Part shown: positions 1 through 29,430 of the stretch, piece after piece
How the letters are laid out: each line of letters opens with the position of its first letter
Numbering within the stretch: the stretch's first letter is position 1
Source of the DNA: a virus
Reading direction: 5' to 3' (one strand)
Virus record (IMG/VR): IMGVR_UViG_3300031773_000025
Span: 1 to 29,430 of that record
Length of the DNA: 29,430 nucleotides
Translations under genes and position numbers: made by a program
The notes under the pieces: generated by a model
The model's database searches: none
What the model was told of the DNA's origin: nothing
The model's input: the letters and a program-made list of their open reading frames with translations, nothing else

Positions 1-2740
1 TTCTCTTGTCAGGTGAAGAACAATTAGGCGTTCCGTTTCTCCAACACATAAATTGTCTACCATCATTTGGGTCTTCTGCAAAAAATACTACGTTTTGTCC
101 TGCTCCACCAGGAAGCCCTATATTGAATATCGGAAACGGAAATGTTTGCATTGTTTCATCAAATGAAACACTATTAATAGTGTCATCTGAACCTGTTGTT
201 GCACCGTTTGTAAAATCTATATTGTCTCCTATAGCCCAAGCATATAAGCTATCGTAATCTTGAGAAGCTGTAAATCTTTTTTCATAATCATATGTACGAC
301 TACCACATTTACTTCCTCTTCTGTTTCTATGCGCTCTTAGATAAATCTTAACAAGACTACCTGCAGGTACGTCATATGGCTTAAATTCTAATTCACCAGG
401 GTCACCAAAATCAGGATTATCAAGAAATGTACTTACCTCTGTAACACAATAAGTTCCTCTACAATCATCTTTTCTATCAATAAAAGCATTGGGTGGATAA
501 TTCGCAGCAAACCCATTTGGTTTTAATTGCATATACGTTCCACCTAATTGTCCACATGCAGGACTTCCTTCGATTAAATCTCCATCTGCATTTTTCTCAC
601 AAAGAAAATCATCTACCTCTACGCCAAAACCTAAGACCTTTGTAGACGCACAATTTAACACAGCACCATTTGTGTCCGATTTTACAAATAACGTGTCATT
701 GTCTTTTACTTTATCTCTGTTGTCTCCTTCAAGCTTAAAGTATATTAAACCTGTTTCTTCTTCTTGAAAAAATATGTTTGAGTAAATAGTTCTGTATAAT
801 CCTTTTGATTCTTTTATTACAAACTTATACTTAGTTGCCCAATATGGAGGGTAGTTGTTTAACTCAACTCTAATGTTATTTTTTGCTATGGATTTATCAC
901 ATGGTATAAAAACTGTATTGTTTGTATCAACTAAAGCAGTAGTACTTCTTCCATACTCATCCATGTATACAATTCCTATTTCGTAATCTCTATTACTATG
1001 CAAGGATTGTTTTGAACTATCTTTAGCGTATAAACCTGTTGCATCTATAGCTCCTAAATACTCATAAGCAAATACCCCCATTGGTGTTGGAGGGTTTTGC
1101 GTTTGGTCATATTGTTCGAATTTTAAAGCTGGAAAAGTAAAAGAAACTTCATCACTACCCTGTGATGCTTCAATTAATATACCTTGTGGTGTACCTGTTA
1201 TACCGAATCCCACATACTCCCATTCATTTTTAGTAATTACGCCACAATTTAAAAGGTCAGTTTGACTGCTTCCAGAAGTACAATTTGATTGGCAAACATT
1301 AAAACAGCTAGAGTCGGCTATAGGAACAAAGTCGCTAACAGCATTTATAAACTCAGCACTTGTAACTAACGCAAAAACACTTGGATAATCTTGTTGTATA
1401 TTAAAAAGAAAAGTCCTTTCATATGAGTTTTCAGGTTGTGTTCCATCATCATAAGATGCATCTCCACCAAAAGTATTGCTTTCGTAAGAAAAATCAATAC
1501 CTATCTGTGAGCCTGCTACTAAATCTAAACCACTAAAATCAATTGTTGTTTTTGCATTGCTTACATTAACACTACTTCCTTCTATTGTATATGTAACAGG
1601 TGATAGTGTTCCGTCAATTTCGTCTGCAGTAAGATCCGTTGATATTAAAGATAAGTTGTAATCTAAGTATATCTCTTTACCTTGTGAGTTAACAACATCG
1701 TATCCATCAACATAATTACCATACATTAATCTATTACCCATAATTGTTTGAGCCTGAGCCTTTTTAGGCACGTTATCAAACAGTCTAAGCAACTGAGCTT
1801 CAGGTAAAGTTGTAAATATTTTTTTATTAGTAAAAGGTAATGTTTGAAAAGTATCGTCTTGCCAACCTTCATTTATCTTGTTAAATCTTTCAATAACATT
1901 AACCGTTTGACTTGTGCTAAACTTAAATATTACATCTATATCTTTTACATTTTTACCACCTGTATTAAATGTAACATCAGTAGTATTAAACTGATTAAGC
2001 ATTCCATCATTATCATAGGTGTCATAATTTATTTCAAACGGCCCTGGGGTAAAAGCAACTTGACTAAACGGTGATAAAGCTGAATACTCTCCATCTTCAT
2101 ATTGCCATCTATAAGCAAAGCTTAAAAAAAGTTGCTCCATGTAATTTTCACCACCACCTAATTGATAACTATCTAAAGTTGGGGGATTTAATGGAGGGGC
2201 TAATATAACCCCTATATCTTGCTCTGTAATTTCATCAACTGTTGTAACGTTGTTTGGCCTTAAATAAGTTCTATTTACATTTATTTTTCTAGGAGGATTT
2301 ATGTTGTCTGTAAAAAACAATAAGTCACCTATTAAATTAACTCCGTTAACTAAATAATCTTCATCAAAATTTAATATAGAAGTAGATACTACGTGATAAA
2401 ATAAAACAAACGTTCTTGTATTATAAGAAACAATTAAATCTACTTTTCCTGTAGATGACAAAGTATTTGCCTTGTCGTGTACAAACCAATAAATAGTTTC
2501 GTTTGCACCATCTTCATAAGCACCAATACATCTAGCGCTAAGACTTAATGGTTGATTTAAAAATTCTAACTCAACTACTAAATCATTTCCTTTTGAGTTT
2601 TCTACAGCACCTATTTCAGTACCTTCTGTAGAACCCAATCTTACATTTAATGCATCTATGTACTCGCCTTGAGGAACTAGTCGTTCATCAATGCTTTTAT
2701 TCATTCTACCTGCAACAAAGTTCTTTTGAATCTTAGCCAT
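1..2740 (-). CDS. Nozzle/tail-tube-like structural protein, partial (3' end outside window)
   Basis: The reading frame is open without a stop from the ATG at 2740 to the left edge, giving at least 913 residues; the C-terminus lies outside the window. The protein begins MAKIQKNFVAGRMNKSIDER and continues into a stretch (residues ~25-45) about declaring variables (GEYIDALNVRLGST). This start, the great length, the beta-rich composition and the position directly after two ring-like connector genes resemble the nozzle proteins of podoviruses (T7 gp12, P22 gp10, the crAss-phage 'muzzle'). Residues ~495-510 and ~745-800 contain several Cys. The start codon follows the stop of the upstream gene by one base, so the two are likely translated together. 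The role is inferred from context and remembered similarity; no motif proves it. Confidence 0.7.
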   Translation of the reverse strand, partial: MAKIQKNFVAGRMNKSIDERLVPQGEYIDALNVRLGSTEGTEIGAVENSKGNDLVVELEFLNQPLSLSARCIGAYEDGANETIYWFVHDKANTLSSTGKVDLIVSYNTRTFVLFYHVVSTSILNFDEDYLVNGVNLIGDLLFFTDNINPPRKINVNRTYLRPNNVTTVDEITEQDIGVILAPPLNPPTLDSYQLGGGENYMEQLFLSFAYRWQYEDGEYSALSPFSQVAFTPGPFEINYDTYDNDGMLNQFNTTDVTFNTGGKNVKDIDVIFKFSTSQTVNVIERFNKINEGWQDDTFQTLPFTNKKIFTTLPEAQLLRLFDNVPKKAQAQTIMGNRLMYGNYVDGYDVVNSQGKEIYLDYNLSLISTDLTADEIDGTLSPVTYTIEGSSVNVSNAKTTIDFSGLDLVAGSQIGIDFSYESNTFGGDASYDDGTQPENSYERTFLFNIQQDYPSVFALVTSAEFINAVSDFVPIADSSCFNVCQSNCTSGSSQTDLLNCGVITKNEWEYVGFGITGTPQGILIEASQGSDEVSFTFPALKFEQYDQTQNPPTPMGVFAYEYLGAIDATGLYAKDSSKQSLHSNRDYEIGIVYMDEYGRSTTALVDTNNTVFIPCDKSIAKNNIRVELNNYPPYWATKYKFVIKESKGLYRTIYSNIFFQEEETGLIYFKLEGDNRDKVKDNDTLFVKSDTNGAVLNCASTKVLGFGVEVDDFLCEKNADGDLIEGSPACGQLGGTYMQLKPNGFAANYPPNAFIDRKDDCRGTYCVTEVSTFLDNPDFGDPGELEFKPYDVPAGSLVKIYLRAHRNRRGSKCGSRTYDYEKRFTASQDYDSLYAWAIGDNIDFTNGATTGSDDTINSVSFDETMQTFPFPIFNIGLPGGAGQNVVFFAEDPNDGRQFMCWRNGTPNCSSPDKR

Positions 2741-2741
2741 A

Positions 2742-3668
2742 TTATTTTATCCACTTGTTTTGTCCCCTTAGATTCATTAATAATCTCCCTGGATGTATAT
2801 TGCTCAATCTTAATTTTGCGTTCCTTAGAAGGGCTGATTTTTCCTTTCTAGCTCTATTTATGATATACTCTTGTATTCCATATTTACTTGAAAGAATAAC
2901 AAATTTCATATATGAATAAATAAACTCTTCAAAAAGCTTGTTAACGCTTATCTCTGAGTCAACTCCATTTTCCATACCATCTGATACATATTCTAATACA
3001 CAAAGCTCACCTGCCATGTCAGAACTAAAGTTTATTACTCCTGACTTTTTGTTTATTTTAAAAGTAGGATTTGCATTTGCTGTTTCTGTGTTCAATCCAT
3101 ATCTTGCACCTACAGGGTACTCAAAATACCAAAGGCCATTATAAAAATATCCCTCTTGTCCATTGTATTGACTTTGTTCATTTAAGTAAATACTTTTCTT
3201 ACCACCTGTAATTCTTTGTAAGTCTACAGTTGAAGTAGATGGTTTTAGTATTTTACCTTCATGGTCAAATAGTATTCTACAATTATTATCTTGTAAATAC
3301 GCATCGCTCCAATTTGTTTGTATATTTTCAGTTAGTGGTAGTAATGTTCCGTTTTTGTATAAAGAAATTCTAACCCAATTTACATAGTCATGTGGCAATA
3401 CATATCTTAATGTATCACAAACTTCTAATTCTAAAACTTTAATTTCTTTCATTGAATCGTAGTTCAACTCCTGAATAGCTCTTTTAGCGTGAAATATAAT
3501 ATTAAATCTTTCAACATTATTTATCAACTTATCATTTCCAACATACATTAAAATGAAATTATTTACAATGTCATTTAATGATACATATTGATATGAACCC
3601 CAATTTTCATCTAATGTGCTTGGGTTTCCTGTATTTTCGTAATACTGATATTCTGTTATATATGCCAT
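2742..3668 (-). CDS. Connector/ring (head-tail adaptor-like) structural protein
   Basis: This 308-aa protein starts MAYITEYQYYEN. Residues ~25-110 hold a well-packed helical region (VSLNDIVNNF, LINNVERF, FHAKRAIQELNY) followed by LRYVLPHDYVNWVRI. I associate that arrangement with the neck/ring or tail-tubular-A-like proteins of Bacteroidota podoviruses and crAss-like phages. The C-terminal part (residues ~235-308) is again helical and basic (FIYSYMKFVILS, RARKEKSALLRNAKLRL), as expected for a protein that packs around the portal exit. It lies between another ring-like gene (3 bases upstream) and the nozzle-like gene (1 base downstream). Assignment to a neck ring is an inference from order and family memory. 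Confidence 0.68.
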   Translation of the reverse strand: MAYITEYQYYENTGNPSTLDENWGSYQYVSLNDIVNNFILMYVGNDKLINNVERFNIIFHAKRAIQELNYDSMKEIKVLELEVCDTLRYVLPHDYVNWVRISLYKNGTLLPLTENIQTNWSDAYLQDNNCRILFDHEGKILKPSTSTVDLQRITGGKKSIYLNEQSQYNGQEGYFYNGLWYFEYPVGARYGLNTETANANPTFKINKKSGVINFSSDMAGELCVLEYVSDGMENGVDSEISVNKLFEEFIYSYMKFVILSSKYGIQEYIINRARKEKSALLRNAKLRLSNIHPGRLLMNLRGQNKWIK

Positions 3669-3671
3669 AAT

Positions 3672-4649
3672 TTATCCTTCTTGTTGGTCTGATTCCTTTT
3701 CTTCCATTTTTCCGAATTGTGCTAATTGCGCTTCTCTTATAGACACTCCTGCGTACTGAAGAATTTTGTTGACTAAATTAGTCTGGTCAGAATCAGGCAA
3801 TTCAAAATCTTGATAATCAGGAGCTGTTTCATCAAAACTAGGTTCTCCTCCTGTAATGATATTAAAATATGTCCAATTAGGATCTTTAGGGTATCTGATA
3901 TATTGACCTATAATTGTTCCTTCTGTTGTTAAAGTGTTTGGATATACAGTAATGGTATTTCCATAAACAGTACTATTTGCTCCACCTAAAACATAAGCTG
4001 GAAATGTTGAATTCGGCTGAGTTAAAGGTGATGAATTCAAATAAAATATTTTGTTTTGAGAAACTCTTTCAACTTCAGTTATTCTTGATGTACTTAAAAT
4101 AGCATAACCTTGATTCTGAACAATACCTATATTTGAAGATATTGTTAATTGATTTACACTATCAACACTAACAACAAAAGCACTATCACCTGTAACAATT
4201 ACTGAAGGGTCAAGTGGGTTTGTAACACTAACAATTAACATTCCTGGCTGAACACCATCGGCTATAAAGTCTGCATTTTGGTCTACTATTCTATCTTGAG
4301 AAACTACTGTAACTGCACCTTGCGTAATAAACAATGGATAGTAATTTATCTTGTTCATTAAATAATAATCTTCAGGCATATCGTAGGTATTTAGCCCACT
4401 TGTCACTAAAGATTTAGTAGATGAAAAACTATCAACAACTTCTTCTATTCCTTTTAAAATATCTGCGTACCCTGATCCTGAAACTCTAGCGTTTTGTTTT
4501 ACTATCTGTGAATTATATTGATAAAAATAATCTTCAAAAATATCTAATTGTGCTTGCTTTGCATATAAGTTAAAATCATTAGGTGTTATATAACCGTAAT
4601 TATTTTTATTTGCGATAGAAAGGACGGTAGCTCTTACTGTATTTATCAT
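3672..4649 (-). CDS. Connector/tail-tubular-like structural protein, probable ATG start at 4649
   Basis: The protein has 325 residues from the ATG at 4649, or 331 from an in-frame GTG at 4667. I chose 4649 because a Bacteroidota -7 box (TATCTTTG) occupies 4674-4667 and overlaps that GTG, so the transcript should begin near 4661. The N-terminal ~55 residues are helical (YITPNDFNLYAKQAQLDIFE, DYFYQY), as in P22 gp4 / T7 gp11-type adaptors. The middle (residues ~110-230) is Val/Ser/Asn-rich and probably beta. The C-terminus is helical and acidic (NLVNKILQYAGVSIREAQLA). It is the first gene after a strong terminator and precedes the second ring-like gene by 3 bases. I infer a neck or tail-tube ring function; the exact ring is not resolvable by eye. 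Confidence 0.65.
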   Translation of the reverse strand: MINTVRATVLSIANKNNYGYITPNDFNLYAKQAQLDIFEDYFYQYNSQIVKQNARVSGSGYADILKGIEEVVDSFSSTKSLVTSGLNTYDMPEDYYLMNKINYYPLFITQGAVTVVSQDRIVDQNADFIADGVQPGMLIVSVTNPLDPSVIVTGDSAFVVSVDSVNQLTISSNIGIVQNQGYAILSTSRITEVERVSQNKIFYLNSSPLTQPNSTFPAYVLGGANSTVYGNTITVYPNTLTTEGTIIGQYIRYPKDPNWTYFNIITGGEPSFDETAPDYQDFELPDSDQTNLVNKILQYAGVSIREAQLAQFGKMEEKESDQQEG

Positions 4650-4666
4650 ACCTATTAATCTTTTCA

Positions 4667-4674
4667 CAAAGATA
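4667..4674 (-). promoter_or_regulatory. Bacteroidota-type -7 box (TATCTTTG)
   Basis: On the minus strand the sequence reads TTTTTTTGTATCTTTG, matching the Bacteroidota -7 consensus TAnnTTTG. It lies directly after the terminator at 4680-4710 and ~18 bases before the ATG at 4649. No TTG is seen at the usual -33 distance, but the preceding TTTG is shared with three other promoters here. Confidence 0.6.
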
Positions 4675-4679
4675 CAAAA

Positions 4680-4710
4680 AAAGGAGCTTCATTTTTTGTG
4701 AAGCCCCTTT
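4680..4710 (-). terminator. Rho-independent terminator
   Basis: The minus strand forms a 12-bp stem with one G-U pair (arms 4699-4710 and 4680-4691) around a 7-base loop, followed by a run of seven T. It ends the transcript that comes through the gene at 4739-5482 and separates the head genes from the neck/tail genes. Confidence 0.85.
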
Positions 4711-4738
4711 CAGGTAAAAGCCTATTTTTTTATATTGG

Positions 4739-5482
4739 TTATAGCTTGTCTTCCAATATTCTCATTACCTCTAGCCCTTCATCACTCTGAAGAAATGACG
4801 CTAGTATAAATAAAGGGTCTTCACCGTAGGGAACTGTAAGTAATTTTTTCTTATTTCCTTTTAAGTTGTAATAAACATCCTTTTTATTCTTTAAAACTAA
4901 TAAACCTTCACTAAAAAATTTAGCACATTTATTTTGAAGTTTTAATAAAGGATCATTTAAAGCCTCCATAAAGTCTTCAGGATATCTTCCTGCAAACATT
5001 CTAACATCTCTTTTCAATTCAGCAGACGTTAAGTTATCAACTCTAAGTCCCACTACAATTCGTGCAACTGTTTCTAGCATTTCAATATCTAAATCTTTAG
5101 CTAAAACTTGAGCTTCTAATGCCACATCTAAGAAATCAACATCTAAACTAGCGTCTCTTTCTTTGTCAACTTCAACAAATTCTTTTCCGTTAGCTGGATG
5201 GTGTGATAAAAATTTTTGTAATATTTGGTTTTGTTTTTCTACTCTTAGAAAGCCATCTTCAAAAATAATTGGCTCTAAAATTACATTACCATCTTGCTCA
5301 TCTTCAAAAATACTTTTTTGATTTTTAGCATAACGCATAGACCTGTTTGTTCCAGTCTCTTCGTCAAAATATAATAATGTACTTCTTCTTGTATTCCTTG
5401 ACGGAATTGTGTAGCTCAATGGAGCTTTGTCTCTGGTAAGTTTGTAGGTTTTATCTACAAAAGATTGTTTCTTTTTTTTCAT
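4739..5482 (-). CDS. Conserved phage protein of unknown function, between capsid and neck genes
   Basis: This 247-aa protein starts with a lysine cluster (MKKKKQSF). It then has a basic region with RSTLLYFDEETGT and RYAKNQKSIFEDEQ (residues ~35-65), an acidic helical centre (residues ~105-165), and a C-terminal LLTVPYGEDPLFILASFLQS region (residues ~215-235). I recall similar proteins next to the capsid genes of other Bacteroidota phages, without an assigned function. It is probably virion-associated or involved in head completion. It follows the capsid gene after a hairpin at 5519-5539 and is followed by a terminator. I see no enzymatic motif. Confidence 0.6.
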   Translation of the reverse strand: MKKKKQSFVDKTYKLTRDKAPLSYTIPSRNTRRSTLLYFDEETGTNRSMRYAKNQKSIFEDEQDGNVILEPIIFEDGFLRVEKQNQILQKFLSHHPANGKEFVEVDKERDASLDVDFLDVALEAQVLAKDLDIEMLETVARIVVGLRVDNLTSAELKRDVRMFAGRYPEDFMEALNDPLLKLQNKCAKFFSEGLLVLKNKKDVYYNLKGNKKKLLTVPYGEDPLFILASFLQSDEGLEVMRILEDKL

Positions 5483-5518
5483 TTGATTTCGATTAAATTT
5501 TAATAAAAGTAATAATTA

Positions 5519-5539
5519 CCCTCGTCATTTCAACGAGGG
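5519..5539 (-). terminator. Hairpin after the capsid gene (weak terminator or 3' stabiliser)
   Basis: A perfect 7-bp stem CCCTCGT/ACGAGGG encloses a 7-base loop and is followed on the minus strand by TAATTATTACTTTT. The T tract is interrupted, so termination may be partial. This would let the abundant capsid message end here while some transcription continues into the next gene. Confidence 0.55.
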
Positions 5540-5566
5540 CAACTACTACATAATTATACTCTTATC

Positions 5567-6988
5567 TTATTTAAAGATAAAGAAGTTGTTAGCACCTAAA
5601 GTACATAAAGCTCTTTCAGATAAGAAGTTTACTTCCATAGCATCTAAGCTAGAAGTAGCTGCTCCACCTGCTGAACCTGTAATCCAAGTTTTGTAACGTC
5701 TGTCTTCAGTTTCTGAAGCTCTGTAACGAACGTGTAAGAAAGGACGCTTAGCATTCTTTCCTAATACTTGGTCGTATACAGTTGTAGAACCTGCAGGTAC
5801 TAATACCCCATTGATAGCTCCACCAACGATATCACCACGCATTGTTGGGTCGTTAAGATATTTCCAGTCTGTTTTGTAGAAATCATATCCTCTACGGAAT
5901 CCTGAGAATCCTAAGTTTAGAGCCATTTCTTCGTCATTGTCAAAAAGACCATATGATGTACCACCTGGGTTACCATATGAGTTTTGAGACGCTAACATAT
6001 CATCAATGTCAAATCCAAACTCTCTGTTTAAGAAAATTACGTTTTCTTCAATAGAACCTTGCTTATCAAGTCTTTGAATAATTGCATCGAAATCTGCAAG
6101 AGTTGTTGGGTTACCACCACTCCATACATTTCCACGCTCTTCAATAACATAGAAAAGTCCTTCTGAACCTTTGTTACCTACACCTGAAGCTACACCTTCT
6201 ACAATTGCTGCTGCACCTGAACCTGCTTCTGCTGGTACTGCTTCAACCATCGCTGTTTCTAAATAGTCTTCAAAACGAAGTCTAGTTTCATGCTCTGATT
6301 TCAAATACCATAAGTATCCTGTAGCACCATTTTCAGTTGTTACTTCAATCCATCCAATCTGAGCCATGTCAGAACCACTTACTGCGTAGTGATCTTTGAT
6401 GATGATTGGTGAATTTTGGAAAATACTGTCATCAGCTTCTAACTGTCCTTGCATTCCAATAGCTCCTTTTTGAAACTCAGAACCATAGATAAATAAAGAA
6501 CATTTTACTGCTGCTGCCATTGTTTGACCTGCTAACTCATAGTAAGCTACGTCAATTGTTCCGTTTGCAGTATCTACTGCCGTTACAATTGCTTTGTTAC
6601 TATTAGTTGAAGCAACTGAACTGTCAGACAACATAATTGTTTGACCAACACGAATTGCGATAGAACCTGAACCAGGTACTAATACATCGTTAATAGTTAG
6701 AGTTGCCGTAGGCGCTCCTGGCGCTTTGTCTGATACAACATCAGCATATTTAGTGTGTAGTCTTCCTTGCTCAGCCCATTTGATAAGGTCAGAGTTAGAA
6801 GGCATTTCAGCGCCTACCATTCTTAAGAATGATGCTACTGTACGATTACCGTAACGTTCGAATTCTTTCTCGTAAGTATCTGGAAGATATTGGTTTAAGA
6901 AATCAAAGTTAGTAATGTAGTTTGTCTGTAATAAAACCTGTTCTGAACTTGGTTGTAAGTCAAACCCAGGTACTGCATCTACTGCCAT
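5567..6988 (-). CDS. Major capsid protein
   Basis: This 473-aa protein fits a HK97-fold major capsid protein. It lies in the expected place, after portal and a scaffold-like gene, and begins with an N-arm followed by YLPDTYEKEFERYGNRTVAS and MPSNSDLIKWAEQGRLHTKY (residues ~35-85), which I associate with capsid proteins of crAss-like and other Bacteroidota phages. Residues ~95-220 are beta-rich with many Gly/Ala/Val/Thr and may be an inserted domain. Residues ~225-310 contain the helix and loop expected of the HK97 spine (ETRLRFEDYLETAMVEAVPA), and the C-terminus (LHVRYRASETEDRRYKTWIT) is compact. The codon pattern is less extreme than in neighbours, as expected for a strongly expressed gene. 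It is preceded by no separate promoter and is likely expressed from the one at 8126-8158. Confidence 0.8.
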   Translation of the reverse strand: MAVDAVPGFDLQPSSEQVLLQTNYITNFDFLNQYLPDTYEKEFERYGNRTVASFLRMVGAEMPSNSDLIKWAEQGRLHTKYADVVSDKAPGAPTATLTINDVLVPGSGSIAIRVGQTIMLSDSSVASTNSNKAIVTAVDTANGTIDVAYYELAGQTMAAAVKCSLFIYGSEFQKGAIGMQGQLEADDSIFQNSPIIIKDHYAVSGSDMAQIGWIEVTTENGATGYLWYLKSEHETRLRFEDYLETAMVEAVPAEAGSGAAAIVEGVASGVGNKGSEGLFYVIEERGNVWSGGNPTTLADFDAIIQRLDKQGSIEENVIFLNREFGFDIDDMLASQNSYGNPGGTSYGLFDNDEEMALNLGFSGFRRGYDFYKTDWKYLNDPTMRGDIVGGAINGVLVPAGSTTVYDQVLGKNAKRPFLHVRYRASETEDRRYKTWITGSAGGAATSSLDAMEVNFLSERALCTLGANNFFIFK

Positions 6989-7012
6989 AATAATAATTTT
7001 TTAATTTTTAAC

Positions 7013-8110
7013 TTATTTTTTTTTACTTCTAATTTTCAACCCTCTGCCGCTTGTGTCTGAAACTTGTCTAGCTTTAAAACCTGTATCTCCAATTGATTGA
7101 GGAGTTTGCCTAATTGACATATTGACGTTTTTACTTTTTTTAGTAACGTCACCAATCGCATCTGCTTTTCCCTGCTCATAAAAATAATTAGCAAATCGCT
7201 GAGGATCCATAGCAGCACTTAGCGCTCTATGCCATCCATTAGCATCGCTTATTAAACCATCATCGCCAACATATTTACTGACTAGATTGTTTAAATCACT
7301 TTGCTTAGACTTCATCTCATTAACGTCACCATAAGAATATTTTACTTTTTTGTTTCCCACTTCGAACTCAAAACCTTTGAATTCAGGATTAAAAACTTCA
7401 TTAGTTCGTTTAACAAAAAACTCATTCTTCTTATCATTGACTTCTTTAGCTGATTGAGAATTTTTAATATAACTCTTGTAAGCTTCGATTTCCTTAATTT
7501 GTTCTTCTGAAATAGAATTCCCACTTGACTCAAGAGGAGTTCTGTATTTTTCTTTTAACTCATTAAGATATGTCTTAGCTTTTGAAAGTTCTCTTTTTTT
7601 AGCAATGTTCTTTTTCTTTATATCTTTTTCATCGTCAATGTCTTCATCAAAAGAAAACTTTTCTTCCATTAAATAATGAATGTCTTCTTTGTCTAAGTCT
7701 GATTCTGTTAAAGAATAGTACTCTGCTAATACTTGATCGTCATCTAAATTATCGTAATTTTTATTTACTTTTACGAAATCTTCAAATCCACGACCTGTAT
7801 TCTTTTTATAATCTAAATATTTAGATACTTCTTCAGGTAAATCATTCGATTGTTCTCTTTCAACAAACAAATCATCAACTGAAGATATATCTTTATTATA
7901 TCTATTTTTAATATATGAAAGAACGTCTTCGTCTTTTATAGTTGTACTTTCAACTGCCGAATCTTCGGCTACTTGTTCTACAGGTTGTTCTTCAACAACA
8001 TCAGTAGATTTATCGTTGTTTTCTTCTTCGTGTTTTTTTAATAGATTTTCTTCTACTTCCTGTGTAGATTTTTCTGGCACAGAGTCTAGTGATTTTACTT
8101 TAATTTCCAT
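7013..8110 (-). CDS. Scaffold-like capsid assembly protein
   Basis: This 365-aa, highly charged protein is rich in Glu, Asp and Lys. The first ~70 residues look disordered and acidic (VEEQPVEQVAEDS). Residues ~120-230 look helical and coiled-coil-like (KKKNIAKKRELSKAKTYLNE). The C-terminus is basic (KARQVSDTSGRGLKIRSKKK), as in scaffolds that contact the capsid shell. Its place between portal and capsid genes, its composition and its lack of a folded-domain signature all suit a scaffolding protein. A full Bacteroidota-type promoter lies just upstream and would also serve the capsid gene. The function is inferred from context. Confidence 0.65.
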   Translation of the reverse strand: MEIKVKSLDSVPEKSTQEVEENLLKKHEEENNDKSTDVVEEQPVEQVAEDSAVESTTIKDEDVLSYIKNRYNKDISSVDDLFVEREQSNDLPEEVSKYLDYKKNTGRGFEDFVKVNKNYDNLDDDQVLAEYYSLTESDLDKEDIHYLMEEKFSFDEDIDDEKDIKKKNIAKKRELSKAKTYLNELKEKYRTPLESSGNSISEEQIKEIEAYKSYIKNSQSAKEVNDKKNEFFVKRTNEVFNPEFKGFEFEVGNKKVKYSYGDVNEMKSKQSDLNNLVSKYVGDDGLISDANGWHRALSAAMDPQRFANYFYEQGKADAIGDVTKKSKNVNMSIRQTPQSIGDTGFKARQVSDTSGRGLKIRSKKK

Positions 8111-8125
8111 TTGATTTAATTTTTA

Positions 8126-8158
8126 CAAAGTTACTATATAATTATAATTGATTTTCAA
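8126..8158 (-). promoter_or_regulatory. Bacteroidota-type promoter for the scaffold and capsid genes
   Basis: The minus strand has TTG at 8158-8156, a 22-base spacer and TAACTTTG at 8133-8126. This fits the consensus TTG-N17-23-TAnnTTTG. Transcription would start near 8120, ~10 bases before the ATG at 8110. It is the only site here with both elements clearly spaced. Confidence 0.6.
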
Positions 8159-8160
8159 GC

Positions 8161-10617
8161 TTATCTTGGCTCAAATTCAGCAAGGTCAAACCCATCTAAA
8201 CTATCTTCATTGGATTCAAAACTAACTGATGGTAAATTGTTTTTTCTTTGTTCTATAAGTTTTGATTGTTCTGTATTCGCTTGAGATATTCTAGCAGACT
8301 TAGCATTCTCTCTTTCATTTTCTCTTTTTTTCAAACCTTCTTGCTCCATTTTTTTCATATCGATATCCACTCCTTTTAATTTCATTTGAAGTGAAAACTC
8401 AAGATTCATAAGCTCAGCCTTTATTGAGGCTTCACCTTGCATTTTTTTAACTGCAAATTCAGCTTTAGCTTGTTCTAGCTGTATAGCCGCTTGATTTTCC
8501 ATTTGGAATTGCTGCATCTTAGATTGTGCAGCCATTTGCTGTGACTGTTGATTTATTTGAGCTTGCTGTTGAGCAGCAGCAGCTTTTTCTTTTTGAACTC
8601 TATCCTGCTTTGCTACTCTTTTTAATTTAAGTATTTGATTAGCTAACTTTAAGTTTCTTATCTCACGTATATCAATAGCATCTTCTAAGTTTATAGAATC
8701 TCTCTGCAATGCCATTTGAATGTTTTGTTCAAGCATTTTTCTTTCTTCTTCGTCAGGCTCAATTTCTATAAATATTCCAAAGTCACTCAAATATAATTTA
8801 CTTATTTCTTCAAGTAATCCAACATTAAATTTTCCAATCTGATTAACAAATTCTTCTCTAAATTCTGAATATTCTATTACATCCGCAATTCTACTAGATA
8901 ATGCTGTACAAAGTCTTTGACTCATTTGAAGACCTGCGTCTAAAATATGTCTTGTAGCTGTATTACTACTTAATGCAGCTAGTTTTTGTAATCCCACCAA
9001 AGAATATGAATCAGGAGTTGAGCCATCTCTAGCTTCATTTAATCCAGTTACATCTCTTAGCATTTGCATATAATGATTATATGAACCAACTAAGCTTTGT
9101 ATTTTACCTTGTCCTGAATTACTATTTAATTGTTGAATTGGTACTTTTGCTTGATTGTAATCTCCATCTTGAGTATAGCTTCTACCAATAACAGAACCTG
9201 TTTGAAAAAACATTCGTAATGCATCTTCAGGATTATAGGCTTGTCCTGTTCCTAGGTCTACTTCATTTAATCCATCAGCATCTATAAAAACACCATCAGG
9301 TACTACCCTAGATATTACTTGTTGTAATTTTAAATGTGTTATTTGAATTAAATCAGCAAACGTAATCATACGTCTTGTTAAAGATTCAAAAACACCTTTA
9401 TACATTCTAGGTGCGCATGCTATATATTCAGGATAAACTTCTTGAGATGCAGACTGTGGTCTAGCCATGTTTTCAGCCATTCTCCACTTTAATAAAATGT
9501 TTGTTCCCATTACCATTACACCCTCATACCAAACATCTATAGTCTTAGAAACTTTTTTAAAGTTTCCTTCTTCCTGCATTTCCTGAGTAGGGTCAAACGT
9601 ATCTTCTTTTTCTATTACTTTTTCTGCTCCAGATGAATTTACTTTTTTCTTGTAAGTAAACGTATGTGTTGTTTTATAATTAAAAAACAAAACAGTAGCG
9701 CTATCTTTACTAAATAAACTATTATTGTAATATTGAGCTGTATTATTGTAGTCATACCAACTTTGACTATACTTAGATATTTCATCCATATCCTGTCTTG
9801 TCAAACTCGTATCAATTTTTTTCAATTCAGTTATTGGTAATGTTTTAATTTCACCCCAATAAAAACAATCTTCAAAATGAGGATCTTCGGTATAACTATA
9901 AACAACATTAGCAGGGTCTACATATTCAATTGAAATTCCTGCTCCTGGCTTAAATGTATTTTTACACATTGAAACACCTAATACAGTTTGATCGTAGTAC
10001 AACTGTTTTTGTATTTCGTAATATCTATTTTCAGAAAGTAATGTATTTATTGCTTCTTCTTCTGCTATTTCAATTGAAGGTTTATACTTCAACTGCATAT
10101 GTAATGCTAATTCTTCTGAAGTATTAGGAACATCTTCTTCTGACGTAGCAAATGTATTTATTCCTAGTTGCTGCTGTACCTGTTTCATAACAGGTTTTGC
10201 TAGCATATCTTTTTCTAAATTTACTTGGTATTCACTTCTTTTATCTAAAGACATTCCGTCTTGAGCATAAGCTTTTATCTTGAATACTCTATCAGCCATT
10301 CCATTTACAACAATGTCTACAAATTTTGGAATAATAGGCACAGGAGTCCAGTCAAGATTAAGATAACTTAAATCGCCATCTATAGCAAGTTCGTTCTTGT
10401 ATTTTTGTATTGACTGCTCACCACGAGCATATAGTCTCAATCTATGGAAGTCTGCCCATTGATTGTAGAATCTACTTTGTCCACCATCTTTTCTGAACCA
10501 TTCATATTGAATAGCTTGTCCTATTTGTAATCCAAACTCAAAGGAATCCTTTTCTTTGTCTGAAACAAATTGACTAGGAAAACCTGTGGGATTTAACGTG
10601 ATTTTTACATCCTCCAT
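8161..10617 (-). CDS. Portal protein
   Basis: This 818-aa protein directly follows the large terminase (ATG one base after the terminase stop). Residues ~55-110 (RLYARGEQSIQKYKNE, WTPVPIIPKFVDIVVNGMAD) match what I remember of crAss-like and Bacteroidota podovirus portals. The middle has the helical wing/stem region (residues ~405-620, with MITFADLIQITHLKLQQVIS and the TGLNEARDGSTPDSYSLVG loop). The C-terminal ~150 residues form a very long Gln/Glu/Lys-rich coiled coil (QQQAQINQQSQQMAAQSKMQ and following), which would build the portal barrel inside the head. The length is large for a portal but normal for a barrel-containing one. It forms the dodecameric DNA entry and exit channel. Confidence 0.85.
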   Translation of the reverse strand: MEDVKITLNPTGFPSQFVSDKEKDSFEFGLQIGQAIQYEWFRKDGGQSRFYNQWADFHRLRLYARGEQSIQKYKNELAIDGDLSYLNLDWTPVPIIPKFVDIVVNGMADRVFKIKAYAQDGMSLDKRSEYQVNLEKDMLAKPVMKQVQQQLGINTFATSEEDVPNTSEELALHMQLKYKPSIEIAEEEAINTLLSENRYYEIQKQLYYDQTVLGVSMCKNTFKPGAGISIEYVDPANVVYSYTEDPHFEDCFYWGEIKTLPITELKKIDTSLTRQDMDEISKYSQSWYDYNNTAQYYNNSLFSKDSATVLFFNYKTTHTFTYKKKVNSSGAEKVIEKEDTFDPTQEMQEEGNFKKVSKTIDVWYEGVMVMGTNILLKWRMAENMARPQSASQEVYPEYIACAPRMYKGVFESLTRRMITFADLIQITHLKLQQVISRVVPDGVFIDADGLNEVDLGTGQAYNPEDALRMFFQTGSVIGRSYTQDGDYNQAKVPIQQLNSNSGQGKIQSLVGSYNHYMQMLRDVTGLNEARDGSTPDSYSLVGLQKLAALSSNTATRHILDAGLQMSQRLCTALSSRIADVIEYSEFREEFVNQIGKFNVGLLEEISKLYLSDFGIFIEIEPDEEERKMLEQNIQMALQRDSINLEDAIDIREIRNLKLANQILKLKRVAKQDRVQKEKAAAAQQQAQINQQSQQMAAQSKMQQFQMENQAAIQLEQAKAEFAVKKMQGEASIKAELMNLEFSLQMKLKGVDIDMKKMEQEGLKKRENERENAKSARISQANTEQSKLIEQRKNNLPSVSFESNEDSLDGFDLAEFEPR

Positions 10618-12843
10618 TTATTGTATAATTTGGCTATAACTTCCCTTATTGTCGTATCTTGCAAAGTTAAGTTTTATTTTTGATTTCTTTTTAATGGGCT
10701 GATAAAGGTTCTTTTGCGTTGCCATAATAGCTAAGCCAGAACTTATTGACGCATCAAACTTAGTTCTGTTGTTAATGTTAAACCTTGCCCAGTCTTCTAA
10801 CGTTCTAATAAAATACATAGAACCTATTAAATCTGATTCCCTAAATGTGCCTGACATATCAAAACCTACGTGCTTTTCTATATACGACTCTATAGCTGCT
10901 GCGTGTGCTTGTTTTACGTCTTCTGAACTGTTAGGTATTCCTCCTAATTCTTTTTCTGTTTTTGATAATTTAGTATAAATTTTATCAGGCCTGTTCATAC
11001 TAAAGCCTCTGTATCCTCTATTTTTAAAATGATATAATAAACGAGGTTTATTGTTTTCTATTAAAATTGGCATTCCATAAAATACGCAAGCCATAAGAAC
11101 ATCTTCAAAAAATATTTCTGCAGTTTGAGGCCTAGCAATGTATTCTAAAAAAAACTCACTAGTTGGGCCTTCATCCATATGAAACTTAGTCATTCCATGC
11201 AAAGCTCCGTTAGAACCACCACCACCTACTGTTCCTGATATATCGTAGCTATCACAACCAAACGCTCCCATATGGTCATTGCTTGGATATTTAACTCCGT
11301 TTTTATAATAATATTTGTTTTGTAATTGCTTGTTAGGAGTCCAAGAAACATAAAATCTACCTCTATCATTTGGTGAAAAAATAACTTCTGTATCTTGAAC
11401 GCCATTTTTCCAACTAAAAGAACCTCTCGTAACAAACCTATCTTTTATTAAAGAATCATTGTAATCTATCTGCTGATAAATTTTTTGTAAATTAAATAAT
11501 GATTGCTTGCTTTCATCTCTAAATGCATGAGACTCTGTTCTAGGAAATTGTCTATAATATTCGTTTAATCCATCAGGATCAGACTTTAAACCTTCTACTT
11601 CATTATTCCAATGATTGATGACACCCTCATCTATTACGTCTCCAAATGGCCCTTCTAAATCTTCTTTCGGCTCATCAAATACAGGATACCCATAAACATC
11701 TATAAATCCTTCATAATTCCATTCCATAGGGATGAAAAGTGAATATAGTCCACTTTTGGTTTGACCATTCTTGTTTCGTTTTCCCACATCGGAATCTGTA
11801 TATAATTTTTTAAAGTTACCCCCACCCTTTTCTATTGAGTTAGATGTGCTTCCCATCATACATTTTCCGATAATTCTAGAACCTAATCTTAAACAAGTTT
11901 TTGTAACCCTCCAATTATTTAATATGTTATCAGGTCTTTCCCATTTCCCACTTTCATCGTGAGCAAGTATTTTTAATTTTTCTCCATCGTACGAGTTGTC
12001 CCCTGTGTTTTTCCAGTCAATCGTGGTGTCAAGACCTTCGAGTTCCTCAACGGCTTGATTTGCATCAAGTTTCTTTCTGGTGAGTTTTGAGGCAGGGACT
12101 CTATAGGCAAGCTCCGTCTTCGGCCTGTCCATACCGTCCTGGATGGGCTTGAAGAAGAAGGGATAGTTAAGTGATATGGGAACGACCTTATCGGTGAACA
12201 TCTTCTTAGCATCCGACCCTGTCTTTGACAATATGCCAAAACGTGAGTCACGTGAGGTGGTTGCTGCATGCACGAGTTCTGATGAGGACATAAACGAAAA
12301 GCCTGAACGCCTGTTTTTAAGATAGCACATTCCGTATGAACGAATGTCTGCTTTGCATGCCTCCCAAAATAAATAGAATAATCTATTGGACTCTCTAAAG
12401 TTTGGCTGCCCAACATCAATTTTGGTCCAGCACAAGTACATGTAATGAGAGCCAGTAATATAAGTAGGAACATTTTTGTTATAAAACCAAAACCCTTCTT
12501 CACGTCTTTCAAATTCTTTATCAATATAGTCATACCATTTTTCTTTAAAAGTATCAGGATATTTATCCCAATCAAACACGTTTTTTATTTTACTTAACTC
12601 TTTAGGATATTCTAATTTATCCCAATAATTATTTTTAAAACTATGAACATCTTTTACTTTTGGTAAGGCTATTCGTAATTTTTGTATTTCATATACATCA
12701 CCAATTGTGCCGTCTTTTGAAATAATAATAATGTCATATTCTTTATTATATCCATACTTCCATGCTTTCTTTTTATTGTAAGAATTCAATACCTTTTCAG
12801 GCACAACATTTTCAAGTATTTTATATAAAGTTTGTGTATACAT
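10618..12843 (-). CDS. terL: Terminase large subunit (packaging ATPase/nuclease)
   Basis: This 741-aa protein drives genome packaging. Before the ATPase domain lies VPTYITGSHYMYLCWTKI and YLFWEACKADIRSYGMCYLK, a layout I know from Bacteroidota phage terminases. The P-loop region is KNRRSGFSF (residues 176-184), in which the usual Lys of GK[ST] is Phe182. The Walker B motif is LKILAHDE with D296 and E297. The coupling segment CMMGSTSN follows. The nuclease domain begins at GAFGCDSYD (D531, D534), continues with the PILIENN strand, and ends near D715 in the FDASISS helix. Its start overlaps the upstream stop as TAATG. An internal segment of about 360 bp differs sharply in GC content and codon use (see separate entry). 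Confidence 0.9.
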   Translation of the reverse strand: MYTQTLYKILENVVPEKVLNSYNKKKAWKYGYNKEYDIIIISKDGTIGDVYEIQKLRIALPKVKDVHSFKNNYWDKLEYPKELSKIKNVFDWDKYPDTFKEKWYDYIDKEFERREEGFWFYNKNVPTYITGSHYMYLCWTKIDVGQPNFRESNRLFYLFWEACKADIRSYGMCYLKNRRSGFSFMSSSELVHAATTSRDSRFGILSKTGSDAKKMFTDKVVPISLNYPFFFKPIQDGMDRPKTELAYRVPASKLTRKKLDANQAVEELEGLDTTIDWKNTGDNSYDGEKLKILAHDESGKWERPDNILNNWRVTKTCLRLGSRIIGKCMMGSTSNSIEKGGGNFKKLYTDSDVGKRNKNGQTKSGLYSLFIPMEWNYEGFIDVYGYPVFDEPKEDLEGPFGDVIDEGVINHWNNEVEGLKSDPDGLNEYYRQFPRTESHAFRDESKQSLFNLQKIYQQIDYNDSLIKDRFVTRGSFSWKNGVQDTEVIFSPNDRGRFYVSWTPNKQLQNKYYYKNGVKYPSNDHMGAFGCDSYDISGTVGGGGSNGALHGMTKFHMDEGPTSEFFLEYIARPQTAEIFFEDVLMACVFYGMPILIENNKPRLLYHFKNRGYRGFSMNRPDKIYTKLSKTEKELGGIPNSSEDVKQAHAAAIESYIEKHVGFDMSGTFRESDLIGSMYFIRTLEDWARFNINNRTKFDASISSGLAIMATQKNLYQPIKKKSKIKLNFARYDNKGSYSQIIQ
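11985..12350. other. GC-rich, foreign-looking segment inside terL
   Basis: Counting by 60-base lines, GC is about 43-52% from 12001 to 12360, against roughly 23-38% in the flanking terL lines. On the coding strand the codons change to GTC, CTC, TTC, AAG, ACC and CCG, while flanking codons are mainly AAA, TTT, TTA and GAA. The segment covers residues ~165-285, that is, the P-loop region and the sequence before Walker B. The reading frame is intact. It looks like a recombined or gene-converted patch from a higher-GC relative. Confidence 0.75.
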
Positions 12844-13130
12844 TATTTTGACCTACCTTCTGCAAAGCCTTTAAATAGCGCTGCTTTTGTTTCTACGTTT
12901 TCTGTATTAATCATATTGTTTTCTTCTTCAATTTTAGATAAAATTTCAAAAGCGTCAAATATAGCTAACTTCTTAGAAGCCGCTGCGTTCTTTAATCTAT
13001 CTGCTGCAATATCAGGAGCTAATCCATCTAGGTCTTTTTTTAATATACCTTCGTTAGCAACTTTTATAAGCTCTTTTACAGCTTTTTTTCCTGCTTTAAT
13101 TATTTCTAATTTTAATTCTATATTATTCAT
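12843..13130 (-). CDS. Small helical protein upstream of terL (possible small terminase)
   Basis: This 95-aa protein appears all-helical (LKLEIIKAGKKAVKELIKVA, KKLAIFDAFEILSKIEEENN). It ends in TAATG, overlapping the terL start, and its own ATG overlaps the stop of the gene before it, so it is translationally coupled on both sides. A small helical protein directly before terL is the classic place of the small terminase subunit, but no helix-turn-helix is obvious. I treat that role as a hypothesis only. Confidence 0.55.
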   Translation of the reverse strand: MNNIELKLEIIKAGKKAVKELIKVANEGILKKDLDGLAPDIAADRLKNAAASKKLAIFDAFEILSKIEEENNMINTENVETKAALFKGFAEGRSK

Positions 13131-13690
13131 GAAACCATTGTTATGTTATTAGTAAACATTCTGTATAATTTTTCGCCATCTAAATTATACTCATATTCGC
13201 TATCAGGTTGAAAATAAACTTTATCACCTACATTAACTCCTTTTTCTATTAAAGAATCATTAGTATATTTAATTAAACCTGCTAAAGGTTCTTCGTCTTG
13301 ATGTGTTTTAAGGTAATTGTTTTTTTTAGGTAAAGGTTTTACCATGCAGTATTTTGAGTGGCATGACCAAGTGTCTTTACTTTTAAACATAAAAAATTGA
13401 TCGAAATCAATAAAAAACAAATTATCTTTAAAAAAACTCTTTCCACTTCTCTCTACTCCTTTCATGTCATTATAATATTTAAAAACATTATGATGAACTA
13501 AAAGTGTGTCTCCTATTTTAATAGGGCCTGAATAGTTTATTGGTGTTTCAACAACTATTGCATATCTATTTGATACGGTATGATCTTCTTTTGATGTGCT
13601 TGTTATAAAATTAACATTCCCAATCTTTTTAGTATTATCATACCTTTTGTCATTGCTTGGTTTTACAATGAAATAAAAAGGTGATTTCAT
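13127..13690 (-). CDS. Putative tandem GroES-like double-barrel protein
   Basis: The 187-aa protein reads as two copies of one pattern, each similar to the layout of GroES. Copy one has YFIVKPS (residues ~6-12), then NRYAIVVETP, then IKIGDTLLVHHNVF (residues ~58-71), and ends with LFFIDFDQFFMF. Copy two has YCMVKPLP (residues ~114-121), AGLIKYTNDS, VNVGDKVYFQPDSEYEY (residues ~149-165), and ends with LYRMFTNNITMV. GroES shows the same series: a first strand, GEVLAVG, VKVGDIVIF, then a closing ESDILAIV strand. Two tandem GroES-like domains would parallel chloroplast Cpn20. The mobile-loop IVL/ILL motif is not evident, so it may be a structural barrel and not a co-chaperonin. It overlaps its neighbours by 4 bases on each side. 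Confidence 0.5.
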   Translation of the reverse strand: MKSPFYFIVKPSNDKRYDNTKKIGNVNFITSTSKEDHTVSNRYAIVVETPINYSGPIKIGDTLLVHHNVFKYYNDMKGVERSGKSFFKDNLFFIDFDQFFMFKSKDTWSCHSKYCMVKPLPKKNNYLKTHQDEEPLAGLIKYTNDSLIEKGVNVGDKVYFQPDSEYEYNLDGEKLYRMFTNNITMVS

Positions 13691-13917
13691 TCAAAATTTA
13701 TATTATATTCGATTGATATTGGCATATTTGAATTAAACTCTTTCCAAAGAAATATTTCTCCTTGTTTGTTTTCAATCCATATTTTTATTGAATCATTTTC
13801 AGATACATATTTTATTAAATGTATAATATAATTTGCATTTAAAATTTCTTGATTTACAATATAGTGCATTGCACTCGATTTATAGTCTGCTCCGACTGAT
13901 ATTTTTCTTATATCCAT
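13687..13917 (-). CDS. Small protein of unknown function
   Basis: This 76-aa protein starts MDIRKISVGADYKSSAMHYI and continues with alternating beta-like segments (NDSIKIWIENKQGEIFLW). I recall similar short proteins next to the packaging genes of marine Bacteroidota phages, with no known role. Its stop overlaps the next start by 4 bases (ATGA), which places it in the same co-translated group as the terminase genes. No catalytic or membrane feature is visible. Confidence 0.55.
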   Translation of the reverse strand: MDIRKISVGADYKSSAMHYIVNQEILNANYIIHLIKYVSENDSIKIWIENKQGEIFLWKEFNSNMPISIEYNINFE

Positions 13918-13927
13918 TTTATTTTAT

Positions 13928-14374
13928 TTAAGGTGGTGAACAGTATCCTAAATTTACCACAGTATAAGCGCCTTGCTTACTATCATAAAGAACCTCTATC
14001 CATTGGTCAAAACAATAAGTAGTATAATAAACTCCTGTACTTACTCTACAACTTGTTCCAGAGCTATTATTACAAATTGTATTTCCTATTTGAATACAGC
14101 TACTATTACTTCCAAAGTAATATAATGTTACATTAGGTTTTGTTCCACAAGATTTACTATTAAAGCTTTTTTCAGGCCCATAAGCATTAAAAGCTCTCCA
14201 TACTATTTGATTTCCGTAATTTCTAAAATTTAGTAAATTATCTTTATTACCTGCATACAGAGGATCAAACTGAGCTGAATCCGCAAATTTAAAAAGGTCT
14301 GCAAGATTGTCGTAGTTTCCCACAGCAGCCTTTACATCAGACATATTAAATGTGGTTGTATTAGGTACAGCCAT
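13928..14374 (-). CDS. Cys-rich small tail adhesin candidate
   Basis: This 148-aa protein has two parts. Residues ~1-55 carry a helical docking-like region (TFNMSDVKAAVGNYDNLADL, FDPLYAGNKDNLLNFRNYG), which I recall at the N-terminus of several short tail-tip proteins in flavobacterial phages. Residues ~60-148 form a compact, aromatic domain with six Cys (GCGTKP-, SCIQ, ICNN, SCRV, YCFD and YCSP-type contexts). The gene immediately follows the S74 fibre gene, sharing the base where one stops and the other starts. A receptor-binding or fibre-tip role is inferred from position and domain layout. Confidence 0.5.
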   Translation of the reverse strand: MAVPNTTTFNMSDVKAAVGNYDNLADLFKFADSAQFDPLYAGNKDNLLNFRNYGNQIVWRAFNAYGPEKSFNSKSCGTKPNVTLYYFGSNSSCIQIGNTICNNSSGTSCRVSTGVYYTTYCFDQWIEVLYDSKQGAYTVVNLGYCSPP

Positions 14375-15342
14375 TACTTTTCAAGTTTTGCTAAACGAGA
14401 TTCTAGCTCTGAAATTTTAGCTATTAATAAATCTACATATTTAACTGATTTAAAACCGTCTTCATCTTGACTAACAAACTCAGGATGAGATTTTTCTAAA
14501 TCTTGAGCTATAACACCTGTTCTATAATCTCCTTCTTCTTCTTTCATTTCAAAAGACTTCCAATCAACATCTATTTTTGTTGGTTCTAAATCTTTTATTT
14601 TTGTTTTTAAACGCTCATCAGAAGATAATATAAAGTTAGTAGCTCTAACTGTAGAGGTAAATCTACCTGTACCTGTTACATCAAAATTGTAAGAAGCAGA
14701 GCCTGAACCAACTTTTACCCTATTATTACTTTGAAGGTTTAAAGTTGTACTTCCTGAATTATAAAAAGTAATGTCAGATGAATCACTAGAAATATATGCT
14801 TCACCACCAACTCCATCAATATCTCCTAGTTCAAACTCCCCTATAGAAGGGTCTAAATAAAAACCTCGGTCACCTCCATCAGAAAATTCAACATCTCCAT
14901 CTACGACAAATTTAGAGCCAGGGGCTGTAATCCCCACGCCCACATTTCCATTATAACGAATAGTCATTCGGTCTTGTATACTAGCACCTGAGCTTGAGCT
15001 TGCAGTTCCAAATCTTATATTACCTCCACCACCTGCTCCTGAACCTGCGGTATTTTGATTTACAGACCTTATATATGAAGTTGCATAACCAGTAGTAGAA
15101 TCATCTTTGTGAGCAAACTGCAGTCTTCCAATCTCTTGACCAGACGATACAGTTCCATCCATGCACATTGTCTGTATTACACCTGGTGAGCTGTTTGGAA
15201 CAGGTTCAACTGGTGTGGCAACAATAAGGTTAGGGGTTATTCCAAAATTAGGCGCTGAATACATTGGAGACCCTATAGCTGCAGTTGTACCAACTTTTAA
15301 TGTAGTAGATACTTCTGCTGATGTTAATAATTGTATAGCCAT
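14374..15342 (-). CDS. Tail fibre with C-terminal S74 intramolecular chaperone (auto-cleaving)
   Basis: The 322-aa protein ends in a Peptidase_S74 (endosialidase-type) chaperone domain, residues ~238-322. It contains SSDERLKTKIKDLEP, then YRTGVIAQDLEKSHPEF, then KSVKYVDLLIAKISELESRL, whose last part is a coiled coil. Ser241 and Lys246 keep the S-x4-K spacing of the catalytic dyad known from endosialidase NF (Ser911/Lys916), so self-cleavage before Ser241 is expected after trimerisation. The body has fibre repeats (GNVGVGITAP, FELGDIDGVGG) that recur in the 1082-aa protein. The N-terminus would attach to the tail. It follows a strong hairpin and has no clear promoter of its own. Confidence 0.82.
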   Translation of the reverse strand: MAIQLLTSAEVSTTLKVGTTAAIGSPMYSAPNFGITPNLIVATPVEPVPNSSPGVIQTMCMDGTVSSGQEIGRLQFAHKDDSTTGYATSYIRSVNQNTAGSGAGGGGNIRFGTASSSSGASIQDRMTIRYNGNVGVGITAPGSKFVVDGDVEFSDGGDRGFYLDPSIGEFELGDIDGVGGEAYISSDSSDITFYNSGSTTLNLQSNNRVKVGSGSASYNFDVTGTGRFTSTVRATNFILSSDERLKTKIKDLEPTKIDVDWKSFEMKEEEGDYRTGVIAQDLEKSHPEFVSQDEDGFKSVKYVDLLIAKISELESRLAKLEK

Positions 15343-15362
15343 TATTTATTTTATATATTATA

Positions 15363-15391
15363 TAGGCACACTACATTACATAGTGTGCCTA
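15363..15391 (-). terminator. Perfect 11-bp hairpin between two fibre genes
   Basis: Arms TAGGCACACTA and TAGTGTGCCTA (15363-15373 and 15381-15391) enclose a 7-base loop. On the minus strand it is followed by TATAATATATAAAATAAAT, without a clean T run. It may be a partial terminator or a processing or stability element that lowers the dose of the downstream S74 fibre. Confidence 0.6.
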
Positions 15392-15400
15392 CAGAAAAGT

Positions 15401-17917
15401 TTATCCTACATATGTAAGAAGTACTATGTAAGTTCCATCTGCAACTGTACCTGCAAAAGCAACAATTACTTCAGCACCACTTCTAGTTGTTTCAGCAAAT
15501 ACTGTTTCACCAGCTGTACTCATTATTTCAACTTTTACATCTAAAGCATCATTTGCTACCGAACCAAAAACAAGCGAAGAAGAACAGTCTACTGAAAATT
15601 TAGTTACTCCACCTGATACAGTTCTTGTTACTGCTCCTGAAGCACTAGTTAATGTAAGTCTTTTTCCTAATGCACCTGTAACTACAGAGTTTAATGCATA
15701 TCTACCATCTAAATCAACAGTTACATTTCCTAAACCTTGTCTTGCTGCAGTTAATATACCATTACCTGTGTTAAAAGATAAAGAAGTTAAATAGTTGTTA
15801 CTTCCAGTTTGAGGAACTTCCCATGTACCATCACCTCTTAAGAATGTACTGTTTGAACCTCCTGTAGGTACGTGACCTACATTAGAACCTCCGTCATAAG
15901 CCATTGACTGAACTTTAACAGCTCCTGTAGTTGGATTAACTACAATTGGCGTTCCTCCAGAAGTCCCTGGACTTATTTCATCTACACTAGTTACAGTTTG
16001 AGTATTTGTATTTACCCATGGTACGTTAACCACTAAGTTATCTCCTGAATCAACTTGAACCTTATATGTTCTACTACTTGTTGAGCTAGCCGTGTTTGCC
16101 GCTACTGATTGAGTTCCAGCTACATTAGCATTTATAGTGTTACCTGATAAACTTAAACCTGTTCCTGCAGCTCTCTGAGTGTTTGTGTTTGTTGGTGTTA
16201 CCCATGAACCATCACCTCTTAAGAAAGTAGAACTTCCACCTCCTGAAGGCACAATACCTAATGTTGAACCACCACCATAAATATCAGAAGAAACCCATCC
16301 GTTTGATGTTACATTAAAGTGAGCTGAATTAAATCCTGCAATACCTTTTGTTGTTGCTCCATCACTTGAACCTGCTGTTGCAACACCTATGTTGTTTTGA
16401 ACTACTGTCCAATTAGCTAGTGCGGTTGGAGCATCTGATTCTGCAATAAGTAAATCACCATCTTCAACTGTTTCTCCAAAGAATTGTCCTGCAGTTGTTA
16501 CTGCATATGTCCAACCTTGTTTAATAGATGAACTTGGATTTGAATCTAAATCAGGTGAGTTGGTTGCTGCGTTATATCCTCCTTGGAATATCAAAGCTCC
16601 TGAACCTGCTAATGTAGAATCTACATAGCTTTTAGAAGCTGCTGAACCTGCTGCTGTTGGAGTTACTGGAACAGTTAATTGTCCTGTAAAAGAACCTGTA
16701 CCTGTAACGCTTAAAACACCACCTGTCATTGTTATATTATCTCCAACTGTTAAGTCAGAAGAAATTGTAACGTCATTTGGTAATCCAACAAATATTGTTC
16801 CTCCAGCTCCTGCAGTTTCAGTAACTTGTATTTCATTGGATGTACCACTAACAGTAATGCTTGTGTCTGTTCCTGAATTAGCATCTAATTCTACTTTAGC
16901 AGTATTTGAACCACCTGCTCCAACTTTTAACTGATAAGTTGTGTTTGTATTTGGGTTAGCAGGTAAAGTAAATGTTGTTACTTCATGACCTGTAACGTGT
17001 CCTGTAGCATTTGTTGTTACCTCTGTATATGCATCGAATGTCCCTCCAAATGATAAAGAAGCAGTATCTGTAGTTTCTGTATCAGACTGACTTGCGTGAG
17101 AAATATTTACAGAACCACTTGAACCACCACCTGTTATTGGCGATGTTGTACTTACATTTGTAATATCTCCTTGAGGAGCTAAAGCAACTAAACTTGATAC
17201 AGCAATTTCTTTTACTGTACTATCTGTTGCATCCTCATATAAAATTTTATCAGAAGCAACTATAGCTGTTCCATCTGGAGCAGAATCTATAATGTTATTT
17301 GCACCTGAATAATCTACAGCTAATGATACTGAACCTGAAGTTCCTCCACCTTGAAGACCTGCTCCTGCACTTACTGCAGTAATGTCTCCTTGTGGAATAG
17401 ATGGGAAAGTTACTAAATTACCTGCACCATTAACATACTGAGAACTTGTACCGTTCATTGTTATATTAACAGATGGATTAATTGAAGCAGTTCCTCCAAT
17501 TGCAGCTGTAAATGCATTACCTGCATGTGTAGCTCCAACAGATGTTACTGTACCATCATATTGATCATTTGTTGTAATTGTAATTGTAGTACCTGAACGT
17601 GTTACACTAGCTGTACCACCACCTGTAAATAAAATACTATCAGTACTAGATGGATTAGAAGCCACTAAATTAACAGTTGAAGTTCCGTTACCTGAACCTG
17701 TAGCAGTTAAATCATAGGTTGTGTTTGTATCAGCAGAAGATTGAAGGGCTACCCAACTTCCTCCTTCACCAACTTTCAGTTTATCGTCTGTGGTGTTGTA
17801 ATATAACTGACCATCAACAGGAGTTCCTGCAGCTGCGTCATTTATTTCGTTTTGAATTTTTGCATTGAATAACTCATTTTTGTTGAAGTCAATGCTGTTT
17901 AAAAAATTAATTGCCAT
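15401..17917 (-). CDS. Large repeat-rich tail fibre protein
   Basis: This 838-aa protein is rich in Thr, Ser, Gly, Ala and Asn and low in charge, typical of trimeric beta-structured fibres. It contains related blocks: GDITAVSAGAGLQGGGTSGS (residues ~176-195) echoed by GDITNVSTTSPITGGGSSGS, several NTNTTYxL motifs, and two copies of STFLRGDGxWxxP (residues ~565 and ~690). Residues ~1-65 form the start (QLYYNTTDDKLKVGEGG), which is common in phage fibres. The last ~90 residues (from ~745) are a compact beta domain that may be the tip. It lies in an unbroken fibre gene series, with the next gene separated by 9 bases. Confidence 0.78.
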   Translation of the reverse strand: MAINFLNSIDFNKNELFNAKIQNEINDAAAGTPVDGQLYYNTTDDKLKVGEGGSWVALQSSADTNTTYDLTATGSGNGTSTVNLVASNPSSTDSILFTGGGTASVTRSGTTITITTNDQYDGTVTSVGATHAGNAFTAAIGGTASINPSVNITMNGTSSQYVNGAGNLVTFPSIPQGDITAVSAGAGLQGGGTSGSVSLAVDYSGANNIIDSAPDGTAIVASDKILYEDATDSTVKEIAVSSLVALAPQGDITNVSTTSPITGGGSSGSVNISHASQSDTETTDTASLSFGGTFDAYTEVTTNATGHVTGHEVTTFTLPANPNTNTTYQLKVGAGGSNTAKVELDANSGTDTSITVSGTSNEIQVTETAGAGGTIFVGLPNDVTISSDLTVGDNITMTGGVLSVTGTGSFTGQLTVPVTPTAAGSAASKSYVDSTLAGSGALIFQGGYNAATNSPDLDSNPSSSIKQGWTYAVTTAGQFFGETVEDGDLLIAESDAPTALANWTVVQNNIGVATAGSSDGATTKGIAGFNSAHFNVTSNGWVSSDIYGGGSTLGIVPSGGGSSTFLRGDGSWVTPTNTNTQRAAGTGLSLSGNTINANVAGTQSVAANTASSTSSRTYKVQVDSGDNLVVNVPWVNTNTQTVTSVDEISPGTSGGTPIVVNPTTGAVKVQSMAYDGGSNVGHVPTGGSNSTFLRGDGTWEVPQTGSNNYLTSLSFNTGNGILTAARQGLGNVTVDLDGRYALNSVVTGALGKRLTLTSASGAVTRTVSGGVTKFSVDCSSSLVFGSVANDALDVKVEIMSTAGETVFAETTRSGAEVIVAFAGTVADGTYIVLLTYVG

Positions 17918-17926
17918 GTTGTTTTT

Positions 17927-18562
17927 TTAGTTTAAATAAGCTTTACCTGCAAAGGCTGCTGAAAATGTTAATGTTACGTTGTTACTATCTATATATTCGA
18001 CTTCGCCATGAATGACAAATTCATTGGTATTTACTACTGATACTGATGGAAATCTATCTAAATTATGCTGTATATTCCATGTTACAGATGAAACTCCTTG
18101 TGTAAAAGTAAAAGTTGAATCTGTGTTATCCTGCCAAGTTGCTACTACTGTTCCGCCATCTTCACGATCTAAGGTTAATGTCTTATTACTAGACCCTGTT
18201 ACTGTTGCTTTATATATTGAAGCTTCATAAGCAGTTGCCCAATCTTGGGAATCATAACCATCAGCTGTAATAGTTCCTGAAAAATCTACATCAGATGATA
18301 CTTTTAAATTACCTAAAACATTATCTATATAAGCATCTGTTCCATCATGAAAAATACTAAGCTCATTTCCTGACCCCCACAATGACTTTACATTGTTACC
18401 ATGGTAAGTAGGCCCATTCATTATTCCACCTGCAACAGGTAAATAAGGGCCTCCTGTAACATAAATGCTTGTGTCTAATGAACCATCTCCTTTTAAAAAT
18501 TGAGAAGCATTACCACCTATGATTACAAACTCATTTGAAATGTACTTTTTAATTACAGCCAT
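17927..18562 (-). CDS. Short fibre or fibre-adaptor protein
   Basis: This 211-aa protein begins MAVIKKYISNEFVIIGGNAS and includes QFLKGDGSLD (residues ~21-30), a variant of the FLRGDG repeat seen in the larger downstream fibre. Residues ~65-110 (LSIFHDGTDAYIDNVLGNLK) resemble the fibre 'shaft data' repeats of marine phages. The C-terminal ~80 residues are a beta domain (VTWNIQHNLDRFPSVSVVNT, VTLTFSAAFAGKAYLN) that I associate with short fibre tips. It sits between two larger fibre genes, with gaps of 3 and 9 bases. Its precise place in the virion is unknown. Confidence 0.68.
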   Translation of the reverse strand: MAVIKKYISNEFVIIGGNASQFLKGDGSLDTSIYVTGGPYLPVAGGIMNGPTYHGNNVKSLWGSGNELSIFHDGTDAYIDNVLGNLKVSSDVDFSGTITADGYDSQDWATAYEASIYKATVTGSSNKTLTLDREDGGTVVATWQDNTDSTFTFTQGVSSVTWNIQHNLDRFPSVSVVNTNEFVIHGEVEYIDSNNVTLTFSAAFAGKAYLN

Positions 18563-18565
18563 TTA

Positions 18566-21500
18566 TTACCAGTTCTTTTGTACTATATTTACCCATGCAT
18601 ATGAAGTAGCACCATCTTGCATCACCATATCTATATAACTATTGTTACCACTTACTCTATATCTTATTGAACCAACAGTATTTGCAGTTGGTGAAGCGCT
18701 AGTGTCAGCGATTTTTATAGCACCAGCTACATCTAATTTTGCATATGGAATTGTAACTCCTATTCCAACTTCAGAATTTGTATCTGTTGTAACTGTACCA
18801 TTTGCATCATCAAGCAAAAACCCAGTGCCACCATTACCACCAGCGCTTAACTGTAATTTATCATTAGCAGTATAAATATCATGTTGATTGCCACTTCCAC
18901 TTAACTTTATATTTCCTTCTACTTCTAATTTTTCAGTAGCTGCTCCACCTGCACCTATTCTTACATTTCCACCTTTTACAAGAACTGTTCTAGCACTAGA
19001 ATCATCATAAAGACCTAAAGCAGCTGCTTGACCATCTATATCTCCAATATTTATAATGTTGTTAGCCAATACTACTTCAGCAAATGCAACTCCAAATGAA
19101 GCATATCTTCCTGCGGCATAATGATTATCAAAAGCGTATGATGGAGTAACCGTTCCAAGTCCAATTCCTAGACCTCCTTCAAACATTATACTGTTTCCAA
19201 CAGCTGTATTGCTATTCCATTTAGTAATGTAGTCTTGAGTTCCAGAACCTGTAACTGTACCTCCACCTCCACCACCTGTGGATACTTCGATTACGTTACC
19301 ACTTGCATCAACACCTAAATTATATGTGGCAGTTCCTGTTATTGTTCCACCTCCATATGATGGTAATTTTAATTCACCATTTTTATTTAAAACTAAGGCA
19401 TTACTTTTAGTATTAATATCTTGTCCATTACCGATAGTAAATAAATCATCAGTACCAACCCAAGTATTTACACTTGGACTACTTGGAGGTAAATTAAATG
19501 AACCTAATACTGTTTCTTTAAAAGAAGTTCCTTCTAATCCATTTCCAATTACTACTTGAGTATCTCCCTTAACTAGTAAGTTGTTTCCTATACCAACACT
19601 TCTTTTTAAATCAACTACTATATCAGCTCCAATTGCTACAGTATTATTAGCATCTGCTTTTGCATTATCACCCATTGCAATAGCTGAATCTCCGTTTGTG
19701 TTAGATAAATAACCTGCTGCAAAAGCATAATCTCCTAATGCAGAAGTTCTATATCCCATTGCTGTTCCTGCAGCTCCTGTTGCAGTTGATTCAAATCCTG
19801 AAGCAAATGAATCACCTCCTGAAGCAACTGTTGAATTGTTTAATGCTACTGAAGCACTACCTGAAGCTGTAGTTTCTAATCCTAAAGCTACTGCTGCTGC
19901 AGAAGATGCTGTGTTTGACTTACCAATTGCAGTACCATTGATTCCTGTAGCTTGGTTTTCTTGTCCTATTCCAACACTATAATCCCCTGTAGAGTTGTTC
20001 TTGTATCCAAATGCAATACTCCATTTTCCTACAGCATCGTTATCTGTACCTATTGCAACTCCACCTTCTTTTTCAACTTGATTTTCATAACCTAAAGCAA
20101 TTCCATTTGTTGCAGGTGCTTTAACTACATTATCACGACCTATTCCTGTACCGCTAGTAGACTCAACTGTATTTTGTTTACCTACAGCAAAAGAAAATTG
20201 TCCGTTTACAACACTTGAAGCTCCCATTACAACTGCACCATTTGCAGTTGCATCAACATTGTTTCCATTACCTATAGCGACTGAATCATACCCTAATGCA
20301 TTGTTTCCTGAACCTATTGCAACTCCACCTCCATTACCTGCTGAACCTGCAACATTACTTAAACCTATTACTATTGAGCCATCTTGTTCTGCAATACTAT
20401 CTTTACCTAAAGCTATAGAGTTATTCCCTTTTGCAGTAACATCTGAACCTATAGATGTTGTAGATTGTCCTTGAGCAAATGAATTTTCTCCAAATGCAAA
20501 AGAAGCTTGTTGTGAAGCAATTGAATCCTTACCTCCTGCAAAAGAATGTTGTCCTAATGCTTCAGATGAATCTCCAAAAGCTACAGAATAATCTGCTGTA
20601 GATTTCGCTTGAAAACCAACTGCAAATGATGCTTCACCTGTTGAAATACTTGTGTTTCCTAATGCGGTAGAAAATTTTCCATCTGCTGTTGTGTTACTTC
20701 CCAATGCAAGAGAAGATGTTCCATTTGCAATTGAATCATTTCCTGCGGCAAATGAATAATCACCAGTTGCTGTAGTTTGATTTCCAAAAGCTTGTGAAGC
20801 TCCTCCTTGAGCATCAGTAGCATAACCTGCACTAAAAGATTGAACTCCTGTTGCACTTGAAGCAGACCCAAAGGAATTAGCATAATCTCCATTTGAAGAA
20901 ACTGCGTCATTAAAGATTAAAGATTGAGTTCCTGCTCCTAGTTTTATTGGTGCATCACCAAGCTCTCTTGGTGCTGTCCATATTGCTATATTTCCTGTTG
21001 TACCTTGCCCTGTTAATACAGAGGAGTTGTCAATTTTATCCCAAAAAACATTTCCTGCAATATCTTCAGAGATAATTGCCCAATCACCTGGCTCCCAATC
21101 TGTAATTGTTCCACCTGCGGCATCTGTTAAAGGAGTTGTTCCTGGAACTGATACTACCCAATATTTACCTGTATTATCAGCAGTTAATGGATAAACCTGT
21201 AAATCAGGTACATTTGTTAAAGCATCCCAAGCTGATTGGTATTCTAATCCTGAACCTTGGAAGTTTTGCCAAGTTACTTTTCCGTTTCCATCTGAAACTA
21301 AAACTTGTTCTTGATTACCTTGAGTGTTTGTAGAATCGTAAACATCTCCAATTAATCTTATTTCTTGATTCATTGTAACTGAATCATCAAATACTGAATC
21401 TCCTGCTACATAAAAATCATTTAATATGTTTGCGTTATTGTTTACTGTAAGGTTAGCTTTAACTAAAACATTTTGAGCAACCTCTAATGATCCAACGCCT

Positions 21501-21814
21501 GAACCATTATCTAAGTAAACAGTTGTACCAAGAACTTCTCCAGGTTTACCACCTAGAGAAGCTGTGTCTTGATATAATAATGAATCTACTAATAATACTG
21601 ACTCCTGTCCTGCAGAAGCAGCTGTAAAAATAGGAAGCCTGTATGACACACCATCAAATGCTGCGTCAATAATAAAATCAGCAATACCTTGTATTGTAAA
21701 TGTTTTTGTTTGAAGACCAATTGGAGTAGAGTTAGCCGCTGTTCCAATTAAATAATCTGCCCCTTCAATCGGTGATTGACCAGGATACGATATAGTATTG
21801 CTAATTTTTGCCAT
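18566..21814 (-). CDS. 1082-aa fibre with YadA-head-like repeats
   Basis: The largest complete protein of the window. The N-terminal ~130 residues look like a fibre attachment domain. Residues ~185-260 form a region with WEPGDWAIISEDIAGNVFWD, a carbohydrate- or fibre-adaptor-like motif. From residue ~310 to ~735 there are about 30 repeats of roughly 14 residues with the form [SA]xA[FLIV]Gxxxx[AS]xG, such as DYSFAAGNDSIANG and SSLALGSNTTADG. These match the left-handed beta-roll head repeats (Hep/Hag) of trimeric autotransporter adhesins like YadA. The C-terminal ~230 residues have VGIG-type repeats shared with the S74 fibre and end in an aromatic tip (SYAWVNIVQKNW). I expect a trimeric receptor-binding fibre. 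Confidence 0.85.
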   Translation of the reverse strand: MAKISNTISYPGQSPIEGADYLIGTAANSTPIGLQTKTFTIQGIADFIIDAAFDGVSYRLPIFTAASAGQESVLLVDSLLYQDTASLGGKPGEVLGTTVYLDNGSGVGSLEVAQNVLVKANLTVNNNANILNDFYVAGDSVFDDSVTMNQEIRLIGDVYDSTNTQGNQEQVLVSDGNGKVTWQNFQGSGLEYQSAWDALTNVPDLQVYPLTADNTGKYWVVSVPGTTPLTDAAGGTITDWEPGDWAIISEDIAGNVFWDKIDNSSVLTGQGTTGNIAIWTAPRELGDAPIKLGAGTQSLIFNDAVSSNGDYANSFGSASSATGVQSFSAGYATDAQGGASQAFGNQTTATGDYSFAAGNDSIANGTSSLALGSNTTADGKFSTALGNTSISTGEASFAVGFQAKSTADYSVAFGDSSEALGQHSFAGGKDSIASQQASFAFGENSFAQGQSTTSIGSDVTAKGNNSIALGKDSIAEQDGSIVIGLSNVAGSAGNGGGVAIGSGNNALGYDSVAIGNGNNVDATANGAVVMGASSVVNGQFSFAVGKQNTVESTSGTGIGRDNVVKAPATNGIALGYENQVEKEGGVAIGTDNDAVGKWSIAFGYKNNSTGDYSVGIGQENQATGINGTAIGKSNTASSAAAVALGLETTASGSASVALNNSTVASGGDSFASGFESTATGAAGTAMGYRTSALGDYAFAAGYLSNTNGDSAIAMGDNAKADANNTVAIGADIVVDLKRSVGIGNNLLVKGDTQVVIGNGLEGTSFKETVLGSFNLPPSSPSVNTWVGTDDLFTIGNGQDINTKSNALVLNKNGELKLPSYGGGTITGTATYNLGVDASGNVIEVSTGGGGGGTVTGSGTQDYITKWNSNTAVGNSIMFEGGLGIGLGTVTPSYAFDNHYAAGRYASFGVAFAEVVLANNIINIGDIDGQAAALGLYDDSSARTVLVKGGNVRIGAGGAATEKLEVEGNIKLSGSGNQHDIYTANDKLQLSAGGNGGTGFLLDDANGTVTTDTNSEVGIGVTIPYAKLDVAGAIKIADTSASPTANTVGSIRYRVSGNNSYIDMVMQDGATSYAWVNIVQKNW
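19595..20885 (-). repeat. DNA encoding ~30 YadA-like 14-residue repeats
   Basis: The stretch codes for the repeat block of the 1082-aa fibre. Units are ~42 bases long and diverged at DNA level, yet keep the coding pattern for A-x-G every ~14 residues. Such tracts can expand or contract by recombination. Confidence 0.7.
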
Positions 21815-21815
21815 C

Positions 21816-22049
21816 TTATTCTTTTTCTTTTTCTTTTATTTCACCTGTTTGCAAGTTAATAGTTGTGTTTTCTCCGTATTTCTTTACAAGCTTAGCTTCT
21901 AAATCTGCGAATTTTTTTCTAACTTCTTGTACTTGCTCTATTACTAGGTGCTTTTGTAATTCTAAATCACCTAATTGAGTTTTTAAGTTTACAAAATCTG
22001 AATTCAAAGTTTGTAATTCTACTAGTTCTGTCTTTTTTAAATTTTTCAT
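21816..22049 (-). CDS. Small coiled-coil protein of unknown function
   Basis: This 77-aa protein is almost wholly a coiled coil (residues ~5-58, with TLNSDFVNLKTQLGDLELQK), followed by a short Lys-rich tail with the motif LQTGEIKEKEKE. I recall similar small proteins with a KYG...L-TGEI ending in marine phages. It stands first in the fibre transcription unit, after a -7 box at 22073-22080, and is separated from the 1082-aa fibre by one base. It might help fibre assembly or trimerisation, but that is a guess. Confidence 0.6.
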   Translation of the reverse strand: MKNLKKTELVELQTLNSDFVNLKTQLGDLELQKHLVIEQVQEVRKKFADLEAKLVKKYGENTTINLQTGEIKEKEKE

Positions 22050-22072
22050 TTTATTAAATTATGGTTATTATG

Positions 22073-22080
22073 CAAAGGTA
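22073..22080 (-). promoter_or_regulatory. Bacteroidota-type -7 box (TACCTTTG)
   Basis: TACCTTTG on the minus strand fits TAnnTTTG and lies in the only gap between the lysis and fibre groups, 24 bases before the ATG at 22049. A -33 TTG at the right distance was not found, so confidence is moderate. Confidence 0.45.
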
Positions 22081-22084
22081 TGAA

Positions 22085-22480
22085 TTATTCTTTAGTTTTC
22101 TTTGAAGCTTTCTCCCAACTTCTTCCAACAAAATAAGCTCCATATACTGTTACGAGCAATGTTTGAAAAATAGGAATGTATTCTTTTGATATTGTAAACT
22201 CTCCAATGTTTCCATCAGTAAAACATAATGCAGTAAATATTACTGTCAAATATATTAGTACCATTGGACGAATATTTTTGGATAAGACTGAATCTGATGC
22301 CATGTCAAATTTCCAACGTTCGGTAACTTGTTCTTGAGCTTCTTTATCAGCTTGTTCTAAAATTTTTGTAATTTTTTGTTTTGCCTGTAACCTTTCTTCA
22401 TCAGTAGTTATAAGCTCATCTAATACTTCGCCAACATCTTTTATTACATTTCCGCTGAGCCATTGCCATAGTTTTTTCAT
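22085..22480 (-). CDS. Holin-like membrane protein (3TM/GTA-holin type)
   Basis: This 131-aa protein has an amphipathic N-terminal half with charged helices (residues 20-60). Two membrane segments follow, at ~72-88 (PMVLIYLTVIFTALCF) and ~101-119 (YIPIFQTLLVTVYGAYFVG), and it ends in a short basic tail (GRSWEKASKKTKE). The motif SKNIRPMVLIYLT and the ending FVGRSWEK resemble the holin family found in gene-transfer-agent and many phage lysis cassettes. Its ATG overlaps the stop of the amidase gene (ATGA), which supports a paired lysis function: it would form the membrane hole that releases the amidase. Confidence 0.75.
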   Translation of the reverse strand: MKKLWQWLSGNVIKDVGEVLDELITTDEERLQAKQKITKILEQADKEAQEQVTERWKFDMASDSVLSKNIRPMVLIYLTVIFTALCFTDGNIGEFTISKEYIPIFQTLLVTVYGAYFVGRSWEKASKKTKE

Positions 22481-22905
22481 AAATACTTATATTCTTTTGT
22501 TGCGTCAAAACTTGGACATGCTTTTGCAGCAAAATCTCGATGAGAATGTATTACTGCTTTTGGAAAAGCTTTTTTAAGAAATATCAGCAAAGTTAAAATA
22601 CTGTCTTTTTGTTGATCAGTTCTATTATCTACTGCTTCGTATTTGCCGTCTTCTCCTCTTTCTTCTTCAACTCCACCTGCGTAACAAATACCTATGCTGT
22701 TTTTATTGTGGCCTTTTGTATGAGCGCCTTGTTTCTCTAAAGGTCTGCCAAATTCAATTAAGCCACCTCTTTTTATAAAAAAATGGTAGCCAATACCTGA
22801 CCACCCTCTTTTTTTGTGCCACTTGTCAACCTCTTTCACATCTATATCATGTGAAGGTCTGGTTGCTGAGCAATGAACTATAATTTTATCTATTTTTCTT
22901 TTCAT
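22477..22905 (-). CDS. N-acetylmuramoyl-L-alanine amidase (endolysin, T7-lysozyme-like)
   Basis: This 142-aa protein matches the Amidase_2 family, which cuts the amide bond between N-acetylmuramic acid and L-alanine in peptidoglycan. The zinc ligands are visible: H11 in IIVHCSAT, H122 in HSHRDF and C130 in KACPSFD. Active-site Y40 (GYHFFIK) and K128 are also present. H122, K128 and C130 fall at the same numbers as in T7 lysozyme. The core is complete with no added binding domain or signal peptide, so release depends on a holin. It overlaps the holin gene downstream by 4 bases and the small membrane protein gene upstream by 20. Confidence 0.93.
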   Translation of the reverse strand: MKRKIDKIIVHCSATRPSHDIDVKEVDKWHKKRGWSGIGYHFFIKRGGLIEFGRPLEKQGAHTKGHNKNSIGICYAGGVEEERGEDGKYEAVDNRTDQQKDSILTLLIFLKKAFPKAVIHSHRDFAAKACPSFDATKEYKYL

Positions 22906-23047
22906 TATAATTAATCCATATTCTTTGAGCCGTATAAACTATAGAAGCTGCTAATAGAATTAATTTTAATACCATCTCTACGTGTGTAAAAGACACAGCT
23001 AAACTCACCAAATTTAAAGCATATATTTTTATATCTTGCATTGTCAT
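22886..23047 (-). CDS. Small membrane protein in the lysis cassette
   Basis: This 53-aa frame starts MTMQDIKIYALN and has two adjacent hydrophobic stretches (residues ~8-21 and ~25-42, the latter EMVLKLILLAASIVYTAQ), followed by a basic tail (RIWINYNEKKNR). A second ATG lies at residue 3 (23041). It overlaps the amidase start by 20 bases in another frame. Small one- or two-helix membrane proteins next to an endolysin are often holins, antiholins or pinholins. The predicted role is therefore membrane permeabilisation or its regulation, with the downstream two-TM protein as the likelier main holin. Confidence 0.65.
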   Translation of the reverse strand: MTMQDIKIYALNLVSLAVSFTHVEMVLKLILLAASIVYTAQRIWINYNEKKNR

Positions 23048-23118
23048 TATTCTCTTATAAGTATGTAATTCACTTCTAAGTCTAATAATGCACTATTATC
23101 TTGCGTATATTCTACCAT
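23047..23118 (-). CDS. Possible 23-aa micro-ORF
   Basis: The frame MVEYTQDNSALLDLEVNYIL followed by IRE ends in TAATG, so its stop overlaps the next start, and its beginning overlaps the previous gene's stop. This looks like translational coupling across an otherwise unused 65-base gap. It is too short for composition to decide, and chance cannot be excluded. Confidence 0.3.
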   Translation of the reverse strand: MVEYTQDNSALLDLEVNYILIRE

Positions 23119-23369
23119 AGCGCTACTATTTCTCCTGCTGTAGTTCCTGTGTCAAATACTTGTAAAACATTTACAGGAAAAAATTGACCTGCATAACATC
23201 CAACAAATATAACATCATCTCCACCAACAGTCTTTACTCGAACATTTCCTGGAAGTCCAATATATAAAGCACATCCATTATTTGTACCTCCTGTAACACT
23301 TGGAATTTGATCCGTATCACTTGGAACTACTAATGCTGCTCTACCTGCTTGTAATTTTTGATAAGCCAT
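23112..23369 (-). CDS. Small virion-type protein of unknown function
   Basis: This 85-aa protein starts MAYQKLQAGRAALVVPSDTD and is beta-rich, with the conserved-looking run CALYIGLPGNVRVKTVGGDD, then VIFVGCYAGQFFPVNVLQVF and TGTTAGEIVALW at the end. I recall many close relatives in marine phages, always small and usually near structural genes, which suggests a decoration or tail-associated protein. Nothing in the sequence proves virion location. It lies 3 bases after the Cys-containing small gene upstream. Confidence 0.6.
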   Translation of the reverse strand: MAYQKLQAGRAALVVPSDTDQIPSVTGGTNNGCALYIGLPGNVRVKTVGGDDVIFVGCYAGQFFPVNVLQVFDTGTTAGEIVALW

Positions 23370-23372
23370 AGT

Positions 23373-23528
23373 TTATTTATTATAAGGGAACATTCTGTTT
23401 AAATTATCACGTCTTTGACCACAACCACAAGGCTTCCCTGTTACCTTACTAACTGTATCTACAACCTTTTTAATTCCAGTTGCTTTGGTTAATTTTTCAA
23501 CGCTATCTCCTAATCCTCTTGATTTCAT
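23373..23528 (-). CDS. Small Cys-containing protein, unknown
   Basis: This 51-aa frame has an amphipathic basic N-terminus (MKSRGLGDSVEKLTKATGIK) and the motif KPCGCGQRRDNLNRMFPY at residues ~32-49. I recall the C-G-C-x-x-R-R-D-x-L-N-x-M-F-P ending in many Bacteroidota phages, with no function assigned. The start overlaps the stop of the preceding gene by 4 bases (ATGA), so both are probably translated together. The CxC motif might bind a metal, but there are only two Cys. Confidence 0.65.
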   Translation of the reverse strand: MKSRGLGDSVEKLTKATGIKKVVDTVSKVTGKPCGCGQRRDNLNRMFPYNK

Positions 23529-23668
23529 TTCTTACAAGTACATAATTTGTTTGGACACTTGTCAATTACTTTAAAAGTTAAAGACATTATAGCGTAATTC
23601 CAAGCACATTGAAATTTACACCAAACTCTTTGCATCCACAATCCTAATTTTACAAAAGCTTTCCCCAT
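23525..23668 (-). CDS. Small Cys- and Trp-rich protein, unknown
   Basis: This 47-aa frame reads MGKAFVKLGLWMQRVWCKFQ, then CAWNYAIMSLTFKVIDKCPN and KLCTCKK. It has five Cys and three Trp, is basic overall, and has a hydrophobic central stretch that could touch a membrane. Its stop lies inside the next ATG (ATGA) and its start directly follows the stop of the gene before it, so it is well packed in the series of small genes. I do not recognise a function. Confidence 0.6.
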   Translation of the reverse strand: MGKAFVKLGLWMQRVWCKFQCAWNYAIMSLTFKVIDKCPNKLCTCKK

Positions 23669-23887
23669 TTATTTTTTTATTAAACCGCCTAAGTGTTTTT
23701 TTACATAATGAACGCAATCTTTATGAGCATGTCTATAAGACATACCTTTATCCGCTCCATAAGAATGTCCATAATCTTTTTTAGACATTGCTTTAGATTC
23801 GTCTCTACGATCTTTAAATGATTGTTTCTTTTTTCCGTTTCTTGCTCCTAATGACTCATCGAGTCTTGAGTTGTATCCTTGTGCCAT
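23669..23887 (-). CDS. Small basic protein, unknown
   Basis: This 72-aa protein begins MAQGYNSRLDESLGARNGKK and is rich in Lys, Asp and His, with KQSFKDRRDESKAMSKKDYG and a His/Lys-rich C-terminus (HAHKDCVHYVKKHLGG). It has no membrane segment. A -7 box (TATATTTG) lies 23 bases upstream, making it the first gene of a possible transcript that runs on into the lysis genes. Its composition suggests nucleic-acid contact, though this is an inference only. Confidence 0.6.
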   Translation of the reverse strand: MAQGYNSRLDESLGARNGKKKQSFKDRRDESKAMSKKDYGHSYGADKGMSYRHAHKDCVHYVKKHLGGLIKK

Positions 23888-23909
23888 AGTTATAAATTTT
23901 TATATTCTA

Positions 23910-23917
23910 CAAATATA
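23910..23917 (-). promoter_or_regulatory. Bacteroidota-type -7 box (TATATTTG)
   Basis: TATATTTG on the minus strand directly follows the stop codon of the gene at 23918-24208 and lies 23 bases before the ATG at 23887. No -33 TTG is visible. It may give extra transcription of the lysis genes. Confidence 0.45.
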
Positions 23918-24208
23918 CTAATATTTTCCTCTTCTATTTGAAGGGCTAGACTTTGTTGAACCGCCCTTGCCTGCCCATAAATTTTTACATGCCCAATAAC
24001 GTGCTGTTAGTTTTGATTTAGCTGTTCCACATTTGTGACGTGCCTTGAAGCTCTTTCTTGCAGCTGCTGAATAATTATGTCCATATCCTTTTGCTCCAAA
24101 GTGAATAAGTTTTTCTTTTCCTCCTTCGCAGGCTTTAACCATTTTCTTTTTACCTGCTCTGTCAGAGCGAGTAGGCTTGTTGCAAGACATTTTACTTTTA
24201 TCGGCCAT
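23918..24208 (-). CDS. Small basic Cys-containing protein with ARKSF-ARH-C / ARYW-CK motifs
   Basis: This 96-aa protein has a conserved-looking layout: VKACEGGKEKLIHFG (residues ~24-38), ARKSFKARHKC (residues ~50-60) and KLTARYWACKNLW (residues ~66-78). I recall this FG...ARKSFxARHxC...ARYWxCKxW pattern as a domain of unknown function in marine phages and in some algal viruses. It is strongly basic, with four Cys and a disordered Ser/Gly/Arg tail. Basic proteins of this kind could bind nucleic acid. It lies one base from the preceding gene, in the run of small basic genes. Confidence 0.65.
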   Translation of the reverse strand: MADKSKMSCNKPTRSDRAGKKKMVKACEGGKEKLIHFGAKGYGHNYSAAARKSFKARHKCGTAKSKLTARYWACKNLWAGKGGSTKSSPSNRRGKY

Positions 24209-24209
24209 A

Positions 24210-24461
24210 TCATTTAGTGTATTTCTTAGTTACTTTAGCGGCCCTAGTATTTGCTACAACCGTTTTTCCTTTTCTGCCTGCTGCTTTTTTCTTTCGTGCA
24301 GTTTTTGCTCGTGCTGCTTTACTCATACTTTTTGCTTTTGCTAATGGCAAACATCTATCTGGATTTTTTTTGTTTTTGCTAGTACCGCACTCTCCTTTGA
24401 TTGAACCATCAGTTCCAATGCGTACCCACTTTTCTGCTCTCCATTTAGCTAACTCACCCAT
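24210..24461 (-). CDS. Small basic protein with WVRI / CGT / RCLP / SMSKA motifs (DUF5872-like)
   Basis: This 83-aa protein reads KWRAEKWVRIGTDGSIKGEC near the start, then NPDRCLPLAKAKSMSKAARA (residues ~33-52), then a Lys/Ala-rich tail. I remember the layout W-V-x-I ... CGT ... P-x-RCLP-x-x-KA-x-SMxKA-x-RA as a domain of unknown function (I believe DUF5872) seen in phages and large eukaryotic viruses; the family number is from memory and unchecked. The two Cys could coordinate a metal together with partners. High basic charge and the Ala/Lys tail suggest DNA binding. Confidence 0.65.
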   Translation of the reverse strand: MGELAKWRAEKWVRIGTDGSIKGECGTSKNKKNPDRCLPLAKAKSMSKAARAKTARKKKAAGRKGKTVVANTRAAKVTKKYTK

Positions 24462-24471
24462 CTATATAAAT

Positions 24472-24654
24472 TTATGAACCACAGCCTACACACTCTACAT
24501 AAGAATCTGTTGGCTTAATCCCCTTTAACTTCATCTCATACTTATGAATTACATCAGCAAACATCATTTGCTCTTCAAAATCATCAGATAATTCTTTCAT
24601 CATTTTTACTGCTTCAATATATTGAAGCGTATACTTTATAGTATCTTTATCCAT
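24472..24654 (-). CDS. Small helical protein with C-terminal CxxC, unknown
   Basis: This 60-aa, mostly acidic helical protein (LQYIEAVKMMKELSDDFEEQ) ends with SYVECVGCGS, a CxxC motif near the end. Unlike its neighbours it is not basic, and it might pair with one of them. Its start overlaps the stop of the preceding gene as TAATG. Function is not recognised. Confidence 0.6.
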   Translation of the reverse strand: MDKDTIKYTLQYIEAVKMMKELSDDFEEQMMFADVIHKYEMKLKGIKPTDSYVECVGCGS

Positions 24655-24797
24655 TACTTTCCGTATTTAGGGTCTTTACAATATTTACTTGCTGCCATAT
24701 TTGCATATGCAGATGGATATGTATCAAACTTTTTTTTAGCCCATGCTATTCCTGCAGGGCAAATTTTATTTCCTTTTGTTCTACCTTTTTTTGCCAT
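24654..24797 (-). CDS. Small basic protein with YPSAYAN-AASKYC motif
   Basis: This 47-aa frame begins MAKKGRTKGNKICPAGIAWA and contains FDTYPSAYANMAASKYCK at residues ~24-41. The YPSAYAN-AAS-K pattern is one I recall from many marine phages and algal viruses, in small proteins without a known role. It is basic with two Cys, and ends in TAATG overlapping the next gene. Together with the two genes following it, it forms a set of small basic proteins with fixed motifs. Confidence 0.65.
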   Translation of the reverse strand: MAKKGRTKGNKICPAGIAWAKKKFDTYPSAYANMAASKYCKDPKYGK

Positions 24798-24799
24798 AA

Positions 24800-25564
24800 T
24801 TAAAATGATGTTGTTTCAAGCACTAAAGTTACTTCTATTTCTGAATTTGAAGTAGGGATTGTTGATCCTGATGTCTGTACTCCTGATACATTAATAATTG
24901 TTCCTGCAGGTAAAGATACTGTAGGGCTAATTGCATTTTGAGTTTTAAATGGATAAGTTCCATTGTCAGAATCTGTTAAATCAATTCCGTTTATGTCTTG
25001 AGGCGTTGTGTAATTTGCAGTATCTGTAGTAGCTCCACTTGTATTTGACATTGCTCTTAATTGAATTTTATAAACTGCACCAACTGGAATACCTACTACG
25101 GCATCATCTGATATCCATTTATAACTTACACCAATTAATTTTGCATCTACAGGAATAACTAATACTGAAGAATGATCCGCTGCAGGAACTGAACTAATTC
25201 CAAATTCTAACGTATCTCCAAAAATACCAGGGTCTCCACCAAAAACGTTTTGAAATGTTCCTGTAACCATGTACACAGAACCTCTTTTTGTATCTATTTG
25301 AACTGCATTTGGTGTGCCAGGGGATAAATCTGTCAAAACAATGTTGTCTCCTGCAACAAGAGTTACTTTGTCTAATCCTCCATTATTGTCTGTTAATGAA
25401 ACTGCATAATCAGTTACATCGCTTACGTTTCCTGATAAGTCGTATCTTAATCCTACTTTTTCAGATGCTATTTGAACATTTTCTGTCCCTGTGTATCCTA
25501 CCAAAAAGTCTACATCCGCTTGATTTGTCTTTAATTCAAATTGTGAAAATTTCTTATTTGCCAT
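24800..25564 (-). CDS. Fibre-like structural protein
   Basis: This 254-aa protein begins MANKKFSQFELKTNQADVDF followed by LVGYTGTENVQI, an N-terminal docking motif (KKFSQF...VDFLVGY) that I recall from head-fibre or tail-fibre proteins of Bacteroidota phages. The remainder is a beta-rich, Thr/Ser/Asp/Gly-rich body (VTLVAGDNIVLTDLSPGTPN, residues ~67-86), with a C-terminal domain (residues ~140-254) ending EIEVTLVLETTSF. It has no S74 or repeat domain. It is isolated from the main fibre module by the small basic and lysis genes, so it may be a head fibre. Confidence 0.65.
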   Translation of the reverse strand: MANKKFSQFELKTNQADVDFLVGYTGTENVQIASEKVGLRYDLSGNVSDVTDYAVSLTDNNGGLDKVTLVAGDNIVLTDLSPGTPNAVQIDTKRGSVYMVTGTFQNVFGGDPGIFGDTLEFGISSVPAADHSSVLVIPVDAKLIGVSYKWISDDAVVGIPVGAVYKIQLRAMSNTSGATTDTANYTTPQDINGIDLTDSDNGTYPFKTQNAISPTVSLPAGTIINVSGVQTSGSTIPTSNSEIEVTLVLETTSF

Positions 25565-25575
25565 TTTTATTTATT

Positions 25576-25740
25576 TTAAGGAGTTACGCATAGTTCTGGA
25601 ATCATTCTGCTATCTCCAATTACTGTTTCTTGCTCACAAAAATCATCTAACTCTGTTATAATAAAACAGATTTCAGGTATATCTTCGTTTCTTTTATCTT
25701 GAAAAGGTATTCCGTTTCCTATAGCTGCTCCTAGTCCCAT
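25576..25740 (-). CDS. Small acidic protein, unknown
   Basis: This 54-aa frame starts MGLGAAIGNGIPFQDKRNED and continues IPEICFIITELDDFCEQETV. The Gly-rich beginning followed by acidic, hydrophobic residues and three Cys is unlike its basic neighbours. Many phages have short proteins beginning MGLG-x-x-IG near fibre genes, perhaps membrane- or virion-associated, but I cannot assign a role. It begins 11 bases after the preceding gene ends and precedes the fibre-like gene by 11 bases. Confidence 0.55.
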   Translation of the reverse strand: MGLGAAIGNGIPFQDKRNEDIPEICFIITELDDFCEQETVIGDSRMIPELCVTP

Positions 25741-25751
25741 TGTTTATTTTT

Positions 25752-26063
25752 TTATTTACCTCCTGTATTACCTTTATTTTTTCTTCCTTTTCCTTTTTTA
25801 CCTCTAGCTCTTCTATCTCCTGGAGTATTTGTTTTACTTCCTCTATTTTTAGATGCCTTTTCTAGTACTACCCTACCTTTTCTGTGAGAAACATCAAGTC
25901 CATCATAGTTTCCGTAAGTTCCAAAACGCCTATTAGCTTTGTTGTCAGCTACACGTTGTTTTATTGATTTTCTTTTTTTATTATACTTAGCTTGGTAGGC
26001 TCTATGTTTTTTTCTAGCCTCTGGGTTGTCTCGGTAAAATTTAGCTGTTCTACTTAATGCCAT
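25752..26063 (-). CDS. Small very basic protein, HNH-like remnant possible
   Basis: The start was set at the ATG at 26063 (MALSRTAKFYRDNPEARKKH), giving 103 aa; the longer frame to 26093 would begin inside the -7 box of its own promoter. The protein is extremely basic with a Lys/Gly tail. Residues ~48-75 read YGNYDGLDVSHRKGRVVLEK and ASKNRG, which recalls the layout of HNH nucleases (D-x-S-H ... N-R-G) but lacks a convincing zinc or full catalytic set. I recall similar proteins in marine phages, function unknown. It is the first minus-strand gene after the divergent palindromic promoter. Confidence 0.6.
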   Translation of the reverse strand: MALSRTAKFYRDNPEARKKHRAYQAKYNKKRKSIKQRVADNKANRRFGTYGNYDGLDVSHRKGRVVLEKASKNRGSKTNTPGDRRARGKKGKGRKNKGNTGGK

Positions 26064-26074
26064 AATAAATAAGT

Positions 26075-26090
26075 TATCTTTGCAAAGATA
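26075..26090. promoter_or_regulatory. Divergent overlapping promoters in a 16-bp palindrome
   Basis: The sequence TATCTTTGCAAAGATA is a perfect palindrome. Each half is a Bacteroidota -7 box: TATCTTTG at 26075-26082 on the plus strand and at 26090-26083 on the minus strand. The plus copy leads to the regulator gene at 26104, the minus copy to the gene starting at 26063. The minus copy is preceded by AAATTTG. The palindrome could also be an operator for the adjacent winged-helix-like protein. Confidence 0.6.
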
Positions 26091-26103
26091 CAAATTTAAT
26101 TAA

Positions 26104-26571
26104 ATGAAAATTCGAAGAAAGATTAGCAAGGTATATGCTAGATATCAACCTAAAAGTGATTATCTAAAATATTGGAAAGTCGTAAAACAATGGGCTAAGA
26201 TCAAATACGGATTAGGTACTGCTGATATTGAAATGCTTTTGTTTTTATATAGTGAAGAACTATTTACTCAAAAAGACTTTGAGGAATTCAACGAGATAAT
26301 GTCTTGGGATAAAAACAGATTTCACAATCTATTAAAAGATAAACTAATTGTCGTATGGCGTAAACGTAAAGGGCGTGAGTCTACATTATATGAGCTTGGG
26401 TTTTCTGGTAAGCGCATATGCGCTTCGATTTATAAAAAATTAAACATGGAAGAAACTGTCTCTGAGGACAGAAGACGGAATTCTATGTTTGATCCTAATG
26501 CTGATTATTCTCAAAAAGTTTATCGTAAGATAATTAAAAAAATGAATGCAGAGATAAAAAAAAATCTGTAA
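26104..26571 (+). CDS. Winged-helix-like DNA-binding protein, putative regulator
   Basis: This is the only plus-strand gene recognised, 155 aa. Residues ~38-115 have a winged-helix order: TADIEMLLFLYSEELFTQ, a helix DFEEFNEIM, a recognition-helix candidate SWDKNRFHNLLKDKLI (~67-82), a two-strand wing VVWRKRKGRESTLYELG (~83-99) and a last helix KRICASIYKKLN. This recalls MarR-type proteins. Basic N- and C-terminal arms flank it. The gene faces away from the virion genes and begins beside a palindromic double promoter, so autoregulation or control of the minus-strand genes is likely but unproven. Its stop codon lies inside the stem of the groES terminator. Confidence 0.6.
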   Translation: MKIRRKISKVYARYQPKSDYLKYWKVVKQWAKIKYGLGTADIEMLLFLYSEELFTQKDFEEFNEIMSWDKNRFHNLLKDKLIVVWRKRKGRESTLYELGFSGKRICASIYKKLNMEETVSEDRRRNSMFDPNADYSQKVYRKIIKKMNAEIKKNL

Positions 26572-26597
26572 AGATTTTTCGATTTTCTTTACAGATT
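26563..26597 (-). terminator. Rho-independent terminator of groEL-groES, overlapping the convergent gene end
   Basis: Arms AATCTGTAAAGA and TCTTTACAGATT (26563-26574 and 26586-26597) form a perfect 12-bp stem with an 11-base loop. On the minus strand it is followed by nine T bases, which makes a strong terminator for the chaperonin operon. On the plus strand no T run follows. The stop codon of the plus gene lies in the left arm. Confidence 0.85.
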
Positions 26598-26618
26598 AAT
26601 TAGTATATGTATAAAATA

Positions 26619-26876
26619 TTAGAGAACTACTACAATATCTCTTTCATATATAATTGTAACTACCTCTTCTTCTAACATCATCTTGTGACCTGCGTTTTTA
26701 TCATAATAAATAACGTCACCTTCAGATACTACAGACACTTCAGTCCCTGGAATCTTTATCAAACCTTTTTTGTACCTTAGCAAGTTACTGTCGTCAGACG
26801 TTAGTAAAATACCTGACTCAGTTTTCTGCTGTTCTTTGATTTCTGTAATTACAATGTATTTACCTATTGCTTTCAT
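26619..26876 (-). CDS. groES: Co-chaperonin GroES
   Basis: From the ATG at 26876 the protein has 85 residues and aligns over its whole length with GroES: MKAIGKYIVITEI corresponds to the first strand, ESGILLTSDD to the mobile loop that contacts GroEL, VSEGDVIYYDKNAG to the VGDxVIF strand, and TIIYERDIVVVL to the final strand. A longer frame starts at 26924 with 16 extra residues (MNHWLAEGKEILKKRK) and overlaps the groEL stop as ATGA, so translational coupling from there is possible. I prefer 26876 because it fits the family start and is preceded by an A-rich tract. It is somewhat shorter than the usual ~97 residues. It caps the GroEL ring and forms the folding chamber. Confidence 0.88.
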   Translation of the reverse strand: MKAIGKYIVITEIKEQQKTESGILLTSDDSNLLRYKKGLIKIPGTEVSVVSEGDVIYYDKNAGHKMMLEEEVVTIIYERDIVVVL

Positions 26877-26920
26877 TTTTCTTTTTTTTAAAATCTCTTT
26901 ACCTTCTGCTAACCAATGAT

Positions 26921-28486
26921 TCATTTTCTTTTCATTGTTACGATTGCATTAGTACTTAATATTGTTGTCGCTACACTTACTGCATTTTTCAACGCATTCT
27001 TTGTAACTTTTGCAGGATCTATAACTCCCATCTTGTACATGTCGCCAAAAACTTTATTTTTTACGTCATATCCAAAATTATGTGGAGCATCTGCACAACT
27101 ACAAATTTTATCTCTAATTTCTTTTATGTTTTCACCTGCATTTGTAAGTATCTGCTCTAGTGGTGAAATCAAAGCTCCATACATAACGTCATTTGAGTCT
27201 CCGTCTCCTAGTTTTTCTGCACATCTCAAAAGAGCTACCCCTCCTCCTGGAAGAATTCCTTCTTCAATCGCTGATTTAACTGCACATACTGCATCTTCTA
27301 CACGATCATACTTTTCTTTCTGCTCAATATCAGAATCAGCTCCAACATAAATCACACCTACAGCTCCTGACAACAATGCAATACGTTCGGTAATGAAATC
27401 TCTTTCTTTCTTGTCCTTATTGTTTTCTTTCTGAACTTTCAACTCAGAAATTCTAGACTTAGCATCTTGAACTTCGTCATTCATAATTACAGTTCCATCT
27501 TTTCCTACAATAATTTTATCAGCATGTCCTAAATCTTCCATTGTCAACATCCCAATGTTGTCGCCCTGCGACTCGCTGAAATATTTTGCACCTATTGCCA
27601 AAGCAATATCACTCATCAGTTCATTTGTTTTGTAACCAAACGATGGTGGTATAATATTACAGAGCTTTAAATTATTCTGAACTACATTCGCTGCTAATGT
27701 GTTTGTCACATTTTGAGAACAGTTCCCAATCACCAAGAGTTTTTTGTTTTGGTTTATTATCGGCTTTAATATATTTTCAATCTGAAGTATATTGGTAATC
27801 TCCATGTCCGTCATTAAAACATATACATCATCTAGTATACATTCATCGTTTCTGTGATTATTAATAAACAGCTTTGAAGAATATCCTCTGTCAATCTTAA
27901 TTCCTTTAGTTACCTCGTAGTATGTTTTGTCTGTCTTACTATTTTCTACTGTAAGTATTCCGTCTTTACCTAACTCTTTGTACGCACTAGCAATCATCTT
28001 TCCTAAAACAGGATCGTTGTTTGCAGATATTGTAGCAACATCACGTAATGTTTTACCAGTTACTTTTTTTGATAAACTGCTTAATGATTTTATTACCTCA
28101 TCTGAATGAGACTTGATATCTCTAATTAATTGTGTGGTATTTATTTCAGGGTTTCTCTGAATCAATTGCATACCTTCCTTGACAATAGCTTCGGTAAGTA
28201 CAATAGCCGTAGTTGTTCCGTCTCCTGCTGAGGTTGCCGTTCGGTCTGCAGCTTCTTTCATCATAGTAATTGCTAGATTCTCTACCGAGTCTTCTAAGTC
28301 AATTGATTTAGCTACAGTCACACCGTCTTTTGTAATTGTAATTCCTCCTCTGTGGTTTGGTGATTCTATTAATACTGTTTTGCCGAGTGGCCCTAATGTA
28401 CTTTTGACAGCTGTTGAAATTTTAGTTATTCCATTTAGCAACTTGTCTCTTCCTTCCTGGTCGAAAGATAATTCTTTTGGATTCAT
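26921..28486 (-). CDS. groEL: Chaperonin GroEL (phage-encoded)
   Basis: This 521-aa protein covers the whole GroEL fold. The equatorial ATP site has KSTLGPLGKTV (residues ~29-38), D54 in ITKDGVTVA and D89 in GDGTTT. The ATP-hydrolysis aspartate is D398 in RVEDAV, the same number as in E. coli, followed by GGGVALLR. The apical domain (residues ~190-375) is divergent from the bacterial one, and the C-terminus ends TMKRK without the Gly-Gly-Met tail. This set suggests an active ATPase ring with altered substrate binding. It lies upstream of groES, the reverse of the usual bacterial order. A TATATTTG -7 box and a repeat array lie in front of it. Its likely clients are capsid or fibre proteins. 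Confidence 0.95.
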   Translation of the reverse strand: MNPKELSFDQEGRDKLLNGITKISTAVKSTLGPLGKTVLIESPNHRGGITITKDGVTVAKSIDLEDSVENLAITMMKEAADRTATSAGDGTTTAIVLTEAIVKEGMQLIQRNPEINTTQLIRDIKSHSDEVIKSLSSLSKKVTGKTLRDVATISANNDPVLGKMIASAYKELGKDGILTVENSKTDKTYYEVTKGIKIDRGYSSKLFINNHRNDECILDDVYVLMTDMEITNILQIENILKPIINQNKKLLVIGNCSQNVTNTLAANVVQNNLKLCNIIPPSFGYKTNELMSDIALAIGAKYFSESQGDNIGMLTMEDLGHADKIIVGKDGTVIMNDEVQDAKSRISELKVQKENNKDKKERDFITERIALLSGAVGVIYVGADSDIEQKEKYDRVEDAVCAVKSAIEEGILPGGGVALLRCAEKLGDGDSNDVMYGALISPLEQILTNAGENIKEIRDKICSCADAPHNFGYDVKNKVFGDMYKMGVIDPAKVTKNALKNAVSVATTILSTNAIVTMKRK

Positions 28487-28509
28487 ATTGTGTTAAATTA
28501 GATTTAATG

Positions 28510-28517
28510 CAAATATA
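28510..28517 (-). promoter_or_regulatory. groEL promoter -7 box (TATATTTG)
   Basis: The minus strand reads TTTAATTTTTGTATATTTGC, with TATATTTG fitting the Bacteroidota -7 consensus 23 bases before the groEL ATG. The preceding TTTTTG is shared with other promoters of the window. No separate -33 TTG is seen. Confidence 0.6.
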
Positions 28518-28623
28518 CAAAAATTAAAGGACATGACGAATGTCGATTTTATGTTTCTCTATATATATATATAGTTATTATAGTATTTATATTTTTTATT
28601 ATCTATATAATTAGAATAAAAAC

Positions 28624-28721
28624 CGACATAATCGACATAAAAGATAGTTAATAGTTAGAAATCAGTTAGTTACAAGAAAAATAATCGACACCAAATCGAC
28701 ATAGGCCGACATAAAACGACA
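28624..28721 (+). repeat. CGACA direct-repeat array upstream of groEL
   Basis: CGACA occurs at 28624, 28633, 28686, 28697, 28707 and 28717, mostly as [TC]CGACAT. The last four are spaced 11, 10 and 10 bases apart, about one helical turn. An inverted copy TGTCG lies at 28541. Such phasing suits cooperative binding of a regulator, or iterons of an origin. Confidence 0.65.
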
Positions 28722-28722
28722 C

Positions 28723-28752
28723 AAAAAAGGGGCTAACCGAAGTTAAACCCCT
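28723..28752 (-). terminator. Rho-independent terminator with UUCG tetraloop
   Basis: The minus strand has AGGGGTTTAAC-TTCG-GTTAGCCCCT followed by six T (GTGT afterwards). The stem has a small internal mismatch, and the loop is the very stable C(UUCG)G. It ends the small-gene transcript coming from 29143-28789. Confidence 0.85.
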
Positions 28753-28788
28753 CTTTCTGAGAAACACAATATAAATTGTGGGAAGAAA

Positions 28789-28995
28789 TTATTTGTATAT
28801 ACTAAAGAAATTCTTTTTAGCTTCTGCTAATTCAATCCCTTCAGCTATCATACTAATATCCTTAGCACGATCTTTAGCTTTTTTAAAGCTAGCTAATTTT
28901 TTAATCCCCATTTCGTAATACTGTCCATGACCATCTAGTTCATGTTTGCTACGTGAAGACATATACTCTTTCATAATCGGTTTTTTACTAATCAT
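28789..28995 (-). CDS. Small basic helical protein, unknown
   Basis: This 68-aa protein (MISKKPIMKEYMSSRSKHEL at the start) is basic and probably helical, with AKDRAKDISMIAEGIELAEA in the second half. A later ATG at residue 8 is possible. It overlaps the stop of the preceding small gene within a few bases, and a terminator follows 37 bases later. I do not recognise a family; it could be a small regulatory or DNA-contacting protein, but nothing in the sequence shows it. Confidence 0.5.
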   Translation of the reverse strand: MISKKPIMKEYMSSRSKHELDGHGQYYEMGIKKLASFKKAKDRAKDISMIAEGIELAEAKKNFFSIYK

Positions 28996-28996
28996 A

Positions 28997-29143
28997 TCAT
29001 TGCCATTTAAAATGTAAACTTATTATTCCTAGGTAAAGTATTAGTTCACCATAATCATAGCTTTCATCTTTATTAAAAAAACTCCAGCCAATTGCAACCC
29101 CAACAGGGATTCTGTTTTGTATCTCTATTTCCCATGCTTCCAT
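28997..29143 (-). CDS. Small protein of unknown function (start corrected to 29143)
   Basis: The start was chosen at the ATG at 29143 (48 aa, MEAWEIEIQNRIPVGVAIGW). A longer frame from 29212 would begin upstream of the -7 box at 29154-29147 and is probably not expressed. The protein is acidic and aromatic (FFNKDESYDYGELILYLGII), with a hydrophobic C-terminal strand ending HFKWQ. I recall similar short proteins in flavobacterial phages. The ATG lies only 3 bases from the -7 box, so the transcript may be leaderless or nearly so. Confidence 0.55.
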   Translation of the reverse strand: MEAWEIEIQNRIPVGVAIGWSFFNKDESYDYGELILYLGIISLHFKWQ

Positions 29144-29146
29144 GTA

Positions 29147-29154
29147 CAAATATA
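29147..29154 (-). promoter_or_regulatory. Bacteroidota-type -7 box (TATATTTG)
   Basis: The minus strand reads TTAATTTTGTATATTTGT, very similar to the groEL promoter. It lies 3 bases before the ATG at 29143, which implies transcription starting at or near the start codon. Confidence 0.55.
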
Positions 29155-29296
29155 CAAAATTAATATCACTTATAAAGAGGCTCTGGGTAATAATATAAAA
29201 TACAGCGATCATCGATCATTGGAAAGCGATTTTTTTTTCGATAGGGGGGGTACTTTTAAAAGCCGTTTTTGTTGTTGCATCTTTTTAGCTTTTTGC

Positions 29297-29396
29297 TACA
29301 CCCCACACCCCCACACCACCACCACCACCCACGCCCCACGCCCCCACGCCATGCCACGCACCCCACACACACACCCAAAACAACACCTTTGCCCCT
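29297..29396 (+). repeat. C/A-rich low-complexity tract (G-rich on minus strand)
   Basis: About 100 bases consist almost only of C and A, with ACC triplets, CACGCC units and runs of 3-5 C. The minus strand carries at least seven G-runs of three or more, several separated by 3-base CGT or TGT linkers, so it can form G-quadruplexes. This contrasts sharply with the AT-rich surroundings. A sequencing or assembly artefact near a contig end is an alternative. Confidence 0.7.
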
Positions 29397-29430
29397 TTAT
29401 TTTTATTTTACACAATACTAAACAAAGGGT

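Follow-up and report, generated by a model that had tools for sequence, protein, structure and literature searches.

A predicted tandem GroES-like protein encoded close to the terminase gene in phages of marine Bacteroidota

The tandem gene and its surroundings

The stretch of DNA analyzed here (the window) is itself a virus record of 29,430 bases, in which a protein of 187 amino acids (aa) resembling two GroES domains in tandem is encoded on the minus strand at 13127-13690 (ATG start, stop codon included). It matches PHROG 13932, a family named 'co-chaperonin GroES', over residues 1-184 (E 6.2e-23). An earlier note, made from the sequence alone, had placed the open reading frame (ORF) at exactly these coordinates and beside the terminase genes, and both statements are borne out. 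Along the minus strand, the gene order is a 76-aa ORF (13687-13917), the tandem gene, a 95-aa ORF (12843-13130), the terminase large subunit gene (TerL; 10618-12843; PHROG 6681, E 1.2e-169), which is the second gene downstream of the tandem gene, and the portal gene (8161-10617; PHROG 6547, E 4.2e-147). Because the tandem gene overlaps both small ORFs by 4 bases, and TerL and the portal gene follow the 95-aa ORF, the gene seems to belong to a packaging operon. Homologs of the two small ORFs are present in many of the related loci that were fetched. When the 95-aa ORF was compared with two targets by hmmsearch --max, it weakly matched the N-terminal extension of the phi38:1 TerL (L085; domain E 2.5e-4) and gave no match to an elemovirus TerL. 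On the strength of the weak phi38:1 match, this ORF may correspond to a terminase part that is split off or fused.

The phage also encodes GroEL and a single-domain GroES about 13 kb from the tandem gene, as had been recognized before. The single GroES (26619-26924, minus strand; Pfam Cpn10, E 3.6e-9, 37 bits, above the cut-off) has a GILLT mobile loop and is given here with its longest start, its relatives starting 16 codons later. It adjoins GroEL (26921-28486, minus strand; PHROG 5725, E 2.6e-129; Pfam Cpn60, E 1e-56).

Within the tandem protein, all of whose features lie on the minus strand, domain 1 comprises residues 1 to about 106 (13373-13690) and is assigned as a GroES-type barrel by predicted fold, whereas domain 2, from about residue 107 to 187 (13130-13372), is assigned as a GroES homolog by profile. 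A mobile-loop-like stretch with the core [LFI][IV]x[NS] at residues 28-31 is found in domain 1 (residues 24-36, 13583-13621), and the corresponding loop position of domain 2 (residues 121-134, 13289-13330) is degenerate here and GroES-like in some relatives. Domain 1 also contains a near-invariant triplet, His66-His67-Asn68 (13487-13495).

Profile and fold evidence for the two domains

Profile comparison identifies domain 2 (residues 107-187) as a GroES homolog. Its hhalign probabilities against GroES profiles were 96.9-98.0% over nearly the entire length, with E-values of 1.5e-10 to 1.8e-13 in single comparisons (1.5e-10 against the profile of the same phage's single GroES), and the controls, profiles of 11 unrelated families and two GroES profiles that had been reversed, did not exceed a probability of 2.1%. 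A search of the PDB with a 32-member profile (a hand-picked alignment of the window's protein and 31 of 46 translated loci) detected GroES 8wux at positions 115-186 with an E-value of 1.2e-4; an unrelated designed alphaRep chain reached 0.0019 in the same search, so little weight attaches to its weak matches. Pfam Cpn10 (PF00166) matched the window's protein in domain 2 only and with 16 bits, below the cut-off of 21.1; it exceeded the cut-off for domain 2 in four of the ten members scanned (L107, L109, L110, and L111) and matched 14 of the 32 members at E<=0.1. Other Pfam names that came up weakly in relatives, such as connectase and thioesterase, were below their cut-offs and were dropped.

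Domain 1 appears GroES-like only by predicted fold. A model of this domain by itself was built from 68 domain 1 sequences (pLDDT 86.4). With this model, the first 13 rows of the Foldseek search were all Cpn10-type chains (best E 0.02, probability 0.98), and the first 16 PDB entries reported by VIA were Cpn10, GroES, T4 gp31, or Cpn20 with Z values of 5.4-7.2. The 34 entries ranked after these had Z values of at most 4.7 and were mostly dehydrogenases or reductases, enzymes in which a GroES-like domain is known. Since Z values below 8 are in a range that can reflect a merely common arrangement, which counts against a co-chaperonin reading, the case for this fold rests on rank and unanimity rather than on the size of the scores.

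An attempt to prove two domains from sequence alone failed. When domain 1 was compared with GroES in hhalign, the probability was only 3-25%, with most alignments in the correct register, and the comparison with domain 2 stayed within the same range, none of these values being significant; raw scores against GroES were 18.2-24.1, compared with at most 13.6 for reversed controls and with 19.2 for one unrelated family, which overlaps. The two segments that had been read as the clearest repeats, IKIGDTLLVHH (residues 57-67) and VNVGDKVYFQP (152-162), are indeed present; a direct internal repeat was no better than chance, 63 of 500 shuffles scoring as high in a Smith-Waterman comparison of domain 1 with domain 2. 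Across the 70 family members remaining after thinning at 80% identity (nr80; the window's row is its copy L081), this inter-domain comparison had a mean Z of 0.41 and exceeded 2 in four members, as compared to two members, with a maximum of 3.4, in the reversed control. In one distant member (L248), an in-register repeat spans the loop and the GD strand, and only 28 of 100,000 shuffles scored as high; corrected for the 70 members tested (about 0.02), this is suggestive only.

The AlphaFold model of the whole protein (pLDDT 78.7, pTM 0.75) is predicted to contain both domains, and its best PDB match is a 194-residue chain of Chlamydomonas, 7ekq chain R, named 'Cpn20 co-chaperonin subunit' in the sequence library. 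Foldseek gave an E-value of 3.3e-5 and TM scores of 0.57/0.55 for this pair, and VIA gave a Z of 11.1 with an rmsd of 3.7 over 160 residues, spanning residues 1-187 of the model; the large rmsd of the Foldseek alignment (6.3, at TM 0.57) speaks against the co-chaperonin reading. A parallel with chloroplast Cpn20, which had been proposed from the sequence, is upheld by predicted fold for both domains, and of the two tandem barrels proposed along with it, domain 2 stands by profile and domain 1 by fold only, while the sequence repeat does not. The check proposed with it, made with hhalign and Foldseek instead of HHpred and DALI, gave neither a fold lacking two GroES-type barrels nor matches confined to an unrelated family. 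The pLDDT falls below 50 over three or more consecutive residues only at 28-39 and 125-131, where the mobile loop lies in GroES. In addition, a model of phi18:3 cpn10 that others had predicted, available in BFVD, matched over the whole length (TM 0.81/0.76). A further match came from another BFVD entry, a viral protein of 304 residues (A0A516L046; TM 0.76 by query and 0.50 by target), in which there is perhaps an additional domain or a third barrel.

Distribution of the family and its chaperonin partners

The tandem family has many members among phages of marine Bacteroidota. A search of the phage collection with the tandem protein gave 83 matching records when the threshold was E<=0.1 and 85 when it was E<=10; these 85 comprise 68 Flavobacterium phages, 15 Cellulophaga phages, one Maribacter phage (Panino), and MW202828 (Manatee Spring), whose protein is 60% identical and annotated as hypothetical. 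As the 68 Flavobacterium records all come from one host strain, few independent named lineages are represented. The TerL of the window was matched in 87 records of the collection, and the difference from the tandem count by organism is two Tenacibaculum records. Among IMG/VR viruses, at least 591 relatives were confirmed for one query and at least 531 for another, and 80 of each were retained. Fifteen loci belong to bacterial or archaeal genome contigs, all of them titled as metagenome bins, and these may be phage contigs that were binned with cells.

A total of 226 family ORFs (173 distinct) were collected, of which 163 distinct sequences of 165-230 aa were retained and 10 shorter ones were dropped; only ATG was accepted as a start, which shortens genes that use other starts. 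L083 and L217 (an X) were left out of one of the family alignments. The family is under purifying selection: of 21 pairs of close relatives, 19 had a finite dS, and in these dN/dS was 0.07-0.23, with dS exceeding 1 in many.

The position of the gene is highly conserved. The family ORF was present in 215 of the 216 related loci fetched (all except L123; a few loci, e.g., L109 and L241, are one contig fetched twice), and after ten loci with less than 1.2 kb of downstream sequence were set aside, TerL lay downstream on the same strand in all 205 testable loci. It was recognized as an ORF start in 170 of them and by tblastn, 184-843 bases downstream, in the other 35, whose TerL ORF is cut by the end of the contig.

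A separate single GroES was found in 25 and GroEL in 24 of the 34 distinct virus records searched, several of which are fragments and none of which is rated complete. Seven named phage records were searched in full, and six had the tandem gene; all six also had a single GroES and five had GroEL, which was not found in the whole phi18:3 record, alone among these phages. The seventh, Tenacibaculum phage Gundel_1 (NC_062747.1), which is one of the two Tenacibaculum records matched by TerL, gave no match to the tandem gene, GroES, or GroEL in its whole record, possibly reflecting a natural loss of the entire set. Gundel_1 shares a TerL clade with the tandem phages.

The earlier statement that no such phage protein had been described was too strong, given that PHROG 13932 exists and that a cpn10 or GroES label is attached to family members in phi18:3 (gp096), Calle_1 (Calle1_13), Panino, and the elemoviruses. 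These members match over the full length and occupy the same site before TerL; what differs is the label, which is plain cpn10/GroES or hypothetical, and none of the annotated records examined mentions two domains. In the portions of the open-licence PMC literature that were searched, no phage protein is described as having two GroES domains either. Excerpts of PMC8776804 list 'Chaperonin cpn10' as a core protein of Pervagoviridae, in wording that does not distinguish the single from the tandem gene, and phages of this family have both. GroEL and GroES of phage Panino are noted in the consulted part of PMC11590407, and a co-chaperonin GroES is among the genomic-island genes in that of PMC6487183. 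Annotation could hence be corrected, from a plain cpn10 or hypothetical protein to a two-domain protein tied to DNA-packaging genes.

Possible functions of the tandem protein

The only other tandem GroES proteins known to us are those of plastids and apicoplasts, and how a lid with an even number of domains fits a seven-fold chamber there is still puzzling. The phage protein resembles Cpn20 (7ekq_R; apicoplast cpn20) in having two head-to-tail GroES barrels and a similar length (187 vs. 194 residues), but the two share only 14-15% identity, the phage gene is located in a packaging block, the mobile loop of its domain 2 is mostly unrecognizable, and its binding to GroEL is inferred only. As the family profile matched 7ekq_R with an E-value of 1.3 and in the second domain only, independent fusion appears to be the simpler reading. 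A single-domain GroES is encoded alongside the tandem protein, as chloroplasts have Cpn10 and Cpn20; according to the available sections of PMC5780408, plastids operate the two together, and lids of six or eight GroES domains still function. T4 gp31, which ranked high in the fold searches with each domain, is likewise a phage co-chaperonin, whereas it is a single barrel with a chain of 107 residues that, in the same sections, adapts GroEL to its client, the capsid protein gp23 (PMC5780408). The single GroES of the same phage shares the fold, and its profile is matched by domain 2, but it has one domain, a GILLT loop, and a gene beside GroEL.

On these analogies (gp31 with gp23, and plastid Cpn10 with Cpn20), the tandem protein would cap GroEL alone or in a mixed lid and would serve head proteins. 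We consider it fairly probable that it is a dedicated Cpn20-like co-chaperonin that caps GroEL, with head and packaging proteins as its clients, the latter being suggested by its place in the terminase-portal block; marine phages with this gene probably carry a second, unusual GroEL lid. Several tandem chains, perhaps together with the phage single GroES, would form a dome over GroEL, either the phage's own or that of the host where the phage has none, and the mobile loop of domain 1 would be inserted into GroEL, joined in some lineages by that of domain 2. GroEL binding, the make-up of the ring, and the clients are all drawn from comparison with these known systems. In the part of PMC13288928 that was available, GroEL of phi38:1 is among the methylated proteins of infected cells and free virions, which indicates that a phage chaperonin is made during infection there.

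A more specific form of this proposal can be put forward tentatively, in which three tandem chains and one single GroES provide seven domains (2+2+2+1) with specialized, non-identical positions. Domain 1 and the single GroES would mainly grip GroEL and leave domain 2 free for another task, and such a lid would meet the seven-fold symmetry in the way that plastid Cpn20/Cpn10 hetero-oligomers are thought to do. If true, these phages would have arrived on their own at a system like Cpn10/Cpn20, used specifically for virion assembly. The phages could offer a bacterial system with cultured hosts (Cellulophaga and Flavobacterium) for studying lids of mixed composition, the reason why domains are fused, and the commitment of a lid to particular clients.

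Alternatively, the GroES fold may have been repurposed as a head-assembly or packaging factor that acts on the terminase, portal, or procapsid and does not serve GroEL, which we regard as unlikely, although several observations fit it. The site before TerL often holds the small terminase, and the conserved gene order (205 of 205 loci) is compatible with this role as well as with a co-chaperonin; the distance of the tandem gene from groEL and groES, together with its closeness to TerL, also fits a non-chaperonin role and counts against the co-chaperonin reading. The same is true of the domain 2 loop, whose pattern is missing in 59 of the 70 nr80 members, including the window's protein. The near-invariant triplet directly after the GD strand of domain 1 (His66, His67, and Asn68 in 69, 68, and 70 of the 70 members, respectively), which to our knowledge is not a GroES hallmark and could possibly contact a metal or a client, would suit a repurposed barrel too. 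On the other hand, domain 1 has retained a mobile-loop-like hydrophobic core: residues 28 and 29 are both I, L, V, M, or F in 66 of the 70 members, 69 members have N or S at position 31, and examples such as GLILN, SLIVN, and NFITS can be compared with the GroES loops GILLT and GIIIP. The co-occurrence with the single GroES and GroEL, all three being absent together in Gundel_1, also argues against repurposing, as does the phi18:3 record, which marks the proteins found by MS/MS and leaves gp096 unmarked, though its TerL is unmarked too.

The loop pattern of domain 2, which was defined here by ourselves and missed L246, whose loop resembles the others, was observed in 11 nr80 members, eight of them in the phi38:1, L252, L109, and phi18:3 lineages (NGLEV, GSIIV, and SLIYI) and three in the window's lineage; among the latter, the match in L023 is probably due to chance. 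The loops most similar to those of cellular GroES belong to the phi18:3 and L109 lineages, in whose records GroEL was not found, two lineages being too few for a test. It is quite improbable, in our judgment, that the protein is a modulator of the host chaperonin, occupying host GroEL or poisoning the host GroES ring so as to favor phage clients or block host folding. This would agree with the record of phi18:3 and those taken as phi13:2 and phi19:3, in which both GroES genes were present and GroEL was not found, so that only host GroEL would be available, and with the domain 2 loop of phi18:3, SLIYIPEDNKEK, which resembles cellular GroES loops such as GIIIPDTAKEK; however, GroEL is encoded by 24 of the 34 virus records themselves, and the tandem gene lies in the head block. 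Finally, a reading in which only domain 2 is GroES, with domain 1 a small beta domain unrelated to it that AlphaFold shapes into a barrel, is very improbable, since, despite the non-significant domain 1 profiles and the chance-level internal repeat in this protein, the model built from domain 1 sequences alone ranked Cpn10-type chains above all others, L248 has an in-register repeat, and the independently predicted BFVD model of phi18:3 cpn10 matched throughout.

The lineage of L127, whose family gene is at 10001-10546 of that locus, showed two further features. Residues 90-129 of the L127 protein, across the domain border, matched UPF0300 (E 1.1e-4; 22 bits vs. a cut-off of 25), and a weak match was also seen in L130 (E 0.063); the L127 match is unexplained and counts against the co-chaperonin reading. 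In many members of this lineage, the C-terminus is extended by a conserved tail, about 20 residues long and ending like EYNPSWAKSS (e.g., L168:3808-3867 and L129:1251-1310); this tail is absent from the window's protein and could be a docking motif.

Follow-up and report, generated by a model that had tools for sequence, protein, structure and literature searches.

The window analysed here, a 29,430-nucleotide stretch of viral DNA (IMG/VR record IMGVR_UViG_3300031773_000025), is one end of a phage genome and carries portal, large terminase, tail and groES/groEL genes, all on the minus strand. Upstream of groEL lies a phased array of CGACA words, which raises the question of what reads these words and what the array is for. 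A sequence-only reading had named three candidates: a site for a cooperative regulator, the iterons of a replication initiator, or a nucleoid-protein site. For lytic phages, and above all for uncultured ones, the replication origin is seldom known. We propose, at a probability of roughly three in four, that the CGACA words are the iterons of a phage replication origin, each bound by the C-terminal winged helix of the phage primase-helicase. Three observations put the iterons ahead of the other two candidates: co-variation of the word with the residues by which the primase-helicase would read DNA, an AT-rich stretch between opposed sets of words, and a relative in which the module stands away from groEL.

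The array and its module

CGACA occurs on the plus strand at 28624, 28633, 28686, 28697, 28707 and 28717, giving six direct copies with successive spacings of 9, 53, 11, 10 and 10. The six copies, the 11/10/10 phasing of the last four and the inverted copy (TGTCG at 28541) are thus all as first described. Over the whole window CGACA is found 7 times and TGTCG 9 times, with the array as the densest cluster. When the 309-bp intergenic region was shuffled 5000 times with its dinucleotides preserved, seven CGACA/TGTCG copies were never reached (0/5000), nor was a phased chain of four of any non-AT 5-mer (0/5000). With the choice of word left uncontrolled, some 5-mer reached a count of seven in 121/5000 shuffles, so that phasing is a stronger signal than copy number. 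The CGACA array is real and beyond chance.

Four AGTTA copies pointed out between the words are indeed present (28646, 28653, 28664 and 28668), but carry little weight alone, since AGTTA occurs 107 times in the window on both strands. The copies at 28664 and 28668 make up a conserved element, AATCAGTTAGTTA (28660-28672), which resembles the IHF consensus (Table 1). Of 28 relatives, 23 have it between the word clusters at the same place and strand, whereas the genome-wide background is 0.04-0.07 matches per 300 bp. Judged by its sequence this conserved box is a putative IHF site, and to that extent the nucleoid-protein proposal survives.

Read along the groEL strand, the module and its neighbours follow one another as small gene, terminator, four words, IHF-like box, two words, 78 bp of AT-rich DNA, opposed word, TATATTTG and groEL. 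The functional unit runs from about 28530 to 28751 and is larger than the 28624-28721 originally marked out. No other 78-bp stretch of the window is as rich in AT as its spacer, and in relative G010 the module spacer likewise exceeds the rest of the genome in AT content. The terminator has a folding energy of -17 kcal/mol (z -3.8). By its consensus, TATATTTG is presumably a Bacteroidetes-type -7 element. A comparison with Rfam gave no match. The GC skew, proposed as a check for an origin, does switch near the module, but the direction of transcription switches there too; the skew is therefore confounded and was set aside as evidence for an origin.

Table 1. Coordinates of the module and of neighbouring genes in the window
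Feature	Position	Strand	Remark
155-aa small basic protein, helix-turn-helix-like by eye	26104..26571	+	opposite late genes, just after groES
groEL	26921..28486	-	first gene downstream of module
groEL -7 promoter element TATATTTG, Bacteroidetes-type (presumed)	28510..28517	-	downstream of module
Opposed word, CGACAT on groEL strand	28530..28545	+	inverted TGTCG 28541-28545 and degenerate second GACAT at 28530
AT-rich spacer, 10% GC, proposed DNA-unwinding element	28546..28623	.	78 bp
Word 6, TATGTCG	28624..28628	-	9 bp after word 5
Word 5, TTATGTCGAT	28633..28637	-	starts two-word set
IHF-consensus-like element TAACTAACTGATT (consensus YAANNNNYTGATW)	28660..28672	-	holds the last two AGTTA copies
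Word 4, TGTCGAT	28686..28690	-	11 bp after word 3
Word 3, TATGTCGAT	28697..28701	-	10 bp after word 2
Word 2, TATGTCG	28707..28711	-	10 bp after word 1
Word 1, TGTCG on groEL strand	28717..28721	-	starts four-word phased set
Intrinsic terminator, UUCG-loop stem then U-run	28723..28751	-	serves upstream small genes; end adjoins word 1
Small conserved gene, 68 aa	28789..28995	-	upstream of module, ended by terminator

Other elements were seen in and around the module. On the groEL strand, TATATATAGGGAAA and CAGGGAAAA recur in the spacers of some relatives (e.g. L005, L013 and L018) and look like a transcription start region. A low-complexity C-rich tract (CCACCACC, CACGCC) at 29290-29420 of the window adjoins the early/late junction; its counterpart is nearly identical in G010, is built on another unit in G007 (GGGTGTAA/GTGCAA) and on GTCGC/GTGTG in MW202828. 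The small gene 29212-28997 contains an in-frame ATG that is preceded, at a distance of a few bases, by another Bacteroidetes-type promoter (TTTTGTATATTTG; minus strand, 29165-29142); so close a promoter suggests a very short leader.

Conservation and change of the word among relatives

A scan with the GroEL protein returned 18 viral contigs. Among annotated relatives the closest is Caudoviricetes sp. MW202828.1 (60,850 bp, circular), and Flavobacterium Elemovirus phages are more distant; the groEL region of the latter was dropped as a comparison, groEL having a different setting there. Conservation of the repeats and their spacing had been proposed as a check, and the array is indeed retained in position in close relatives, which have five to six words at near-equal distances from the groEL start together with one or two opposed words (in several relatives as two clean copies, CGACATNCGACAT). 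In the TGTCG-word relatives examined in full, the array is one dense cluster and the sole phased chain of four TGTCG. The distant MW202828 has the same word as the window.

Other relatives retain the terminator, array, AT-rich spacer and opposed word, with the word spelled otherwise. Upstream of groEL the alternatives include ATGCTTA, ATGCTGAC/ATGTTAAC and ATTCCAC, and the words listed for more distant relatives are ATGCTTA, ATGCTCA, ATTCCAA, ACGTCGA and ATGTTGA; word calls are rough in the weakest arrays. In distant relatives the opposed copies change spelling along with the array word. Scattered sites that switch word together point to a single protein as the reader of all of them. In G043 the array was not found near groEL, on a contig that starts about 1 kb before that gene.

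A second module at the primase-helicase gene

The array's own word recurs in relatives upstream of the primase-helicase gene. (In the window's genome this gene lies outside the record, and the primase-helicase sequences are those of relatives.) There, a terminator is followed by two words set 10 bp apart, then by some 90 bp of AT-rich sequence and by an opposed word that overlaps or adjoins the primase start codon. In G011 this site bears the genome's own word, as it does in G054 and G055; both places thus switch to one new word per genome, as a trans-acting reader predicts. The IHF-like box of the primase-side module is mirrored in about 11 distant relatives. The primase-side module, the smaller of the two, may be either a second origin or an autoregulation site.

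This arrangement bears on the possibility that the words are operators through which the C-terminal part of the primase-helicase, or something related to it, switches groEL and the late genes as well as its own gene, with no origin involved. Both modules do occupy promoter-region positions, one between a terminator and the promoter-like TATATTTG before groEL and the other overlapping the primase start codon, and initiators often autoregulate. However, a groEL operator should stay beside groEL across relatives, and in G034 the complete module stands in front of an unrelated 99-aa gene, with groEL 2.7 kb away. The mirrored box is likewise unlike a fixed-geometry promoter, and an operator has no need of so extreme an AT-rich stretch separating its opposed words. 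We therefore consider operators without an origin unlikely, and the link of the array to groEL is probably one of neighbourhood only. As initiators often control their own genes, origin and operator roles could both hold.

Proteins tracking the word

Eighty primase loci, together with another 24 groEL loci from those genomes, yielded 28 usable genomes with both. Word similarity was taken from enriched 5-mers in the ~300 bp upstream of groEL, with no word selected by hand, and was compared with protein similarity window by window after overall relatedness had been removed. In this unsupervised scan of 677 windows across primase and GroEL, the mean r was 0.007 (sd 0.11). The best windows were the primase wing at 776-796 (r 0.42; Mantel p 0.0005) and its recognition helix at 757-776 (r 0.35); primase window 201-216 was also high (r 0.35), without an explanation. 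Among 1123 variable single columns of the two proteins, Arg788 of the primase ranked first (max-statistic p 0.004), followed by GroEL V102 (r 0.45, p 0.06), which is without explanation, and primase Thr761.

Residue 788 matches the fifth base of the word in every genome: Arg goes with C (ATGTC) in 19/19 and Lys with T (ATGTT, ATGCT) in 9/9. This agreement (28/28, p 1e-7) includes six matched changes on the tree, and kinship among the genomes leaves only six to eight independent changes. In further loci, where words upstream of primase only were used, 26 of 27 clear calls agreed (p 9e-6), as did 6/6 independent pairs (p 0.03); a clear call is a C/T count difference of two or more. Before this threshold was applied, the new Arg loci comprised 20 C-rich, 7 tied and 6 T-rich cases, and the new Lys loci 7 T-rich, 1 tied and 1 C-rich. 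The one exception among the clear calls, L087, has no module at the primase-upstream place in the examined sequence. Where the words are most unusual, the lineages also differ at helix residues 761/764, which are Ile/Asn with ATGCTTA, Gln/Asn with ATGCTCA and Met/Thr with ATTCCAA, and Ile is found with ACGTCGA. Among the proteins tested, only the primase-helicase C-terminal winged helix clearly tracks the word at the level of sequence co-variation.

The words might instead be read by a separate phage regulator, either the 155-aa protein encoded opposite groES or a 96-aa protein resembling DnaA domain IV. Both candidates are conserved in most relatives and look DNA-binding, and the DnaA box begins TTAT, like TTATGTCG. 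Neither tracks the word: the best window had r 0.15 (rank 87/753) for the 155-aa protein and r 0.22 (rank 64/722) for the 96-aa protein, against 0.41-0.47 for the primase C-terminus in the same comparisons, in which the word region of G056 was empty; with that region filled in, the outcome for primase and GroEL was unchanged. A separate regulator is accordingly very improbable. Least credible of all is a role in partition or packaging, with the array as a centromere or a pac/cos site to which a phage ParR/TubR-like protein or the small terminase binds. ParR and TubR centromeres are also arrays of ~11-bp repeats, and each genome has just one such dense cluster, but the co-variation points to the primase-helicase and a second module lies at its gene.

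The candidate proteins have some features of their own. The 155-aa protein is found in all full relatives compared, Elemovirus included; it is named a repressor protein in MW202828 and belongs to PHROG 17028, function unknown. The stand-alone 96-aa protein (G007 C1:10572-10862, homologues L158-L178) is present in 20 of 22 relatives searched, and many copies have an HSS/HST-I-HG motif like the box-reading helix of DnaA. A third, 189-aa protein has a clear DnaA C-terminal domain in G007 (C1:3284-3853; PF08299, E 2e-9); it was rejected as the array's explanation, being clear only in G007 with a weak partial match in G011.

Domains and fold of the primase-helicase

The primase-helicase has the Pfam domains BT4734-like_N, PriCT_1 and DUF5906, the N-terminal primase module being BT4734-like/PriCT_1. 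AlphaFold2 modelled its C-terminus as a winged helix (mean pLDDT 83) with a helix at 760-775 (60-75 of the fragment) and strands at 780-784 and 787-792 (80-84 and 87-92), and it is in these elements of the model that the co-varying residues sit. The helicase core of the full-length model fell below 50 pLDDT and was excluded from the fold search. In a Foldseek search of the C-terminus against the PDB, many winged-helix proteins were returned, none significant; the P4 origin-binding domain (1ka8) ranked 12th with E 1.0. A primase profile search against the PDB gave no solved relative and no match to P4 alpha. The modelling thus supports winged helix as the fold class of the C-terminus, with membership of a family unsupported.

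Discussion

Our results are consistent with a model in which the C-terminal winged helix of the primase-helicase would bind each word through its recognition helix (~757-776) and wing (Arg788). The 78-bp AT-rich stretch, with its four plus two phased words to one side and its one or two opposed words to the other, could then be melted for the loading of helicase rings, and the DNA would probably be bent at the IHF-like box that separates the word clusters. We infer physical binding, melting and initiation at the array. The wider proposition is that a large, mostly uncultured group of Bacteroidetes-type podophages has two PICI/P4-like iteron origins, with a wing/helix code in the primase-helicase setting origin identity and hence replication-compatibility types readable from sequence; we regard the odds on this as about even.

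An origin and its initiator are here predicted jointly from genomes alone, along with a residue-to-base rule (Arg788 with C, Lys788 with T), so that the match of reader and word would be readable from genome sequences. The pattern suggests a way in which phage origins may switch specificity with their layout retained.

The closest likeness is to the Pri-Rep origins of PICI/SaPI satellites, in which two iteron sets flank an AT-rich region, a layout stated to be found in no other bacterial replicon (PMC6092414). Here too there are 4+2 words, 78 bp at 10% GC and an opposed word, also in relatives, and the layout described as unique to satellite islands would now extend to free phages of ~60 kb. 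PICI iterons are specific to the cognate initiator allele, and in our sequences the word co-varies with primase-helicase residues 788, 761 and 764, as such specificity might predict. The PICI origin, in contrast, lies immediately 3' of the initiator gene, whereas the modules here are 5' of the primase gene and 5' of groEL, the latter at the early/late junction, and have an extra IHF-like box.

In satellite phage P4, iterons occur at two places, ori and crr. The P4 alpha protein combines primase and helicase with a C-terminal winged-helix origin-binding domain, which is named in PMC10516667. A C-terminal winged helix is also modelled for the phage primase-helicase, whose Pfam domains may join primase and helicase likewise, the helicase core being modelled at low confidence. 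The two proteins nevertheless have no recognisable homology (no profile match; Foldseek 1ka8, E 1.0), and their N-terminal primase modules differ.

Iteron plasmids of the pSC101/R6K type with IHF-assisted origins have iterons, an AT-rich unwinding region, an IHF-type bend site and opposed copies near a promoter, and in all four features they resemble the phage module. Their RepA/pi-type initiator recruits the host helicase, whereas the initiator proposed here is itself a primase-helicase. In geminiviruses the iteron word and a short Rep segment change together between lineages (PMC12548392), as in the phage case; Rep acts in rolling-circle replication of single-stranded DNA genomes and is unrelated in protein and chemistry. 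By analogy the phage module may work like the PICI and P4 origins, of which, given its position relative to the initiator gene and the mismatch in sequence homology, it is better described as a variant than as a member.
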